Origin: Devosia sp. LC5
GTDB lineage: Bacteria > Pseudomonadota > Alphaproteobacteria > Rhizobiales > Devosiaceae
NCBI RefSeq assembly: GCF_000735585.1
Contig: NZ_JNNO01000044.1
Location: forward strand, 1-64,000
Length of the DNA: 64,000 bases
Direction: 5' to 3'
Shown: in pieces, positions 1 to 64,000 of the stretch
Layout: every line of letters begins with the position of its first letter
Position numbering within the stretch: the stretch's first letter is position 1
The notes under the pieces: generated by a model
Told to the model about the DNA's origin: nothing
Databases searched by the model: none
Seen by the model: the letters and a program-made list of their open reading frames with translations, nothing else
Program-made: the position numbers and the translations under genes

Positions 1-2
1 AA

Positions 3-272
3 GCCCGCTTCGGGGAAAAATCGATGCGGCTCTTTACACGCGATCTCGATGAAACCGCAGACCCGGCCGCCATCAAGGCATATTACGCTTCCAAGTTGCC
101 GGGTTGGAGCGAGATGGCCTTGGCCGACGACTTCTACAAGCAGTCTTGGTCATTCGCGCTCATCAGTCCGGACGAGCGGTATGCGTTCGCCGCCATAGCC
201 CTGACGCCGCAAGCTGCCGGGCATGCCGGCATAGTGCCCATGTCCGTGCTCACCAACCTGGGCGCAGACTAG
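3..272 (+). CDS. Unrecognised short or 5'-truncated ORF
   Basis: An open frame runs from the window edge to a TAG at 270-272. It could be the C-terminal end of a longer gene, because there is no stop between base 3 and the ATG at 24. It could also be a small complete gene of 82 residues starting at 24, with GGGGA eight bases upstream. The sequence is rich in Ala, Asp and aromatic residues and has no signal peptide, membrane segment or motif that I recognise. I assign no function. The next gene is convergent and ends at 349. Confidence 0.4.
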   Translation, partial: ARFGEKSMRLFTRDLDETADPAAIKAYYASKLPGWSEMALADDFYKQSWSFALISPDERYAFAAIALTPQAAGHAGIVPMSVLTNLGAD

Positions 273-348
273 GACCAATCGACATTCAACTGATGCTGGC
301 CTGCTAATGGCGGTGTCGACTGGTCCTGGCTGCCGGACGAAAGGGGAC

Positions 349-1547
349 TCATCGCGTTACGGCGAGCGCCCGCGCCACGCCCCTCAGTTCCGCCAGTCCC
401 TTTAGCCGGCCGATCAGCGGATAGCCTGGCTGCCCGCCACGGTTCAGGTCGTCGAGAATGTCCTGGCCATGATCGGGCCGCATCGGGATTATTGAGTCGA
501 GGCGTCCACTGGCCTTGCGGCGCGCCTCCTCGTCAATAATCGCCCTGATCAGTTCGACCATGTCGACGCTGCCGTCCAGGTGCTCGCTTTCATGGAACGA
601 GCAACCCACGCTCTCGCCTTCCAGCCGCACATTGCGCAGATGCAGGAAATGCACGCGATCGCCCAGGCGCCGCATAATCCCAGCAAGATCGTTATCGGGT
701 CGCGCCCCCAAAGCGCCGGAGCACAGGGTCATCCCGTTGGCCGCGTCCGGCACATGATCGAGCAGGGCGCGATAGTCGGCTTCGGTCGACATGATGCGCG
801 GCAGGCCCATGAGGGAAAATGGCGGATCGTCGGGATGGCAGCAGAGGCGTATGCCGAGCCCCGCCGCAACCGGCACTACCTCTTCGAGAAAATCGAACAA
901 ATGCCGGCGCAATCGCTCGCTCGATATATCGCCATAGCGCGCCAGATGTTCCTGCACCGTGCTGACCGACAGTTTGTCAACAGCTCCGGGCAATCCCGCC
1001 AGCACGCTGGCCGCCAGCTTTTGTTTGTCGGCGTCGCTCATGTGTTTGAAGCGCGCCGTGGCTTCCGCCGCGACAGCGGGCGGAACGCTCCCGGCGGCGC
1101 CTTTGCGCTGCAATAGATGAATATCGAAGGCCGCGAAATCGACCGCGTCGAACCGCATGCAGGTGCCGCCATGCGGCAGGCGCCATGCCAGGTCGGTGCG
1201 GGTCCAGTCGATCACCGGCATGAAATTGTAGCAGACCGTATAAATGCCCGCTGCTGCCAGGTTTTCCAGGCTCAGCTTGTAATTGGCAATGTGCTCCCGC
1301 CAGTCGCCGGTCTGCCGTTTTATGTCCTCCGAAACCGGCAGGCTTTCCACGACAAGCCAGACAAGGCCCGAAGCGCGGCCGTCGAATGTCGTGCCGATCT
1401 GGGCCTGGCGTTTGGCGATCTCGCTTGCGGACCAGCTTGCCCCATCGGGAATATGATGCAGGGCGGAGACGATGCCCGTGGCGCCCGTCTGCATGATGTC
1501 GGAAATGGTGGTGACGTCGGACGGCCCGAACCAGCGCCAGGTTTCGA

Positions 1548-1551
<4 letters not shown>
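349..1551 (-). CDS. uxuA: Mannonate dehydratase
   Basis: UxuA removes water from D-mannonate to give 2-keto-3-deoxygluconate in hexuronate breakdown in the cytoplasm. The 400-residue length fits the family (about 390-400). The N-terminus carries the family hallmark TWRWFGP (residues 4-10), and the metal-site region CCHPDDPP and the [13 protein letters not shown] segment are also typical. I chose the ATG at 1551 because homology begins there. Its ATG overlaps the TGA of the upstream ABC ATPase (ATGA), so translation is probably coupled. It is the last gene of the transporter operon, which suggests the importer brings in a uronic acid or a uronate-containing saccharide; that substrate is inferred. 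Confidence 0.93.
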
Positions 1552-2639
<1,088 letters not shown>

Positions 2640-2650
2640 CAATATGGTCC

Positions 2651-3736
2651 TTACTTGATACCGGTCGAGGCAATGCCGCTGGTAATGTAGCGTTGCAGGA
2701 AGATGAAGGCGAAGGCGAGCGGCAGGGCCGTCAGCGTCGTCATCGCCAACAGGATTTCGTAGCGCACGCCATATTCGGTCTGAAACGAGGCCAGGGCCAG
2801 TTGCAGCGTGTAGGACTCGCGCCGGGTCAGCACGACCAATGGCAACAGGAAGTCGTTCCAGCGCGACAGGATCGAGAAAATCGCCACCACCGCCAGAGCC
2901 GGCGAGGATAGCGGCAGGATGATGCGCCAGAAGATGCGCCATTCGCTGGCATGGTCCATGCGCGCCGCCTCGATCAATTCGTCCGGGATGGTCAGCATAT
3001 ATTGCCGCAACAGGAAGACGCCGGTCGGCGTGGCCACTGTCGGCAGGATGACACCCCACAGATTTCCAACCAGCCCGAGCTGGGCAACGATCATATAGGT
3101 GGGAACCAGCACTACCGTTGCCGGGATCATCAGCGTGGCGAGGATCGAAACCAGGGCTATGTTGGAGCCGCGGAAGCGGTATTTGGAGAGGGCAAAGGCC
3201 GCCATGGAATTCATCACCAGGGTGATGGCGGTGGCCACCACGGTGATGAAGAGGCTGTTGAACAGATAGCGCCAGATCTGCCCGCCCGAACTGGTCAGCA
3301 GGTTGGTATAGTTCTCGGTGGCAAGATATAATTGCCGGACCGGCGTGGCATCACCCACCGGCACGACGATCCGCTCCTCCGGATTGGCGGGGTCCACCAT
3401 CTGCGCCTGAATGCCGACGCGGCGCAATTGCGCCAGCCGGCGGCTTTCGCCGTCTTCGCCCACCACGTCAAACAATGGCAGGGGCTCGTCATGGCCCTCC
3501 ACCACAGCGGTCTGGTTGGCATAGGGCAGCAGGGTCGGGGGGAACTCGGTCAGGTTTGCCGGTGTCTTGAACGACGAGATGGCAACCCAGAGCACTGGCG
3601 TAAACATCACCACCAGCCCGAGGAACAGGTAGAGATAGGTCAGCCAGTCGGTCCAGTCGAGCCGTTTGCGCCCGCGCCGGCGCGTGGCGAATTCGACGAT
3701 CGACAATCCCGGCTTTGCTTGGCTCAGATCAGTCAT
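2651..3736 (-). CDS. Carbohydrate ABC transporter permease, MalG/AraQ type, with a long periplasmic insertion
   Basis: Inner-membrane subunit of the importer, with the binding-protein-dependent permease fold. The cytoplasmic EAA loop is visible as [20 protein letters not shown]. The ATG at 3736 is preferred because GAGGTGG lies just upstream; the frame can be read from a GTG at 3745, but that codon is part of the ribosome-binding sequence. The protein is 361 residues, whereas MalG-type subunits are usually near 280. The excess is a stretch of roughly 110 polar residues between the first transmembrane helix and the core. It overlaps the end of the upstream permease by 8 bp. Confidence 0.9.
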
Positions 3737-4727
3737 TATTGCCACCTCGCGAAATGCGCATCTGGATGCCGGTGAAAATCAGGAGCGCCAGGCCGAGGAA
3801 GAGCGAGGCGGCGGCGGCGAGGCCAAAATTGCGGGGCTGGGCGGCGAAGCCGACTTCGTAGATGTACTGGACCATCAGCATGGTCGCCGAGCCCGGGCCG
3901 CCGCCGGTCAGCACATAAAGCTCGTCGAAGGTCTGCACCGAGCGGATGACCGCGAGAATGAAAACTACCAGCATGACGGGCTTGAGCAGCGGCAGCGTGA
4001 TCCGGGTGAACACGCGCCAAGGCGAGGCAGAGTCCATCTTGGCCGCCTCGTAGACATCCCGGGGGATGGCCTGCAGCCCCGCCAGAAGGATGATCGTATA
4101 GAAGCCCATATGAGCCCAGACGGTCACGAAGACCGACCAGAAGAATGCCGTATTGGGGAAGATCAGCCAATTGACCGGCGTCAGGCCGGCCGCCGAGATC
4201 AAGCCATTGAGTGCCCCGTTACGCTGCAGGATCCATTGCCAGGTCAGCGCCACCACAACGGGGGACAGCATGACGGGGAAAAAGAAAATACCGCGGAAGA
4301 ATCCCCGGCCGACAATGTCGCGGTTAAGACAGATGGCGGTCAGCAAGGCGATGGCAATCATGCAGATCACCTGCACTGGCACGAAGACCATCGTATTGCC
4401 CAAGGCCCGCCAGAACAGGTCGCGCGAGCAGGTCGACGGATCAAGATAATTGGTACAGTCGAGCAGGCTCTGATAATTGGCGCCGCCGACAAAGGGACGA
4501 TCCCAGGGGAACAGCCGGTCGCTGCCGCTCATCGAATAGAAGACGTTGATGAACACCGGTAGCAGAGCGAACAGAATAACGGCGACCAGGTTGGGCAGCA
4601 GGAACACCCATGGCATCCGCTTGATGCCCACCCCCCGCTGGATACCGGACATTGCCGGCTCGATGAGGCGCGCCGGCAGTGACAGGATCGCGCCGGCGGC
4701 TGAGGCGAGTTGAACCCTTGCGCTCAT
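3729..4727 (-). CDS. Carbohydrate ABC transporter permease, MalF/UgpA type
   Basis: The second membrane subunit of the sugar importer (332 residues, about six to seven helices). The first helix, WVFLLPNLVAVILFALLPVF, is typical of UgpA-like permeases, and the EAA loop reads DVYEAAKMDSASPWRVFTRI. A Cys pair lies in a periplasmic loop (LDCTNYLDPSTCSRD) and might form a disulfide. I chose ATG 4727 over the longer frame because the upstream part is Arg/Pro-rich antisense-type sequence. It follows the binding-protein gene by 61 bp and is translationally overlapped with the next permease. Confidence 0.9.
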   Translation of the reverse strand: MSARVQLASAAGAILSLPARLIEPAMSGIQRGVGIKRMPWVFLLPNLVAVILFALLPVFINVFYSMSGSDRLFPWDRPFVGGANYQSLLDCTNYLDPSTCSRDLFWRALGNTMVFVPVQVICMIAIALLTAICLNRDIVGRGFFRGIFFFPVMLSPVVVALTWQWILQRNGALNGLISAAGLTPVNWLIFPNTAFFWSVFVTVWAHMGFYTIILLAGLQAIPRDVYEAAKMDSASPWRVFTRITLPLLKPVMLVVFILAVIRSVQTFDELYVLTGGGPGSATMLMVQYIYEVGFAAQPRNFGLAAAASLFLGLALLIFTGIQMRISRGGNND

Positions 4728-4788
4728 GAGACTGTTCCTTGAACTGGATAGATGGGGGCCGCCCCATCGAGCGGGGCGGCCACCGCAA

Positions 4789-6072
4789 TCAGGACTGACC
4801 GCCCGCCGCTTGAATGGCGAGATCGACGTCTTCCTCGATGCGTTCCATCGCGGCATCGACCGTCAATTCACTGTTGAGCACCTGGCTGATGCGGGTGGTC
4901 AGCGCGTTCATCATCGCCCGCTGGTAGCGCCAGCCCTGGAAGCGGTAGGCTGCGGCATCCATCTTGGGGATCTGGTTGATGAATGTGGCCAGCGCTTCCG
5001 AGGTTCGGGCCGAGGCGGTTGGATACTCCACCCCATTGGCGATTTGTGACGCCGCGGACGGAATTTCGACTTCGGTTGAGATGTAGTGGTCGAGGTTTTC
5101 CGGCTGGGCAAAAAAGTTGATCAGTTTCCCGGCAATCTCGGCATTCTGGGTATGGGAGAAGACCGTCATGGCGCCGCCGCCCGGCATCACGGTGCATGAG
5201 GATGGACCGCAAGGCGCCGGAACGACGGCCCAGTCAAACAGATCGCCGACTTCGCTATCCATCTGCGCCAGGGTCCAGGAGCCGCCGAAATAGAGGACGG
5301 CATTGGCGTTGAGGAAATCGGAGAACAGTTCGCGATGGGTCGCGCCGCCAACCGCCCCCCACAGATCCATCGGCATGGTGCCGTCCTGATGCCAGGCGAC
5401 GAATTGTTCGATCGCGGCACGCAGGCCATCGTCGACCACTGGACGCCCCTGCTCATCGACCAATTGCGCGCCATAGCTGATGGCAAGGCTGGCAAAGCGG
5501 TGCCCTGAGCGGTCCATTTCCATGGCAAATTCGGTATTGGTGGCCTCTGCGACCTGCCGCGTTGCCTCGGCCCATTCCTGCCAGGTTGCGCCCTCGGCGG
5601 GAACCGGCACGCCGGCCTGCTCGAACAGGGTCAGGTTCACGTAGGCGCCGTTGACGGTGAGCGTCGTCGGCATGCCGTAAATGGCGGTGCTCGTTGCATC
5701 GCCGCCGCGCAGCCATTGCAGCGTCTGGCCCCATTCCTTCTCAAAATAGGCCGCGTCAACATAGGGCGTGATGTCCTGATAGAATCGGCTCAGCCCGCCC
5801 AGGTCGGTGATGATGGCAATATCGGGTCCTTCGCCGGCCTCAAGCTGCACGGGCAGGCTTTCCACCAGCGTCTGGTAGCTCACCTCCTCCACAACGACAG
5901 TGACGCCGGGATTCTCGGCCTCGAAGGCTTTTCCCATTTCGGCAAAGATCTCGCCGCCGGTTCCAGTGTCGCCGGCCCATAGGGTGATCTGCTGAGCGTG
6001 AGCGGCGGTGATGGGCGCGAGTGCAAGCACCAAAGCCAGCGCGGTGGTGGTCCTCAATGTAGTGCGTTTCAT
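4789..6072 (-). CDS. Extracellular solute-binding protein of sugar ABC transporter (family 1)
   Basis: Periplasmic sugar receptor for the importer encoded downstream. It has 427 residues, with a clear Sec signal peptide at 1-26 that ends in AHAQ. The mature start ITLWAGDTGTGGEIFAEMGKAFEAENPG is the usual N-lobe of family-1 binding proteins. Ligand specificity cannot be read directly; the neighbouring uxuA suggests a uronate or glucuronoside. It is the first gene of the minus-strand operon and is transcribed from the operator-rich region 6073-6354, so it is probably controlled by the GntR protein at 8471. Confidence 0.92.
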   Translation of the reverse strand: MKRTTLRTTTALALVLALAPITAAHAQQITLWAGDTGTGGEIFAEMGKAFEAENPGVTVVVEEVSYQTLVESLPVQLEAGEGPDIAIITDLGGLSRFYQDITPYVDAAYFEKEWGQTLQWLRGGDATSTAIYGMPTTLTVNGAYVNLTLFEQAGVPVPAEGATWQEWAEATRQVAEATNTEFAMEMDRSGHRFASLAISYGAQLVDEQGRPVVDDGLRAAIEQFVAWHQDGTMPMDLWGAVGGATHRELFSDFLNANAVLYFGGSWTLAQMDSEVGDLFDWAVVPAPCGPSSCTVMPGGGAMTVFSHTQNAEIAGKLINFFAQPENLDHYISTEVEIPSAASQIANGVEYPTASARTSEALATFINQIPKMDAAAYRFQGWRYQRAMMNALTTRISQVLNSELTVDAAMERIEEDVDLAIQAAGGQS

Positions 6073-6354
6073 TCCAATTCCTCCTCCAGGAATGGGCTGC
6101 GTCTGAAACAGCCGTTATCGCCAAACTTGTTTTGGTAAGACCACAATGTCAAGCCTCTTGGTATTACCAGATTGAGCGAGGCGCCTCGGTAAGCCATTAG
6201 ACCCAGCACTTGTGGTCGATAAATCCATATTTTGACGACAAAATCTGACTATCTGGTCAGCCATTAGTTCTTGACAGAAAAGCTGAATGCCTATCTGGTT
6301 TAACCAATTGACGAGCCCGCATTGGCTCTTCGGTAGCTGGAGGAATTGCCTGAA
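6073..6354. promoter_or_regulatory. Divergent promoter region with three TGGT-N3-ACCA operators
   Basis: This region separates the transporter operon (minus) from the oxidoreductase operon (plus). Three palindromes of form TGGT-N3-ACCA occur at 6133-6143, 6159-6169 and 6296-6306, and a weaker TGGTCAGCCA lies at 6254-6263. A TTGACA on the minus strand (6152-6147) is flanked by the first two sites. A TTGACA on the plus strand (6271-6276) is followed by TATCTG at 6292, which overlaps the third site. The symmetry is that expected for FadR/FCD-type GntR repressors, and such a regulator is encoded at 8471. Repression with induction by a sugar acid is inferred. Confidence 0.75.
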
Positions 6355-7371
6355 ATGGTTAGATTTGCGGTCGTTGGCATCGACCACGGACATATTTTCG
6401 ATCATGCCAAAGGTCTGATCCGGGCCGGCGCCGGGTTTGCCGGCTATTGCCCCAAAACCTCCATCCCGAGCCTGGTCGAGAGCTTTGCGCAAGCCTATCC
6501 CGATGTTCCCCAGATCGATCGTGAAACGCTCTTTGCCGATCCCAGCATCGACGTGATCTGCATTGCCGCTATTCCGCGTGACCGCGCGGGCCTGGCGATC
6601 CAGGCCATGCGGGCGGGCAAAGATGTGATGGTCGATAAGCCCGGCCTCACCACCTATGCCCAGCTCGAAGCCGTGCAGCAGGCCGTGGCCGAAACCGGGC
6701 GCATCTTCTCGATCTGCTTCACCGAGCGGCATTGCGTCCGCTCTGCGGTCAAGGCTGGCAAGCTGGTCGCTGCAGGCGCTGTCGGCCGGGTCATCCAGAC
6801 CCTGGGCACCGGGCCGCATCGCCTGGGCAATTCCCGGCCCGACTGGTTCTGGCAGCATGACGCATTCGGCGGCATCATCGTTGACATCGCCTCCCACCAG
6901 ATCGATCAATTCCTGTTCTATACCGGCTCCGAAACCGCCGAGATCGTCGCGTCGCAGGTCGCCAATTTCGCCAATCCGCAAGCGCCTGAATTCGAGGATT
7001 TCGGCGATCTGCTGCTGCGCAGCGACAGGGCCTGCGGCTATGTCCGCGTCGATTGGTTCACCCCGGACGGGCTGCCGACCTGGGGCGATGGAAGGCTGAC
7101 CATATTGGGCACCGAGGGCTATATCGAGCTGCGCAAATATGTCGATATCGCCGGCCGGGACGGCAAGGACCACCTTTTCCTGGTCAACAAGCATGGCGTA
7201 GAACATATCGATTGCTCGAATGAAGAGCTCGACTACTTCGCCAGCTTTGCCGCCGATGTCCGCGACCGCAGTGCGACCGCAATGTCGCAGCAACATGTCT
7301 ATGAAGTCTGCCGGCTGTCCCTCGATGCCCAGAGCAGAGCTGTCAACATTTCTTCCCAGCCTAAAGGATAG
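6355..7371 (+). CDS. Gfo/Idh/MocA family oxidoreductase (first copy)
   Basis: Probably an NAD(P)-dependent sugar or sugar-acid dehydrogenase in the cytoplasm (338 residues). The N-terminal Rossmann unit begins RFAVVGIDHGHIFDH, where the usual GxGxxG is replaced by a His-containing turn. The DKP motif near residue 100 (VMVDKPGLTTY) matches the family EKP site. The C-terminal alpha/beta domain includes the HQIDQFLF segment of family members. The ATG at 6355 follows GGAGG; an in-frame TTG at 6346 lies inside that site. The gene is five bases from the next one, another family member. The substrate is unknown; a uronate-related compound is inferred from uxuA. Confidence 0.85.
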   Translation: MVRFAVVGIDHGHIFDHAKGLIRAGAGFAGYCPKTSIPSLVESFAQAYPDVPQIDRETLFADPSIDVICIAAIPRDRAGLAIQAMRAGKDVMVDKPGLTTYAQLEAVQQAVAETGRIFSICFTERHCVRSAVKAGKLVAAGAVGRVIQTLGTGPHRLGNSRPDWFWQHDAFGGIIVDIASHQIDQFLFYTGSETAEIVASQVANFANPQAPEFEDFGDLLLRSDRACGYVRVDWFTPDGLPTWGDGRLTILGTEGYIELRKYVDIAGRDGKDHLFLVNKHGVEHIDCSNEELDYFASFAADVRDRSATAMSQQHVYEVCRLSLDAQSRAVNISSQPKG

Positions 7372-7376
7372 ATCCC

Positions 7377-8441
7377 ATGACCCGGAAACTGCGCGTCGGC
7401 TTGATTGGCGCCGGCATCGCCCAGCGGCACCTGGCCGGTTACAACTGGAACAAGGACCTGTTCGAAGTTCCCGTGCTCTGTTCCCTTGATGAGGACCGCG
7501 GCCGCCAGGCCGTCGCCGAATATGGCGTTGGCGAATATACCAGCGACGTCGAAACGCTGTTCGCGCGGGATGATCTCGATGTCATCGACATCTGCACGCC
7601 GCCCGATTCCCACTTCGCCCTTTCCAAGCGCGCCATCGAAGCGGGCAAGCATGTCATCTGCGAGAAGCCGCTCTTCGGCTCGATCGCCGATGTCGATGCG
7701 ATGAGCGAAATCGTCGGCAAGACCGATCGCAAATTCATGCCGATCTTCCAGTATCGCTACGGCACGGGGCTGCAAAAGCTCAAGCGGCTGATCGAACTGG
7801 GTCTGGCCGGCAGGCCGTTCCTCACCACCGTCGAGACGCATTGGTGGCGCGGCCCGGCCTATTACGAGGTGCCGTGGCGCGGCAAATGGGCCAGTGAACT
7901 TGGGGGCGGCCTGTTGGGCCACGCCATCCACGCCCATGACATGCTCAACTATGTCCACGGCGCCTGTGCCGAGATCTTCGCCCATGGTGCGACCCTGGTG
8001 AACAAGATCGAGGTCGAGGACACCATGACCCTCTCGGTCAAGATGGCCAATGGCTCGCTCGCCGCCCTGTCGATGACCCTGGGGTCGCGCAAGGAGATTT
8101 CCCGCCTGCGCTTCTGCTTCAGCGACATGGTGGCCGAGAGCATTCTGGAACCCTATACGATGGGGCGCGATCCCTGGACCTTCATCGCCGGCACGCCGGA
8201 ACACCAGGCCAGGATCGATGCGGCATTGGCTGACCACCAGGTCACCGAAGACGGCTATACAAGACAGTTCGAGTTGTTCCACCAGGCGGTGATGGCTGGC
8301 GGGGAGCCGCCCGTAACCCTGGAAGATGCGCGCAATTCGCTTGCTTTGGTGACGGCTGCGTATCATTCCCAGAGAACGGGCCAGCCGTCACAATTGCCAA
8401 TCACGCCAGCGCATCCGCTTTATGGCTCCTGGCTCCCTTGA
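7377..8441 (+). CDS. Gfo/Idh/MocA family oxidoreductase (second copy)
   Basis: A second, clearly divergent member of the family (354 residues). Here the dinucleotide site is canonical (GLIGAGIAQRHLAG) and the catalytic-lysine motif reads CEKP near residue 100. A segment HAIHAHDMLNYVHG gives the usual His-containing active-site helix. Two different dehydrogenases side by side suggest sequential or paired oxidation and reduction of a sugar, as in inositol and glucoside pathways of this superfamily; which reaction they catalyse cannot be told. It is followed within 30 bp by the regulator gene, with which it is probably co-transcribed. Confidence 0.87.
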   Translation: MTRKLRVGLIGAGIAQRHLAGYNWNKDLFEVPVLCSLDEDRGRQAVAEYGVGEYTSDVETLFARDDLDVIDICTPPDSHFALSKRAIEAGKHVICEKPLFGSIADVDAMSEIVGKTDRKFMPIFQYRYGTGLQKLKRLIELGLAGRPFLTTVETHWWRGPAYYEVPWRGKWASELGGGLLGHAIHAHDMLNYVHGACAEIFAHGATLVNKIEVEDTMTLSVKMANGSLAALSMTLGSRKEISRLRFCFSDMVAESILEPYTMGRDPWTFIAGTPEHQARIDAALADHQVTEDGYTRQFELFHQAVMAGGEPPVTLEDARNSLALVTAAYHSQRTGQPSQLPITPAHPLYGSWLP

Positions 8442-8470
8442 CCGGCGGGTCGACGGCTGGGAGGCCAAAG

Positions 8471-9211
8471 ATGCAAAAGGACCGGAGCTATCCGCGGCTG
8501 CAGGGCAATCAACGGCTCTACCAGGTCGTCGCGCGCCAGATCGCCAGGCTGATCGAGCAGAACGCTGCCGATAAGTCCTGGCGCATGCCCTCCGAGCGGG
8601 AACTGGCCGAAGAACTCTCGGTCAGCCGTCCGGTCATCCGCGAGGCGGTGATCGCGCTGGAAATGCGCGGCATTGTCGAAGTGCGCGGCCGGGCCGGGAT
8701 CATGGTCCTGCCCAGCAGGCTGTCGCAGGTGAGCTTCGATCTCTCGGTAAGCGATATCGGGCCGGGCCCGTTCGAACTGCTGGAGGCGCGGCTTGCCATC
8801 GAGTCGAGCGCGGCGGCGCTGGCCGCCGAGCGGGCGACCAATTACGACATCCTGGTGCTGGAAGAATGCATCGCCCAGATGGAGCAGGAAACCGAAGTGG
8901 TCCTGCTGCAGGAAAAAGGCGACCGCGACTTCCACATGACCATCGCCAGGATGACCAACAATGCCATCATCGTCTCGATGATCGAGGCGCTATGGGCACA
9001 GCGCGATGAGTCACTGATGTGGAAGAAGCTGCACGAGCACATCCACGCCGAAAGCGTGCGCCCGCTCTGGATCGGGGATCATCACGCGATCGTCTCGGCC
9101 TTGCGCATGCGCCATCCCGATGCCGCCTACAAGGCGATGGCGCGCCATATCCGCAACGTCACCAATGAACTGCTCGAAGCAGACGAACGCGGCCGCGTGA
9201 TCACTGAGTAG
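8471..9211 (+). CDS. GntR family transcriptional regulator with FCD domain
   Basis: DNA-binding repressor or activator of the FadR subfamily (246 residues). The winged helix spans about residues 20-85 (MPSERELAEELSVSRPVIRE as recognition region). The all-helical FCD ligand domain spans about 100-235, with Asp/His residues for a metal site (DFHMTIARM, GDHHAIVSAL, ARHIRNV). ATG 8471 is preferred because GGGAGG lies seven bases upstream; an in-frame TTG at 8438 overlaps the previous gene. It closes the plus-strand operon and probably controls both divergent operons through the palindromes at 6133-6306. The effector would be a sugar acid, by analogy with UxuR/ExuR-type members. Confidence 0.9.
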   Translation: MQKDRSYPRLQGNQRLYQVVARQIARLIEQNAADKSWRMPSERELAEELSVSRPVIREAVIALEMRGIVEVRGRAGIMVLPSRLSQVSFDLSVSDIGPGPFELLEARLAIESSAAALAAERATNYDILVLEECIAQMEQETEVVLLQEKGDRDFHMTIARMTNNAIIVSMIEALWAQRDESLMWKKLHEHIHAESVRPLWIGDHHAIVSALRMRHPDAAYKAMARHIRNVTNELLEADERGRVITE

Positions 9212-9228
9212 CGCCCCGGCAGTAGGCG

Positions 9229-10287
9229 CTAGCTGATGATCTTGCGGGCACGCAGGTCGTCGAACACCGAAAAGAACATTGCCGCCGTGTCGATATGTTC
9301 GTGAAAGCCCAGGCGCCGTGCTTTCGATCCGTCGGCGAAAAAGTCGTAGTTCCAGCTAAAGACGGCATCACCGAAAGGCCAGGACGATACCTGCGAATAG
9401 CTGATGTCCGCGAGGTTGTGGCGGTCCACCATCTGCGCCCATAGGGGCTCCTTGTCGGCCATGATAGCGGACAGCTGCATCGGCAGGGGCGGCGCCACAT
9501 CCATTTCGAAATAGGCCGCGATCCTGGGCCACATTTCGCTCCAGCGAAACAGGTCGCCATTGGTGATGTTGAGAGCCTGGTTTGCACAGGCCGGTGTGGT
9601 GGCTGCCCAAATGGTGGCCCGCGCCAGCAGCCCGGCATCCGTCATCTCCAGCAGGCTGTCATAGGCGCCCGGCTTGCCCGGAAAGCGGAGTGGCAGGCCG
9701 AGTTCCCTGGACATGCTGGCGTAAATGGCGATCACCATGGCCAGGTTCATCGGGTTACCCAGTCCGAAACCGATAACCACCGAAGGACGCAGGGCGGACC
9801 ATGTCCAGCTCTGGCCGATTTGCCGCCGTTCAAGAAATGCCTGCTGGTCGATATTGAATTCAGGCGGCATGTGGTTGGCGTCACTCTCGCGCGCTGGTGT
9901 CTTGAAGGGCCCCAGATGGGCGCCATAGACCTTGTAGCCCTGCATCAGGCTGATGTGCTGCAACCGCTGGGCGACGGGCTCGATAGCGTCGACTACATTG
10001 ACCAGCATTGCCAGGTTTGGCGGCACCAGCGCGGCCCAACTGGGGCGATCCTGGTAGGCCGCATAAAAGATATGCGTGACCTCCGACAGTTCGGCGAGGG
10101 CCTGGCGGGTAGCTTCGCGGTCGAGCAGATCGACAGCGATATAGCGGACACGCTCCCTCGAGACACCACCCCGGCGTGACAGCCCGACAATATCCCAATC
10201 GTCCAGTGTCAGCAGATGATCGATAAGATTGCCGCCAATTACGCCATTGGCGCCGACCACCAGGGCGGTTTTTCGTGTTTCGGACAT
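9229..10287 (-). CDS. SDR family oxidoreductase, PRISE (progesterone 5-beta-reductase/iridoid synthase)-like
   Basis: An NAD(P)H-dependent reductase of 352 residues. The Rossmann glycine motif GANGVIGGNL is at about 12-21. The segments THIFYAAYQDR and HISLMQGYKVYG resemble the conserved blocks of plant and bacterial PRISE enzymes, which reduce activated C=C bonds. The ATG at 10287 follows GGAG; the frame can be extended by four codons to a TTG inside that site. It diverges from a LysR regulator across 111 bp, the classic arrangement for a regulated target. The real substrate is unknown. Confidence 0.8.
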   Translation of the reverse strand: MSETRKTALVVGANGVIGGNLIDHLLTLDDWDIVGLSRRGGVSRERVRYIAVDLLDREATRQALAELSEVTHIFYAAYQDRPSWAALVPPNLAMLVNVVDAIEPVAQRLQHISLMQGYKVYGAHLGPFKTPARESDANHMPPEFNIDQQAFLERRQIGQSWTWSALRPSVVIGFGLGNPMNLAMVIAIYASMSRELGLPLRFPGKPGAYDSLLEMTDAGLLARATIWAATTPACANQALNITNGDLFRWSEMWPRIAAYFEMDVAPPLPMQLSAIMADKEPLWAQMVDRHNLADISYSQVSSWPFGDAVFSWNYDFFADGSKARRLGFHEHIDTAAMFFSVFDDLRARKIIS

Positions 10288-10398
10288 GCTGTTCTCCAAG
10301 CGCCCCCGATGGGCGATGGCGCAGCATCATTTATTTGTTCATGGCGCAGCAGGCCGCTAAATATACTATCAGTTATAAGGAACACTTTGGGTGCTTTG

Positions 10399-11289
10399 AT
10401 GGATGTCCTGGCCGCTATGGGCGTATTCGTGCGGGTCGCCGAACTGGGCAGCCTGTCTGCGGCAGGCCGGGACCTGAACCTGTCCCAGCCTGCCGTCAGC
10501 CAGAAAGTCAGCGCGTTGGAGCGGCATCTGGGCGTGCGGTTGATCAATCGGACCACCCGTCAAGTGGCACTCACTGAAGCAGGCCGGACATATTATGCGC
10601 GGGCCAGGCCGGTGCTCGCCGCGGTCGATGAAGCGGCCGAACTGGTCGCTGGCGCGGACGCTCCATTGCGGGGCCACCTTCGCATCCAGGCGCCAACCGG
10701 CTTTGGCCAGATGTATCTTGCCGATATCGCAATCGCGTTTCAGCTGGCACATCCCGGGCTGACCACCGAATTGATGCTGGACGACCGCTATGTGGACCTG
10801 ACCGAGCAGGCGGTCGACCTGGCCGTTCGCTTCGGCACCCTGCGATCCTCCGGTCTGGTTGCGCGCCGGCTCGGCACGCTCCGGCGCATTCTAGTTGCCG
10901 CGCCAGCCTACCTTGCCCGGCATGGCACGCCCGGGACGCCGGAAGAACTGTCGGCGCACCGGCAGGTGCGGTTCAGTTGGGCCGCGACGGACGATTCCAT
11001 GCCGTTGACGGGGCCGGCCGGGCCGCTGCATGTGGCGGTGCAGACCAGTTTCCTTGCCAACAATACTTTCGTACTCACCAAGGCGCTGGTGGCCGGCCTT
11101 GGCTTGGGAGGCGCGCAATTGCCCCAGATACGGGCTGAACTTGCCACGGGCAAATTGGTGCAGATCATGCCGGCCTATCAATATGCGCCGCTCGAGGTGC
11201 ATGCCGTCTTTCCCACCTCGCATTTCCTGCCGGCCAAAGTCAGGGCATTCACCGATCACCTCAAGAGTGCTTTATCAGAAATCATCTGA
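10399..11289 (+). CDS. LysR family transcriptional regulator
   Basis: A 296-residue LysR protein. The N-terminal helix-turn-helix lies at about residues 15-60 (GSLSAAGRDLNLSQPAVSQK), followed by the linker helix and a periplasmic-binding-protein-like effector domain. It resembles the large CrgA/DmlR-like clade. The start ATG 10399 removes an unrelated upstream extension that is antisense to the reductase gene. It is divergent from the SDR reductase, which is its most likely target. No effector can be read from the sequence. Confidence 0.9.
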   Translation: MDVLAAMGVFVRVAELGSLSAAGRDLNLSQPAVSQKVSALERHLGVRLINRTTRQVALTEAGRTYYARARPVLAAVDEAAELVAGADAPLRGHLRIQAPTGFGQMYLADIAIAFQLAHPGLTTELMLDDRYVDLTEQAVDLAVRFGTLRSSGLVARRLGTLRRILVAAPAYLARHGTPGTPEELSAHRQVRFSWAATDDSMPLTGPAGPLHVAVQTSFLANNTFVLTKALVAGLGLGGAQLPQIRAELATGKLVQIMPAYQYAPLEVHAVFPTSHFLPAKVRAFTDHLKSALSEII

Positions 11290-11409
11290 GGCGCGCCCGA
11301 GAGAGCCCTTCGCTTTCCCCCTTGTGCTTTTTGGGGCGCTCCGGTACTTGCTGGTCTCAGGACATCTTGCCCTAACGCAAGACGCATAGACCTGGGAGGG
11401 TCGCTGAAG
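11290..11409 (+). ncRNA. Structured serC 5' leader (serC-motif-like)
   Basis: The 120 bases before serC can fold strongly. An inner hairpin CTTGC-CCTAAC-GCAAG (11366-11381) sits inside an outer stem TCUCAGG/CCUGGGA (11355-11361 with 11391-11397). The 3' strand of the outer stem covers the serC Shine-Dalgarno GGGAGG (11394-11399). An upstream CCCC...GGGG hairpin lies near 11315-11335. A conserved serC leader RNA of alphaproteobacteria is known; this element has the right place and style, but I cannot confirm the family match without a covariance search. Confidence 0.55.
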
Positions 11410-12591
11410 ATGGCTGCAATGCCCCTGACCGCGCCGGCGGTGAAACCGGCTAATCCGAATTTTTCGTCGGGCCCATGTGCCAAGCGTCCTGGTTGGACGG
11501 TTGAAGCGCTGGCCAATGCGCTGGTTGGGCGGTCGCACCGCTCCAAGCCGGGCAAGGCCCGCATTCAGCGCGCCATCGATCTGACGCGCGAACTGCTCGA
11601 AGTGCCGGCGGATTACCGCATCGGCATCGTGCCGGCTTCCGATACCGGCGCCGTCGAGATGGCGCTGTGGTCCATGCTGGGCGCGCGCGGCGTCGATATG
11701 TTGGCCTGGGAGAGCTTTGGCGAGGGTTGGGTCACCGACGTGAGTAAGCAGCTCAAGCTCGAAGACGTGCGCATCCTCAAGGCCGGTTATGGCGAGCTGC
11801 CCGATCTCACCCAGGTCGATTTCGACCGCGACGTGGTGTTCACCTGGAATGGCACCACTTCGGGCGTCCGCGTCGAGAACGGCGACTGGATCGCGGCAGA
11901 CCGCAAGGGCCTGACCATTTGCGACGCCACCTCGGCAGCCTTTGCGCAGAATCTCGATTTCGCCAAGCTCGATGTGGTGACCTTCTCCTGGCAAAAGGCG
12001 CTGGGCGGGGAAGCCGCCCATGGCGTGTTGATCCTGTCGCCGCGTGCTGTCGAGCGGCTCGAGAGCTTCAAGCCCGACCGCCCGCTACCCAAGATTTTCC
12101 GCCTGACCAAGGGCGGCAAGCTGCTCGAGGAAGTGTTCGAGGCCGCAACGATCAACACGCCCTCGATGATCTGCATCGAAGACGCGATCGACGCCATGGA
12201 ATGGGGTAAATCCCTCGGTGGTTTGAAAGCGATGCAGGCCCGCGCCGATGCCAATTTCAAGGTGCTGGCCGATTGGGTCGCCAAGACGGATTGGGTGGAC
12301 TTCTTGGCCAAGAACCCGGCCAACCGGTCCAATACTTCGGTGTGCTTCTCGATCGTCGATCCGGCCGTGACGGCGCTCGATGCCGACAAGCAGGCAGCCT
12401 TTGCCAAGGCCATCGTCTCCCGGCTCGACAAGGCGGGCGTCGCCTATGATATCGGCGCCTATAAGGATGCTCCCTCGGGCCTGCGCATCTGGGCCGGCTC
12501 GACCATTGAAGCGTCGGATCTCGCCGCGCTCGTGCCGTGGTTGGATTTTGCCTTTGCCGAAGAAAAAGCCGCGCTCAGCGTCGCTGCTTAG
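11410..12591 (+). CDS. serC: Phosphoserine transaminase
   Basis: SerC converts 3-phosphohydroxypyruvate and glutamate to O-phosphoserine and 2-oxoglutarate in serine biosynthesis, and also serves pyridoxal phosphate synthesis. Its 393 residues match the alphaproteobacterial long-type SerC, beginning [15 protein letters not shown]. The PLP-binding lysine is in [14 protein letters not shown] near residue 200. ATG 11410 lies ten bases after GGGAGG. It is followed by serA, the preceding pathway step, with a palindromic element between them. A folded leader over its ribosome-binding site suggests translational control. Confidence 0.95.
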
Positions 12592-12598
12592 ATCTCAG

Positions 12599-12713
12599 TA
12601 CCCCCTCCCAACCTCCCCCTGATAGGGGGAGGAGCTGATCGAGTTTTTGGCACGATATCGCCCGGAACGCGGAGCTGTCTCTCCTCCTATCAGGGGGAGG
12701 CCAGGAGGGGGTA
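12599..12713. repeat. Intergenic inverted repeat between serC and serA
   Basis: Two arms (about 12599-12634 and 12681-12713) are near-perfect reverse complements. Each arm contains its own near-palindrome, CCTCCCCCTGATAGGGGGAGG or a close variant. The element therefore forms either two small hairpins or one long one. It looks like a dispersed palindromic element of the REP type; related C/G-rich cores occur at 22855-22976. In the serC-serA transcript it could affect RNA stability. Confidence 0.85.
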
Positions 12714-12752
12714 TCCCACTCAAAAAACCGTCAAATCTCAGGGATTACCCAA

Positions 12753-14336
12753 ATGCCCAAGGTTCTCGTTTCCGACAAGCTCAGCCCCACCGCCGTCCAG
12801 ATCTTCAAGGATAATGGCGTGGAGGTGGATTACCTGCCCGATCTGGGCAAGGACAAGGACAAGCTGCTCGAAGTCATCGGCCAGTATGATGGCCTGGCCA
12901 TCCGCTCGGCCACCAAGGTGACCGAAAAGATCATTGCCGCGGCCACCAATCTGAAGGTGATCGGCCGGGCCGGCATCGGTGTCGACAATGTCGATATCCC
13001 CGCGGCGACCAAGAAGGGGATCATCGTGATGAATACCCCTTTCGGCAATTCGATCACCACGGCCGAGCATGCCATTGCCATGATGATGGCGCTGGCCCGC
13101 CAGCTGCCGGAGGCGGATGCCTCGACCCGCGCGAGCAAGTGGGAAAAGAACCGCTTCATGGGCGTCGAAGTCACCAACAAGATTTTGGGCCTGATCGGGG
13201 CGGGCAATATCGGCTCGATCGTTGCCGACCGGGCGCAGGGCCTCAAGATGAAGGTCGTTGCCTTTGACCCCTTCCTGACGCCGGAACGCGCCCAGACCAT
13301 GGGCGTCGAAAAGGTCGAGCTGGACGAGTTGCTGGAGCGGGCCGATTTCATCACGCTGCATACCCCGCTGATCGACGCGACGCGCAATATCATCAGCGCC
13401 GAAGCCCTGGCCAAGACCAAGAAGGGCGTGCGCATCATCAATTGCGCCCGTGGCGGCCTGGTCGATGAGGCAGCGCTATATGATGCGCTCAAGTCCGGCC
13501 AGGTTGCCGGCGCCGCGCTCGATGTATTCCTGGCCGAGCCGGCCGAGAATAACCCATTGTTCGAGCTGTCCAACGTGATCTGCACCCCGCATCTGGGCGC
13601 TTCGACCACTGAAGCGCAGGAGAATGTGGCGTTGCAGGTGGCCGAACAGATTTCGGCCTATCTGATGACCGGGGAGATCACCAATGCGCTCAATTTCCCG
13701 TCCATCTCGGCCGAGGAAGCTCCGCGCCTGACCCCCTTCATCAAGCTCGCCGAAGTGCTGGGCTCGTTTGCCGGGCAACTAACCGAAACGGCGATCCAGG
13801 GTATCAAGATCGAGTTCGAGGGCGATGTAGCCAGCATGAATACCCGCCCCATGGTGGCCGCCGCTCTGCATGGCGTGCTCAAGCCCCTTTTGGCCGAGGT
13901 CAACATGGTCTCGGCGCCGCAGGTGGCCAAGGATCGTGGCGTCAATGTCGAAGTGGTCACCCGCGAACAGCAGGGCGCTTACGAAAATTATATCCGCCTG
14001 ACAGTGCTGACCGAGCGGCAGGAGCGCGCCGTGGCCGGCACGGTCTTCGCCAATGGCAAGCCGCGCATCATCCAGGTCAAGGGCATCAATATGGAGGCCG
14101 AACTCAGTCCCTCCATGCTCTATGTGACCAATGAGGACAAGCCGGGCCATATCGGCCGTCTGGGCACGCTGCTTGGCACGCTTGGCATCAATATCGCCAA
14201 TTTTAACCTGGGCCGTGTCGAAGTGGGGTCGGACGCTATCGCGCTTGTGTCCATCGATGGCACGCTGACCGAACCCCAACTGGCCGAAATCGCCGCCCTC
14301 GAGGGCGTCAAGCAGGCCAAAGCGCTCAAGTTCTAG
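12753..14336 (+). CDS. serA: D-3-phosphoglycerate dehydrogenase
   Basis: First committed enzyme of serine biosynthesis, oxidising 3-phosphoglycerate with NAD+ in the cytoplasm. The 527-residue length is that of the long type with an ACT domain. The N-terminal substrate domain is followed by the Rossmann site GLIGAGNIGSIVADRA near 145-160 and the ARGGLVDEAAL segment. The catalytic His lies in CTPHLGASTTEAQENVA near 280. After an intervening domain comes the ACT domain (about 450-527, beginning SMLYVTNEDKPGHIG), the likely site of serine feedback. A terminator hairpin follows at 14361. Confidence 0.96.
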   Translation: MPKVLVSDKLSPTAVQIFKDNGVEVDYLPDLGKDKDKLLEVIGQYDGLAIRSATKVTEKIIAAATNLKVIGRAGIGVDNVDIPAATKKGIIVMNTPFGNSITTAEHAIAMMMALARQLPEADASTRASKWEKNRFMGVEVTNKILGLIGAGNIGSIVADRAQGLKMKVVAFDPFLTPERAQTMGVEKVELDELLERADFITLHTPLIDATRNIISAEALAKTKKGVRIINCARGGLVDEAALYDALKSGQVAGAALDVFLAEPAENNPLFELSNVICTPHLGASTTEAQENVALQVAEQISAYLMTGEITNALNFPSISAEEAPRLTPFIKLAEVLGSFAGQLTETAIQGIKIEFEGDVASMNTRPMVAAALHGVLKPLLAEVNMVSAPQVAKDRGVNVEVVTREQQGAYENYIRLTVLTERQERAVAGTVFANGKPRIIQVKGINMEAELSPSMLYVTNEDKPGHIGRLGTLLGTLGINIANFNLGRVEVGSDAIALVSIDGTLTEPQLAEIAALEGVKQAKALKF

Positions 14337-14360
14337 TCTTTGTGAGTGTTGGAATGCTGG

Positions 14361-14388
14361 GGCCGGCGCGCAAGCGTCGGCCTTTTTT
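14361..14388 (+). terminator. Rho-independent terminator of serC-serA
   Basis: The hairpin GGCCGGCGC-GCAA-GCGTCGGCC has nine pairs with one G-U and a GCAA tetraloop. It is followed by T6. It lies 25 bp after the serA stop. Confidence 0.85.
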
Positions 14389-14398
14389 ATGAGGTTTG

Positions 14399-15346
14399 CT
14401 ACACGGTATTCCGCCGTGCCGCCCATTCGGCCAGCACGATGCCGCCAACGATGATGGCGGCGGCCAGATAGTGATAAAGCTCCAGCCGTTCTCCCAGCAC
14501 CAGCACCGAGCCCAGCGCGCCAAACACCGGGATCAGGTTGTGGCTCGGCGCGGCGCGGTTGGGGCCGACCAGTTCGACGCCGCGGGCATAAAACACCTGG
14601 CTGAACATGGAGGGAAAGATCATCACATAGAGGATGACGGCCCAGACCATTGGCGACATTTGTGGAATGGTGCCCAGGGACGTAAGGCCGGGTCCGAACA
14701 GCTGGAGCATGGCGAGCCCAGTGATCGCAGCGCCGGAAAAGGCCACCGCCATGAAGCTCATCATATGCACATTGGGACGATATTTGAGCGCCAGCGTATA
14801 GGCGGTGTAGGCCAGGCATGCCAGGATCACGAAGCCATCGCCGATATTGATGTCGAGGCCGACAATGCGCCCGAGATCGCCATGCGTGGCGGTGAGCATC
14901 ACGCCCGTGATGGCGATGATGACGCCGGCGATCTGGAGTGGCTTCACCCGGGCGCGGAAGACGATGAAATTGGCGGCCAGGATCATCATCGGCAGGGCCG
15001 CCTGCACGATGGCCGCGTTGACGCCCGTTGTGGTGCCGAGGCCCACATAGAGCAACACATTGAACAGCGCATAGCCGATCGCGCCAAAGGCCATCAGCAA
15101 TGGCCAGGTGCGGCGGATCACGGGCCAGTCCTGCCGCAAATATCCCCAGGAAAACGGCAGGATGAACAAAGTCGCGCCCAGGCAGCGCGCGGCGAGCAGC
15201 AGAAACGGGTCGATTTCGCCTACCACCAGCTTGGCCGCAACCACATTGCCGCCCCAGAATAAAGGGGCCAGAATGAGCAGCAAATAGGGCTGATCGAGCA
15301 GGCGGGCGGAAATGCCGCGATTTTCGGACTCTAGCGGCTTTGTCAT
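14399..15346 (-). CDS. DMT superfamily (EamA) transporter
   Basis: An inner-membrane permease of the drug/metabolite transporter superfamily (315 residues, about ten helices). It has the usual two EamA repeats; the first begins [21 protein letters not shown] and the second near residue 155 with [20 protein letters not shown]. Members export amino acids, purines or other metabolites; the substrate is not readable. It is a stand-alone gene, convergent with serA and divergent from purA. Confidence 0.88.
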
Positions 15347-15502
15347 CGGGACCCGGGTGATGTAAGGACAGTCGGACTTATCAGTTATTCGGCCGCGTTA
15401 AAACTCGACAAAGGTGGCCGGGAGGACAGACGTCCAAGTGTTGGATGGATGTGGCAGCTCGCGCCGGCCCTCGCCGGTTGCGCTCTCTTGAGGAAGACTT
15501 TT

Positions 15503-16792
15503 ATGGCGAATGTGGTTGTCGTCGGCTCGCAGTGGGGCGACGAGGGCAAAGGCAAGATCGTGGACTGGCTCAGCGAGCGTGCCGATGTGGTGGTGCGCTA
15601 TCATGGCGGCCACAATGCTGGCCACACGCTGGTCATCGACGGGGTGAGCTATAAGCTGGCGCTGCTGCCCTCGGGCCTGGTGCAGGGCAAGCTCTCGGTC
15701 ATCGGCAATGGCGTGGTAGTGGATCCCCATCATTTCGTAGCGGAGATGGCCAAGCTGCGCGGGCAGGGGGTCAAGATCACTCCCGAAATCCTGCGCATTG
15801 CCGACAATGCCCCCCTGATTCTGTCGCTGCATCGCGAACTCGATGCGATTCGCGAGGATTCCAATTCCGGCCTCAAGATCGGCACCACCAAGCGCGGCAT
15901 CGGTCCGGCCTATGAGGACAAGGTGGGCCGCCGCGCCATCCGCCTGATCGACCTCAGCGAGCCCGAAACGCTGATGCCCAAGATCGAGCGCCTGCTCGGC
16001 CATCACAATGCGCTGCGCCGCGGCATGGGCCTGGTCGAAATCGAAGCGCAGAAGATTTACGACGAGCTGGCTTCGGTTGCCGCCGAAATCTTGCCCTTCA
16101 TGGACCGCGTCTGGCAGGTGCTGGATGACAAGCGCAAGGCCGGCGCCCGCATCCTGTTCGAGGGCGCGCAGGGCGCTCTGCTCGACAACGATCACGGCAC
16201 CTATCCGTTCGTCACCTCCTCCAATACCGTTGCCGGTCAGGCCGCGGCCGGTTCGGGCCTTGGCCCCACCGCCATCGGCTATGTGCTGGGCATTACCAAG
16301 GCCTATACGACCCGCGTGGGCGAGGGGCCATTTCCCTGCGAGCTGGATGACGACATCGGCCGTCACCTGGCCGTTGTGGGCCGCGAAGTGGGCGTCAATA
16401 CCGGCCGGCCGCGCCGTTGCGGGTGGTTCGATGCTGTCCTCGTGCGCCAGACCGTCAAGACCTCGGGCATTACGGGCATTGCGCTGACCAAGCTGGACGT
16501 GCTGGACGGGCTCAAGGAGATCAAGATCTGCGTCGGCTACGAGCTGGACGGATCACGAATTGATTACTTGCCTGCCTCAATGGGAGCACAGGCGCGCGTT
16601 ACCCCGATTTATGAGACGCTGGAGGGATGGTCGGACACGACGGCCGGCGCGCGCAGCTGGGCCGAATTGCCGGCCCAGGCGGTCAAATATGTGCGCTATA
16701 TTGAAGAGCTGATCGGGGCCCCAGTTGCCATGCTGTCGACGAGCCCCGAACGCGCCGACACCATCCTTGTCGTTGACCCATTCCAAGACTGA
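15503..16792 (+). CDS. purA: Adenylosuccinate synthase
   Basis: PurA joins IMP and aspartate using GTP to make adenylosuccinate, the first step from IMP to AMP. The 429 residues are the standard bacterial size. The GTP-binding P-loop [11 protein letters not shown] with its catalytic Asp is at 8-18. HNAGHTLV (near 40), [37 protein letters not shown] and [10 protein letters not shown] are all invariant blocks. ATG 15503 matches the family start and follows GAGGA. The gene is monocistronic or leads into the membrane protein at 16841. Confidence 0.97.
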
Positions 16793-16840
16793 GTTTTTTT
16801 GTTACAACACGTGCTGCAAATTGTGAGTACCAAGTAACCA

Positions 16841-18898
16841 ATGGCGGACTACAAAGAGCTGTTGCGCCGGGCCATCTCGGCGTTGCCGGAGAATAACGGG
16901 GCCGCACGGCGTGCGGTGTATGAGAAGGCGCGTTCGGCCCTGGTGGGGCAATTGCGCGCCATCACGCCGCCATTGCCGGCGCGCGATATCACCCAGCACC
17001 GGCTGCAGCTCGAAGATTGCATCCGCCAGGTCGAACAGGAGGCCAGCGAGGCCGTTATCTCGCTGGGTCGCGACACTGCGTTTGCCAATAAGCCCACGCC
17101 CCGCAGCGAGCCGGTGATCGCACCGGCTCCCGCACCCATCGAGGCCGCGCCACCCCAAGCAGCGGAGCCGCCACCGGCAATCATCCTGCCGGCCCAGCCG
17201 CTGGAAGCGCCCAAGCCCGTTGAATCCGCCAAACTGGTCGAATCTCTCAAGATGTCCGAGGCGCCAAAAACGGCCAGCGTGACCTCGATCGAGGATATTA
17301 TCGAGCAGGCCGCGTCCGTGGGCGGCAGTTCGGTCAATGTCGAGCCGGCCAAGGACGAGCCCGAAGCCCCCAAGCCCGATATGCGCCCGATTCCTTCCAT
17401 CGTGGCGCGTGCCGAAGCGAGCAAGAGCGGTCCGAGTTCGCCCCTGCCAGGAGCCTCCAATGTGCGGCCGCTCGAAGCTCCAGTTAAAGGTCCGGGCTTC
17501 GAGCCGCTGCGCGAGCCCTTGCCCTTTGCCGCCAATTCGACTGGCGAGGCGCTGCGCGGGCGGGCCGAGCCATCGGCTGGCAATCAGGCCCTGGCGCGCC
17601 AGCAGGTCATTGTCCCGCTTGAAGTAGTCCGGCCCACGGCGGACGATACTGCCGAAGTCGAAACGGCGCTGTCGAGCGTTCGCGAAGTCGAGGTCGAACC
17701 GGCCACCAGCGATCCGCGCGAAGCCGAAAGCGCCATGGCCACTGCCATCGAAGTGCTGGACCGTGAAGCGCGCGGCGAGCCGGGCCCGGCGCTGCCCGAG
17801 CGCGAGAAAACCAGTGCCACCGAGCGCGGCGCCTTTGCCATGGCCCCGGCCGAGACCGAAGAAACCACCGGCGATGCCGGCTTTGCCGCTGCACGGCCCG
17901 AGGCGCGGTCCGGCGCGGGGCTGACGATTTTTCTCGTGGTCTTTGCCATCCTGCTCGCCGGTGTCGGCGGCGCGGGCTTCTGGGCGTGGCGCGAGGGCTA
18001 TGTTGATCTCGACCAGATGTTCGGCCAGGCGCAGCCCAATGTGACCGAGACGGCCGCCACGGCGCCGCAAACCCTGACGCCGACCTTGTCGTCCCCTTCG
18101 GGGGGCGATGCGCCGCCTGGTACTGCCGACAATCCCACCGGCCCCGGCAACACCGCAACGACCCCGGCGGCCGAACCGACCGGCGCGCTGCTGCCGGGCC
18201 TTGAAGTCGAAGATCGTCTGGAGCCGACGCCTGAACCGGTCGTGCCCAATGCCGACCAGCCGGCGCTCCCGGGCATCGATGGCGAGATCAAGACCGAAGA
18301 GCGCCTGCCGGGCGAGGATACCAGCGTTGCCGCGACCGATCCGGCCGCGTCCGTCGATCCGGCCGTGCTGGCCGGCAGCCAATCGCTGCTGCTCGAAGCC
18401 TCCCAAGATGGCCGCACCGGCGCCGTGCCCTTCTCGGGCACGATTGCCTGGAGCGAGGGCACGGACGAACTTGGCCTGCCAACCCTGGTCGGCAAGGCCA
18501 GCATTCCGGCGCGCAATCTGGGCGTCGAGCTGATCATCCGCAAGAATGCCGACCCCAGCCTGCCCGCCAGCCACCTGATGGAAGTCAATTTCCAGGTCAG
18601 CGACAGCTTTATCGGGGGCACCATTGCCGGCTTGCCCGGCGTGTTGCTCAAAAATGAGGAACTGGTGCCTGGCACGCCGCTGGTCGGCGCCTCGGCCCGC
18701 GTCGTGGGCAACTCGTTCCTGTTCGCCCTCAGCGCCGCGGCGACCGACACCACGACCAATACCGACCTGCTGGAAAACCGCAAATGGATCGATCTGGCCG
18801 TGGTCTACGGTACCGGCCGCAACGCGATCATCACGCTCGAGAAAGACGACACGGCCCAGGCCCTGTTCCAGAAAGTGTTCACTACCTGGGGCGGTTAG
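16841..18898 (+). CDS. Large Ala/Pro-rich single-pass membrane protein of unknown function
   Basis: A 685-residue protein that I cannot assign. It has a helical N-terminal segment (about 1-85, starting MADYKELLRRAISALPENNG), then a long low-complexity stretch rich in Pro, Ala and Glu. One transmembrane helix is at about 361-383 (LTIFLVVFAILLAGVGGAGFW). Another Pro/Thr-rich linker follows, then a compact C-terminal domain at about 500-685 (SQSLLLEASQDGRTGAVPFS through KVFTTWGG). The arrangement suggests a cytoplasmic N-terminus, a periplasmic beta-rich C-domain and flexible spacers. It lies 48 bp after purA, and ATG 16841 is the clear start. Similar proteins seem to occur near purA/rpoH in related bacteria (recollection, unverified). 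Confidence 0.8.
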   Translation: MADYKELLRRAISALPENNGAARRAVYEKARSALVGQLRAITPPLPARDITQHRLQLEDCIRQVEQEASEAVISLGRDTAFANKPTPRSEPVIAPAPAPIEAAPPQAAEPPPAIILPAQPLEAPKPVESAKLVESLKMSEAPKTASVTSIEDIIEQAASVGGSSVNVEPAKDEPEAPKPDMRPIPSIVARAEASKSGPSSPLPGASNVRPLEAPVKGPGFEPLREPLPFAANSTGEALRGRAEPSAGNQALARQQVIVPLEVVRPTADDTAEVETALSSVREVEVEPATSDPREAESAMATAIEVLDREARGEPGPALPEREKTSATERGAFAMAPAETEETTGDAGFAAARPEARSGAGLTIFLVVFAILLAGVGGAGFWAWREGYVDLDQMFGQAQPNVTETAATAPQTLTPTLSSPSGGDAPPGTADNPTGPGNTATTPAAEPTGALLPGLEVEDRLEPTPEPVVPNADQPALPGIDGEIKTEERLPGEDTSVAATDPAASVDPAVLAGSQSLLLEASQDGRTGAVPFSGTIAWSEGTDELGLPTLVGKASIPARNLGVELIIRKNADPSLPASHLMEVNFQVSDSFIGGTIAGLPGVLLKNEELVPGTPLVGASARVVGNSFLFALSAAATDTTTNTDLLENRKWIDLAVVYGTGRNAIITLEKDDTAQALFQKVFTTWGG

Positions 18899-19249
18899 CG
18901 CCCCAAGGGTATCAGGGGGAGGTGCCGGGTGGATGTTTCGGCATCCCACCCGGTTACTAGAAAATCGTCCGCTCCTGCGCTAGAATGGTTCACGCAAACG
19001 CTACTGCCCGGCGCCCAAGCGCCCGGCAACCATTGCATATTTGTAACGTTCCTTACCAATTCGCGCTCTTACAATCGGCAAGGCGCTACCTATATATGCC
19101 TTACGTCCGGGGAGTATGCCGAAATGGATATTCCGGGGGACTGATCCGCCCGCGCCATGCGTTGAACGGCGCCGCTACAATCGGCTTTTTCGCAATGTAG
19201 CGGCAATCCGGCGCCACTAGCCTGGGGGATATCAGAAAGGGGTGCATTC
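18899..19249 (+). promoter_or_regulatory. rpoH upstream region with an RpoH-type promoter
   Basis: A 351-bp stretch without a gene. A hairpin with a 10-11 bp stem (18924-18953) closes the preceding gene but lacks a clear T-run. At 19068-19098 the sequence CTTA-N17-CCTATATATG matches the alphaproteobacterial heat-shock consensus CTTG-N17-CYTATNTNNG with one mismatch in the -35 and a full match in the -10. This would let RpoH drive its own gene. The ATG at 19250 is preceded by GAAAGGGG. Confidence 0.65.
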
Positions 19250-20122
19250 ATGGCCCAGACAAATTTGCCGGTGCTCTCCGCCGAAGGCGGACTGAGCCGT
19301 TATCTTCAGGAAATCCGCAAGTTCCCGATGCTGGAACCGGATGAAGAATACATGCTCGCCAAGCGCTACAAGGAGCACGCCGATCCTGGCGCGGCCCAGA
19401 AGCTCATCACCTCCCACCTGCGCCTCGTGGCCAAGATTGCCATGGGCTATCGCGGCTATGGCCTGCCCATTTCCGAGGTGATCTCGGAAGGCAATGTGGG
19501 GCTGATGCATGCGGTCAAGCGCTTCGAGCCCGAAAAGGGGTTCCGCCTCGCCACCTATGCCATGTGGTGGATTCGTGCCGCCATTCAGGAATATGTGCTG
19601 CGCTCCTGGAGCCTGGTCAAGATCGGCACCACTGCCGCGCAAAAGCGCCTGTTCTTTAACCTGCGCAAGGTGAAGGGCCAGATCGCTGCGCTCGACGATG
19701 GTTCACTCCATCCCGACCAGATCAAGCAGATCGCCACCACGCTCAACGTCACCGAGGACGATGTGGTGTCGATGAATGCGCGCCTGTCGGGCGACGCCTC
19801 GCTGAACTCGCCCATGCGGGCCGACGAGGGCGCCTCCGAATGGCAGGATTGGCTGGTCGATGACACGCCGAGCCAGGAAACCACGCTAGGCGAAAGCGAA
19901 GAATATTCCGAGCGCATGGGTCTATTGACCACTGCCATGGACGTGCTCAATGAGCGCGAACGCGCCATCTTCAACGCTCGCCGCCTGCAGGAAAATCCGG
20001 CAACGCTGGAAGAGCTGGCCCAGCAATATGACGTCAGCCGCGAGCGCATCCGCCAGATCGAGGTCCGTGCCTTTGAAAAGGTGCAGGACGCCGTCAAGGA
20101 AGCCGCCCGCAGCGCTGCGTGA
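19250..20122 (+). CDS. rpoH: RNA polymerase sigma-32 (heat shock) factor
   Basis: Alternative sigma factor directing RNA polymerase to heat-shock and stress promoters. It has 290 residues with regions 1.2 to 4.2. Region 2 reads HLRLVAKIAMGYRGYGLP and later FRLATYAMWWIRAAIQEY. The diagnostic RpoH box appears as QKRLFFNLRKVK near residue 131. The region 4 helix-turn-helix ends SRERIRQIEVRAFEK. It has its own promoter region with a candidate RpoH-type promoter, and a terminator follows the stop. Hyphomicrobiales often carry more than one rpoH; only this one is in the window. Confidence 0.97.
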   Translation: MAQTNLPVLSAEGGLSRYLQEIRKFPMLEPDEEYMLAKRYKEHADPGAAQKLITSHLRLVAKIAMGYRGYGLPISEVISEGNVGLMHAVKRFEPEKGFRLATYAMWWIRAAIQEYVLRSWSLVKIGTTAAQKRLFFNLRKVKGQIAALDDGSLHPDQIKQIATTLNVTEDDVVSMNARLSGDASLNSPMRADEGASEWQDWLVDDTPSQETTLGESEEYSERMGLLTTAMDVLNERERAIFNARRLQENPATLEELAQQYDVSRERIRQIEVRAFEKVQDAVKEAARSAA

Positions 20123-20144
20123 GCGTAGCCGATGAAGTTACAAA

Positions 20145-20171
20145 AGGCGGGCCTGGTGCCTGCCTTTTTTG
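20145..20171 (+). terminator. Terminator after rpoH
   Basis: GGCGGGC-CTGGT-GCCTGCC forms a seven-pair stem with one G-U and is followed by T6. It ends at the stop of the convergent gene at 20172 and may act in both directions. Confidence 0.75.
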
Positions 20172-20900
20172 TTAGCGCGGTACGGTCTGCATCCATTGCC
20201 AGAATGGATCATCGGAGGTTTCCGATTCCATCAGGGCAATGTTCCTGACGATGTCCACCCCCCGTTGGGGGATCACGACATTGAAGGTCTTGGCGACGAA
20301 CCTGCGGAATTCGCCTGGCGGCCTATAGGGCAAGACATTATCCACCCCCAGGATCATGACTAGGTCGGCATGTTCTTTTTCCGGCGTTATGGCGAGGGTC
20401 TCCGGCCAGCACAGTTCGGAATAGCCGATAGCCATCAGCCGCAGCATATCGACGGGGTCTGTGGCCAGCACACAGGTCATGGTCGAGCCGGAACCGGACC
20501 CCATATGCACAATGCTGACACTGCCATCGTCACCCCGCCACAGCGCCGCATATGAGCCCTCGCCGCCCGTGGGAATAATGGGCGCCAACCGCTCGACATA
20601 GGCCGGGTCCTCAGTACCCAGCCAGGCGGCGACGTGGCCGGAATCCACGGGCTTAAAGCCAGTCTCGCTCATGAGTTGGGCACTGGCGGGCTCAAGATAG
20701 GCAATAGGCCCATCACGCACAAAGTCATTGGCCGCCATCCAGTCCATGGTCGTAACAAAGGCTGCCGGCAAGGTCATGCCCTGCGGCAGCGAGGCGGCGA
20801 CCTGCTGGGTAAAACTGCTCATGGCCCATGCGTCCTGCCGGATTGAAAGACCGAGTGAAAGCCCGGCCAAACCCGTCAGCACATGTCGGCGATGTGTCAT
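20172..20900 (-). CDS. Exported protein of unknown function
   Basis: A 242-residue protein that I do not recognise. The N-terminus MTHRRHVLTGLAGLSLGLS has twin arginines followed by a hydrophobic stretch and a possible cleavage site near AWA (residues 24-26), so a Tat or Sec signal is likely. The rest has no transmembrane helix. A segment GSGSGSTMTCVLATDPVDMLRLMAIGYSELC suggests a compact alpha/beta fold of the kind found in SMI1/KNR4-like or antitoxin-like proteins, but this is only an impression. ATG 20900 follows GGGAGGG. It sits directly after the thiamine pyrophosphokinase gene (1 bp gap) and is probably co-transcribed with it. Confidence 0.72.
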   Translation of the reverse strand: MTHRRHVLTGLAGLSLGLSIRQDAWAMSSFTQQVAASLPQGMTLPAAFVTTMDWMAANDFVRDGPIAYLEPASAQLMSETGFKPVDSGHVAAWLGTEDPAYVERLAPIIPTGGEGSYAALWRGDDGSVSIVHMGSGSGSTMTCVLATDPVDMLRLMAIGYSELCWPETLAITPEKEHADLVMILGVDNVLPYRPPGEFRRFVAKTFNVVIPQRGVDIVRNIALMESETSDDPFWQWMQTVPR

Positions 20901-20901
20901 G

Positions 20902-21591
20902 TTACCCTCCCATCAAATCCCAGAGCCGCGTCTTGCCCAGGATCAGCAGCCAGGGCGTGTCATCGGCCGGGACGATCTCGACCCGTCCGCCGAGTCCCTC
21001 GTTGGAGGTGCCGAGCCGTCCGCCCGGCGCCAGCGTCAATCGGTCCAGCGGATAGAGCAGGCGTTCGGAGCGGGTAAAGCTGACTTCAACGAGGGGGTAG
21101 ATCGACACCCGCTCGCCCTTGGCGGCCTCGAAGCCGAACGGGCCGATTACGGCCAGCGCCACATCGACCTCATCCACCAGCAGCAGACGCCGCCTGGGCG
21201 AAAATTTCAGCATCGCATTGAGCGCCGACAAGGTGTGGTCGAGCCGCTTGCCGGTCATGCCCAGGGCCAGGGTCAGCGGTGCTGTAGTCGAATAGAGGGC
21301 TTTTTCGAAATCGGTGGTTTCCTGCTCGGCCAGGTGGATCACCCTGGTGCGGGTTTCCCAGCCGGCCCGGTCGGAAAGGGAATCGAGGTCGCCGATGATC
21401 GCCGCCGGGGTAAGACCCGCTGCGCCAATCGCGTCACCCCCGCCATCGGCACCCACCAGGGCCACGCCGCCCTCGGCCAATTCGACCAGTAAAGCGGGGT
21501 CCACGACGCCCCCGCCGACAATGGCCAATGGGCCGTCAAACACGATGGGCAGCCCATCCGCGCCGCTCACGGAAGTCTCTTGCACTGTCAC
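20902..21591 (-). CDS. thiN: Thiamine diphosphokinase
   Basis: Transfers pyrophosphate from ATP to thiamine, giving thiamine diphosphate. It has 229 residues, with family motifs GADGGGDAI (about 48-56), IIGDLDSL (substrate/metal Asp pair), TTDFEKAL and GKRLDHTLSAL, followed by the C-terminal beta domain. The start is GTG 21591; a second GTG two codons later is possible. It diverges from the TPP riboswitch and thiBPQ thiamine-uptake operon, so import and activation of thiamine are clustered. The symbol thiN is by analogy with other bacterial enzymes of this activity. Confidence 0.9.
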   Translation of the reverse strand: MTVQETSVSGADGLPIVFDGPLAIVGGGVVDPALLVELAEGGVALVGADGGGDAIGAAGLTPAAIIGDLDSLSDRAGWETRTRVIHLAEQETTDFEKALYSTTAPLTLALGMTGKRLDHTLSALNAMLKFSPRRRLLLVDEVDVALAVIGPFGFEAAKGERVSIYPLVEVSFTRSERLLYPLDRLTLAPGGRLGTSNEGLGGRVEIVPADDTPWLLILGKTRLWDLMGG

Positions 21592-21612
21592 AATTCTCGC
21601 ACTAAGTCTGGG

Positions 21613-21702
21613 GCATCTCGCTGGGGTGTTCCGGGTTTCCGGAGCTGAGAATTACCCATTGAACCTGAACCAGGTCATGCTGGCGGAGGAAGTTCGAGAT
21701 GG
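21613..21702 (+). ncRNA. TPP riboswitch (THI element)
   Basis: The conserved THI-box blocks are present in order: GGGGTG, CTGAGA (21654-21659), ACCC, GAACCTGA (21661-21668) and the GGTCATGCTGGCGGAGG region. The closing P1 stem is visible as CATCTCG (21614-21620) pairing with CGAGATG (21695-21701). It lies immediately upstream of thiB and will sense thiamine pyrophosphate to repress the uptake operon. A further hairpin before the thiB ribosome-binding site is described separately. Confidence 0.95.
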
Positions 21703-21740
21703 CAAGAGCGTCTCGGTGCGCCCATGCCATTGACACCTGT

Positions 21741-21774
21741 CCCTTCACACATGGCCGCATGAACCGATGAAGGG
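21741..21774 (+). promoter_or_regulatory. Candidate Shine-Dalgarno sequestering hairpin before thiB
   Basis: CCCTTCA (21741-21747) is complementary to TGAAGGG (21768-21774), which is the likely ribosome-binding site of thiB (ATG 21783). Pairing would hide the site. Together with the ATGGCA/TGCCAT pair just downstream of the riboswitch, this could be the expression platform. This is inferred from complementarity only. Confidence 0.5.
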
Positions 21775-21782
21775 ATGACCCC

Positions 21783-22787
21783 ATGGTCAAATCCACCTCT
21801 GTGGCGCTTGCGGTCCTTGCCGGACTGTTCGCAGCTCCGGCATTCGCCCAGGACGCGCCAAACCTCAATATCTACACCTATGACAGCTTCGCCGCCGATT
21901 GGGGCCCCGGCCCGGCGCTCAAGACCGGTTTTGAAGCGATCTGCGGCTGCACGGTGACTTTCGTCGCGGCCGACAGCTCCATCGGCGCCCTGCGCCGCGT
22001 GCAGCTCGAAGGCGCCACCAGTGAAGCCGATCTCATTGTGGGGCTCGACACCGCCATTGCCGGGGAAGCCCGCGACACGGGACTGTTTGCCGAGCACAAT
22101 TTCTATTTCGACGAACTGACCCTGCCCTATGGCTGGACCGACAAGAATTTCGTGCCCTTCGACTACGCCCATTTCGCCTTCGTCTATGACACGGACAAAG
22201 TAGCCAATCCGCCCAAGTCGTTTGAAGAATTGATCGCCATGCCCGACGATTTCAAGATCGTCATCCAGGACCCGCGTTCGGCCACCCCGGGCCTGGGCCT
22301 CGTGCTGTGGATCAAGGCCGCCTATGGTGATCGCTCCCCCGAAATCTGGGCCGGCCTCAAGCCGCATATCCTGACCGTGACGCGCGAATGGAGCGAGAGC
22401 TATAATCTGTTCCTTGAAGGGGAGGCCGATATGGCGCTCTCCTACACCACCTCGCCCGCCTATCACATCGTCGAGGAAGATGACGACACGATCAAAGCCG
22501 CCCTGTTCGAGGAGGGCCATTTCGCCCAGACCGAAGTGGCCGGCGTGCTCAAATCGTCCAAGCACCAGGAACTGGCTTTCCAGTTTCTCGATTATCTGAC
22601 CTCGGCCGGCGCGCAGCAGATCATTCCGACGACCAATTGGATGTTTCCCGTTGTTGACCTTGGGGGTGAATTGAACCCGGCCTTTGGGAGGTTGCCGCAG
22701 CCGGAAAAGACGCTGACCCTGCCGGAGGCCGGGATCGAGGCAAATTCGGCGACCTGGATCGATGAGATGCTCAAGGCTATTCAGTAG
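21783..22787 (+). CDS. thiB: Thiamine ABC transporter substrate-binding protein
   Basis: Periplasmic receptor for thiamine and its phosphates. It has 334 residues with a signal peptide at about 1-22 (ending APAFAQ). The mature start LNIYTYDSFAADWGPGPALK and the block FEAICGCTVTFVAADSS are typical ThiB, as are DYAHFAFVYDTDKV and QDPRSATPGLGLVLWIKAAYG. It is the first gene of thiBPQ under the TPP riboswitch. A long inverted repeat lies between it and thiP. Confidence 0.95.
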   Translation: MVKSTSVALAVLAGLFAAPAFAQDAPNLNIYTYDSFAADWGPGPALKTGFEAICGCTVTFVAADSSIGALRRVQLEGATSEADLIVGLDTAIAGEARDTGLFAEHNFYFDELTLPYGWTDKNFVPFDYAHFAFVYDTDKVANPPKSFEELIAMPDDFKIVIQDPRSATPGLGLVLWIKAAYGDRSPEIWAGLKPHILTVTREWSESYNLFLEGEADMALSYTTSPAYHIVEEDDDTIKAALFEEGHFAQTEVAGVLKSSKHQELAFQFLDYLTSAGAQQIIPTTNWMFPVVDLGGELNPAFGRLPQPEKTLTLPEAGIEANSATWIDEMLKAIQ

Positions 22788-22854
22788 GGATGGGGCACAC
22801 CGCCGCCCCGAACTGGAAGCAGCACTCTCCCGTTGCTCCCAGTGCTCTTTCGTC

Positions 22855-22976
22855 CCCTCGCCCCTCAGGGGAGAGGGCCAGGGTGAGGGGTGCGATGCTG
22901 GGTACATCGCATTTGTTGCAGCATCGCACCCCTCACCCGGCGCTACGCGCCGACCTCTCCCCTGAGGGGCGAGGTG
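22855..22976. repeat. Long inverted repeat between thiB and thiP
   Basis: The left arm (about 22855-22908) and right arm (about 22920-22976) are reverse complements, sharing CCTCGCCCCTCAGGGGAGAG and GGGTGAGGGGTGCGATGC. The right arm carries a small extra hairpin CGGCGCTACGCGCCG. It resembles other dispersed palindromes of the window. Between the binding-protein gene and the permease it could stabilise or terminate the thiB message. Confidence 0.88.
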
Positions 22977-23001
22977 AAGCTAGCCGCCAGTCGGTGTTTC
23001 C

Positions 23002-24594
23002 ATGACCATTCTGCCCCACCGCCCTGCGCGCATTGCCGCCGCCGCGGCCTTGGCACTCGCCATCGCCATCCTGATCGGTCTGGTGCTGTGGTCTATCTTC
23101 AGCGCCGCCACCGATCAGGCCAGCGGCGCAGGGCGCGTGGACATTCCCCATCTGTTGCGGATGACCTCGATTCAGGCGGGGCTGACCACCGTGATTTCGC
23201 TGACCGTGGGCATGGCGCTCGCCTGGGCGCTGAACCGGTTGCGGTTTCCCGGCCGCGATCTGGTTGTCGGGCTCTTTGCCTCGGCCATCGTCACCCCCGG
23301 CATGGTGGTGGCGTTTGGCCTGCTCTCCATCTGGGGTCGCAGCGGCTGGATCAATCAGGCGAGCAATGCCCTGTTCGGCACCTCGATCGGCAATCCAGCT
23401 TTCGGGCTCCCGGGTATCCTGTTTGCCCATGTCATTCTCGATGGCGCCTTTGCCGCCCGCATCATGCTGGCCCGGCTAGACGCCATTCCCCAGCCCCGCC
23501 TCAAGACCGGGCAATCGCTCGCCCTCTCCGCCTGGCAACGCTTCGCCATCATCGATTGGCCCGCTTTACGTGGCACCCTGCCCGGGCTGGGTGCCATCAT
23601 CTTCCTTCTCGCCTTTACCAGCTTTCCCATCGTGCTGCTGCTCGGCGGCGGGCCCGCCAACCAGACGCTGGAAGTGGCCATCTATGCCGCCGTCCGCCAG
23701 GATTTCGACCTGCGCGCGGCCGTGCTACTGGCGCTGACGCAGATCGGGGTTTGCTCTGTGGTCATTCTTATCGCCTCGGCGCTGGCACCCATTCCCACCA
23801 GCCTTGGCCCGTCCACGACGCCAAGCTGGCGCGATGGCATAGCGGCACGACTGCTGCAGGCCGTGGTCCTGATCCTGTGCACCATCGCCTTCGTGCTGCC
23901 CCTCGCCTCGGTACTGGTCAATGGCATGCTGGTCGGTTTCGGGCGCCTGCTGGCGCAGCCGGCCTTCTGGTGGGCGGCGCTGTCGAGCCTAATCATCGGA
24001 GCCAGCTCGGCCCTGCTGACGCTGGTGCTGGCTATCACCCTTGCCATGGGCCGTGGCGCCACGGCCAATGGCGTGATCCGTACTATTCTGGGCATGCCGG
24101 CCTTTGCCTATCTGGCGGTGCCCGCCGTGGTGCTGTCGCTGGGCTTTTTCCTCCTGGTCCGCAATCTGGGCGTCGCGCCGGCATTGGCCGCGCCCTATGT
24201 GGTCATCCTGGGCAATAGCCTGCTGGCTCTGCCCTTCGCCATGGCCACCCTCGGACCACCCTTCGAGGCCATTGCGCGGACGCGTGGCAAGCTGATCCGC
24301 TCGCTTGACCTGTCAGGCTGGCGGCAATTCATCGCCGTCGAATACCCCCTATTGGGCAAGGATATCGGCGTCATGCTGGCGCTGGCCTTCTGCTTTTCGC
24401 TGGGCGATCTTGGCGTTATCGCGCTCTTCGGCACGCAGGATTTCCAGACCCTGCCGCTGCTGATGTTCCGCGCGCTCGGCGCCTATCGCGGCAGTGACGC
24501 GGCCGCTATCGCGTCCATCCTGCTGATCGGCACCATCATTGCCTTTGTCGGCCTGCCCAAGCTGTTCGAGAGGATCGCCAATGCTGCGCGTTGA
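23002..24594 (+). CDS. thiP: Thiamine ABC transporter permease
   Basis: A fused two-domain permease (530 residues, about twelve helices) for thiamine import. Each half carries its own binding-protein-dependent permease module; EAA-like loops occur near residues 165-185 (KTGQSLALSAWQRFAIIDWP) and 430-450 (RTRGKLIRSLDLSGWRQFIA). The length and duplicated architecture fit ThiP. ATG 23002 follows the inverted repeat. Its 3' end overlaps thiQ by 14 bp, so ATPase synthesis is coupled. Confidence 0.94.
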   Translation: MTILPHRPARIAAAAALALAIAILIGLVLWSIFSAATDQASGAGRVDIPHLLRMTSIQAGLTTVISLTVGMALAWALNRLRFPGRDLVVGLFASAIVTPGMVVAFGLLSIWGRSGWINQASNALFGTSIGNPAFGLPGILFAHVILDGAFAARIMLARLDAIPQPRLKTGQSLALSAWQRFAIIDWPALRGTLPGLGAIIFLLAFTSFPIVLLLGGGPANQTLEVAIYAAVRQDFDLRAAVLLALTQIGVCSVVILIASALAPIPTSLGPSTTPSWRDGIAARLLQAVVLILCTIAFVLPLASVLVNGMLVGFGRLLAQPAFWWAALSSLIIGASSALLTLVLAITLAMGRGATANGVIRTILGMPAFAYLAVPAVVLSLGFFLLVRNLGVAPALAAPYVVILGNSLLALPFAMATLGPPFEAIARTRGKLIRSLDLSGWRQFIAVEYPLLGKDIGVMLALAFCFSLGDLGVIALFGTQDFQTLPLLMFRALGAYRGSDAAAIASILLIGTIIAFVGLPKLFERIANAAR

Positions 24595-25231
24595 AGACCT
24601 GAGCTTTGTCCATGCCGGCCAAGCCAGGCGCTATCGCTTCGACATGTCGGCGGCGCCGGGCGAAATCACCGCCATTTCCGGCGCCAGTGGCTCGGGCAAA
24701 TCCACCCTGCTCGATCTGCTGGCGGGCTTCCTCACGCCGCTGTCCGGGCGTATCGATCTTGATGGCGCTAACCTCGTGCCCCTGCCGCCGGAATCCCGGC
24801 CGGTGTCGCTGCTGCTGCAATCGGACAATCTGTTCGATCATCTTTCGGCCGGCCGGAACGTGGCGCTGGGCCTGCCGAGTGGGACGGCAAAAGGCGTCGT
24901 AGCTCAGGCTGTCGAGACGGCGCTGTCGGAAGTGGGGCTGGCTGGGCTCGGCCAGCAAACCGCTTCGACATTGTCCGGCGGGCAAAAGCAGCGCGTTGCC
25001 CTGGCACGCACCCTGGTGCGCAATCGCCCGATCGTGCTGCTGGACGAGCCCTTTTCGGCGCTGGACGACAAGGCCCGCGCGGCGACACGGGAATTGGTCA
25101 GGGCGCTGACGGTCGCGCATGACTGGCACACGATTTTGGTGAGCCATCATATGGACGACATCACTGCCATCGCCAGCCGGCGGTATCGGCTGGAAGCGGG
25201 GGAATTGGTGGTTGAGGAGTACTCGCGTTAG
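24581..25231 (+). CDS. thiQ: Thiamine ABC transporter ATP-binding protein
   Basis: ATPase of the thiamine importer (216 residues, the short ThiQ size without a regulatory domain). Walker A is GASGSGKST (about 36-44), the signature is LSGGQKQR and Walker B is [17 protein letters not shown]. The start ATG 24581 lies within the end of thiP; the frame upstream is only thiP in another register. It is the last gene of the TPP-controlled operon. Confidence 0.95.
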
Positions 25232-25298
25232 CTGAAGCCAGAGAGCCTGGATCGGCACCTCGCCGCACGGTGGAGGGAGACGACTGAGAGATATGATC

Positions 25299-26327
25299 CT
25301 ATCGCGCAAAAGCCTTGTTGAAGGGCTCGAGCGCATCTTCGAGCGCCTGCAGATCAGGCGGCAGCGGGGCTTCGAAGAACATTTCCTCGCCCGTTGTGGG
25401 ATGCTCGAAACCCAACTCGGCCGCATGCAGCGCCTGGCGGCCCAGCGCCTGGATGGGTCCGGCGACTTCGGGCGGCAGTTTGTTGATCTTGGTGGCATAG
25501 CCCGAGGCATAGACTGTGTCGGCCACCAGCGGATGGCTGATATGGGCCATATGCACGCGGATCTGATGCGTGCGGCCGGTTTCGAGGTGGCATTGCACGC
25601 GGGTAATATCCCAGCCCGCATCGCCGAACCGCGCCTCGACGAAATAATGGGTGATCGCCTCGCGGCCATCCTTGCGCACGGCCTGTTTCAGCCGGTTATT
25701 GGCGTCGCGGCCCAGCGGCGCATCGACCGTGCCCTTGGCGGTTTCGGTCGAACCCCAGACAAAGGCGATATAGGCGCGGTGCAGCGGGCCGGTGCGGCCG
25801 TGATCGGCGAATTGATCGGAGAGATGCTTATGGGCATGCTCGGTCTTGGCGGCAACCATGACCCCGGACGTGTCGCGATCGAGCCGATGCACGATACCCG
25901 GCCGGCGCACGCCGCCAATGCCCTGCAGGCTTGCCCCGCAATGATAGATCAGCGCATTGACCAGCGTGCCCGAAGGACTGCCCGGCGCAGGGTGCACCAC
26001 CATGCCGACGGGCTTGTTGATGACGATGAGCTGGTCATCCTCATAAAGGATGTCGAGCGGGATGTTTTCGGGCTGCGGTTCGGGATCTTCGGGGGGCGGG
26101 GCGACAAGAATGATTGTCTCGCCCGCGCTGACGCGGTACTTGGGCTCACTGACAATTGCCCCATTGATGCTGACCGCCTGGTTCAGGATCAGGTCCTTGA
26201 GGCGGTTGCGGCTCAGCACAGCATGCGCCTTGGCCAGCACGGCATCGAGCCGCCCGCCAGCCAGGGTCTCATCGACAACGATCTCGACCGCCTCGCCCTC
26301 GAATTCTTCTTCGGTATTTTCGGCCAT
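25299..26327 (-). CDS. rluD: RluA family pseudouridine synthase (RluD type)
   Basis: Converts specific uridines of 23S rRNA to pseudouridine. It has 342 residues, with an S4 RNA-binding domain at about 20-75 (GGRLDAVLAKAHAVLSRNRLKDLI) and a catalytic domain with the hallmark HRLDRDTSG carrying the nucleophilic Asp near 145. RTHQIRVHMAHISHPLVAD is the usual C-terminal block. ATG 26327 is preferred; a TTG two codons upstream is also in frame. The start overlaps head-to-head with the start of the plus-strand gene at 26326, the two sharing the palindrome CATG. Confidence 0.93.
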   Translation of the reverse strand: MAENTEEEFEGEAVEIVVDETLAGGRLDAVLAKAHAVLSRNRLKDLILNQAVSINGAIVSEPKYRVSAGETIILVAPPPEDPEPQPENIPLDILYEDDQLIVINKPVGMVVHPAPGSPSGTLVNALIYHCGASLQGIGGVRRPGIVHRLDRDTSGVMVAAKTEHAHKHLSDQFADHGRTGPLHRAYIAFVWGSTETAKGTVDAPLGRDANNRLKQAVRKDGREAITHYFVEARFGDAGWDITRVQCHLETGRTHQIRVHMAHISHPLVADTVYASGYATKINKLPPEVAGPIQALGRQALHAAELGFEHPTTGEEMFFEAPLPPDLQALEDALEPFNKAFAR

Positions 26328-26679
26328 GAGCAATCCTAACGAGACTGGGCCCGATGGCCCCTATGTAAACGAGCCATTGTCGCCCGAGGCGCAGGCTGCG
26401 CTCGCCAAGGCGCGCCGCTCGTTCCGGTTTTCAATCAGCATTCTGTTGCTCGGCTTTATGGCGATTGCCCTGGCGCTTGTCTATCGCGTGATGCGCGATG
26501 CACCCCCGCCCGCCGTGGCCGAGAGCGTTGCCATACCGGCTGGCGCGGCAATTGTCTCGGCCGTCGTGGCCGATGGGGCAATCAATGTGACCTATACCGT
26601 GGATGGCGTGACCACGCTGGGCCTGTTCGATCAGGCAACGGGGGAGTTGACCCGCAGCGTGGTGATCGGGGCGGAATAG
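26326..26679 (+). CDS. Small single-pass membrane protein (DUF6476-like)
   Basis: A 117-residue protein with an N-terminal soluble stretch, one transmembrane helix at about 36-58 (FSISILLLGFMAIALALVYRV) and a small periplasmic domain of about 55 residues (beginning VAIPAGAAIVSAVVADGAINV). Such proteins are common beside rluD in alphaproteobacteria, which I recall as DUF6476; I cannot verify the family here. The ATG at 26326 overlaps the rluD start codon on the other strand by two bases, so the two genes need promoters inside each other. Confidence 0.75.
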   Translation: MSNPNETGPDGPYVNEPLSPEAQAALAKARRSFRFSISILLLGFMAIALALVYRVMRDAPPPAVAESVAIPAGAAIVSAVVADGAINVTYTVDGVTTLGLFDQATGELTRSVVIGAE

Positions 26680-26691
26680 CCCAACCCCACA

Positions 26692-26773
26692 GTGTCATTC
26701 CCGCGAAAGCGGGAACCTCCGTTTGCTTCGCAGGCACCTTAAACAGAGGTTCCCGCTTTCGCGGGAATGACAC
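26692..26773. repeat. Perfect 28-bp inverted repeat
   Basis: Arms 26692-26719 and 26746-26773 are exact reverse complements, separated by 26 bp. Each arm also contains its own hairpin, CCCGCGAAAGCGGG. It is the widespread type beginning GTGTCATTCCCGCG seen between genes in many proteobacteria. It lies between two convergent genes and could also serve as a terminator. Confidence 0.93.
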
Positions 26774-26819
26774 CGTGATTGTTGAACGAGCGTGCCCCGA
26801 CCGGAAGGCCCTACCGAAC

Positions 26820-27734
26820 CTACCGCCCCTGAATTTCCTTGAGCGCGGTCAACCGGTCCGCCACTGAACTGCGGCGCTTGCCGCCCTTGGCCTTGGGCAG
26901 CATTTCCAGTTTTTCCCCATCATCGGCAAAGCGCTGCACGCGCTCGAACAGGCTTTCTTCCTGCGTCGCCGTGAGCGGGGCGGCCTGGTGGTCGGCGGCA
27001 TAGACCACGCGGCTGACGCGGGCGGCGATATCGCTGAGCCGCTCACGCAATTGGGCTTCATCCGCCCGCTCGCTATCCCAATCGGCCAGAATGCTCGATT
27101 GTACTGCCAATACCCGCTGGCGCAGTGTGTCCGCCTCGGCTTCGAGGTCGAGCTTTTCGGCCAGAGGCGGCTCGGCACTGGTCTCGGCCAATAGCGCATT
27201 GAGCCGGGTTTCGGCGCTGGCAATGCTGGCTTCGGCCGTGGTCAGGGTGTCCTCGGTTTCGGTCTCCGGCTCGGGTGGGGCCGCAAACTCCGCCTTGCTG
27301 GCTGCAAGTTCACGTTCGCGCATGCGCAGGCGCTGGGCCAGATCGGTGCTTTCGCGCTCCAGCTCGAGAATGCGATTGCGCAGCTCGGCCTCACGGGCTT
27401 CGAGCTCCCCGACAATGGCATGATGTTCATCACGCTCGGTCTGCAGCGCCCCGCCCAGATCGGCCCGCTTCTGGTTGACCTCGCTCAGCTGTTCGGCCAG
27501 CCGCTTGCGCAGCGCCTCGACATTCATTTCCAGCTTGCGGGTCGACAGGGCAAATTCAGCGCGCAGCTGGTCCTTGTCGGCGCGGAATTCGGCCATGGTG
27601 ATGGGCGTGGCGGCCTCGATCCGGCGCTTGGTCAGCCGCACGGCGCGCTTCCACACTGCGGGCATGACGATCAGCCCCACCAGCACGGCAAGCAGCAGCC
27701 CCAGGGCGAAATACATGATGTTCTCGATCATCAT
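26820..27734 (-). CDS. Membrane-anchored coiled-coil protein of unknown function
   Basis: A 304-residue protein with an N-terminal transmembrane helix at about 5-27 (IMYFALGLLLAVLVGLIVMP) and a long charged region rich in Glu, Arg, Leu and Ala (about 60-220) with strong heptad character. The C-terminus is basic. It is probably anchored in the inner membrane with the coiled coil in the cytoplasm. I know no function. Two consecutive ATGs allow a start at 27734 or 27731. It looks monocistronic. Confidence 0.8.
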   Translation of the reverse strand: MMIENIMYFALGLLLAVLVGLIVMPAVWKRAVRLTKRRIEAATPITMAEFRADKDQLRAEFALSTRKLEMNVEALRKRLAEQLSEVNQKRADLGGALQTERDEHHAIVGELEAREAELRNRILELERESTDLAQRLRMRERELAASKAEFAAPPEPETETEDTLTTAEASIASAETRLNALLAETSAEPPLAEKLDLEAEADTLRQRVLAVQSSILADWDSERADEAQLRERLSDIAARVSRVVYAADHQAAPLTATQEESLFERVQRFADDGEKLEMLPKAKGGKRRSSVADRLTALKEIQGR

Positions 27735-28027
27735 CCTGCGTAATCCGAGGCCATGCGCGTCCGCTCATTTCCTGTCGAGCGTGGTCTTATCTGCCAGCAA
27801 AGCATAGGCGCCGCCATCTTTGCCACCGGTTAACCCTAACCGGTTTGGCCGGTTCCGTCACGACGGGGCGAGGGCCTTATACCGGTTGGGTTCGGCGCCA
27901 GAATAGTCAAACTTGCGTCAGAAAAACCCCTGGGACCAATCGAGCTTCAGCCAAAGTGGCAGTCCAGTGCCGCTTCACTTCTCCCTGGGGGGAGGTGAGC
28001 AGCCTATGCAGGCCGCGAGACGCTGGA
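27735..28027. other. Intergenic region, 293 bp
   Basis: I see no gene here. It contains GC-rich direct and inverted patches (CCGGTTTGGCCGG near 27840) and a hairpin-forming stretch CACTTCTCCC...GGGGAGGTGAG near 27976-28003 that resembles the core of the other palindromic elements. It would hold the promoter of the minus-strand coiled-coil gene at its left end. Confidence 0.5.
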
Positions 28028-28594
28028 TCAGAAGGGGTTCCAGGTCGGCTCATTGGTGAAGTTGAGATAGCCGATATTGATGCCCAGCCGCGCGCCGACA
28101 CCCGAGCGGATCGGCACCATGACCACATTGCCGCGCTTGATCACTGTCATGCCGAAGCCACCCACGACATAGGCGGAGCCGTTGACGCCGGCATAGCGGC
28201 CCAGCACATCCTGAATCTGGGACAGGTTATAGACCAGCATCATCACCTTGGAGCCGTCGCCGCCAATGTCGAAGCCGATCGAGGGGCCCTGCCAATAGAC
28301 GGCATATTGGCCCACATTGCGGGTATAGACCGTGCCTTCGCCATAGCGGGCGCCGGCAAACAGGGCGCCCCCGGCGTCCTCGCCCAGAATATAGCCATTG
28401 GGCAGGCCGAACTGGCTGACGGCGCGTTCGACCAGCGAAGCAAGGCCCTGCGAGGTGGAGCCGAAGAATTGCTTGCCGCTTTCGACCAGTTCCTCGCCCG
28501 AATAGCTGTCGCTGAGCGAGCCCTGGGCGAAGGCCGTGACGGGGGCCAGCATGGTGGCAACCAGGGCAAGGGTGACGAGGATGCGCTTGAGCAT
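28028..28594 (-). CDS. eipA: DUF1134 periplasmic protein, EipA-like
   Basis: A 188-residue exported protein: signal peptide 1-24 (MLKRILVTLALVATMLAPVTAFA), then a compact glycine-rich beta domain (GASV-like segments such as YAVYWQGPSIGFDIGGDGSK and GFGMTVIKRGNVVMVPIRSGVG). The pattern is that of DUF1134, whose Brucella member EipA supports envelope integrity and virulence and is a CtrA target. I place the start at ATG 28594, where the signal peptide begins; the longer frame adds only an Arg/Pro-rich leader. The symbol rests on family resemblance from memory. Confidence 0.82.
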   Translation of the reverse strand: MLKRILVTLALVATMLAPVTAFAQGSLSDSYSGEELVESGKQFFGSTSQGLASLVERAVSQFGLPNGYILGEDAGGALFAGARYGEGTVYTRNVGQYAVYWQGPSIGFDIGGDGSKVMMLVYNLSQIQDVLGRYAGVNGSAYVVGGFGMTVIKRGNVVMVPIRSGVGARLGINIGYLNFTNEPTWNPF

Positions 28595-28696
28595 GGGACG
28601 AACTCCTGGCGGGCGGCGCGGCCGCAATTACGAGGACCTTAAGGTTTGTTACCCAAAATCCGCTTTCGGCTCACAAGACGCGCCGATCATGGCTCG

Positions 28697-29197
28697 ATGA
28701 TGAAGCAAAGCTGTAAACAAATCTTAACCATGCTTGCCTTTGTTCTGCCGCTTTTCGGGGCGGTTTGCGGAGGTATTGTGGCGGTGCGCGCGCAGTCGGT
28801 GGTCACTTCCATCGTCACCGACCCGCTGACCGGCATTGCCATTTCCGGCATGGACCCGGTCTCCTATTTCACCGAACCGGCGCCATTGCAGGGACGGGGC
28901 GATATCGAATTCTCCTGGGGCGGGGTGGCGTGGACCTTCGCCACCATGGCCAATCGGGACATCTTCAGCCGCTCCCCTGACACCTATGCCCCCCAATTCG
29001 GCGGGCATGGGGCCATGGCCATGGCGCGGGGCTTTCTGTCGGACAGCGATCCGCGCATCTACACGGTCTTCAAGCAGCGGCTTTACCTGTTCTATTCGCC
29101 CGGCAATCGCGAAGCATTCCTCCTCGCCCCCGACGCAGCAGCGATCAAGGCCGAAGAGAATTGGCAGGTTCTGTCCAAAACGCTCTCGGCGCAGTAA
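28697..29197 (+). CDS. YHS domain-containing exported protein
   Basis: A 166-residue protein with a signal peptide (about 1-33, ending VRAQS) and a YHS-type domain with the typical ISGMDPVSYFTE start near residue 45. The domain continues with FSWGGVAWTFATMANRDIFSRSPDTYAPQFGGHGAMAMARG. YHS domains bind metal in copper-handling proteins and oxygenases, but the Cys residues of the metal-binding type are absent here. ATG at 28697 or 28700. It diverges from the DUF1134 gene and precedes chpT by 73 bp. Confidence 0.83.
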   Translation: MMKQSCKQILTMLAFVLPLFGAVCGGIVAVRAQSVVTSIVTDPLTGIAISGMDPVSYFTEPAPLQGRGDIEFSWGGVAWTFATMANRDIFSRSPDTYAPQFGGHGAMAMARGFLSDSDPRIYTVFKQRLYLFYSPGNREAFLLAPDAAAIKAEENWQVLSKTLSAQ

Positions 29198-29270
29198 GGG
29201 GTCCTAGTGCGGAAGGCGATCCGCAACTAATGTTCCCTGTAGTGATTCCCTGCCGCTTCCGGAGACTTTC

Positions 29271-29951
29271 ATGGCTGACATCATCGAGCTCAAGGCCACC
29301 GATCTGGCCGCCATGCTGTGCAGCCGGGTCTGCCACGACCTGATCAACCCGATCGGGGCGATCGGCAACGGGCTCGAAGTGCTGGGCGATCCCAACCAGG
29401 GCGACATGGCCGAGGGCGCCCGCGACCTGATCGCCAGCGCCGCCAGGCAGAGCCGGGCCAAGCTCGAATTTGCGCGGCTGGCCTATGGCGCCTCCTCGAC
29501 CTCGGGCACCGATATCGATACCCGCGAATGCGAGCGCGTCGCCCGCATCCTGTTCGAAATCGAGAAGGCCGATCTCGAATGGAACGTGCCGCTGATCCTT
29601 TTGCCCAAGCACAAGGCCAAGCTGTTCATGAACATGCTTTTGATCGCGGCCGGCTCGGTGCCGCGCGGCGGGCAGGTGACGGCTTCGATCACGGGTGAAG
29701 CCGGTCAGGAAAAGTTCGAATTCACCTCCAGGAGTGATCCCGAGAAGCGGCAGAAGACTCTGGTACCCTCCGGTTCGGCCGGATTGCTTTCGGGCATTCC
29801 CGATGAGGGTTTTGTCGACGCGCGGGGCATCCAGCCGTTCTATACGGGGCTGCTGGCGCGCATGACCGAGATGGATATTTCCATCGGGCTCGAGAACGAC
29901 CAGTTCTTTCTCAATGCGATCCCCAAATCGGCCATTGCCGCCGCTCAATGA
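29271..29951 (+). CDS. chpT: Histidine phosphotransferase ChpT
   Basis: Relays phosphate from the hybrid kinase CckA to CtrA (and CpdR) in alphaproteobacterial cell-cycle control. It has 226 residues. The phospho-accepting helix reads SRVCHDLINPIGAIGNGLE near 17-35, with the His in CHDLINP. The C-terminal half resembles a degenerate kinase ATPase domain without a working ATP site. ATG 29271 follows GGAGA. The partner response regulator ctrA is 3.8 kb downstream on the other strand, and a single-domain response regulator comes next. Confidence 0.93.
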   Translation: MADIIELKATDLAAMLCSRVCHDLINPIGAIGNGLEVLGDPNQGDMAEGARDLIASAARQSRAKLEFARLAYGASSTSGTDIDTRECERVARILFEIEKADLEWNVPLILLPKHKAKLFMNMLLIAAGSVPRGGQVTASITGEAGQEKFEFTSRSDPEKRQKTLVPSGSAGLLSGIPDEGFVDARGIQPFYTGLLARMTEMDISIGLENDQFFLNAIPKSAIAAAQ

Positions 29952-30030
29952 CAACAGTCCGCTAACCAATTCCTAAGCGGAGTGACGCTATTGTGTACCC
30001 GGTGTCAGCCGCTGTGGAGCTTGCCCGGAT

Positions 30031-30396
30031 ATGAAATCCTGCCTGATCGTCGATGATTCCACCGTCGTGCGAAAAGTCGCGCGCCGGATTCTGGAAGACC
30101 TCGACTATATCGTCGAAGAAGCCGAAGACGGGCAGGAGGCATTCGACAAATGCCGGCAGGAAATGCCGGACGCTATACTGCTCGATTGGCAAATGCCGAT
30201 CATGAGCGGGCTGGAGTTCCTCAAGCTCCTGCGCGGCTATATTGGCGGCGAGAAGCCCTATGTGGTTTATTGCACGGTCGAAAACGACATTGGCGCCATC
30301 GCTATGGCGCTTAAGGCCGGCGCCAGCGACTATATGATGAAACCCTTCGACCGGCGGATTCTGGAAGCCAAATTCGAGCCGCACCTGGCGGCCTAA
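30031..30396 (+). CDS. Single-domain response regulator (CheY/DivK-like)
   Basis: A 121-residue receiver domain with no output domain. The acidic pocket (VDDS, residues 7-10), the phospho-acceptor Asp in LLDWQMPIMSG near 53, and the Lys of MMKPF near 104 are all present, so it should be phosphorylated. Placement 80 bp after chpT suggests that ChpT or a related His protein could be its partner, or that it works in motility; neither is shown by the sequence. Its TAA overlaps the TAG of the convergent sigma-factor gene. Confidence 0.9.
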   Translation: MKSCLIVDDSTVVRKVARRILEDLDYIVEEAEDGQEAFDKCRQEMPDAILLDWQMPIMSGLEFLKLLRGYIGGEKPYVVYCTVENDIGAIAMALKAGASDYMMKPFDRRILEAKFEPHLAA

Positions 30397-31652
30397 CCGG
30401 CCTCGGCGCGGTTGAGCAGATAGGTTTTTTCTCGTTCATTATGAGTGAGTTGCGCCGCGCGGCGGAACTCCAGCATGGCCTCGGTATGCCGTCCCAACTT
30501 GCTCAACATATCCCCGCGCACCCCATAGAGCAGATGATAGTTCTTGAGCGCCGGATCGTCCTTGATCGTATCGATCAAAACCAGCGCCGCTGCCGGTCCT
30601 TCAGCCATGGAAATGGCGACGGCGCGGTTTAATTCTATGACCGGAGAAGGAGTTACCTGGGCCAGCGTCGCATAAAGCGCGACGATGCGGGGCCAGTCGG
30701 TATCCTGGGCATGACGCGCCCGGGCATGGCATGCGGCGATGGCGGCTTGCAGGGCATAGGGGCCATTGGCGCCGCCCAATTCCTCGGCCCGGGCAAGCGC
30801 GGCAAGTCCGCGGCGGATCAGCAACTGGTCCCAGTGGGCACGATCCTGATCCTGCAGGAGGATAGGATGGCCCTTGGCATCGGTGCGGGCGCCGAGCCGC
30901 GACGACTGAATTTCCATAAGCGCCACAAGGGCATGGACCTCGGGCTCGTCAGGTGCGAGGCGGGCGAGAACACGACCCAGGCGGGTGGCTTCCTCACAGA
31001 GTTGGGGGCGCATCCAGTCATCGCCGGCCGTGGCCGAATAGCCTTCATTGAAGATGAGGTAAAGCACACCCAGCACCGAGGCGAGCCGCTCGGCACGCTC
31101 AGGACCGCGCGGCACTTCGAACGGAATATTGGCCTCCGCAATGGTCTTTTTGGCCCGCACGATGCGCTGTCCGATGGTCGGCTCGGCCGCGAGAAAGGCG
31201 CGGGCAATTTCCTCGGTGGTGAGCCCACCCAACAGGCGCAGGGTCAGCGCCACACGGGATTCGGCGGGCAGGATGGGATGGCAGGAGGTAAAGATCAGCC
31301 GCAGCAGATCATCCCCCACATCGTCATCCATGGCGTCATGCAGGGTCTCGATCTGGTCGGGAATGTCGGTTTCGATGCCATGGCCGACCTCGACCAGCTT
31401 GGTCGCGGCCATCTTCTTGTGGCGGAAATAATCGATGGCGCGGCGCTTGGCGGTCTGGGTCAGCCAGGCACCCGGGTTCTTGGGCACGCCGCTATCGGGC
31501 CAGGTCTTCAGCGCAATGACCAAGGCATCCTGCGCCAATTCCTCGGCGAGGGAAATGTCGCGCACCATGCGGGTCAGGCCCGCGATCAGCCGGGGCTGTT
31601 CGAGCTTCCAGACGGCGGTGATGGCGCGGTGGGTGTCGGACTGGCTGGTCAT
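30393..31652 (-). CDS. ECF sigma factor with C-terminal helical extension (ECF42/SigJ-like, DUF6596)
   Basis: RNA polymerase sigma factor of 419 residues, more than twice a standard ECF. Region 2 (VRDISLAEELAQDALVIALKTWP) and region 4 (ALTLRLLGGLTTEEIARAFLAAEPTIGQRIVRAK) make up the first 185 residues. The rest is a helical, TPR-like regulatory domain typical of the ECF42 group. That group usually lacks an anti-sigma factor and is encoded beside a DGPF/YCII protein, as here (31752). ATG 31652 is preferred over a longer frame. Target genes are unknown; the DGPF gene is an expected one. Confidence 0.9.
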   Translation of the reverse strand: MTSQSDTHRAITAVWKLEQPRLIAGLTRMVRDISLAEELAQDALVIALKTWPDSGVPKNPGAWLTQTAKRRAIDYFRHKKMAATKLVEVGHGIETDIPDQIETLHDAMDDDVGDDLLRLIFTSCHPILPAESRVALTLRLLGGLTTEEIARAFLAAEPTIGQRIVRAKKTIAEANIPFEVPRGPERAERLASVLGVLYLIFNEGYSATAGDDWMRPQLCEEATRLGRVLARLAPDEPEVHALVALMEIQSSRLGARTDAKGHPILLQDQDRAHWDQLLIRRGLAALARAEELGGANGPYALQAAIAACHARARHAQDTDWPRIVALYATLAQVTPSPVIELNRAVAISMAEGPAAALVLIDTIKDDPALKNYHLLYGVRGDMLSKLGRHTEAMLEFRRAAQLTHNEREKTYLLNRAEAG

Positions 31653-31751
31653 GGCGGGATGAAAGCAGGATGAGGCGAATGGCGCAAGCGGGGGGACGAA
31701 CAAGTTCCCACGGACTCATCCCGGCACAGGTCGAGATGAGTCCGAACTTGG

Positions 31752-32120
31752 CTAAGCGACGGCGTTGACAGCGAAATCGGCCGTCTCAAACACCTGGCGT
31801 AGTTCGATTTCTTCGCCATTATCGAACGGGATGCGGCGGCACCAGGCCAGCGCCTCTTCGTGGGATTTGACGTCGATGAGCCAGAAGCCGCAGAGCAATT
31901 CGCGTGTTTGGGTGAAGGGGCCTTCGGTGACGGTGATCCGTTCGCCATCAAAGCGCAGGCGAGTGCCCTGGGAGGAGGCCATAAGTCCTTCGCAATGCAG
32001 CAGCACGCCGGCATCGATCAGGGCCTCATTATACTCCTCCATGGCCGCGAAAGCCGAGGCGGTGGGCATGATGCCCGCCTCGGTTTCCGGTGTGGCCTTG
32101 ACCAGGATCATGAAGCGCAT
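31752..32120 (-). CDS. YCII-related DGPF domain protein
   Basis: A 122-residue protein of the YCII/DGPF superfamily (MRFMILVKATPETEAG..., with EGPFTQTRELLCGFWLIDVKSHEEALAW). Such proteins are the regular partners and targets of ECF42-type sigma factors. Their function is unclear, with a dimeric alpha/beta barrel fold expected. It is 99 bp upstream of the sigma factor gene on the same strand, and a hydrolase gene precedes it by 18 bp, so the three are probably one operon. Confidence 0.9.
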   Translation of the reverse strand: MRFMILVKATPETEAGIMPTASAFAAMEEYNEALIDAGVLLHCEGLMASSQGTRLRFDGERITVTEGPFTQTRELLCGFWLIDVKSHEEALAWCRRIPFDNGEEIELRQVFETADFAVNAVA

Positions 32121-32138
32121 TTTGCTGTCCTCCGGGTC

Positions 32139-33005
32139 CTATTGCATGAAGCCGGCCGGCGTCTCGCCCTTGAGGAAGGGCTCGATAAAGGCGTGCAGCA
32201 GTTCGGTCTGGTTGATGACGGCGGTGTGCGAGGTGGCCGGCAGGATAGCGAGGCGCGAGGGGGAAAGGGGCTGGCCCATATCGCCCATTTCGCCGCCGCC
32301 CAGCAGGCGGAACAGCGCCACATTGTGCTCCAGAGTGGAGACATCGGCGTCACCGGCAATGATCAGCATAGGGGCCTTGAGCGCCTTAACATCTGCTTCC
32401 CAGGCCATTGGCTCCTTTTCCAGCGCGATGAGCTTTTCGACCAGCGCACGGAAACCGTCCTTGTTGACGGCCAGCTTTTTGTATTCGTCCTCCATCGGCG
32501 TGCCCACGAACATTTCGGGCGCCATTTGCGGGATGAAGGCGGTGAAGGCCGGCTGCCAGCCGGAGACGTCATAGGCGACCGAGGCGGCCACCAGTTGATC
32601 AACCTTTTCGGGATGGCGAATGGCCAGTTGCAGCCCGGCAGCGGCGCCCATGGAATAGCCAAATATATCGGCCTTTTCGAGTTCGACCGCATCCATGAAG
32701 GCCGCCACGTCGTCGGCCAGATTGGGATAGGTGATCGGGCGGTCGATGTCGTTCGTGCGGCCATGTCCCTGGAATTCCAGCGCATAGACGGTGTGGGTCT
32801 TGGCCAGCGTGGGGATGATGTCGCCCATGCTGGGAATGGTCATATAGGCGCCGTGCAGCACGACCAGCGGGTCGCCGGAGCCGGAGACCTCATAATACAC
32901 CTGCATGCCATTGACCTCGACCGTGTCCCCTTTGGGTTCGGATTGGGCCAGGGCGGTTGATGTCAGCAGGATGGCGGCGGCGATGGTGGCGGTGGCGCGG
33001 AACAT
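32139..33005 (-). CDS. Exported alpha/beta hydrolase
   Basis: A 288-residue protein with a signal peptide at 1-20 (MFRATATIAAAILLTSTALA) and a complete alpha/beta-hydrolase fold. The oxyanion strand HGAYMT is near 51, the nucleophile elbow is GYSMGA near 116, the acid is IIAGDAD and the His is in ATSHTAV. It resembles proline iminopeptidase or haloalkane-dehalogenase-like esterases, but the substrate is unknown. It heads the hydrolase-DGPF-ECF42 group, and a sigma-factor role in oxidative or chemical stress is only inferred. Confidence 0.88.
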   Translation of the reverse strand: MFRATATIAAAILLTSTALAQSEPKGDTVEVNGMQVYYEVSGSGDPLVVLHGAYMTIPSMGDIIPTLAKTHTVYALEFQGHGRTNDIDRPITYPNLADDVAAFMDAVELEKADIFGYSMGAAAGLQLAIRHPEKVDQLVAASVAYDVSGWQPAFTAFIPQMAPEMFVGTPMEDEYKKLAVNKDGFRALVEKLIALEKEPMAWEADVKALKAPMLIIAGDADVSTLEHNVALFRLLGGGEMGDMGQPLSPSRLAILPATSHTAVINQTELLHAFIEPFLKGETPAGFMQ

Positions 33006-33090
33006 GGGGCTCTCCTCAGATTGGCTGTTCTGAGAAGACTACGATTGGCCGGCTGTGATTTCGACACGGCGTGAAGATTTTGTTCAGGCG

Positions 33091-33606
33091 TCAGTTGCTG
33101 GCCGTCAGCCCGAGCTTGCGGGCATTGGCGAGGCAGCGTGCGACGATGAGGCGGTGGAAAGGGTAGACCCCGGCGAGATAGGCGCGGCCGAACAGATTGT
33201 GCGGACGCACCCAGGTGCTGAGGCTAACGCAGTCGGTGGCTTCGTCCTTAAGGATCGAGACGCGGAAATCGAGATGCTTGTCGTTGGTGCCCAGGATGAC
33301 CTCGGCGGGCGTCGCCGAATGGACCGCGAAAATGCCGGAATAGCTGCAGTCATTGATCTGCTCGAGGGTGGGCGGGGCTATGTCGGCTTGGCTGCCGATC
33401 TTGAGGCCGAAGGGTGCCATCAGCAGATTGCGCAGGCCGAGCAGGAGGTGCACCCAGCCGGGCATGTTGAAGAAAATGGCGATGGTCAGCCCGGCCGCAT
33501 CGGGGGCGGGGTGGGGCAGGGGCACGCTCTGGCTGTCGAGAAAGTCGCCTGGGCGATAATATTGCATCAGGGCGCCATCTGGCGGATAGCGGAAAGCCTT
33601 GGCCAT
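33091..33606 (-). CDS. DUF2867 family protein
   Basis: A 171-residue protein with the features of DUF2867 (MPGWVHLLLGLRNLLMAPFG and the HNLFGRAYLAGVYPFHRLIVA C-terminal block). The fold is probably START-like. In longer proteins it follows NAD-binding domains; stand-alone copies like this have no known role. ATG 33606 follows GGAG and the frame upstream runs into the ctrA terminator. It lies between ctrA and the hydrolase. Confidence 0.82.
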   Translation of the reverse strand: MAKAFRYPPDGALMQYYRPGDFLDSQSVPLPHPAPDAAGLTIAIFFNMPGWVHLLLGLRNLLMAPFGLKIGSQADIAPPTLEQINDCSYSGIFAVHSATPAEVILGTNDKHLDFRVSILKDEATDCVSLSTWVRPHNLFGRAYLAGVYPFHRLIVARCLANARKLGLTASN

Positions 33607-33649
33607 GCTGTTCTCCGTCTCGAAACGGAAAATAGCGAAAGGGGCAAAC

Positions 33650-33681
33650 AAAAGCCCCGCGCGACACTGTCGCACAGGGCT
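33650..33681 (-). terminator. Terminator after ctrA
   Basis: Read on the minus strand, AGCCC...GGGCT encloses GCGACA-GTGTCGC, a long hairpin, followed by TTTTGTTT. It sits 45 bp after the ctrA stop. Confidence 0.7.
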
Positions 33682-33725
33682 GGTGAATTGTCGCAGTGGG
33701 CGATGCGGTCGCCCGCAGCGGCTGA

Positions 33726-34433
33726 TCAGGCGACGTTTTCGGAATAGGCTTCGTTCTCGTCGGGCTCGCGCAGCACATAGCCGCGGCCCCAGACGGTTTC
33801 GATGTAGTTCTTGCCGCCCGTGGCCACACTGAGCTTCTTGCGCAGCTTGCAGATGAACACGTCGATGATCTTGAGTTCGGGCTCATCCATGCCACCATAA
33901 AGGTGGTTGAGGAACATTTCCTTGGTGAGCGTGGTACCCTTGCGGAGCGAAAGCAGCTCCAGCATCTGGTATTCCTTGCCGGTCAGGTGCACGCGCTGGG
34001 TCTGGACTTCGACGGTCTTGGTGTCGAGGTTGACGGTCAGCTCGCCGGTCGAGATGACCGACTGGGCGTGGCCCTTGGAGCGGCGGACAATGGCGTGGAT
34101 GCGAGCGACCAGTTCGTCCTTGTGGAACGGCTTGGTCATGTAGTCGTCGGCACCGAAGCCGAGGCCGCGCACCTTATCCTCGATACCGGCCAGGCCGGAC
34201 AGGATGAGGATCGGGGTCTGCACCTTGGCGACGCGGAGGGTGCGGAGCACCTCGTAACCGCTCATGTCGGGCAAGTTCAGATCCAGAAGGATGATGTCGT
34301 AATCGTAGAGTTTTCCGAGATCGACGCCTTCTTCACCGAGATCGGTGGTGTAGACGTTGAAACTTTCGGACTTGAGCATCAATTCGATGCTCTGCGCTGT
34401 GGCGCTGTCGTCCTCAATAAGGAGTACCCGCAT
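33726..34433 (-). CDS. ctrA: Cell-cycle response regulator CtrA
   Basis: Master regulator that binds TTAA-N7-TTAA boxes to control replication, division and flagellar genes. It has 235 residues with a receiver domain (acidic residues 7-9, phospho-acceptor Asp51 in [11 protein letters not shown], Lys in MTKPF) and an OmpR-type winged helix in the C-terminal half ([12 protein letters not shown]). ATG 34433 follows GGAGTACCC. The C-terminus ends NVA, a hydrophobic end as in ClpXP substrates. It is divergent from fliI across an AT-rich 432-bp region. ChpT and SciP, its phosphodonor and inhibitor, are also in the window. Confidence 0.97.
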
Positions 34434-34865
34434 TAATATTCCCCTTGTCATTCGTTCCTGCTGGAACACATGAGGTCCGGCGGGTGGCTGCCGCCTCATG
34501 TCCAACCCTACTGGATATGACTGAACCCTAAGCCCAAATAGTTAACAAAGTTTAATTCGGTTCCGCAATACGCAAACAGCATTAGGATGAATTAAGTTTA
34601 AGTTATTGAAATTTAACGGTTAATTCTATCCATTTTTCTTAATAAAATGGTTTAAGAAGGTGTTGCAAGCGACTCTGTCGACTCGAGCAATCGCGGCTAT
34701 GTCAGGGGTTTAGGGCAGGGTGCGCGGCACGGCGCAAACGGAGTGCCCCGACACTGGTAATAGCGCTTTTTGCTTAACGTTGCGTTACCATCTGATTCGC
34801 GGCGGCGGCTGCAAATGCGGCGGCGGAAACCATGTCCTGCCACAGTGATGAACGGGTCTGAACCG
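34434..34865. promoter_or_regulatory. AT-rich divergent control region between ctrA and fliI
   Basis: This 432-bp region has no gene. Eight TTAA tetramers fall within 34542-34655 in an otherwise GC-rich genome. The best CtrA-box match is TTAA-N7-TTAT at 34592-34606. Three GANTC methylation sites (CcrM type) are visible: GACTC 34671-34675, GACTC 34680-34684 and GATTC 34794-34798. This composition fits a cell-cycle-controlled ctrA promoter with autoregulation. I could not place an exact TTAA-N7-TTAA box. Confidence 0.65.
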
Positions 34866-36194
34866 ATGAAGGCGCTGATTTCAGCCATCGATGCCATCGA
34901 CGATGTCGAAGTGTTCGGCCGGGTGAAATCCGTGCAGGGCCTGCTGATGGAAATCGTCGGGCCGGTGCGCGAATTGCGCGTGGGCGGGCGCGTCAGGATC
35001 GAGACCGTCAATGGCGAGCATCTGGCCGGGGAGATTATCGGCTTCAAGGGCGGGCATGCGCTGTGCCTGCCATTCGGGCAATTGGCCGGGGTGAGGCTGG
35101 GCTGCAAAGCGGTGTTTCAGCGCCATGAGGGGGCGGTGTTCCCATCGGAAGGCTGGCTGGGCCGGGTGGTCAATGCCAATGGCGAGCCGATCGATGGCAA
35201 GGGGCCGGTGCCGCGCGGGGCGGTGGCTTATCCCCTGCAGCAGAACCCGCTTTCGGCGCATGATCGGGTGCGGGTGGGCGAGCCGCTAGACCTGGGTGTG
35301 CGGTGCCTCAACACTTTTACCACTGTATGCGAGGGGCAGAGGCTGGGCATTTTCGCCGGCTCGGGCGTCGGCAAATCCGTGCTGATGTCCATGCTGGCGC
35401 GCAATACCAATGTGGACGTTGCGGTGATCGGGTTGATCGGCGAACGCGGGCGCGAGGTGCATGAGTTCATCCAGGAATATCTGGGCGAGGAGGGGCTGGC
35501 CAATGCGGTCGTAGTGGTGGCCACGTCCGACGAAGCAGCGCTGATGCGGCGGCAGGCGGCCTATATGAGTCTGGCGCTCTCCGAATATTTCCGCGACCAG
35601 GGCAAGCGCGTGCTGTGCATGATGGATAGCCTGACCCGCTTTGCCATGGCGCAGCGCGAAATTGGCCTGGCCATCGGGGAGCCGCCGACGGCGAAGGGTT
35701 ATCCGCCCACGGTTTTCACGGAATTGCCACGATTGTTGGAACGGGCGGGGCCGGGAACGCCGGCAACGGGTTCTGTTACCGGTCTCTTTACCGTTTTGGT
35801 AGAAGGTGATGATCACAATGAGCCCATTGCGGACGCCGTTCGCGGTATTCTGGATGGGCACATCGTAATGGAGCGCGGGATTGCCGAACGGGGTCGTTAC
35901 CCGGCAGTCAACGTGCTCCGGTCCATCTCGCGCACCATGCCAGGGTGCGTTCCGGTCGATGTGCGGCCGGTCCTGGCCAAGGCGCGAGAGCTCATGTCCA
36001 TATTTTCGGACATGGAGGAGCTGATCCGGCTGGGGGCTTACCGGAAAGGGTCAGATCCGAAAGTGGACCGCGCGATTGCTGTCTATCCCGCGCTTGAGGC
36101 TTTTTTGGGCCAAAGCCGGGAGGAAATGACAACAATTGCCGAGGGCTATAAAATGCTCGAGGCGATTGTGGCCGAGGCAGGCGCAGCGGTCTGA
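34866..36194 (+). CDS. fliI: Flagellar export ATPase FliI
   Basis: Cytoplasmic ATPase of the flagellar type III export apparatus (442 residues). It has an F1-beta-like fold with Walker A GSGVGKS near 167-173, the [13 protein letters not shown] block and [25 protein letters not shown]. The start is ATG 34866; an alternative ATG 34848 would add six residues, and neither has a strong Shine-Dalgarno. fliJ follows after 52 bp. The gene stands apart from the main fliF operon and diverges from ctrA, so CtrA could govern it directly. Confidence 0.95.
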
Positions 36195-36246
36195 AGGGGC
36201 TGTGTATTGGCCCTGGAACTGACTTGATGTGTAAGGAGTACAGGTC

Positions 36247-36657
36247 TTGAAATCGCGCAGCGAGAGCCTCATACGGCTCAAGAAGTTCCAGGTGGACGAA
36301 AAGCGCCGCCAGGTCAGCCAGATCGAAATGATGGTCAATGACTTCGAGCGCATGGCCGGCGAACTCGACCAGCAGATCGAAATCGAGCAGACCAAGACCG
36401 GCATTTCGGATGTGGCCCATTTCGCCTATTCGACCTTTGCCAAGGCCGCCATGGCGCGGCGCGATAATCTGCTGGCCTCGGCCAGCGATATGCGCAGCAA
36501 GCTCGAAACGGCGCAGGACGCCCTGGCGGAAGCCATCGAAGATTTGAAGAAGGTCGAATTGCTCGACCAGCGCGAACACCAGCGCGAAGCCGCCGACCAG
36601 CTCAAGGTCGAGCAGGCCGAATATGACGAAATCGGCCGGTTGCGGTTCCGCAACTGA
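36247..36657 (+). CDS. fliJ: Flagellar export chaperone FliJ
   Basis: A 136-residue, highly charged, fully helical coiled-coil protein, as expected for FliJ, the stalk of the export ATPase that also escorts chaperones. Directly after fliI. The start is a TTG at 36247: AAGGAG lies nine bases before it, and no in-frame ATG occurs before residue 28. A terminator follows at 36684. Confidence 0.9.
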   Translation: MKSRSESLIRLKKFQVDEKRRQVSQIEMMVNDFERMAGELDQQIEIEQTKTGISDVAHFAYSTFAKAAMARRDNLLASASDMRSKLETAQDALAEAIEDLKKVELLDQREHQREAADQLKVEQAEYDEIGRLRFRN

Positions 36658-36683
36658 ACTGATCTTGGAAATGGAATGAGGAA

Positions 36684-36706
36684 GGCCCGCTGATGCGGGC
36701 CTTTTT
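36684..36706 (+). terminator. Terminator of fliI-fliJ
   Basis: GGCCCGC-TGAT-GCGGGCC is a perfect seven-pair stem followed by T5. Confidence 0.9.
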
Positions 36707-36732
36707 GTTTTGGCTCAGGCGAAGGCGAAGGC

Positions 36733-37110
36733 CTAGCGCTGCTTTTTTGCGAGGTCGACTTCGACGGTGGAGGTTTTGTCCGTGAGCCGGTTGGCCATCA
36801 CTTGCAGCTCGTGGACTGAGTAGGGGCCGCTGAGCATGATGCTGGTGCCCAGGATGGGGGATTGGATCATGGGGGAATTGATGATTTTGCCATCGATGCT
36901 GACATCGACGGTCTTGCCGACATGTTCGGTGGTGAACTCGGCAATGGCCTGCTGGCCGGCGGGGGTGAGCTCGATTTGCAGGTTATCGAAACCGGAGAGG
37001 GGATCGGTGACGACCTTGGCGAATTCGACCATGAGGCGAATTGGCTTGGCCAGGGCGGGGGTGAGGCAGATGAGCAGGGCGAGGGCAATGATGAGGATAT
37101 GTCGAAGCAT
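36733..37110 (-). CDS. Exported SecD P1-head-like domain protein
   Basis: A 125-residue protein: signal peptide 1-21 (MLRHILIIALALLICLTPALA), then a domain like the periplasmic P1 head of SecD (IELTPAGQQAIAEFTTEHVGKTVDVSIDGKIINSPMI...). It has none of the SecD transmembrane region, so it is a free periplasmic version. The ATG at 37110 begins the signal peptide. Its role is unknown; a chaperone-like or envelope function would be a guess. It lies downstream of two PRC-barrel genes on the same strand. Confidence 0.8.
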   Translation of the reverse strand: MLRHILIIALALLICLTPALAKPIRLMVEFAKVVTDPLSGFDNLQIELTPAGQQAIAEFTTEHVGKTVDVSIDGKIINSPMIQSPILGTSIMLSGPYSVHELQVMANRLTDKTSTVEVDLAKKQR

Positions 37111-37212
37111 TCGGGGATGGTAACGCGGAATTGGGTGCTCCGCATCTCTCCCGTGGCTCCCCAATGCAATCTTCTCCCCTTGAGGGGAACCGATCCTGCC
37201 TGCCACGCTGGT

Positions 37213-38136
37213 TCAGGGCGTGATCACCATACGTTGGGTGGCCCGCTCGGCCTCGTAGGTCTGCGGGTCGTATTCGGGTTGGGCTTCGAGTTGGTCGCGG
37301 GAGGTGTTGAGGAAGAGGTAGCGCTGCCCGTTAGTGTCGGAGGAGAAGGTCAGGTTTTCAAAGCCGACCGCGACCGGCTTGGCCCCGAGGCCCAGGAAGC
37401 CGCCGACATCGATGATGACGGCATCCGAGTTGCCCTGGGGTGTGAGCACGACATCGCTGATGGTGCCGATCTGTTCGTCATTGAGGCCGTAGACGGGGAT
37501 GCCGCGCAATTCGCCGGCGCTGAGATCGGCTTGGTCGACATTGGTCAGGCCGGAACGGTCGGGCGTGGTGGTGATCAGCGGGCGCTCCGGCTGGTCGGTG
37601 GTGAGAGAGGGGGCAACGGGGCTGGCGTTGGGATTGCCGTCGACCAGCTGGTCTTGTTCCTGCTGCGTGGTGAGGGCGGGTTTGCCGGTGGATTCTTCGC
37701 TGTCGGTCCAGATGAAGGCTGGGGCTTCGGCCAGTTCCTCCCGGGTGGTTTCGAGTACCCAGCGGCGGGTGCCGTCGTCGCGCTCGGCCCAGGTGAGTTC
37801 GGCGAAGTCCACCGCGACGTCCTTTTCCCCGATGCCCAGAAAGCCGCCCACGCCGATCACCACGGCGGAAATACCCATGCCCGAGGTGATGACCATATTG
37901 TTGATGGTGCCGACCTCGCGGGCATTGTCGGCCACCGAAGTATAGACTTTCTGGCCCAATAGTTTGGTCACCAGCACGTCCTGATCATCGGCCGCGTAGC
38001 CTTCGGACAGCACGGTTGGCGGCGTGAGCCCGCTTTGTTCAAGCTCGCTGGGAACGGCGGGAGCGGGCGCGGCGTCCTGGGCAAAGGCGGGGTTGGCCAG
38101 CAGCAGGAGGGCAGTGGCAGTGGCGAAGTGGCGCAT
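37213..38136 (-). CDS. Exported protein with two PRC-barrel domains
   Basis: A 307-residue protein with a signal peptide (1-19, ending PAFAQ) and two PRC-barrel modules. The first is at about 55-140 (LLGQKVYTSVADNAREVGTI... then GVGGFLGIGEKDVAVDF). The second is at about 205-290 (LRGIPVYGLNDEQIGTI... GGFLGLGAKPVAVGF). A Pro/Thr-rich linker joins them. PRC-barrels occur in photosynthetic reaction centres and in RimM; the exported type in Hyphomicrobiales has no established function. Its neighbour upstream carries one such module. Confidence 0.87.
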   Translation of the reverse strand: MRHFATATALLLLANPAFAQDAAPAPAVPSELEQSGLTPPTVLSEGYAADDQDVLVTKLLGQKVYTSVADNAREVGTINNMVITSGMGISAVVIGVGGFLGIGEKDVAVDFAELTWAERDDGTRRWVLETTREELAEAPAFIWTDSEESTGKPALTTQQEQDQLVDGNPNASPVAPSLTTDQPERPLITTTPDRSGLTNVDQADLSAGELRGIPVYGLNDEQIGTISDVVLTPQGNSDAVIIDVGGFLGLGAKPVAVGFENLTFSSDTNGQRYLFLNTSRDQLEAQPEYDPQTYEAERATQRMVITP

Positions 38137-38159
38137 GAATTATCCTTGAGCCGGAATGC

Positions 38160-38184
38160 AAAGGGCCGGCCCGAAGGCCGGCCC
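38160..38184 (-). terminator. UUCG-capped hairpin between the two PRC-barrel genes
   Basis: On the minus strand the stem GGGCCGGCC-TTCG-GGCCGGCCC is a nine-pair perfect hairpin with the stable UUCG tetraloop, followed by TTT. It lies 25 bp after the stop of the upstream single-module gene and could terminate it partially. Confidence 0.7.
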
Positions 38185-38208
38185 TCATGCTCACAATTCC
38201 CGAAGGGG

Positions 38209-38835
38209 TCAGTTGGTTGCGGGAGCAGGCGCCATGGCGTCACCATCGGCAGGGGCCGCGGGGGCCATCCCGTCGGCGGGGGCAGTGGTATCGACCGGCT
38301 CATCCTCGGCCCAGACGAAGTCGGGGGCCGCGGTCAGCGCTTCGGCGGTGGTAGGCAGGACCCAGCGTTCGGTATTGTCGGCGGCCAGGGTGAATTCGAG
38401 CTGGCTGAAATCGACGGCCACGGCCTTTTCGCCAATGCCCAGGAAGCCGCCAACCCCGATCACCACAGCGGTGATCTGGCCGCCTTGGTCAAAAACGATA
38501 TCGGAGATATTGCCGATTTCCTCGGCGTCATCACCGGCGGACGAGTAGACGGGCTGGCCGATCAGCCGCGTCCCCAGATTATCGGTATCGGCAGCGGTGT
38601 AGCCGGCCGACATGTCCCAGGGCTCATTGACATCGGTAGCCTGGGCGGCGCCGGTATCGACAGGATCGGCAGGGGCCGGAGCGGCGGGCGCTTCAGGAGC
38701 CGCCGGGGCTTCGGTGGTCGCGGGGGCTTCGGTGGTTGCCGGGGCTTCGGGTGCAGGTGGGGTGGCTTCCTGTGCGATCGCGGGGGCCGCAAGCAGCAGG
38801 GCCAGCGCCGAAGTGGTCAACAGGGTGCGGATCAT
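38209..38835 (-). CDS. Exported protein with one PRC-barrel domain
   Basis: A 208-residue protein with a signal peptide (1-21, MIRTLLTTSALALLLAAPAIAQ) and a repetitive Ala/Pro/Thr/Glu linker (PATTEAPATTEAPAAPEAPA). The PRC-barrel at about 90-170 is very similar to the first module of the neighbour (GVGGFLGIGEKAVAVDF). This suggests local duplication. The ATG 38835 follows GAGGAG. It is the first gene of the PRC pair and may share a promoter with it. Confidence 0.87.
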   Translation of the reverse strand: MIRTLLTTSALALLLAAPAIAQEATPPAPEAPATTEAPATTEAPAAPEAPAAPAPADPVDTGAAQATDVNEPWDMSAGYTAADTDNLGTRLIGQPVYSSAGDDAEEIGNISDIVFDQGGQITAVVIGVGGFLGIGEKAVAVDFSQLEFTLAADNTERWVLPTTAEALTAAPDFVWAEDEPVDTTAPADGMAPAAPADGDAMAPAPATN

Positions 38836-39188
38836 TGTAGGCTCCTCAGGTTCATCGGTTCGGTGAACAGGGCCGTGCGGTGCAAAACTTGCGAGGTGGC
38901 GCACCGTGCGGCCCATTTATGAGGGGTCAACGTCACGAGTGCGCGAGATGTTCCGCACCGATTTTTCGTGGCTTTGAGGGAACCAAATGAAAAGACCGGC
39001 TCTCAGGCGAGGCCGGCCTTCTCCGCCTCCCTGGGCGGTTTTTCGTTCTTGGATCGTGCGGCGCCACAGGCGGCACGCAATGCTCCCGACATCGCCGACC
39101 ATAGCGCAGCAGGGATGGCGGGGCACGCAGGACCGTTGGGCAGGCTTAATGGGTTGCTAACTGGTTAACGGCGGCGATGTAATCCAAA

Positions 39189-39644
39189 CTAGCTCAAGAC
39201 AGCCGTGTCGCGGTCGTAGCTGCGCATGGCGCGGTGGGGCATGCCGCCATCCTGGAATTCGGGACCGAAGGCGGCAAAGCCCAGGCGTTCGTAGAAGCCG
39301 AGCTTGTCGGACTGGGCGGTGAGATAGAAGCGCGCGCGGCCCCGGGCTTTGGCATATTCCATGGCGGCAAGCATCAGGGCCTTGGCTATGCCCCGGCCGC
39401 GGAAGGCGGCGCGTACGGCGACGCGCCCGATCTTGGTGTGCTCGGGCTTGTCGAGCAGGCGCAGGGTACCGACCACGTCGCCTTCAAGAATGGCGACGAA
39501 ATGGGTGGCGGTGAGGTCGTCGGCATCGTTTTCCTCTGTTTCGGGGACTTTTTGTTCCCAGACGAAAACTTCGCGGCGCAGCGCGAAGGCAGCATTGCAG
39601 AGCGTGGAGAAAGGTGGGGCGGTGAGGATGGTAATGTCGGACAT
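39189..39644 (-). CDS. GNAT family N-acetyltransferase
   Basis: A 151-residue acetyl-CoA-dependent acyltransferase. The acetyl-CoA motif A is visible as VAVRAAFRGRGIAKALM (about 72-88), followed by the YLTAQSDKLGFYERLGF block of the ElaA-like small acetyltransferases. The substrate is unknown. It stands alone on the minus strand, 33 bp after the zinc peptidase gene, and could be co-transcribed with it. Confidence 0.9.
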   Translation of the reverse strand: MSDITILTAPPFSTLCNAAFALRREVFVWEQKVPETEENDADDLTATHFVAILEGDVVGTLRLLDKPEHTKIGRVAVRAAFRGRGIAKALMLAAMEYAKARGRARFYLTAQSDKLGFYERLGFAAFGPEFQDGGMPHRAMRSYDRDTAVLS

Positions 39645-39677
39645 GGGCGGAGAATAGTCGAAGCGATGGCGCGGTGG

Positions 39678-40736
39678 CTAGGTCATTTGGCCATGCACCA
39701 GATCATGCACGAAGCCGAGTTTTTCGATCACTTGGGGCGTGAGAATAAAAGGATAGGCGTCGGGGTGGCCCATGGCGCGGTTGAGATTGTTCAGCATGGA
39801 CGCAAGAGGAATCCAGTTATCCGCCACGGTCTGCATATCGAGGGTGGTGTAGGGGTCGAAATCAACGCCCATGGCGAGGAACTCATCTTCGGTCTTGGGA
39901 CGGGCGCGGACGCCGAAAGCGGCGGCCATTTCAACCGTGTCAGTGATGTGCAGGTAATGGGCAAAGGTTTCGGCAAAATCTTCCCAAGGGTGGGCACTGG
40001 CATAGGCACTGATATGGGTTTGCGGCCAACCGATGGGTGCGCCATTGGCGTAGTAATTGGCCAGGCTTTGCGCGTAATTGGCGGTCTCATCGCCGAACAA
40101 CGCGCGGAAGCGCTCGATGGCGGGCGTGGTGGCGACCAGCAGATCCCAATAATGGTGGCCGATTTCGTGGCGGAAATGCCCGAGCAGGGTGCGATAGGGC
40201 TCGCCCATGGCGGTACGGCGGCTTTCGCGCTCGGCATCGTCGGCTTCGGCCAGGGCGATGGTGATGATGCCGCTGTCATGGCCGGTCATCACTGGAGTGG
40301 GTTCAACGGGTATATCGGCCAGGAAGCGGAAGGAAAGCCCGTGTGCCGGGTCCTCGGTGCGGGTACGCAGCGGCAAATGCAGGCGCAGCAGGGAATAGAA
40401 CAGGCGCTTCTTGGCGCGCTCGATGACCTGCCAGCGCCTCAGATTGCTGGGATCGGCAAGGGCGGGAATGGTGTCATTGTGCCGGCAGGCGGCGCAATAG
40501 ACATCCCCGCCGGGATTGGCGGGCACCAGCCAATTGCAGGCGCCATGCCGGGCGTTCTCACAGAACAGATAGGCCTCGCCGGAAAAGACCGGACTGCTCC
40601 AATGACCGCCGCCCTCGACCAGCGACACCAGGGCGTTGCGATCGGACAGATAGCCGAGCTGGTGGCCGCAACGTTCGCACACCGCATTTTCGAAATAGAC
40701 GGTGTTACTGCAATGGTCGCAGACGAAGAGTTTCAT
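39678..40736 (-). CDS. Putative zinc-binding metallopeptidase with N-terminal zinc ribbon
   Basis: A 352-residue cytoplasmic protein. The N-terminus carries Cys pairs of a zinc ribbon (CDHC near 6-9, CERC near 20) and a second set (FCENARHGACNW, YCAAC). A gluzincin-like active site follows, HEIGHHYW near 190, and then HPWEDFAETFAHYLH near 252 supplies the probable third ligand. This architecture fits the DUF2248/COG4307 group. Its role is unknown; in other genomes such proteins occur alone. ATG 40736 opens directly at the ribbon. Confidence 0.85.
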   Translation of the reverse strand: MKLFVCDHCSNTVYFENAVCERCGHQLGYLSDRNALVSLVEGGGHWSSPVFSGEAYLFCENARHGACNWLVPANPGGDVYCAACRHNDTIPALADPSNLRRWQVIERAKKRLFYSLLRLHLPLRTRTEDPAHGLSFRFLADIPVEPTPVMTGHDSGIITIALAEADDAERESRRTAMGEPYRTLLGHFRHEIGHHYWDLLVATTPAIERFRALFGDETANYAQSLANYYANGAPIGWPQTHISAYASAHPWEDFAETFAHYLHITDTVEMAAAFGVRARPKTEDEFLAMGVDFDPYTTLDMQTVADNWIPLASMLNNLNRAMGHPDAYPFILTPQVIEKLGFVHDLVHGQMT

Positions 40737-40884
40737 TGAGCGTGACCCCTAGGCCGTGGGCGGATAATGCACGAGGGCGCGTGATGTTCCTAGGGAGAAT
40801 GGCGAGAGCCGGGGTGCGTGGACGGACCCATTATGGGCATGATCTGGTATAAGACCCCCAAGGCTGTTGCGCCGGAGGGCGGAT

Positions 40885-41496
40885 ATGAGCATCGAATTTT
40901 TGATTACCACGCTGATCGTGGTCGTCTCGCCGGGCACGGGCGCACTTTACACCATCGCAGCAGGGCTGAGCCGGGGCGCAAGGGCGAGTGTGGTCGCGGC
41001 GTTTGGCTGCACGCTGGGGATCGTGCCCCATATGCTGGCGGCGATCACGGGTCTGGCGGCGATCCTGCATACCAGTGCATTAGCGTTCGAGATCATCAAA
41101 TATCTGGGCGTCGCCTATCTGCTCTATATGGCCTGGGCCACGTTGCGCGAAACCGGTGCGCTCAGCGTCGAGCAGGATGTAGCGCATAAATCGGCGGGCA
41201 AGGTGGTCTTTGAAAGCGTGCTGATCAATATTCTCAATCCCAAGCTGTCGATCTTCTTTTTTGCCTTCCTGCCGCAATTTGTGCCGGCGGATGCGCCCAA
41301 TGCCCTGCCGCAAATGCTGGAATTGAGCGTGGTGTTCATGGGTATGACTTTTGTGGTGTTCGCGCTTTACGGGCTGTTTGCCGCGTCGATCCGCGGGCAT
41401 GTGATCAGCCGGCCAGCCATAATGACGTGGATGCGCCGGACATTTGCCGGAGCGTTTGTGCTGCTGGGCGCGCGGCTGGCGCTGACGGAGCGGTAA
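40885..41496 (+). CDS. LysE/RhtB family translocator
   Basis: Inner-membrane exporter of amino acids or related small molecules (203 residues, about six helices). The N-terminal block FLITTLIVVVSPGTGALYTIAAGLSRGARA is the usual LysE motif, and INILNPKLSIFFFAFLPQF follows in the middle. ATG 40885 follows GGAGGGCGG; an in-frame TTG lies at 40867 upstream of that site. It is convergent with the VOC gene at 41497, with the two stop codons directly adjacent. Confidence 0.9.
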   Translation: MSIEFLITTLIVVVSPGTGALYTIAAGLSRGARASVVAAFGCTLGIVPHMLAAITGLAAILHTSALAFEIIKYLGVAYLLYMAWATLRETGALSVEQDVAHKSAGKVVFESVLINILNPKLSIFFFAFLPQFVPADAPNALPQMLELSVVFMGMTFVVFALYGLFAASIRGHVISRPAIMTWMRRTFAGAFVLLGARLALTER

Positions 41497-41880
41497 TCAG
41501 GCGTTATTGAAGCCCTGTGTGGTGGCGAGCCACCAAGTTGTGCCCGAGGGGTCCGTGACACCGCAGCGGCGGTCGGCGTCGCCCTTCTGGGCAGGTTCCT
41601 GCACCACCTTGCCGCCGGCCGCCCGGGCCAACTCGAAACTTTGATCGACATCGGGAACATAGACATGAATATGGGCGCTGCTGGTGGCGCCAGGCGCCTG
41701 GCCGAGCATGAGTACTGTATCGTCGATCTTGAATTCGATATGACGCAAGGCGCCACTCTCGTCGCGATGCTCCAGCGTGGGCTCGTCGCCAAATACGGCT
41801 TTGATGAAGTCGAGCACGGGCTTGGCGTCGCTGACGATCAGGTAGGGCGAGAGGCTATTGTGGCCGGCTGGCTTGTACAT
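41497..41880 (-). CDS. VOC family (PhnB-like) protein
   Basis: A 127-residue protein of the vicinal-oxygen-chelate fold, PhnB-like type (SLSPYLIVSDAKPVLDFIKAVFGDE, then HIHVYVPDVDQSFELARAAGGKV). Members are often annotated glyoxalase or bleomycin-resistance proteins; metal ligands are only partly recognisable and the function is not known. ATG 41880 follows GGAG; the frame can be read from a GTG nine codons upstream. Confidence 0.85.
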   Translation of the reverse strand: MYKPAGHNSLSPYLIVSDAKPVLDFIKAVFGDEPTLEHRDESGALRHIEFKIDDTVLMLGQAPGATSSAHIHVYVPDVDQSFELARAAGGKVVQEPAQKGDADRRCGVTDPSGTTWWLATTQGFNNA

Positions 41881-41995
41881 GGTTTCACTCCGTTTGATCA
41901 CCAATGAACGTCGTGGCTAGGTGGTTCCAACCTGGGCAACCAGGGGTCTGGCCAAGCGTTTTGTTTGATATCAACCCATGTCGCGGAGATGAAAG

Positions 41996-42193
41996 ATGAT
42001 CGGATGGGATGAAGGAAAAATTCGCAACCGGGCCTATCTGTTGTGGGAGCGCGCCGGATGGCCGCAAGGCCGGGATCAGGAATTCTGGCACAGGGCCGAG
42101 GAAGAATTGGCGCGCGAGGATCAGCTCGATCTGTCCAAGGAAGATACCGAGATGAAGAAGCCGCCAGTGCTGCCGGGTCATCTTCTGCAGTAG
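41996..42193 (+). CDS. DUF2934 family small protein
   Basis: A 65-residue cytoplasmic protein with the DUF2934 pattern IRNRAYLLWERAGWPQGRDQEFWHRAEEEL (about 9-38). Its function is unknown. ATG 41996 sits after GGAGATGAAAG. It stands alone and is convergent with the phosphatase gene. Confidence 0.85.
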   Translation: MIGWDEGKIRNRAYLLWERAGWPQGRDQEFWHRAEEELAREDQLDLSKEDTEMKKPPVLPGHLLQ

Positions 42194-42220
42194 TTTTGGG
42201 CGAGCTAGGGGGCTCGGCAG

Positions 42221-42793
42221 TTACTCGATGAAGTTGACCTGACCATCTTGCAGACGATAGAAGCCGTTCTGAGGAACTGGGAGGGTGAGCATTTCACGTT
42301 GCGAGAGGCCGAGATAGACACCGCGGATAATTCTGCCGGTTAGCCCGTGAGATATGGCGATTGTGGGCGTAGCGACGATGTCGGCCAGCCAAGCGCTCGC
42401 GCGGGCGCGGATTTGCTCGAAAGTTTCGCCGTCTGGCGAGCGAAAATACCAGTCGAACGCGTCGGTGCCGTTCAGCGCGTCAGGATATTCCTGGCCAATC
42501 TCATAAAGGGTCATGCCGTCCCATGATCCGATAGTAACTTCCATCAGTCGGGGCTCGTCCTTCACGAAAAGGGGGATCGAGGCGGCTATGCGGCCGGCGG
42601 TTTGACGGGCGCGACCGAGGGGGCTGACCTGGAGTTCAAAGTGATCGGGGTTGGGGATTTCCTCGGCAAGGCGGCAGGCAATCAAGTCAGCCTGGGCGAT
42701 ACCCTTGAGGGTCAGAGGAGAGTCCAATTGGCCTTGGAAACGTCCCTGCGTGTTCCAGACGGTTTCTCCATGGCGGAGCAGGTAGAGGGTCAT
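42221..42793 (-). CDS. Histidine phosphatase (phosphoglycerate mutase-like) family protein
   Basis: A 190-residue histidine phosphatase. The phosphohistidine motif LLRHGETVWNTQGRFQGQLDSPLT is at about 5-28 and the second His is in AISHGLTGRIIRG near 149-161. Enzymes with this sequence act on many phosphoesters; the exact substrate is not readable. It sits between the DUF2934 gene and flhA with 151 bp to the latter. Confidence 0.92.
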   Translation of the reverse strand: MTLYLLRHGETVWNTQGRFQGQLDSPLTLKGIAQADLIACRLAEEIPNPDHFELQVSPLGRARQTAGRIAASIPLFVKDEPRLMEVTIGSWDGMTLYEIGQEYPDALNGTDAFDWYFRSPDGETFEQIRARASAWLADIVATPTIAISHGLTGRIIRGVYLGLSQREMLTLPVPQNGFYRLQDGQVNFIE

Positions 42794-42944
42794 TGGACAA
42801 TTCTCCTTGTGAGGGCGCCTCGCTTAGTGCCGTTGCAGGCCTGCGGCAATCTCGGCCGGGGCGATGTGGGCAGGGAGAGCCGCCTTGATGGCTTCGAATC
42901 CAGGGGGATTTCGAGATGGCCTGTGAGAGACACTTTGCCCACAG

Positions 42945-45080
42945 CTAGATGCTCCCCACCGTCTTGAGGCGGATGCGGGGGTGGACTTCGTTCTGGCTCA
43001 TGACCACGGTTTGCGGGCGGAAGCGCTCGATAATGGCGCGGACATGGGGGCGGATGCTGGGGGAGGTGATCAGCACCGGCAGCTCGCCCATCTGGGCGGC
43101 GCGTTCATAGCCCTGCTGAATGCCGGCGATGAATTGCTGCAGGCGGGATGGGGCCATGGCCAGATGCCGGTTGTCGCCATCGCCCACCATGGCTTCGGCG
43201 AAGTCCCGCTCCCATTGCGGGGAGAGAGTGAGCAGCGGCAGGTTTCCATCCGGTCCCAGATTGGCGGCGCAGATCTGGCGGGCGAGGCGCGAGCGGACAT
43301 GCTCGGCAATCATCTGGGTGGAGCGGCCGGGGCCGGCGATTTCGGCAATGCCTTCGAGAATGGTGGAGAGGTCGCGGATCGAAATGCGCTCGGTCAGCAG
43401 GGTCTGTAGCACGCGCTGCACACCCGAGACCGAGATGAGGCCAGGGATGATGTCTTCGGCCAGCTTTTGCTGGTCCTTGGGCAGGCCCGAAAGCAGGGAT
43501 TGCACATTGGCGTAGTTGAGCAGGTCGGAAACGTTGGCCTTGAGCACCTCGGTCAGGTGCGTGGAAATGACCGTGGAGGGATCGATGATGGAGAGGCCGC
43601 GCAGTTCGGCTTCGTCGCGCAGGGCCGGCTCGATCCAGGTGGCGGGCAGGCCGAAAGTAGGCTCGGTGGTGTGATGGCCGGGCAGGTCGATCTGGTTGCC
43701 CATGGGGTCCATGACCATCAACTGATTGGCGAAAATCTGGCCGTGGCCGGCCTCGACTTCCTTGATGCGGACTTTGTAATCGTTGGGCTCGAGCTGCATA
43801 TTGTCGAGGATGCGGACCGGGGGCATGACGAAGCCCAATTCGGTCGCCAATTGCCGGCGCAGCGCCTTGATCTGCTCGGTGAGACGATCGGAGCCGCTTT
43901 CGTCTTCCTTGACCAGGCTGAGCAGGCCATAGCCGAGTTCGAGCTTGAGTTCGTCGATCTTGAGGCTGTCGGAAATGGGGGCCTCGGCCGCGGGGGCATT
44001 GGCGCCACCGGGCTGGCTGGCTTCATGGGCTGACTTCAGATCGATCTCGGCCTGCCTTTCGTCCTTCCTGCTGGCCGAGCGCCAGGCAAGGTAGCCCACG
44101 CCACCGGCGATGGCGAGGAAGGGAATGACCGGCATGCCGGGCAGGAAGGCGAGCAGGCCCATGACGGCCGAGGACATGCCTAACGCGCGGGGATAGCCGG
44201 TAAACTGGGCGGAGAGGGCCTTGTCGGCCGAGCCGGTGACGCCGGATTTGGAGACCAGGATACCGGCGGCGGTGGAGACGATGAGCGCGGGAATCTGGGA
44301 GACCAGGCCATCGCCGATGGTTAAAAGAGTATAGACATTGCCGGCCTCCTGAATGGTGAGGCCTTCCTGCATCATGCCGACGATCATGCCGGCGATGACG
44401 TTGATGAAGGTGATGATCAGGCCCGCAATGGCGTCGCCGCGGACGAATTTACTGGCGCCATCCATGTTGCCGAAAAAGGCGCTTTCGCCTTCCAGATCGG
44501 CGCGGCGCTGCTTGGCAGTGGCTTCATCGATCAAGCCCGAGCTGAGGTCGGCGTCGATGGCCATCTGCTTGCCGGGCATGGCATCGAGATTGAAGCGGGC
44601 GGCGACTTCGGCGATGCGGCCAGAGCCCTTGGTGATGACGATGAAGTTGACGATCACGAGGATGGCGAAGACCACGACGCCGATGATGAAATTGCCCCGC
44701 ATGACGAAGTGGCCGAAGGCCTCGATGACGTGTCCGGCCGCGGCAGTGCCGGTGTGGCCGTCCGACAGGATGAGGCGGGTGGTGGCCAAGTTCAGACCCA
44801 GCCGCAGCATGGTGGCGATCAGCAGCACGGTAGGGAAGGAAGAGAATTCGAGCGGCTTCTGGATGAACAGGGCCGTCATCAGGATCATGACGGAAAAGAC
44901 GATGGACACGGCCAGCAGCGCATCGAGCAGCAAAGGCGGCATCGGCACGATGAGAATGACGATAAGGCCCATGACGCCGGCGGCAAGGGCGATGTCGCCC
45001 GAGCGGAGCAGGTCGAAGACCGAGCTGGCGGTGGGGATTTTGAAGGCTGGGCGCGGGCGGCCGGCTGGGAGGTCAGTCAT
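42945..45080 (-). CDS. flhA: Flagellar export gate protein FlhA
   Basis: Inner-membrane export gate of the flagellar secretion system (711 residues). About eight helices are in the first 330 residues; a FHIPEP-family block reads RLGLNLATTRLILSDGH. A large cytoplasmic domain binds export chaperones. ATG 45080 gives the usual short N-terminus before the first helix. It follows flbD by 125 bp with a palindromic element between them and is probably the last gene of the fliF operon. Confidence 0.97.
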   Translation of the reverse strand: MTDLPAGRPRPAFKIPTASSVFDLLRSGDIALAAGVMGLIVILIVPMPPLLLDALLAVSIVFSVMILMTALFIQKPLEFSSFPTVLLIATMLRLGLNLATTRLILSDGHTGTAAAGHVIEAFGHFVMRGNFIIGVVVFAILVIVNFIVITKGSGRIAEVAARFNLDAMPGKQMAIDADLSSGLIDEATAKQRRADLEGESAFFGNMDGASKFVRGDAIAGLIITFINVIAGMIVGMMQEGLTIQEAGNVYTLLTIGDGLVSQIPALIVSTAAGILVSKSGVTGSADKALSAQFTGYPRALGMSSAVMGLLAFLPGMPVIPFLAIAGGVGYLAWRSASRKDERQAEIDLKSAHEASQPGGANAPAAEAPISDSLKIDELKLELGYGLLSLVKEDESGSDRLTEQIKALRRQLATELGFVMPPVRILDNMQLEPNDYKVRIKEVEAGHGQIFANQLMVMDPMGNQIDLPGHHTTEPTFGLPATWIEPALRDEAELRGLSIIDPSTVISTHLTEVLKANVSDLLNYANVQSLLSGLPKDQQKLAEDIIPGLISVSGVQRVLQTLLTERISIRDLSTILEGIAEIAGPGRSTQMIAEHVRSRLARQICAANLGPDGNLPLLTLSPQWERDFAEAMVGDGDNRHLAMAPSRLQQFIAGIQQGYERAAQMGELPVLITSPSIRPHVRAIIERFRPQTVVMSQNEVHPRIRLKTVGSI

Positions 45081-45104
45081 GAGATTGGCCCAAAGGTCAA
45101 AATA

Positions 45105-45189
45105 GGCCTCATCCTGAGCTGGTCGAAGGCTGGGGTCGTGGCACCGCCGCGGGCACGACCTCGTGGTTCGACGGGCTCACCATGAGGTC
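45105..45189. repeat. Inverted repeat between flbD and flhA
   Basis: Arms at about 45105-45140 and 45154-45189 are imperfect reverse complements, sharing CCTCAT, GTCGAA and GGTCGTG blocks. The sequence type, with CCTGAGCTGGTCGAAGG, is a widely dispersed bacterial palindrome. It interrupts the operon between the regulator and the export-gate gene and may lower or stabilise downstream messages. Confidence 0.85.
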
Positions 45190-45205
45190 TACTGATAAAT
45201 GTCAT

Positions 45206-46573
45206 TCAGGCCACTGACCGTCTCTCGCCGGGGTCGGGCACATTGGTGCCTTCGTCGGAATATTGGTTGAGTTTGTTGCGCAGGGTACGGATCGAGATGC
45301 CCAGGATGTTAGCGGCGTGGGTGCGATTGCCCAGGGTGTGATCGAGGGTATCGAGGATCAGGTCGCGCTCCACATCGGCCACGGTGCGGCCGACCAGGGC
45401 CGCGGACATGGTCTGGGCAGTTTGCGCCAATTGGGCCGACAGGGTGCTGGCACTGGCGGCTTCGATCAGGCCCATGCCATCGGGCAAAACGATCGCGTCG
45501 GGGCCGATAATGTCGCCCGGGGAGAGCAGGACGGCGCGATGCAAGGTGTTTTCCAGCTCGCGGACATTGCCGGGCCAGGGCGCCTTGAGCAGGGCATCGC
45601 GGGCTTCGGCGGAGAGGGCGCGTGGGGGCAGCCCGTTCGCCTTGGCGTATTTGGCGACGAAATGCTCGGACAAAGCCACGATGTCGCCGGGGCGGTCGCG
45701 CAGCGGGGGCAGCTTGAGATTGACCACATTGAGGCGGAACAGCAGGTCCTCGCGGAAACTTCCTTCGCGCACGGCCTCGTTGAGATTGCGGTTTGAGGTG
45801 GCCAGGATGCGAATATCAACCGGGACGGGCTTGGTGCCGCCGACGCGGTCGATGATGCGCTCCTGAATGGCGCGCAGCAACTTGGCCTGCAGGCGCACGT
45901 CCATTTCGCTGATTTCGTCGAGCAGCAAGGTTCCGCCCGAGGCTTCCTCGAACTTGCCGATGCGGCGGGCGATGGCGCCGGTAAAGGCGCCTTTCTCGTG
46001 GCCGAACAGCTCGGATTCGAGCAGGGCTTCAGGGATGGCGGCGCAATTGACCGAGATGAAGGGCTTGCCGGCGCGCTTACTACGGGCGTGGACGTGTTTG
46101 GCGATGACTTCCTTGCCGGTGCCGCTTTCGCCCGTGATGAGAATGGAGGCGTCCGAGCCGGCGATCTGCTCGGCCATGCGGACGACACGGTCCATGGCCG
46201 GGTCGCGATAGAGGAATTCGGAGCTGTCGCGGGCAACAGCGGCGATAACGGCAGCTATCAGTTCGGCATCGGGCGGCAGGGGAATGTATTCCTTGGCGCC
46301 GGCGCGGATGGCGTTGACGGCGGCAGCTGCGTTGGTCTCGATGCCGCAGGCGACGACGGGGATGGCGATGCGCTCGGCTTCAAGGCCCGCGATGAGCCCG
46401 GCAATGTCCATCATGACATCGACCAGTAACAGATCGGCGCCGCGCCCGGCGCGCAGGGCCGCAAGCGCGATTTCGGTGGAGGGGGCGTGAGCTACCTTGG
46501 CGCCGCCATCCATGGCCATTTTGGTGGCGGTGCTGAGCTGGCCTTCAAGAGCCCCGACGATGAGGAGACGCAT
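45206..46573 (-). CDS. flbD: Sigma-54-dependent flagellar regulator FlbD
   Basis: NtrC-type activator of late flagellar genes (455 residues). The receiver-like N-domain is at about 1-115, the AAA+ domain at about 125-360 with Walker A GESGTGKE and the sigma-54 loop GAFTGA, and a Fis-type helix-turn-helix at the end (THAANILGISIRTLRNKL). The receiver lacks the paired acidic residues (LIVGALEG) and the conserved Lys (YIPLP), as in Caulobacter FlbD, which is not controlled by simple phosphorylation. Its likely target is the fliK promoter at 53894. Confidence 0.95.
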   Translation of the reverse strand: MRLLIVGALEGQLSTATKMAMDGGAKVAHAPSTEIALAALRAGRGADLLLVDVMMDIAGLIAGLEAERIAIPVVACGIETNAAAAVNAIRAGAKEYIPLPPDAELIAAVIAAVARDSSEFLYRDPAMDRVVRMAEQIAGSDASILITGESGTGKEVIAKHVHARSKRAGKPFISVNCAAIPEALLESELFGHEKGAFTGAIARRIGKFEEASGGTLLLDEISEMDVRLQAKLLRAIQERIIDRVGGTKPVPVDIRILATSNRNLNEAVREGSFREDLLFRLNVVNLKLPPLRDRPGDIVALSEHFVAKYAKANGLPPRALSAEARDALLKAPWPGNVRELENTLHRAVLLSPGDIIGPDAIVLPDGMGLIEAASASTLSAQLAQTAQTMSAALVGRTVADVERDLILDTLDHTLGNRTHAANILGISIRTLRNKLNQYSDEGTNVPDPGERRSVA

Positions 46574-46586
46574 GGTTCCGGACTCC

Positions 46587-46931
46587 TTACTGGGGTTTGA
46601 TGATTTCAGTCATGGTGACGCCGAGCCGGCCTTCGACCAGCACGATTTCACCACGTGCGACGAGCCGGTCATTGACGAAGATTTCGACGGCCTCGCCGAC
46701 CTGGCGGTCCAGCTCGATGACGGTGCCGGTATTGATACGGAGCAATTGGCTGACCGGCATCTTGGTGCGGCCCAGCACGACCGAAATGCGGACATGCACG
46801 TCGAATACGGCTTCAAGGTCAGCTGCGCTGCGTTCGGTATAGGTCTCGGGGCCGCCGCGCTGGCCGGGGACACTCATTTCCTCGAAGGTGATGCCTTCAG
46901 AGCCGGCAGTGTCATTGGGATCGGGGATCAA
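46587..46931 (-). CDS. fliN: Flagellar motor switch protein FliN
   Basis: C-ring protein FliN (114 residues), with the SpoA/FliN domain in the C-terminal 80 residues (VHVRISVVLGRTKMPVSQLLRINTGTVIELDRQVGE). I take TTG 46931 as the start: AGGAG lies eight bases upstream and the TTG overlaps the fliH TGA, giving coupling. An ATG at 46876 would make a shorter 96-residue form. It is placed between fliH and flbD as in Caulobacter. Confidence 0.9.
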   Translation of the reverse strand: MIPDPNDTAGSEGITFEEMSVPGQRGGPETYTERSAADLEAVFDVHVRISVVLGRTKMPVSQLLRINTGTVIELDRQVGEAVEIFVNDRLVARGEIVLVEGRLGVTMTEIIKPQ

Positions 46932-47587
46932 TGTCCGGTCTCCTCTTGGTTCGCAGCGGCGGATGCGCGCGTGTTGAGATAAGCTGAAATGGCCTTGTCG
47001 ATGCCGGCTGATATGGCGGCGATGTCCCGGACCAGGCCGCCATCGACCCATTCGAGGCGCCCGTCGCTGAGGCGCTGGTCGGGATCGCCCATGACGACGA
47101 GGCGCCCGGCAAAGCCGGAGGTCTGCATATGGGCAGTAGCGACATCGCGGATGGCGTCGGCAATATCGGGATGGCAGCGGATGACCAGATGCGGCACGCC
47201 ATTGAGGCTAGCCATGCATTCGGCAATCAGCGCGTCGAGTTCGACCGTGGGGTGGCGGGCCAGCAGATGCAGCGCCAGCTTGCGGCCAATGCTGGCGGCC
47301 AGCTCGACCGCATCGCGGCGGCTCTGAATCATGGCGTCATCGAGGGCAGCGGCCATTTCGCCGGTACGGGTGGCGAGCGTTCCGGCGGCGGCGGCAAGGG
47401 TTTGCGCGGCCATGGCGGTGGCGTTCTTTTCACCCTGGGCGACGCCCTCGGCATAGGCATCCTCGCGCGCCTGGGCGACGAGCTGGGCAACCAGGTCTTC
47501 GGGCACGGTGGGGCGAATGGGCGCCATCGCGGGGGTGGGGCGTTCGCCCAGGTCCAGATCGAAGGTGAAACGTGCTGCCTGTGCCAC
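46928..47587 (-). CDS. fliH: Flagellar assembly protein FliH (FlbE-like)
   Basis: Negative regulator and stator-like partner of the FliI ATPase (219 residues). It is helical and Ala-rich in the N-terminal half (about 25-120), with a conserved C-terminal domain that includes HPTVELDALIAECMASLNG and DGRLEWVDGGLVRDIAA. The start is GTG 47587, immediately after the fliG TAA. It matches the position of flbE in the Caulobacter fliF operon. Confidence 0.9.
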   Translation of the reverse strand: MAQAARFTFDLDLGERPTPAMAPIRPTVPEDLVAQLVAQAREDAYAEGVAQGEKNATAMAAQTLAAAAGTLATRTGEMAAALDDAMIQSRRDAVELAASIGRKLALHLLARHPTVELDALIAECMASLNGVPHLVIRCHPDIADAIRDVATAHMQTSGFAGRLVVMGDPDQRLSDGRLEWVDGGLVRDIAAISAGIDKAISAYLNTRASAAANQEETGH

Positions 47588-48661
47588 TTACGCCACCATC
47601 TGGTCGTCGGATTTGGTCTTGAGGATGATGATCTCGCCCTTGGCGGCGAGGTCCTTGGCGGTGGAGACCATGCGGCCCTGCGCTTCGTCGACATCCTTGA
47701 GGCGCACCGCGCCCATGGTTTCCATGTCGTCGCGTAGCAGCTTGGCGGAGCGTGCTGACATATTGGAAAAGAAGAAATCCTTGATAGTCTCGTTGGCGCC
47801 CTTAAGGGAAAGGGCCAGTTCGCGCTTGTCCATGCGCTGCAGCAGGGTCTGCATGGCGGAGGCTTCCAGCCGCGTCAGGTCTTCGAAAGTGAACATCAGC
47901 GCCTTGATGCGCTCGGCGTCTTCGCGGCTGTTTTCCTCGAGCGAGGTGATGAAGCGCGCTTCGGTCTGGCGGTCGAAACTGTTGAAGATTTCGGCCATCT
48001 GCTCGTGGCTGTCGCGACGTTTGGTGTGGCTGAGCGTGGACATGAATTCGGTGCGCAGGGTGGTCTCGATCTTTTCGAGGATTTCCTTTTGCACCGGATC
48101 CAGGCCCAGCATGCGCTGCACCACGTTCATCGCCAGCTCCTCGGGGAGAATGGCGAGGACCTTGGACGCGTGGTCTGGCGCGATCTTGGAGAGCACCACG
48201 GCGATGGTCTGGGGATATTCGTTCTTGAGATAGGCGGCGAGCACGTCTTCCTGAACGTTGCTCAGCTTTTCCCACATATTGCGGCCGGCCGGCCCGCGGA
48301 TTTCTTCCATGATGGAATCGACGCGGTCGGCGGGCAGGAATGAGAGCAGCAGGCGTTCGGTGGAATCGGTGTTGCCCGACAGCGAGCCATTAGAGGCAAT
48401 GGTGGTGACGAACTCGATCATCAGGTCATCAAGCATTTCCTGGGTGATCGGGCCCAGTCGCACCATGGCGCGGGACAGGGTCTTGATTTCCAGCTCGTCC
48501 AACTCGTCGAAAATGGGCTTGCCGTAATCGGGGCCGAGAGCGAGCAGGAGCGCAGCGGCTTTCTCGTCGCCACGCAGCACACGTTGCTCGCCACCGCCGA
48601 CCACCAATTGGCGGGGGGCGGTGATGTCTGGAATGTCGGTGGATTGGGAAACCAGGGCCAT
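47588..48661 (-). CDS. fliG: Flagellar motor switch protein FliG
   Basis: Rotor protein that interacts with the MotA stator (357 residues). Features are the ARM-like middle domain ([37 protein letters not shown]) and a C-terminal domain with the charged helix [38 protein letters not shown]. The gene follows fliF by 5 bp and runs directly into fliH. Confidence 0.96.
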
Positions 48662-48666
48662 CTCGG

Positions 48667-50298
48667 TTACGCCGCGTTACCCAGCCAGTCGCGCACGATC
48701 AGCGCGGCCTGCTTGGGATTTTCTTCAACAAGGGTGCCGACTGTCTTGAGGGTCTGCAATTGGGTTTCGCCCATGGAGCGGGCATTGGCGACCCAGGCGG
48801 GGGTCTTGTCGCGCGGCTCTGTGGCGGGTTCCGCCAGAACCTCGCCATTGGCGGCGAGCACGCCGTGATGGCTGACTTCGGCGGCGGTGGGCAGAGCCAA
48901 GGCCTGACTCTCGGGGGTCAGCACCCGCTTGAGCAGCGGGCGCATGACGAAGAAGACCAGGGCCAGGGCGATGAGCAGGGTGACCGCCATTTCGGCGCCG
49001 TTCATCAGATCGTCGCGGGTGAAATCGAGCAGGCCGGCCGAGGCATCCGTACCGGGCGTTGCCAGTTCGGGACGCTCGGCGAACTGCATATTGACCACTT
49101 CGACGCTGTCGCCGCGGGTTTCCGAATAGCCGACCGCGGAGCGGACCAGGGTGAGGATCTGGGCGATCTCGTCGGCCGTGCGCGGCGTATAAACCGGAGC
49201 GCCTTGCGGATCGGTGGTATAGACGCCATCGACCACGACAGCGACTGAGAGGCGCTTGACGGCGCCGGCTTCGGTGACGGCGGTCTGGGTGGTCTTGGAA
49301 ATCTCGTAATTGGTGACTTCTTCGCTCGATGTGCCCTGCTCGGAGGTGCCTGCGGCGCCATTGTTCTGGCTGGCGCCGGGCAATTCATTGGCGACGGTGA
49401 CCTGGCCGGTGGCGCCATTGGACAGGTTCTGGTTTTCGCGCAGCTGGGTGGAGCGGACGACCTGCCCATCAGGATCGAAGGTTTCCTGGGTGGTGGTGGA
49501 GCGATTGAAATCGATCTCGGCGGCAACTTCGACGCGGGCGCGGCCAGGGCCAACGACATTGGCCAGCATGTCTTCGACGCGAGTGCGCAGTCGATTTTCA
49601 AAACCCAGCGTGCGCTCCGCAGCCTGGCCTGACATGGCACCCACGGCATCGCCTTCGGTGCCCGAGGCGAGCAGATTACCCTGGTCATCGACGATGGAAA
49701 CGCGGGTGGGTGTCAGCCCTTCGATGGCAGAGGCCACCAGATGCTGGATGGCGCGGATTTCGCCATTGGAAAGCTCGCCCCGCACGGACAGCACGATGGA
49801 AGCCGAAGGATCCTTGCGCTCACGGCGGAACAGTTCGCGCTCGGGTAGTACGAGATGCACGCGAGCCGACTTGATACGGGTGAGCGAGGCGATGGTGCGG
49901 GCCAGTTCGCCCTCAAGGGCGCGAACATTATTGATGTTCTGCACGAAGCTGGTGGCACCCAGGGTCGATTGCTGGTCGAAGATTTCGTAGCCGACCTGGC
50001 CGCGCTGGGGCAGCCCGGAACTTGCCAGGCTCATGCGCAGGGTCGTGATCTGGTCGCGAGGCACCAAAATGGTGTCGCCATCGCCGCGCAACTCGAAGGG
50101 CACGTTGGCCGTCTGCAGTTCGGTCACAATTGCCGAAGAGTCTTCGAGCGTCAGCCCGGTATAGAGGGGAGCCAGATTGGGCGTCTGCGCCCGCATGACC
50201 AGGAAACCGAAGAAGCCGAGTATCAATACCGCCACGGTCGCCATGGCCGCGAGACGGGGCAGGCCGATGCGATTAATGAGCTGGGTAAGATTGTCCAC
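48667..50298 (-). CDS. fliF: Flagellar MS-ring protein FliF
   Basis: MS-ring subunit in the inner membrane (543 residues). It has transmembrane helices near residues 22-40 ([13 protein letters not shown]) and about 435-455 ([19 protein letters not shown]), with ring-building motifs ([23 protein letters not shown]) between them. The C-terminal tail binds FliG. I place the start at GTG 50298, where family homology begins; a TTG at 50358 would add 20 Arg-rich residues and has about as good an upstream signal. It is the first gene of the operon, with CtrA- and FlbD-type sites upstream. Confidence 0.95.
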
Positions 50299-50376
50299 GC
50301 CGGCACTCGATTCGAAGGGGGCCACGCGACGCAAACGAACACCGGGACCGATGGGCAAAAATTACCTAGCAGATGG

Positions 50377-50429
50377 TAAACATTGTCTTAACTCCCCGTT
50401 GCAGTTTGCGAATTTGGGCAGAAAGTGCC
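50377..50429 (-). promoter_or_regulatory. CtrA-box-like and FlbD-like sites upstream of fliF
   Basis: TAAA-N7-TTAA at 50377-50391 (plus-strand reading) differs by one base from the CtrA box TTAA-N7-TTAA. GGCA-N5-TGCC at 50417-50429 has the spacing of FlbD inverted repeats. Both are about 80-130 bp upstream of the fliF start. In Caulobacter the fliF promoter is controlled by CtrA and FlbD in the same way. Confidence 0.6.
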
Positions 50430-50455
50430 GGGTTGAGTGAAGGAAAGGTGAAGCG

Positions 50456-51070
50456 ATGAAGGTTTTGGGGCGGGTTACCTCGATCAATGTGCGCAAGGTG
50501 CTGTGGGCATTGGACGAGTTGGGGCTAGGTTATGAGCGGGAAGACTGGGGCCTGCCGCTGCGCGATCCGAAGGTGCCGCAATATCTGGCGCTCAATCCGA
50601 ACGGGCAGGTGCCGGTGCTGATCGAGAACCAGTTCGTGCTGTGGGAAAGCAATGCCATCCTGATCTACCTGGCCGAGCGGGAGGGGCAATTGCTGCCCAG
50701 CCAGCTCGAATTGCGGGCGCTGGCGCTGCAATGGCTGCTCTGGCAGGCGAGCGAACTCAATCCGCCCTGGGGTTATGCCGTCAATGCGCTGATCCGCAAG
50801 ACGCCGGGCTATGACGATGCAAGCAAGGTTGCGGCGTCAATCGCGGCTTGGGGCAGCAAGATGGCTATCTTGGAAGGACAATTGGGGCGGGGGCAGGCGT
50901 TTGTTGCAGGGGATGAATTCAGCATTGCTGATATTGCGATTGCACTATCGGTGCATCGCTGGATGAGCCTGCCAGCCGAGAAGCCGGAATTTGCTGCGGT
51001 GGCGGATTATTATGAGCGGGCGATGAGCCGGGAGATCGGGGCGAGGTGGATGGCGCCAGAGACGCCGTAG
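50456..51070 (+). CDS. Glutathione S-transferase family protein
   Basis: A 204-residue GST with an N-terminal thioredoxin-like domain (RVTSINVRKVLWALDELGLGYERED, then NPNGQVPVLIENQFVLWESNAILIYLAE with the cis-Pro and the glutathione-binding ES) and an all-helical C-terminal domain. The ATG 50456 follows GAAAGG. It is unrelated to the flagellar genes around it; detoxification is the usual role, with no substrate readable. A bidirectional terminator follows. Confidence 0.92.
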   Translation: MKVLGRVTSINVRKVLWALDELGLGYEREDWGLPLRDPKVPQYLALNPNGQVPVLIENQFVLWESNAILIYLAEREGQLLPSQLELRALALQWLLWQASELNPPWGYAVNALIRKTPGYDDASKVAASIAAWGSKMAILEGQLGRGQAFVAGDEFSIADIAIALSVHRWMSLPAEKPEFAAVADYYERAMSREIGARWMAPETP

Positions 51071-51100
51071 CTATTTTGTGTCACCAGGGCCAGAAACAAC

Positions 51101-51131
51101 AAAACCCGCCGCGGCGAGCCGGGCGGGTTTT
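51101..51131. terminator. Bidirectional terminator between the GST gene and sciP
   Basis: AAAACCCGCC and GGCGGGTTTT flank an 11-base loop: a six-pair GC stem with A4 on one side and T4 on the other. It can end both the GST message and the convergent sciP message. Confidence 0.85.
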
Positions 51132-51150
51132 GCTATTCAGTTAGCCAGGA

Positions 51151-51429
51151 TCAGCCCTCGCGGTAATGCTGGATCCAGGTGGTCCTGAGGCCGGCAAGGC
51201 CGTGTTTATCGATAGCGGCCTGCCAGTTTAGGAATTCATCGACGCTCAATGTGTAGCGATCGCAGGCCTCTTCAAGGCTGAGCAATCCACCGCGCACTGC
51301 TGCGACGACTTCGGCTTTACGGCGGATGACCCACCTCCGCGTATTGGCGGGGGGAAGGTCTGCAATCGTGAGCGGACTACCGTCCGGTCCGATAACGTAC
51401 TTAACGCGTGGACGCATTTGTACGGTCAT
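51151..51429 (-). CDS. sciP: CtrA inhibitor SciP (DUF1153)
   Basis: SciP is a 92-residue helix-turn-helix protein that inhibits CtrA activity at its promoters. The sequence is nearly the textbook family: MRPRVKYVIGPDGSPLTIADLP then the DNA-binding region TRRWVIRRKAEVVAAVRGGL and DRYTLSVDEFLNWQ. Start ATG 51429 with GAGAG upstream. It lies 214 bp after flgD on the same strand with its own promoter region, which has a CtrA-box-like site, as expected for feedback. Confidence 0.94.
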   Translation of the reverse strand: MTVQMRPRVKYVIGPDGSPLTIADLPPANTRRWVIRRKAEVVAAVRGGLLSLEEACDRYTLSVDEFLNWQAAIDKHGLAGLRTTWIQHYREG

Positions 51430-51482
51430 TTTACTCTCTACTCAAACCTGACCATATAAGTTCAGAGAGTAGGGCAATGGCC

Positions 51483-51549
51483 TTAAAATTCAGCTAAGGG
51501 GAAACTTACAACAGGTTAAGAATGCGCTGCGATTTCAAAGGATTGAATC
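51483..51549 (-). promoter_or_regulatory. Promoter region of sciP with CtrA-box-like site and GANTC
   Basis: TTAA-N7-CTAA at 51483-51497 differs by one base from a perfect CtrA box and lies 54 bp upstream of the sciP ATG. GAATC at 51545-51549 is a CcrM methylation site. An imperfect inverted repeat with arms near 51529 and 51543 also lies here. These fit direct CtrA control of its own inhibitor. Confidence 0.6.
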
Positions 51550-51642
51550 GCGGTTGTGACAGCCTGATACAGCCCTCTTTTGCTGCGCCCCGGGTGGGCA
51601 CAAGCCGCTGGCCAATAAAAGGTTTGGCTTGAACTGGGTTGA

Positions 51643-52317
51643 TCAGCTCTCAGTATCGGCGGGCGGAACGCGCACGTCGGTAACGTCCGAGAGCAGGATC
51701 TTGCCCGCCCCGACTGTCAGGATGGGCTGGGCGCCCGAGAAGTCGACGGCGGTGACGACGCCCACCGTGGAGGTCGACACCTTGATAGTATTGCCCGACA
51801 GATTGGTGCCCTTGATCTCGATCGTATAGGTGCCGTCGGGCTGGGTGTTGCCGTCCGAGCCCTTGCCGGTCCACAGGAAATTGCCCGGGCCTTTGTCCAG
51901 CGAGCCGGTCTCGGTATAGACCACGCGGCCATTGGCGTTCTTGATGGTGACGGTGGCATTGGCGACCTGCGCCTCGGCATTGAAGGCCCAGGTGGCGCCG
52001 CCATCCTGGAGTTGAGCGGTGGTGCCGGCGGCGGTCACCTGCTTGCCGATATAGGAGACCGCATCGGTCTTGCTCGAACTCTGGGTGGATTGCAGCAGGC
52101 TTTCGAGGAATTCATTGGTCTTGAGTTGCTGCTCGACGCCGGTGAACTGCACCAATTGGGCGGTGAACTGGTTGGTATCCAGCGGATCCAGCGGGTTCTG
52201 GTTTTTCAGTTGCGTGGTCAGGATGTTGAGGAAGGTATCGAAATTCTCGGCAATGGTAGTGCGCGAGCCGCTGAGGGCACTGGTATTGGAGCTTCCCGAA
52301 ACGCCGTCGACTGCCAT
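51643..52317 (-). CDS. flgD: Flagellar hook assembly protein FlgD
   Basis: Hook-capping scaffold exported by the flagellar apparatus (224 residues). The N-terminal FlgD motif FDTFLNILTTQLKNQNPLDPLDTNQFTAQLVQFTGVEQQLK (about 26-66) is clear, followed by the Ig-like and tudor-like C-terminal part. Start ATG 52317 is preferred over a long frame that is antisense to fliK. It is 11 bp after fliK, in one operon. Confidence 0.94.
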   Translation of the reverse strand: MAVDGVSGSSNTSALSGSRTTIAENFDTFLNILTTQLKNQNPLDPLDTNQFTAQLVQFTGVEQQLKTNEFLESLLQSTQSSSKTDAVSYIGKQVTAAGTTAQLQDGGATWAFNAEAQVANATVTIKNANGRVVYTETGSLDKGPGNFLWTGKGSDGNTQPDGTYTIEIKGTNLSGNTIKVSTSTVGVVTAVDFSGAQPILTVGAGKILLSDVTDVRVPPADTES

Positions 52318-52327
52318 GACCTGATCC

Positions 52328-53851
52328 TTACGCGATAATGTTGACGCCGCTGGCCGTGAGGCTGCCGCGATAAAGGTTGATGGTGGGCGCGGGCGCCTCG
52401 TCGGCTTCGCCGCCGGTTTCGTTGCCGCCGAACAGCGAGGGGCGGCCATTGCGGTCTTCGCCCTGCTGGCCGCCGCCACTGAAGGGGCTCTGCTTCAGCG
52501 AGAATTCGAGATTGGTCTTGGCGCCGTCCAGCCCGGCCTGTTGCAGTGCGCGTTCCAGCCCGCGCTGGTCGCGCTGCATCAAATCGAGGGTTTCGGCCTT
52601 TTCGACCGTGAGGCGTGCATTGACGCGGCCGGAGGCGTCGATATCTAAGCGCACATCGATGCGGCCGAGTTCGGCCGGGTCGAGCCGGATCTGGAAGCGA
52701 GTATTGCCGTCACTGGCCTGGCGGGCGACTTCGAAGGCCAGTTGCGGCAGGTTGAGCTGCTGCTGGCTGGTCTGGTAGCCCGCGTGGACGACGCGAGGGG
52801 CGAGCAGGGGATCGATGCGGGCAGTTTGCTGCTGGGCCTGAGCGGCCTGACCGTCGGGCTGTTGTTTGTCGACGGGGGCCGCGACGGGGATAGCGGTGGT
52901 CTTGAGGTCGCGCTCGGGCGGCTTGCCATTGTCGGGCTGCGGATCGGCATCGCCCTTGGGATTGTCGCCGATGGTGGGCTTGGCCTCGACTTCGGTTTTC
53001 GCGGCAAGCTCAGGCTCAGCCACGGGTTCGGTCTTGGCTTCAGCGGTTTTGCCGGTGATGGCCGGTTCGGTCAGCTTGAGTTCGGGCGCCGCCAGCGGTT
53101 GGGCGTTGGCGGTGGTTTCAACCTTGATGGCGGTACTGGCGGCGAGCCTGTCGAGTGCGGCCTGCAGCTCGGGATCGAGCTCGGCGCTGGTCGGATCCAT
53201 GCCGAGGGCAGCAAGCGCTTCGGGTGCGGCATCGCCGGCACTGAGATTCTTGGCGAGGGCCGCGAGTTTATTGCCCATATCGGCCAATTGCTGGGCGAGT
53301 TCGGCATTGGCCGAGACATCGGTGGCCGCATTGCCGCCTTGCAGCGATAGCGCGAGCGGGGCGAGAGCCTTGGCCAATAGATCGGTGGCGCTGGTGCCGG
53401 CCGCGCCATTGGCCAGGGCTGTCAGCTCTGCCGCACTGGGCAGGCTATCGAACGAAACGCCCAGGGCCTGGGCCAGTGCCTCGAGCGCCGCGGTGAGATC
53501 GGCCATTTCCTGGTCGGTTGGGGCTTTGCCCGCCTCAAGGCTAGCGCTGAGCCTGGCGAGGCGATCGAGCAGGTCTGCCAGTTTGCCTTCGGGCGGGGCC
53601 GGCTGAATGGGCGTGGCGGCATCGACAGCAGCAGCAACGGCCTGCGGATCGTCGGCTTTGTGGTCCTCAGCATCCGCACTGGGTTTGGACGGTTCGCTGG
53701 CGGGTGTGGGCTTGGCGGGAGCGGGCGCAGATTTGCTGACATCGTCGAGCAGTTCGGCAAAGGCGTCTTGCCGCGGCAGAGCCTGGCCACCGAGGCTCTT
53801 GCTGAGAGTGCCGGTGGCGGTTGAGGTCAAGACGGTCAGATTTGATGCCAC
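52328..53851 (-). CDS. fliK: Flagellar hook-length control protein FliK
   Basis: Hook-length ruler (507 residues). It is a long Ala/Pro/Lys-rich, low-complexity central stretch, typical of FliK, with a C-terminal Flg_hook domain (about 385-480: FQIRLDPAELGRIDVRLDIDASGRVNARLTVEKAETLDLMQRDQRGLERAL) as its functional end. The start is GTG 53851 with no clear ribosome site. A sigma-54 promoter lies 43 bp upstream. It is followed by flgD, whose hook function it complements. Confidence 0.92.
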   Translation of the reverse strand: MASNLTVLTSTATGTLSKSLGGQALPRQDAFAELLDDVSKSAPAPAKPTPASEPSKPSADAEDHKADDPQAVAAAVDAATPIQPAPPEGKLADLLDRLARLSASLEAGKAPTDQEMADLTAALEALAQALGVSFDSLPSAAELTALANGAAGTSATDLLAKALAPLALSLQGGNAATDVSANAELAQQLADMGNKLAALAKNLSAGDAAPEALAALGMDPTSAELDPELQAALDRLAASTAIKVETTANAQPLAAPELKLTEPAITGKTAEAKTEPVAEPELAAKTEVEAKPTIGDNPKGDADPQPDNGKPPERDLKTTAIPVAAPVDKQQPDGQAAQAQQQTARIDPLLAPRVVHAGYQTSQQQLNLPQLAFEVARQASDGNTRFQIRLDPAELGRIDVRLDIDASGRVNARLTVEKAETLDLMQRDQRGLERALQQAGLDGAKTNLEFSLKQSPFSGGGQQGEDRNGRPSLFGGNETGGEADEAPAPTINLYRGSLTASGVNIIA

Positions 53852-54111
53852 GCTAAGCGGACCCGTGAAGTGAGATTAATCCGGGAACAGCACTGCAAGA
53901 GGGGTGCCAAGTGGCGGATGCACCCATTGTTGTTTTAATTCAATGAGTTGAACTCCGCGTGGGACAGCGTCAGCAGGTCCCGCCCCGGCAGAAAAAGCAA
54001 GCGGCGGCAATTGTTGCCGGGTGTTGCAGCGCATTGCACGAGCGGGCGGAAGGGAGTATGGAGCGGGCCTTAAATTCGTCCGCTGGCCCTTGAACCCAAC
54101 CGGATAAAGGA
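53852..54111. promoter_or_regulatory. Control region between fliK and mnmA
   Basis: On the minus strand the sequence TTGGCAC-CCCTC-TTGCA (53894-53911) is a very good sigma-54 promoter, with GG and GC at the required spacing. A palindrome CGGCAA-TTG-TTGCCG is at 54005-54019, about 100 bp upstream, the usual distance for an enhancer-binding protein such as FlbD, and a partial copy (CGGCAGAAA) is near 53986. A TTAA at 53936 is also present. The plus-strand mnmA promoter must also be here, but I see no clear consensus. Confidence 0.75.
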
Positions 54112-55266
54112 ATGATGTTGAACTCGCTTGATATTGCCAAGCGTCCCGAAGACACGCGCATTGTTGTCGCGATGTCGGGGGGCGTGGATTCTTCGGTCGT
54201 GGCGGGCCTGTTGGCCCGGCAGGGTTATGACGTGGTTGGGGTGACGCTCCAGCTCTACGATCATGGCGAAGCCACCCACCGCAAGGGCGCGTGCTGCGCC
54301 GGGCAGGATATTCATGACGCGCGGCGCGTGGCCGCGACGCTGGGTATTCCCCATTATGTACTCGATTATGAAGAGCGCTTCAAAAAGAGCGTGATTGCGC
54401 CCTTCGCCAATGCCTATCAGCAGGGCGAAACGCCGGTTCCGTGCATTGCCTGCAACCAGTCGGTCAAGTTCGTCGACCTGATGGCGGTGGCACAGGATTT
54501 GGGTGCTGACGCCCTGGCGACGGGGCATTATGTGCAGAGCAAGCTGGGTGCGGATGGGCGGCGGCAGCTGTTCCGGCCGGTCGATGCAGAGCGGGACCAG
54601 ACCTATTTCCTGTTTGCCACCACGCAGGAGCAGCTCGACTATTTGCGCTTTCCCCTGGGCGGCATGGGCAAGGCCGAGGTGCGCGAGATGGCGCGTGAGA
54701 TGGGGCTGGAAATCGCTGAAAAGCACGACAGCCAGGACATCTGCTTCGTGCCGCAGGGCAAATATGCCGACATCATCCGCAAGATGCATCCCGAGGCGGT
54801 AGCGACGGGCGAGATCGTGCATCTCGACGGCCGCGTACTGGGGACGCATGAGGGGATCGTCAATTATACGATAGGGCAGCGCAAGGGCCTGGGCATTGCG
54901 GCGGCTGAGCCGCTGTATGTGATCAAGCTCGAACACAAGACCGGCCGCGTCATAGTGGGGCCGCGCGAGGCGCTCAAGACTCATACAGTGCGCCTGCGCA
55001 ATGTGAATTGGCTGGGTGGCCGGCCTTTGGCGGAACTGAGCGCCGGCAATGGCGCGCCGGTCGAGGTCAAGGTGCGTTCGACGCGCGGTCCGCAGCCCGC
55101 CGTAGTGCAGATGCGCGGCGAAGATGTCTTCGTAACGCTGGTGTCAGGCGAATACGGCATTTCGCCGGGCCAGGCCTGCGTATTTTACGCCGACGATACG
55201 CCGACCTCGGAAGTCTGGGGCGGCGGGTTTATTGCAGAAGCGGTGCCGGCGGTGTTTGCAGCCTAG
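54112..55266 (+). CDS. mnmA: tRNA-specific 2-thiouridylase MnmA
   Basis: Thiolates uridine 34 in the wobble position of tRNA-Lys, Glu and Gln, receiving sulfur through TusE or a similar carrier. It has 384 residues. The ATP-binding P-loop [15 protein letters not shown] is near 19-33, the tRNA/catalytic Cys sites are in [11 protein letters not shown] (near 107) and [13 protein letters not shown] (near 205), and the central domain motif is [11 protein letters not shown]. The ATG 54112 follows AAAGGA, with a second ATG three bases later. It is a housekeeping gene unrelated to the flagellar genes. Confidence 0.96.
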
Positions 55267-55426
55267 GCGGAGAACTCCTTCTCCTTGTTTGGGGGAAGGT
55301 AAGCGCCGATGAAGCGAACGGGTGAGAGGTGCGGCAAGCACTGTAAAACCCGCCGGTCCGATACATGGTTGACATATAAGCCAGTTAGCACCGCCTCCGG
55401 TTATTATCTCACATCCGGAGAGCTTG

Positions 55427-57340
55427 ATGCTTTTGCGAAATCTGAGCCTGTCGACAGCACTTGCTTTGGTGCTGACATGCGGCGCCATTGCCGATGATTT
55501 GCCTGCGCGGCCCAGTGGGCTGGGTATTGTGGACAGTGCGCCTGTCGCCGCCGACGTGCCCGCTTACGTGGATTTTGGTGCGACCAATCAGCGGGGCAAG
55601 GCCTGCATGTCCGATGTCGCGGGCAATGCGGGCGTGCGCCTGCTGTCCGGGTTTCTCGATGTGTGGACGCCCCATACCCCGTTTGTCGATGCCGATGTGG
55701 ACGCGCCCGCCGAGGGTGATTGCCCGGCTGTCGCGATGACGGACTGGGACGGGGTTCCCGGCAGCGCCACGGACGGGACGGTGATGAATGCCGCGATCCA
55801 CGCGGCCAATATTGACTACGTGATCGATATTACGGCGTTGCGAACGCAGAACGAGGCCGTGCTGGCTTATCTCGATGATCGCCGCGGCAAGAATGTCAGC
55901 ATGATGGATGGGTTGGGGCCGCTGGCAGATGCCTGGCGCGCGGGTGCCTGGCAATCCTCGACCATCGCCTATGTAGCGGCCGACGCGACCAGCGTGAAAT
56001 ATGACGATAACGGCAATAATCGCGGCGTCGGCAGTGTGGTGGACGGCGAGAAGGCCAATACGGATCTCGGTCTTGCCGTTGACCTGATCAAGGCGGCCAG
56101 CGCCGATGGTTCGACCGAACCGGCCAAACGCTATTTCAAATATGCCCGTCCGTGGCGCTGGTCCATGGACGTGTCAGTGCTGCCGGCGCTGGAGCCGGCC
56201 AAGAGCGGCTCGGCCCGAACCGATGGCGGGTTTCCGAGCGGCCACACCGCCGAAGCCTGGCGCGATGGGCTGGCACTGGCCTATCTGGTCCCTGAGCGCT
56301 TTCAGGAAATCCTGACGCGGTCAGTGGAAATGGGCGATAGCCGCATCCTGGCGGGTATGCACTCGCCGCTCGATGTCATTGGCGGCCGCATGCTGGGCAC
56401 GGCCGTCGTGGTCTACAATCTTAACCGGCCCGAGAATGCCGAGCTCAAGCAGGATGCCTACGCCCAGGCGCAGAGCTGGCTGATGCGCCAGACTGGCACG
56501 CAAACGCCCGATGGCCTTTATGCTGCGGCCCATGCCGCGCCGGTTGGCGAGGACAGGTTTGCCGATCCGGCAGCTAATCTGGCCTATGTTTCGGGGCGGA
56601 TCAGCTATGGCCTGGCGCCAGTGTCCGACACGTCTGCTCCAGCTGTCGTGCCCAAGGGCGCCGAAGTGTTGCTTGAAACGCGCCTGCCTTATCTCAGCGC
56701 CGAACAGCGTCGCGTCGTGCTCAAGACCACCGCCTTTGCCGCTGGCTATCCGGTGATGAATGATGCGGAGGGTTTTGGCCGTCTCGACTATATCCGGGCA
56801 GCCGATGGTTACGCAGCCTTCGATGGCGACGTTACCGTGCGCATGGATGGTGCGCTGGGCGGGTTCAATGCCCGCGATACGTGGCGCAATGATATTGCCG
56901 GCAAGGGCATGCTCACCAAGCAGGGCAGCGGCAGCCTGGTTCTGGCCGGTGCCAACAGCTATTCGGGCGGGACGGTAATCGAGGCGGGGAGCCTGGTCGC
57001 GGACAGTTCCGATGCGCTGGGCGACGGCGATGTCTATCTTGCCGGCGGCACGCTGGAAATCGGACGGGATGGCGTGGCGTTGAAGGGCGACTATGTGCAA
57101 CTTGACGGCGCCGTGCTGTCAATCACAGGCGCATCGCTCGAAGAGGCCGCCATGGCGGTCAGTGGAGACGTGGTGATCGAGGGCGGCGTACTCGATATCC
57201 GGGTGCCAGCGCGCTCAGGCACGGTACAGGTCATTTCTGCCCAGGCCATCAAGGGCCGTTTCGCCGAAGTGCGTGTTAACGGCCAGCCGGTGGAGGCCAG
57301 CTACGGTGAGACGGGCGTCAGCGTGGCCATGGCCAACTAG
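55427..57340 (+). CDS. Exported PAP2-type acid phosphatase with an autotransporter-type C-terminal repeat
   Basis: A 637-residue secreted protein with a signal peptide of about 22 residues. A PAP2/haloperoxidase catalytic core (about 205-350) carries all three signature motifs: K-X6-RP (KRYFKYARP), PSGH (GGFPSGHTAEAW) and SRILAGMHSPLD. After a spacer comes a passenger-type beta-strand repeat (LTKQGSGSLVLAGANSYSGG near 506) and similar beta-rich sequence to the end. There is no translocator barrel domain, so it is not a complete autotransporter. The ATG 55427 follows GGAGAG. It probably hydrolyses phosphomonoesters outside the cytoplasm. Confidence 0.88.
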   Translation: MLLRNLSLSTALALVLTCGAIADDLPARPSGLGIVDSAPVAADVPAYVDFGATNQRGKACMSDVAGNAGVRLLSGFLDVWTPHTPFVDADVDAPAEGDCPAVAMTDWDGVPGSATDGTVMNAAIHAANIDYVIDITALRTQNEAVLAYLDDRRGKNVSMMDGLGPLADAWRAGAWQSSTIAYVAADATSVKYDDNGNNRGVGSVVDGEKANTDLGLAVDLIKAASADGSTEPAKRYFKYARPWRWSMDVSVLPALEPAKSGSARTDGGFPSGHTAEAWRDGLALAYLVPERFQEILTRSVEMGDSRILAGMHSPLDVIGGRMLGTAVVVYNLNRPENAELKQDAYAQAQSWLMRQTGTQTPDGLYAAAHAAPVGEDRFADPAANLAYVSGRISYGLAPVSDTSAPAVVPKGAEVLLETRLPYLSAEQRRVVLKTTAFAAGYPVMNDAEGFGRLDYIRAADGYAAFDGDVTVRMDGALGGFNARDTWRNDIAGKGMLTKQGSGSLVLAGANSYSGGTVIEAGSLVADSSDALGDGDVYLAGGTLEIGRDGVALKGDYVQLDGAVLSITGASLEEAAMAVSGDVVIEGGVLDIRVPARSGTVQVISAQAIKGRFAEVRVNGQPVEASYGETGVSVAMAN

Positions 57341-57549
57341 GGCGCAACAGTTTCCGGCGCCGATTGTGCGGCCCCTGCTTCGGTGGGGGCCGTTTGCGTT
57401 GCGGCGCTATTGGCTTCGCGGAGCTGCTGATAGGCATTGATGCCGCCCAGCGAGGTCGAGATGGCAATGATCACCAGCAGGGTGCCCAGCGCCAGCAGCA
57501 TGATACGCGCCGGGGTGAGGGCGAAGGGGCTCAGTTTGGGTTCGTCCAT
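57337..57549 (-). CDS. Small single-pass membrane protein
   Basis: A 70-residue protein with a transmembrane helix at about 15-37 (IMLLALGTLLVIIAISTSLGG) and an Ala/Thr/Glu-rich C-terminus. I do not recognise it. ATG 57549 follows a GAGGTCTTCCG region; the stop overlaps the stop of the convergent phosphatase gene by three bases. It is a probable gene because of its clear composition, but has no function that I can assign. Confidence 0.65.
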   Translation of the reverse strand: MDEPKLSPFALTPARIMLLALGTLLVIIAISTSLGGINAYQQLREANSAATQTAPTEAGAAQSAPETVAP

Positions 57550-57662
57550 CGGAAGACCTCAAAATAAATCTGCTCAGAACCACCAAAGGAGCGGGCGGGC
57601 AGCGGCGTCTTAGCACTATAAGAGGCCCAAGGTTAAGGCTTGCGCGAGTGTTTGCCCCCGTG

Positions 57663-58217
57663 ATGGGACTGTCTGCCGCACCACAGATCGATCATGCCGG
57701 TGCGCTGACGCGGGCGCTGGTCGTTCGCGCGCAGAATGGCGATGCTGCCGCGTTCGGCGAGCTGATCGAGGATCACTATGACCTGATCTACCGCACGGCC
57801 TGGAAATGGTGCGGCAACCGCACCGATGCCGAGGATGTGGCGCAGGATGTGTGCGTCAAGCTGGGCGCGGCGATTGGCGGGTTCGATGGGCGTAGCGCCT
57901 TTTCAAGCTGGGTCTATCGCATCACGCTCAATGCGGTGCGCGACATGCAGCGGGCGGCCAGCCGGCGGAACAAATATGCCGATGCCTATGCCGAGGTGAG
58001 CCCCGAAGATCACCCCGCCGACCAGGAGGATGCGGCGACCTCGCACCAGCTCTGGGCGGCGGTGCGGGAATTGCCCGAAAAGCAACGCGACGCGGTGTTG
58101 CTGGTTTATGCGGAGGAATTGAGCCACGCGGCGGCGGCCGAGATCATGGGCATCAAGGAGGCCACGGTCTCCTTCCATGTGCATGAGGCACGCAAGACCC
58201 TAAGGGGGCTGCTATGA
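57663..58217 (+). CDS. ECF RNA polymerase sigma factor
   Basis: Sigma factor of 184 residues with region 2 (AFGELIEDHYDLIYRTAWKWCGNRTDAEDVAQDVCVKL) and region 4 (LPEKQRDAVLLVYAEELSHAAAAEIMGIKEATVSFHVHEARKTL). The ATG 57663 is taken; a GTG at 57648 would add five residues. Its stop overlaps the ATG of the next gene, a membrane-anchored von Willebrand A protein, so they are co-translated. That neighbour may act as, or contain, its anti-sigma factor. Confidence 0.92.
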   Translation: MGLSAAPQIDHAGALTRALVVRAQNGDAAAFGELIEDHYDLIYRTAWKWCGNRTDAEDVAQDVCVKLGAAIGGFDGRSAFSSWVYRITLNAVRDMQRAASRRNKYADAYAEVSPEDHPADQEDAATSHQLWAAVRELPEKQRDAVLLVYAEELSHAAAAEIMGIKEATVSFHVHEARKTLRGLL

Positions 58218-60304
58218 GCGACGATATGCACGATCCATTCACCGGCCTCAGCCAGGCCAAGGCGCCGGCGGGCAATGCCGAGGCGAAAAAGCGCGCCCTG
58301 GCGGCGGGTATGGCGGCGTTCGAGGCCATGCAGGCGGAAACGGCTCAGAAATCAGCAGAAGCAACCCAAGGAAACCGGAAAGGCGGGCGTCTTAGTTCCA
58401 TCATCACCACCCTGAAAGGGAACTGGATCATGGATATGCGTCTTCCGATCGGCACGGCTGCCATTGCATTGCTCGTGCTGCCGCTTGGCTACCAGCTTTA
58501 TACCAGCACCTCGATGACACCGAGCCAGGTGAATCAGACTGCCAGCCAGCCGCCTATCGCCTTCGATCCGCCGCCGACGACGCTGCCAGTCGACCCGACA
58601 ACTTTGAGTGCGGCGCAGGCCGAGACTGAAGTTGCGGCCCCTGCCACCCAGACCGCACCGGCACCAGCCGATGAAATGCGCCTGCGCGAGCTGGCGGCCG
58701 AGCCGCAATTCGGCGGGGAACTCGCCGACAATATGTTCATTGCGCCGCCGCCAGCACCCACCACGGTCATGCCGATGGGGGCAGTGGCGCGGGGAACGGT
58801 GCCGGATTATGCCGTCGCGCCCCAGGCCGAAGCTAGCGGCGACGAATTCACCAGCTTTGAGGAACAACGCCTCAAGGTTGCCGCGAGCGATCCGGTTTCG
58901 ACCTTCTCGATCGATGTGGACACGGCCAGCTATTCCTATGTGCGGCGCTCGCTGGAAGAGGGTTATGTGCCCGAACCAGACGCCGTGCGCATCGAGGAAT
59001 TGCTGAACTACTTCCCCTATGATTATGCACTGGCGGAAAGCGCAACGGCGCCTTTCAAACCGACCATGGCAGTGTTCCCCACGCCATGGAACCCCAAGAC
59101 CCAATTGCTCGAAATCGGCATCAAGGGTTATGTGCCCCCAGCCGGTGAGGACAAGCCGAGTAATCTGGTGTTCCTGATCGATACATCCGGGTCGATGGAC
59201 GAGCCGGACAAGCTGCCGCTACTGCAGCGAGCATTCGGGCTCTTGGTCGATCAGCTTTCGGCCAATGATACGGTATCGATCATCACTTATGCCGGTTCGG
59301 CCGGGGTGGTGCTGGAGCCGACCAAGGCGATCGAAAAAGCCAAGATACTGTCGGCGCTCGACCAGCTTTATGCGGGTGGCAGCACGGCGGGCGCCGAAGG
59401 TATCGAGCTGGCGTACAAGCTGGCTGAACAGTCCAAGGTCAGCGGGGGCACCAATCGGGTGATCCTGGCCACCGATGGCGATTTCAATGTGGGGATCGAT
59501 GACCCCGAAAAGCTGGAAGACTTCATCAAGGCCAAGCGCGATAGCGGGGTGACGCTGTCGGTGCTGGGCTTCGGGATGGGCAATCTGGACGATGCGACTA
59601 TGCAGGCGCTGGCCCAGAACGGCGATGGCAATGCCAGCTATATCTCCAGTTTCCGCGAAGCCCAGAAAGTGCTGGTGGAAGAGGTCGGCTCGACCCTGCA
59701 CATGATTGCCAAGGATGTGAAAATCCAGGTGGAGTTCAACCCGGCCGTGGTCAGCGAATATCGGCTGATCGGCTATGAGACGCGGGCACTCAACCGCGAA
59801 GATTTCAACAATGACGCGGTCGATGCCGGCGATATCGGGGCCGGGCATACGGTGACCGCGCTCTATGAAATCACCCCGGTCGGTTCAGGCGCCGAATTGG
59901 TCGAGCCGCTGCGTTATGGCAACCAGCAGCCGGCAGTTGGCGGAGCGGCGGGCGAGGAAATCGCCTTCCTCAAGATGCGCTACAAAATGCCCGATAGCGA
60001 TGTCAGCCAGCTGATCGAGCAGGCGGTGACGCCCAGCGTGGTTTATGGCGATATTAGCGAGGTGAGCGATGACGCGCGCTTTGCCGCGGCCGTGGCCGCT
60101 TTCGGGCAGAAGCTCAAGGGCTCGGACTATGTCAGGGACATGAGCTGGGCCGATATTCAGGCGCTGGCCCAGTCGGGCAAGGGCACGGATGAAAGCGGCT
60201 ATCGCGCCGAGTTCATCCAATTGCTCAAGACCGCGGCGCTGTTGCAGCCGGATGCGGCAGGGGATGCCTGTACGCCGGATAGCGAGGCGGACGGCGCCTG
60301 CTGA
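58214..60304 (+). CDS. Membrane-anchored von Willebrand factor A protein (YfbK-like)
   Basis: A 696-residue protein with a short cytoplasmic N-terminus (1-73), a transmembrane helix at about 80-96 (TAAIALLVLPLGYQLYTS) and an extracytoplasmic region. This holds the YfbK N-terminal module (FTSFEEQRLKVAASDPVSTFSIDVDTASYSYVRRSLEEG), a vWA domain with the metal-ion-dependent adhesion site DTSGS near 320, and a DUF3520-type C-terminal domain. The N-terminal 70 residues could bind the co-encoded ECF sigma factor, which would make this a sensor/anti-sigma protein; that is inferred from the ATGA coupling and the topology. Confidence 0.88.
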   Translation: MSDDMHDPFTGLSQAKAPAGNAEAKKRALAAGMAAFEAMQAETAQKSAEATQGNRKGGRLSSIITTLKGNWIMDMRLPIGTAAIALLVLPLGYQLYTSTSMTPSQVNQTASQPPIAFDPPPTTLPVDPTTLSAAQAETEVAAPATQTAPAPADEMRLRELAAEPQFGGELADNMFIAPPPAPTTVMPMGAVARGTVPDYAVAPQAEASGDEFTSFEEQRLKVAASDPVSTFSIDVDTASYSYVRRSLEEGYVPEPDAVRIEELLNYFPYDYALAESATAPFKPTMAVFPTPWNPKTQLLEIGIKGYVPPAGEDKPSNLVFLIDTSGSMDEPDKLPLLQRAFGLLVDQLSANDTVSIITYAGSAGVVLEPTKAIEKAKILSALDQLYAGGSTAGAEGIELAYKLAEQSKVSGGTNRVILATDGDFNVGIDDPEKLEDFIKAKRDSGVTLSVLGFGMGNLDDATMQALAQNGDGNASYISSFREAQKVLVEEVGSTLHMIAKDVKIQVEFNPAVVSEYRLIGYETRALNREDFNNDAVDAGDIGAGHTVTALYEITPVGSGAELVEPLRYGNQQPAVGGAAGEEIAFLKMRYKMPDSDVSQLIEQAVTPSVVYGDISEVSDDARFAAAVAAFGQKLKGSDYVRDMSWADIQALAQSGKGTDESGYRAEFIQLLKTAALLQPDAAGDACTPDSEADGAC

Positions 60305-60324
60305 TAGCCGGTAGTTCTTTGGAG

Positions 60325-60353
60325 GGGCGGGCTGGGAAACCAGCCCGCCCTTT
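60325..60353. terminator. GAAA-capped terminator after the vWA gene
   Basis: GGGCGGGCTGG-GAAA-CCAGCCCGCCC is a perfect 11-pair hairpin with a GAAA tetraloop, followed by TTT. It lies between convergent genes. Confidence 0.85.
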
Positions 60354-60360
60354 GGCGCAT

Positions 60361-61311
60361 TCAGACCAGGGGCTTCAGATTGGCCTCGATGCTGGCGCGG
60401 CGGGGTTCGAGGAAGGGCGGCAGGGCGAGGGATTCTCCCAGCGTTTCCATCGGCTCATCGGCGGCAAAGCCAGGCACATCGGTGGCGATCTCGAACAGGA
60501 TGCCATTGGGCTCGCGGAAATAGAGCGAGGTGAAATAGTAGCGTTCCACTTCGCCGCTCGAGCGAATGCCGGCCTGGGTCACCCGGGCGATCCACTGGCG
60601 CAGGCTATCCTGGTCCGGCGTGCGGAACGCCACGTGATGCACGCCGCCGGCGCCGGGCCGGGCCGGGGCCAGGGTGGGATCGACCACGACATGCAGCTCG
60701 GCCGCGGGGCCGCCTTCGCCCATTTCGAACACATGGGTTTCCCCCGTCGTGCTGGTGGCCGGATAGGTGCGGACCTTGCGCATATTCATCACCTGGGTCA
60801 GCACGGCTTCGGTGCGGTCAAGCTGAGGCACGGCCAGCGAGATGGGGCCCAGCCCGATGATCTGCTTTTCGGCCGGAACCGGGCTTTTGTGCCAGGGCAC
60901 GACCTTATTGGCCGCGTCTATCACCATGCGGAAGCGCTGGCCTTCAAAATCCTCGAAGTCGAGCGAGGTGTGGCCGTTGCGCTCCTTGATGGCTGATGTG
61001 CCCACATTGTGGCTCTGCAGATGGTCTTTCCACCATTTGAGCGTGTCTTCGCTATCGACGCGCAGGCCAGTGCGGCTGACGGTGTGATTGCCGCGCTTTT
61101 CGGGGCCGGTTTCGAAATCGAAAAAGGTCAGGTCGGCGCCGGGCGAGGCGACGCCATCGCCGTAGAACAGGTGGTAGGCGGTGGTCTGGTCCTGATTGAC
61201 CGTCTTCTTGATCAGCCGCATGCCCAAGGTCTGGGTATAAAAGGCCAGATTCTTGCTGGCCTGGGCGGTGACAGCGGTCAGGTGGTGGATGCCTCCGAGC
61301 TGCAAAGTCAT
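60361..61311 (-). CDS. Ring-cleaving dioxygenase-like VOC protein
   Basis: A 316-residue protein made of two VOC repeats: one starting GGIHHLTAVTAQASKNLAFY (about 6-25) and the other near 150-190 (GLGPISLAVPQLDRTEAVL). His and Glu metal ligands are in IHHLTA, GGVHHVAFRT and NGILFEIATD. It belongs to the MhqO/LinE/PcpA-like group, often annotated as hydroquinone dioxygenase. The ATG 61311 follows AAGGAGAC; upstream the frame adds 15 unlikely residues. Quinone or phenolic detoxification is the likely setting. Confidence 0.87.
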   Translation of the reverse strand: MTLQLGGIHHLTAVTAQASKNLAFYTQTLGMRLIKKTVNQDQTTAYHLFYGDGVASPGADLTFFDFETGPEKRGNHTVSRTGLRVDSEDTLKWWKDHLQSHNVGTSAIKERNGHTSLDFEDFEGQRFRMVIDAANKVVPWHKSPVPAEKQIIGLGPISLAVPQLDRTEAVLTQVMNMRKVRTYPATSTTGETHVFEMGEGGPAAELHVVVDPTLAPARPGAGGVHHVAFRTPDQDSLRQWIARVTQAGIRSSGEVERYYFTSLYFREPNGILFEIATDVPGFAADEPMETLGESLALPPFLEPRRASIEANLKPLV

Positions 61312-61577
61312 AGCTTTTGTCTCCTTCATGCGGCGAACCGCGCTAACATTGCCCAAGATGTAAGCGAGAGCGCCCTGCTTGTGCAGCGGTCCAGTTCCGA
61401 CAAACTGTTGTGGATTGTCGAACGACAGCCAGTGGGCGTTGTCAGATTCGCATGCGGCCCGCGTTTTGTCATGGGGGACGGCAGAGGAGGGCGCTTGACA
61501 GGCCGGGATGGCAAATCTAATACGTCGACTAGCTTTTCAAGCGTCGCTATCCCGGCCTTCGGCCGGCGCAGCCTTGG
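61312..61577 (+). promoter_or_regulatory. Region between VOC gene and tRNA-Met, with tRNA promoter
   Basis: A stretch of 266 bases without a gene. TTGACA at 61495-61500, N17, then TAATAC at 61518-61523 forms a likely housekeeping promoter about 55 bp before the tRNA. The rest is unremarkable apart from a GC-rich hairpin-forming patch CGGCCTTCGGCCG near 61555-61567. Confidence 0.6.
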
Positions 61578-61654
61578 GGCGGAGTAGCTCAGTTGGTTAG
61601 AGCAGCGGAATCATAATCCGTGTGTCCCCAGTTCAAATCTGGGCTTCGCTACCA
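61578..61654 (+). tRNA. tRNA-Met (CAU)
   Basis: Cloverleaf of 77 nt. The acceptor stem GGCGGAG pairs with CTTCGCT, the D-arm carries GCTCAGTTGGTTAGAGC, the anticodon loop is ATCATAA (anticodon CAT), and the T-arm CCCAG-TTCAAAT-CTGGG is followed by the acceptor end and an encoded CCA. It has no C1-A72 mismatch, so it is elongator tRNA-Met (or, if its C34 were lysidine-modified, tRNA-Ile; identity elements would decide). A terminator follows. Confidence 0.93.
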
Positions 61655-61658
61655 TTCA

Positions 61659-61684
61659 AACCCTCGGGAAACCGAGGGTTTTTT
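61659..61684 (+). terminator. Terminator of tRNA-Met
   Basis: AACCCTCGG-GAAA-CCGAGGGTT is a perfect nine-pair hairpin with a GAAA tetraloop and a following T-run. Confidence 0.9.
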
Positions 61685-61746
61685 GTTTTCTGGCGCGAGA
61701 ATCAGATGGGTTGGGGGCAGAGACCCGTCGCCGTCCTGTTGCCTGA

Positions 61747-62075
61747 ATGGGTTGGTTGACCCGCGCTCAGTTCGAACAGGGCCAGACGGCGCTCGACAGT
61801 GCCAAGAGTTCTTTGGCAGCCGCCCAGTCGCAGCAGGCATCGGCCAATGAAGTGCTGTCCTATGTCGATCTCAAATCCAATGCCGATGGCATTATCCTGT
61901 CGCGAACGGTGGAGCCGGGGCAGGTGGTCGGCGGCGGCCAGACGGTGCTGACCCTGGCGCAGGATGGCCCGCGCGACGCTGTGTTCAATGTCTATGAGGC
62001 TGCGCTCACTGGCGTGCCCCATGATGTGCCGGTCGATCTGTCGCTGGTCGCCGATCCCTCCATCACAGCCACACG
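61747..62075 (+). pseudogene. Remnant of an RND efflux periplasmic adaptor (HlyD/MFP family)
   Basis: The reading frame encodes a middle fragment of a membrane-fusion protein: a helical hairpin end (LTRAQFEQGQTALDSAKSSLAAAQ) and a lipoyl half-domain (SYVDLKSNADGIILSRTVEPGQVVGGGQTVLTLAQDG). The N-terminal signal, first lipoyl half and C-terminal domain are absent. After SLVADPSITA the sequence passes directly into an RND permease fragment in another frame. It sits 60 bp after the tRNA terminator. It is a decayed gene. Confidence 0.85.
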
Positions 62076-62942
62076 GCGTCGGTATCGACCAAGTGTCCGA
62101 CCAGCCCCATGTGGTCGAGGAGGCCGTCGGCGGCTTCACCAAATCCCTGTTCGAAGCCGTGGTCATCGCGCTCGTGGTGAGCTTTCTTAGCCTGGGTTTG
62201 CGGGCGGGGCTCGTCGTCGCCATCTCGATCCCAATTGTGCTCGCGCTGGTCTTTGTGTTCATGGAATTCATGGGCATTTCGCTGCAGCGCGTCTCGCTGG
62301 GCGCCCTGATCATCGCCCTGGGCCTTCTTGTCGATGACGCCATGATCACCGTTGAAATGATGGTGTCGCGCCTCGAAGCCGGGGATAGCTTGGGCAAGGC
62401 CGCGACCTTCGCCTATACCTCGACGGCCTTCCCCATGCTCACGGGCACCCTTGTTACAGTTGCCGGCTTCCTGCCCATCCTGCTCAATGCCTCGACGGCC
62501 GGTGAATATGTCCAGTCCCTGTTCTATGTGATCGCAGCAGCGCTTTTGATTTTCCTGGGTCGTCGCCGTGCTGTTCGCCCCGCTGATCGGGGTGGCGCAA
62601 TTGCCCAAGGTCATGCAGGGCCATGCCGACAAAAAGCCCAGCCGCATTTCTGGCTGGTTCCGGCAGTCGCTGGCTATCGCTATGCAGTTCCGCTGGGCCA
62701 CCATCGCCTTTACCGTGGCGCTATTTGCCGTAGCGCTGTTCGGGCTGATCTGCGTGGTCGCGGCTCTATTGCCGACGGGAACGCCCCTGGGCTTTGTGGC
62801 GCTGCTGGGCGTGCTGGCGCTGGCCGGGATCATCATCCGCAATGCGGCGATCCTGATCGGCCAGATCAACGACAATCTCCGCGACGGCTAAAGTCAGTGG
62901 GACGCCGTGCTCCACGCCACCGAACACCGCATGCGGCCCAGG
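62072..62942 (+). pseudogene. Remnant of an RND efflux permease (AcrB-like)
   Basis: The fragment begins at GVGIDQVSDQPHVVEEAVGGFTKSLFEAVVIAL, the periplasmic end and helix 2 of an RND permease. It runs through LGLLVDDAMITVEMMVSRLE (the charged helix-4 Asp pair) to residue LLIF. A one-base insertion in a T-run (62550-62553) shifts the frame, after which SWVVAVLFAPLIGVAQLPKV continues. A large internal deletion joins ALFGL directly to ICVVAALLPTGTPLG. A TAA at 62889-62891 replaces the codon expected in DGQSQWDAVLHATEHRMRP, and homology stops after RMRP. At least four lesions show it is non-functional. Confidence 0.85.
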
Positions 62943-62987
62943 CATGAGGCCGTGGGGGGGAAATTACCGACCTGTGATGGAGCGTTG

Positions 62988-63623
62988 CTAGGCCGGCAGG
63001 ACCACCACCTTCGTATTGACTGGTGTCTTGTCATAGAGATCGAGCATGTCCTGGGTGAGCAGGCCAACACAGCCGCTGGAAACGCCTTTGCCGATCGTCT
63101 CAGGCATGATCGTGCTGTAGATCGTATAAAGCGTGTAGGCGCCATTCTGGTAGAGATAGAGTGTTCGTGCGCCGAGTGGATTGTTCAGCCCTGGCGGCAT
63201 GCCGCCGGCATATGGTGCGGCCTCTGGCTGGCGCAGGATCATCTCCCTGGGGGGCGTCCAGATTGGCCATTCCGCCTTGCGGCCAATGTAGGCTTCACCG
63301 CTCCACAAAAAACCGGCACGACCCACATTGGCGCCATAACGAGTGGCGTAGCCGTCGCCTTCGATGCGGTAAACGTAGTAGTGGCCAGGGTCGATAATGA
63401 TCGTGCCTACCGCCTCGGCAGAATCGTAACGCACTCTTCGGCGAAGATATTTCGGATTGATCTTGTTGATATTTACCGCAGGAACCGGGAAGCGCTCGTC
63501 AGGGAGTGGCCCATAGACGCGCTCTGCCTCCGCCAGACTCATCCCGCCTGACGTAGCGCAGCCAGCAAGACCAAGCGAGCCGAGAGCGACGGCAGAGCCG
63601 ACCAGAAACGAGCGGCGGTTCAT
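62988..63623 (-). CDS. YkuD-family (L,D-transpeptidase-like) lipoprotein lacking the catalytic His
   Basis: A 211-residue protein with a twin-Arg-type signal (MNRRSFLVGSAVALGSLGLAGC, lipobox LAGC) and a YkuD domain (about 60-211: GTIIIDPGHYYVYRIEGDG..., GLNNPLGARTLYLY). In active L,D-transpeptidases the region reads HGT...SxGCIR. Here it is IYSTIMPETIGKGVSSGCVGLL: the nucleophile Cys remains, but HGT is YST and CIR is CVG. It may be a degenerate or changed enzyme. ATG 63623 is chosen for the signal peptide; ATG 63686 would add 21 residues. Confidence 0.8.
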   Translation of the reverse strand: MNRRSFLVGSAVALGSLGLAGCATSGGMSLAEAERVYGPLPDERFPVPAVNINKINPKYLRRRVRYDSAEAVGTIIIDPGHYYVYRIEGDGYATRYGANVGRAGFLWSGEAYIGRKAEWPIWTPPREMILRQPEAAPYAGGMPPGLNNPLGARTLYLYQNGAYTLYTIYSTIMPETIGKGVSSGCVGLLTQDMLDLYDKTPVNTKVVVLPA

Positions 63624-63810
63624 CAGATCGGACCGAGTTGCTGCGCCCTCCCCGCCACCGTCGACAATACCATTACTCGCGATCATGCTCGAGAATTCCC
63701 CCGCAGACTGGACCGGCCCAGCACTTTCAACCAAGATTGGTCCTATCAGACCAGATTGGCAAGCTCTGCGAAGACCATTTACTCGCGGCCGGTCCGCGCG
63801 GTGATGTTGT

Positions 63811-64000
63811 TCAGCGGCCCCAGAACGCGTCTTCCTGCTCGGGATCGGCTGAGAACAGCCAGACTTCAACGATCTTGCCATCCGCAATGCGCAGCAGATC
63901 GATACCGGGCTGGTCGAGCGTGATGCCTTCGCGTTGGCCGGCAAACTCGATTTCGATGGCAACCAGATTGCCATTGGCGGTGTACCGATGGGCGTGGGTG
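63811..64000 (-). CDS. NTF2/SnoaL-like protein, C-terminal end (partial)
   Basis: The frame runs off the window edge. The visible 62 residues (THAHRYTANGNLVAIEIEFAG... through IDLLRIADGKIVEVWLFSADP and EDAFWGR, then TGA at 63811-63813 read in reverse) match the end of SnoaL/NTF2-like proteins, small polyketide-cyclase or ketosteroid-isomerase folds. The function of this copy cannot be told from the end alone. Confidence 0.75.
   Translation of the reverse strand, partial: THAHRYTANGNLVAIEIEFAGQREGITLDQPGIDLLRIADGKIVEVWLFSADPEQEDAFWGR

Follow-up and report, generated by a model that had tools for sequence, protein, structure and literature searches.

Upstream of the hook-length control gene fliK in Devosia sp. 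LC5, a sigma-54-type promoter sequence and an FlbD-like palindrome lie close together, which raises the question of whether they form a flagellar promoter activated by FlbD or whether the palindrome serves another protein or the gene on its other side. The window, i.e., the whole stretch of 64,000 nucleotides that was analyzed, contains a flagellar gene cluster, the first gene of which downstream of these elements is fliK (52328–53851, minus strand), assigned by a Pfam match (PF02120, 55.1 bits; cut-off 29.8) and without an NCBIfam match. It is followed on the same strand by flgD, encoding the hook cap (51643–52479, minus strand; PF03963, 66.9 bits, cut-off 27; NCBIfam FlgD models below their cut-offs), the ORF of which overlaps the end of fliK and probably has its true start further in, and then by sciP, fliF, fliG, a fliH-like gene (below its NCBIfam cut-offs), fliN, flbD, and flhA. 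The divergent neighbor of fliK is mnmA (54112–55266, plus strand; NCBIfam NF001138 (PRK00143), 429.9 bits, cut-off 284).

Two side features of the gene content were also recorded. The sciP gene (51151–51429, minus strand; NCBIfam 137.9 bits, cut-off 100), encoding a CtrA inhibitor of the DUF1153 type, is located between flgD and fliF and provides a link between the cluster and the cell-cycle circuit of CtrA; most of the named FlbD loci considered below likewise had a sciP match just upstream of fliF. Elsewhere in the window, a gene with a PAP2 phosphatase domain and a passenger-associated-transport repeat (55424–57340, plus strand) adjoins a gene for a sigma-70 family (ECF-like) factor (57648–58217).

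A promoter and a palindrome upstream of fliK

Sigma-54 promoters have GG at −24 and GC at −12, separated by ten bases, in the context TGGCAY-N5-TTGC. On the minus strand, the sequence TTGGCACCCCTCTTGCA (53894–53910) contains the core TGGCACCCCTCTTGC (53895–53909, minus strand), in which GG-N10-GC is intact and which matches the pattern exactly, bearing out the near-ideal −24/−12 element described in the initial annotation. The core lies 44 bp upstream of the fliK start (GTG at 53851, minus strand). The palindrome, which had been placed about 100 bp upstream of the promoter, was likewise present: CGGCAATTGTTGCCG (54005–54019, with no strand assigned) is a perfect palindrome and an exact match to the ftr-like pattern of a predicted FlbD enhancer, and its distance to the −24/−12 element is 110 bp, center to center. 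Caulobacter enhancers lie approximately 100 bp from their promoters. A possible second FlbD half-site, TTCTGCCG (53986–53993, minus strand), is located approximately two helical turns from the palindrome. Among the 79 Devosiaceae loci in which the promoter and palindrome were paired (see below), a second TGCC occurred 18–22 bp past the first in 48, and no second TGCC was found 15–30 bp away in 29.

The promoter pattern alone occurred in the window at the frequency expected by chance (6 matches with ≤1 mismatch in 64 kb, against 6.68 in shuffled sequences), and this count led us to reject any significance drawn from that pattern by itself. The exact promoter pattern was found once, with 0.15 matches expected from base composition. 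The palindrome was weakly enriched (13 matches with ≤2 mismatches, against 7.1; 2 of 100 shuffles reached 13), and its exact form occurred once, with 0.007 matches expected from base composition. Across the 4.20-Mb genome, there were 20 exact promoter patterns, compared with 10 for the reversed control, and 64 places with a palindrome of ≤1 mismatch, compared with 34 for the control. The exact palindrome occurred at six places, and the two whose context was examined, fliK and flgF, were flagellar.

The initial annotation had also proposed a genome search for further copies of both motifs. When the two were combined in a relaxed pair (GGCAN5TGCC-gap-TGGCN7TTGC), the genome contained two matches with a gap of 80–110, compared with one for the reversed control, and likewise two against one with a gap of 66–96; with a gap of 97–127, no pair was found and the reversed control gave two. 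Only fliK and the hook gene were preceded by a relaxed pair in the genome (gap 66–127), so the search added one further pair. The hook gene, on another contig (C23, L046:4193–4307), carries its own pair of the FlbD/sigma-54 type; its product matched the FlgE/F/G subfamily (233.3; cut-off 70.25), with FlgE, below its cut-off, as the best equivalog. By eye, two or three FlbD-like sites were visible in the hook-gene promoter. The spacing of the hook-gene pair was 100–101 bp in 15 of the 16 loci read and 98 bp in one (search window 80–110), and it was nearly invariant in the family, unlike the spacing at fliK, which changes in steps. On contig C11, weaker promoters were accompanied by palindromes at 90/104 bp upstream of flgF, a gene assigned by its PF00460 match and its position, and at 99/142 bp upstream of flgI. 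One flagellin gene was found with Flagellin_N (L054:2514–3911, contig C11, minus strand), and the 400 bp upstream of it contained no −24/−12 match with ≤2 mismatches. A GTTAAC sequence lies near the start of this gene.

Conservation in Devosiaceae and in more distant relatives

An MnmA match was obtained in 96 of 101 Devosiaceae genomes, and the upstream stretch was read in 90 loci, of which 87 had a fliK or flgD match upstream of mnmA. At these 87 loci, a promoter with ≤1 mismatch was present upstream of fliK in 82 and a palindrome with ≤2 mismatches in 81, and both elements occurred 71–136 bp apart in 79, compared with none in 20 rounds of dinucleotide shuffling. The promoter–palindrome pair, unlike the promoter pattern alone, exceeds chance. 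Among the eight misses, five (L109, L111, L115, L126, and L148) had a relaxed pair at 120–122 bp, L144 had a promoter with two mismatches at 88 bp, and L123 had a promoter and no recognizable palindrome. The remaining miss, L077, comes from a 2.0-Mb genome of the same genus (G094), in which one of the two Gs at −24 of the fliK promoter is changed and only a weak palindrome is present; the flagellar system of this small genome may be decaying. Of all 101 family genomes, 97 yielded a total of 167 matches to the relaxed pair with a gap of 66–96 (reversed pattern: 3), and 75 yielded 121 matches with a gap of 97–127 (reversed pattern: 19), although the two reversed controls differ from each other and some of the pair matches resemble coding sequence, so that neither control is an exact background.

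The pair is also found in more distant relatives. We retained 80 named FlbD loci, 64 of which had fliK or flgD; the pair preceded fliK or flgD in 51 of these 64, and no pair was found at the thresholds used in the other 13, which included Methylobacterium, Maricaulis, and Kordiimonadales. Before fliK, it was present in Bradyrhizobium, Stappia, and Roseibium and, weakly, in one Caulobacter relative (CGGCAAAAAGCGCCG, with 2 mismatches to the palindrome used here). The suggestion in the initial annotation that the arrangement is informative about the lineage, given that most studied rhizobia use other regulators, consequently carries little weight: the window is from Devosia, and Bradyrhizobium has this element upstream of its own fliK.

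An IHF-like site and the helical register of the spacings

Between the enhancer and the promoter lies an element that the initial annotation did not contain, an IHF-like site, CAACTCATTGAAT (53938–53950, minus strand), with 1 mismatch to YAANNNNTTGATW, which we take to be the IHF consensus and used as such for scoring. The spacers between the two elements diverge widely (the 79 spacers form 41 clusters at 65% identity), although a CAACCCATTGAAAT-like sequence is kept in the middle of them. With the fixed consensus, searched on either strand, 43 of the 79 spacers had a match with ≤1 mismatch, against 3.4 expected from shuffles, and 68 had a match with ≤2 mismatches, against approximately 25. 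An IHF profile recognized 75 of the 79 loci (score >6), against 8.4 expected in shuffled spacers; the same 79 loci served for both training and scoring of the profile, and the fixed consensus, which requires no training, shows the same. The site in the window has the top profile score. At the level of motifs, then, the IHF site of an FlbD-type class III promoter is present, and the genome encodes both IHF alpha (132.7; cut-off 111) and IHF beta (146.7; cut-off 115), according to NCBIfam.

The distances between the elements were not distributed evenly. The total spacings fell mostly into the classes 88–91, 99–102, 110–113, 121–124, and 133–136 bp (all pairs per locus counted), with 71, 83, 115 (four times), and 119 bp outside them. 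When the spacing was split at the IHF-like site, the enhancer-to-IHF arm measured 58–60 bp in 26 loci, 69–71 bp in 33, 79–81 bp in 9, and 91–94 bp in 5 (73 of 75; the exceptions were 62 and 73 bp, one locus each), and the IHF-to-promoter arm measured 30–31 bp in 20 loci and 40–43 bp in 52 (72 of 75; the exceptions were 26, 33, and 59 bp, one locus each). Both arms change in steps of approximately 11 bp, i.e., one helical turn, with best periods of 11.1 and 11.3 bp, and they vary separately, a total of 101 bp being reached both as 59+42 and as 70+31. Such a register is expected of a loop in which FlbD has to meet the polymerase on the correct face. When the arm classes were placed on the MnmA tree, the minimum number of class changes was 17 in the enhancer–IHF arm and 7 in the IHF–promoter arm; under a cost function of our own choosing, 22 of the 25 inferred changes of at least 4 bp deviated from a multiple of 11 by no more than 2 bp, compared with approximately 11 expected, and three were off register. 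When only one locus per spacer cluster was retained (41 loci), R was 0.83 at 11.3 bp, compared with a maximum of 0.57 in 5000 jittered sets.

The two-sided helical register is the most interesting part of the finding. We consider it more probable than not that the fliK promoters of Devosiaceae and their Hyphomicrobiales relatives constitute a natural indel series, which would record a two-sided helical-phase rule for an FlbD loop bent by IHF: the arms change independently by about one turn while the sequence between them diverges, suggesting that selection holds the geometry and not the sequence. The 11-bp steps could instead reflect turnover among tandemly arranged FlbD sites, or the common descent of a few spacings, and the second TGCC in the 48 loci described above would suit such an origin, as would the spacings common to related genomes, in which the spacers reduce to 41 clusters. 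However, steps of 11 bp, and not only of 22 bp, were observed; the IHF–promoter arm, which is expected to lack an FlbD site, also steps by 11 bp; the same total is reached by two routes; and the register persists over the 41 clusters and over the parsimony changes on the tree. An origin without looping geometry is therefore unlikely in our view, although it deserves some weight.

Outside Devosiaceae (L162 onwards), 24 of the 40 paired loci had a forward IHF match with ≤1 mismatch; these 24 are not independent, because 13 of them are from Bradyrhizobium. By hand count, 22 of the 24 had arms of 57–60 or 68–72 bp on the enhancer side and 31, 38–43, or 53 bp on the promoter side, the 53-bp arm occurring once, in L201, one turn more. 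The other two, L165 (73+18) and L228 (63+35), had a strong IHF match but were off register. Spacings of 95–97 bp outside Devosiaceae were considered as a break of the 11-bp register; when split at the IHF site, they were 57+38 (twice) and 57+40, short of the Devosiaceae classes by one or two bases.

FlbD as the predicted activator and comparison with known systems

The predicted activator is encoded in the same cluster. The statement in the initial annotation that the window encodes FlbD with a GAFTGA loop proved correct: flbD (45206–46573, minus strand) encodes an enhancer-binding activator that matched the FlbD equivalog model NF050807 of NCBIfam (819.1 bits; cut-off 750) and contains GAFTGA and a helix-turn-helix. 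This FlbD shares 93% identity with its counterparts in Devosia epidermidihirudinis and D. ureilytica, and the DNA-binding helices (GNRTHAA.ILGISIRTLRNKL) are almost unchanged across eight sequences, ranging from Devosia to a Caulobacter relative. The genome has one match for RpoN (PF04552, 221.8 bits; cut-off 22.8), and a fliX gene adjoins flgI (PF10768, 110 bits; cut-off 25), its product being below the cut-offs of all five matching NCBIfam FliX models.

The promoter might depend on sigma-54 while the palindrome is bound by a different enhancer-binding protein, for example one of the NtrC type; the genome contains six strong and two marginal PF00158 (Sigma54_activat) matches, and the flagellar link of the palindrome comes from a minority of its genome copies. 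This is very unlikely, given that the palindrome recurs at fliK, the hook gene, flgF, and flgI and upstream of fliF, that flbD is in the same cluster, and that the DNA-binding helices of FlbD are nearly invariant where the fliK loci keep the palindrome. That the palindrome, located 92 bp away from the start of mnmA and in a region where fliK or flgD so regularly neighbors mnmA (87 of 90), is an operator of mnmA or a shared bidirectional element that stands upstream of the fliK promoter by chance was rejected as least credible of all, because among the 79 paired loci its distance to mnmA varies between 51 and 416 bp and shows little 11-bp register (R = 0.35, over the same periods as for the fliK spacing), whereas its distance to the fliK promoter does keep that register, because neither element is present in the 600 bp scanned at L099 and L118, which are readable and have no fliK or flgD match upstream, and because the same pair precedes the hook gene, far from mnmA.

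The preferred reading, to which we assign a probability of approximately 0.87, is that these elements make up a class III flagellar promoter of a known kind, run by FlbD, IHF, and sigma-54. The sequence elements, their conservation and register, and the genes for FlbD, FliX, RpoN, and IHF were observed directly, and the initial interpretation as a sigma-54 promoter with an FlbD enhancer before fliK–flgD is supported at the sequence level by the conserved pair at fliK, the second pair at the hook gene, the GAFTGA-containing FlbD, and the encoded RpoN, FliX, and IHF. For binding, looping, activation, gating by FliX, and repression of fliF, we draw on Caulobacter, as described in the accessible parts of two papers (PMC3096577, PMC3930126), and on general knowledge of sigma-54 activators.

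In the scheme that we propose, FlbD would bind the palindrome, and perhaps also the weaker adjacent half-site, approximately 100 bp upstream of the promoter, with sigma-54 RNA polymerase held at the −24/−12 element. IHF would bend the DNA between enhancer and promoter, allowing FlbD to reach the polymerase through its GAFTGA loop, and ATP hydrolysis by FlbD would then open the promoter of fliK–flgD. Gating of FlbD by FliX, which would report that the MS-ring/switch/export apparatus is complete, is probable, as is repression of fliF by FlbD via sites beside a CtrA box.

Upstream of fliF, a CtrA-like box, TTAAGACAATGTTTA (50377–50391, minus strand), matches TTAA-N7-TTWA, which we take to be the CtrA box consensus. 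Above it lies an FlbD-like site with 3 mismatches, CGGCACTTTCTGCCC (50416–50430, minus strand), and a weaker FlbD-like site is located at 50353–50367 (minus strand). Among 75 named loci, 38 had a CtrA-like box upstream of fliF (0.5% of shuffles) and 70 had an FlbD-like palindrome with ≤3 mismatches (9% of shuffles). In Devosiaceae relatives, the box and the two FlbD-like sites of this region (50353–50430, minus strand) occur at near-fixed distances. The combination of CtrA-like and FlbD-like motifs at fliF agrees, as motifs, with a Caulobacter-type hierarchy, and the region resembles the ftr4 feedback site in Caulobacter, where, according to the accessible part of PMC3930126, early genes are turned on by CtrA and fliF is repressed by FlbD.

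The accessible part of a further paper states that class III/IV transcription in Caulobacter requires sigma-54, IHF, and FlbD (PMC3096577), and the class III promoters of Caulobacter crescentus and the Devosia promoter are alike in activator family, sigma factor, and IHF, just as the CtrA-like and FlbD-like motifs at fliF are comparable to the ftr4 scheme (PMC3930126). The Devosia system is not a full copy of that of Caulobacter: the one flagellin gene found has no visible −24/−12 match, and FliX passed only its Pfam cut-off. The gene layout differs as well: L205, a Caulobacter relative, has fliK, flgD, and flgE grouped next to flgK, whereas the Devosia fliK gene runs divergently from mnmA, and the hook gene and its own pair are found on a different contig.

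The subpolar flagellum of Bradyrhizobium offers a parallel in gene order, since it shares the arrangement mnmA–fliK–flgD–sciP–fliF–fliG–flbD, with the promoter and palindrome before fliK. By hand count, 11 of the 15 paired Bradyrhizobium loci have 70+42 bp around the IHF match, and their −24 element is TGGCCC, compared with TGGCAC/TGGCAA. FlbD and FliX have reportedly been described, by Dardis et al. in 2021, as class II regulators of this flagellum. Devosia itself is listed with a subpolar and without a lateral flagellar system in the accessible part of PMC6406911.

The helical-phase record is not the first of its kind, as there is one published precedent that we found, in the qrr genes of Vibrio. 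The accessible part of that study describes 61 natural sigma-54 enhancers under LuxO, with loop lengths of approximately 80–120 bp clustered in steps of approximately 11 bp (PMC4740811), which is the feature shared with Devosiaceae. The activator and the gene are different; the arrangement described in that part consists of a tandem of LuxO sites, a looping region, and a promoter, and IHF is not mentioned there (PMC4740811), whereas in Devosiaceae each of the two arms flanking the IHF-like site shows the register on its own. A search of the open-licence literature found no previous description of this arrangement for Devosia.

With these results, Devosia joins the bacteria in which an FlbD–IHF–sigma-54 circuit appears to control the hook genes. 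The promoters form a family-wide set in which, between three short motifs, it is mainly the helical rotation that is kept, and the rule that the enhancer protein must face the polymerase becomes testable on natural variants. Three motifs in register also provide a practical rule with which to search genomes for FlbD targets.
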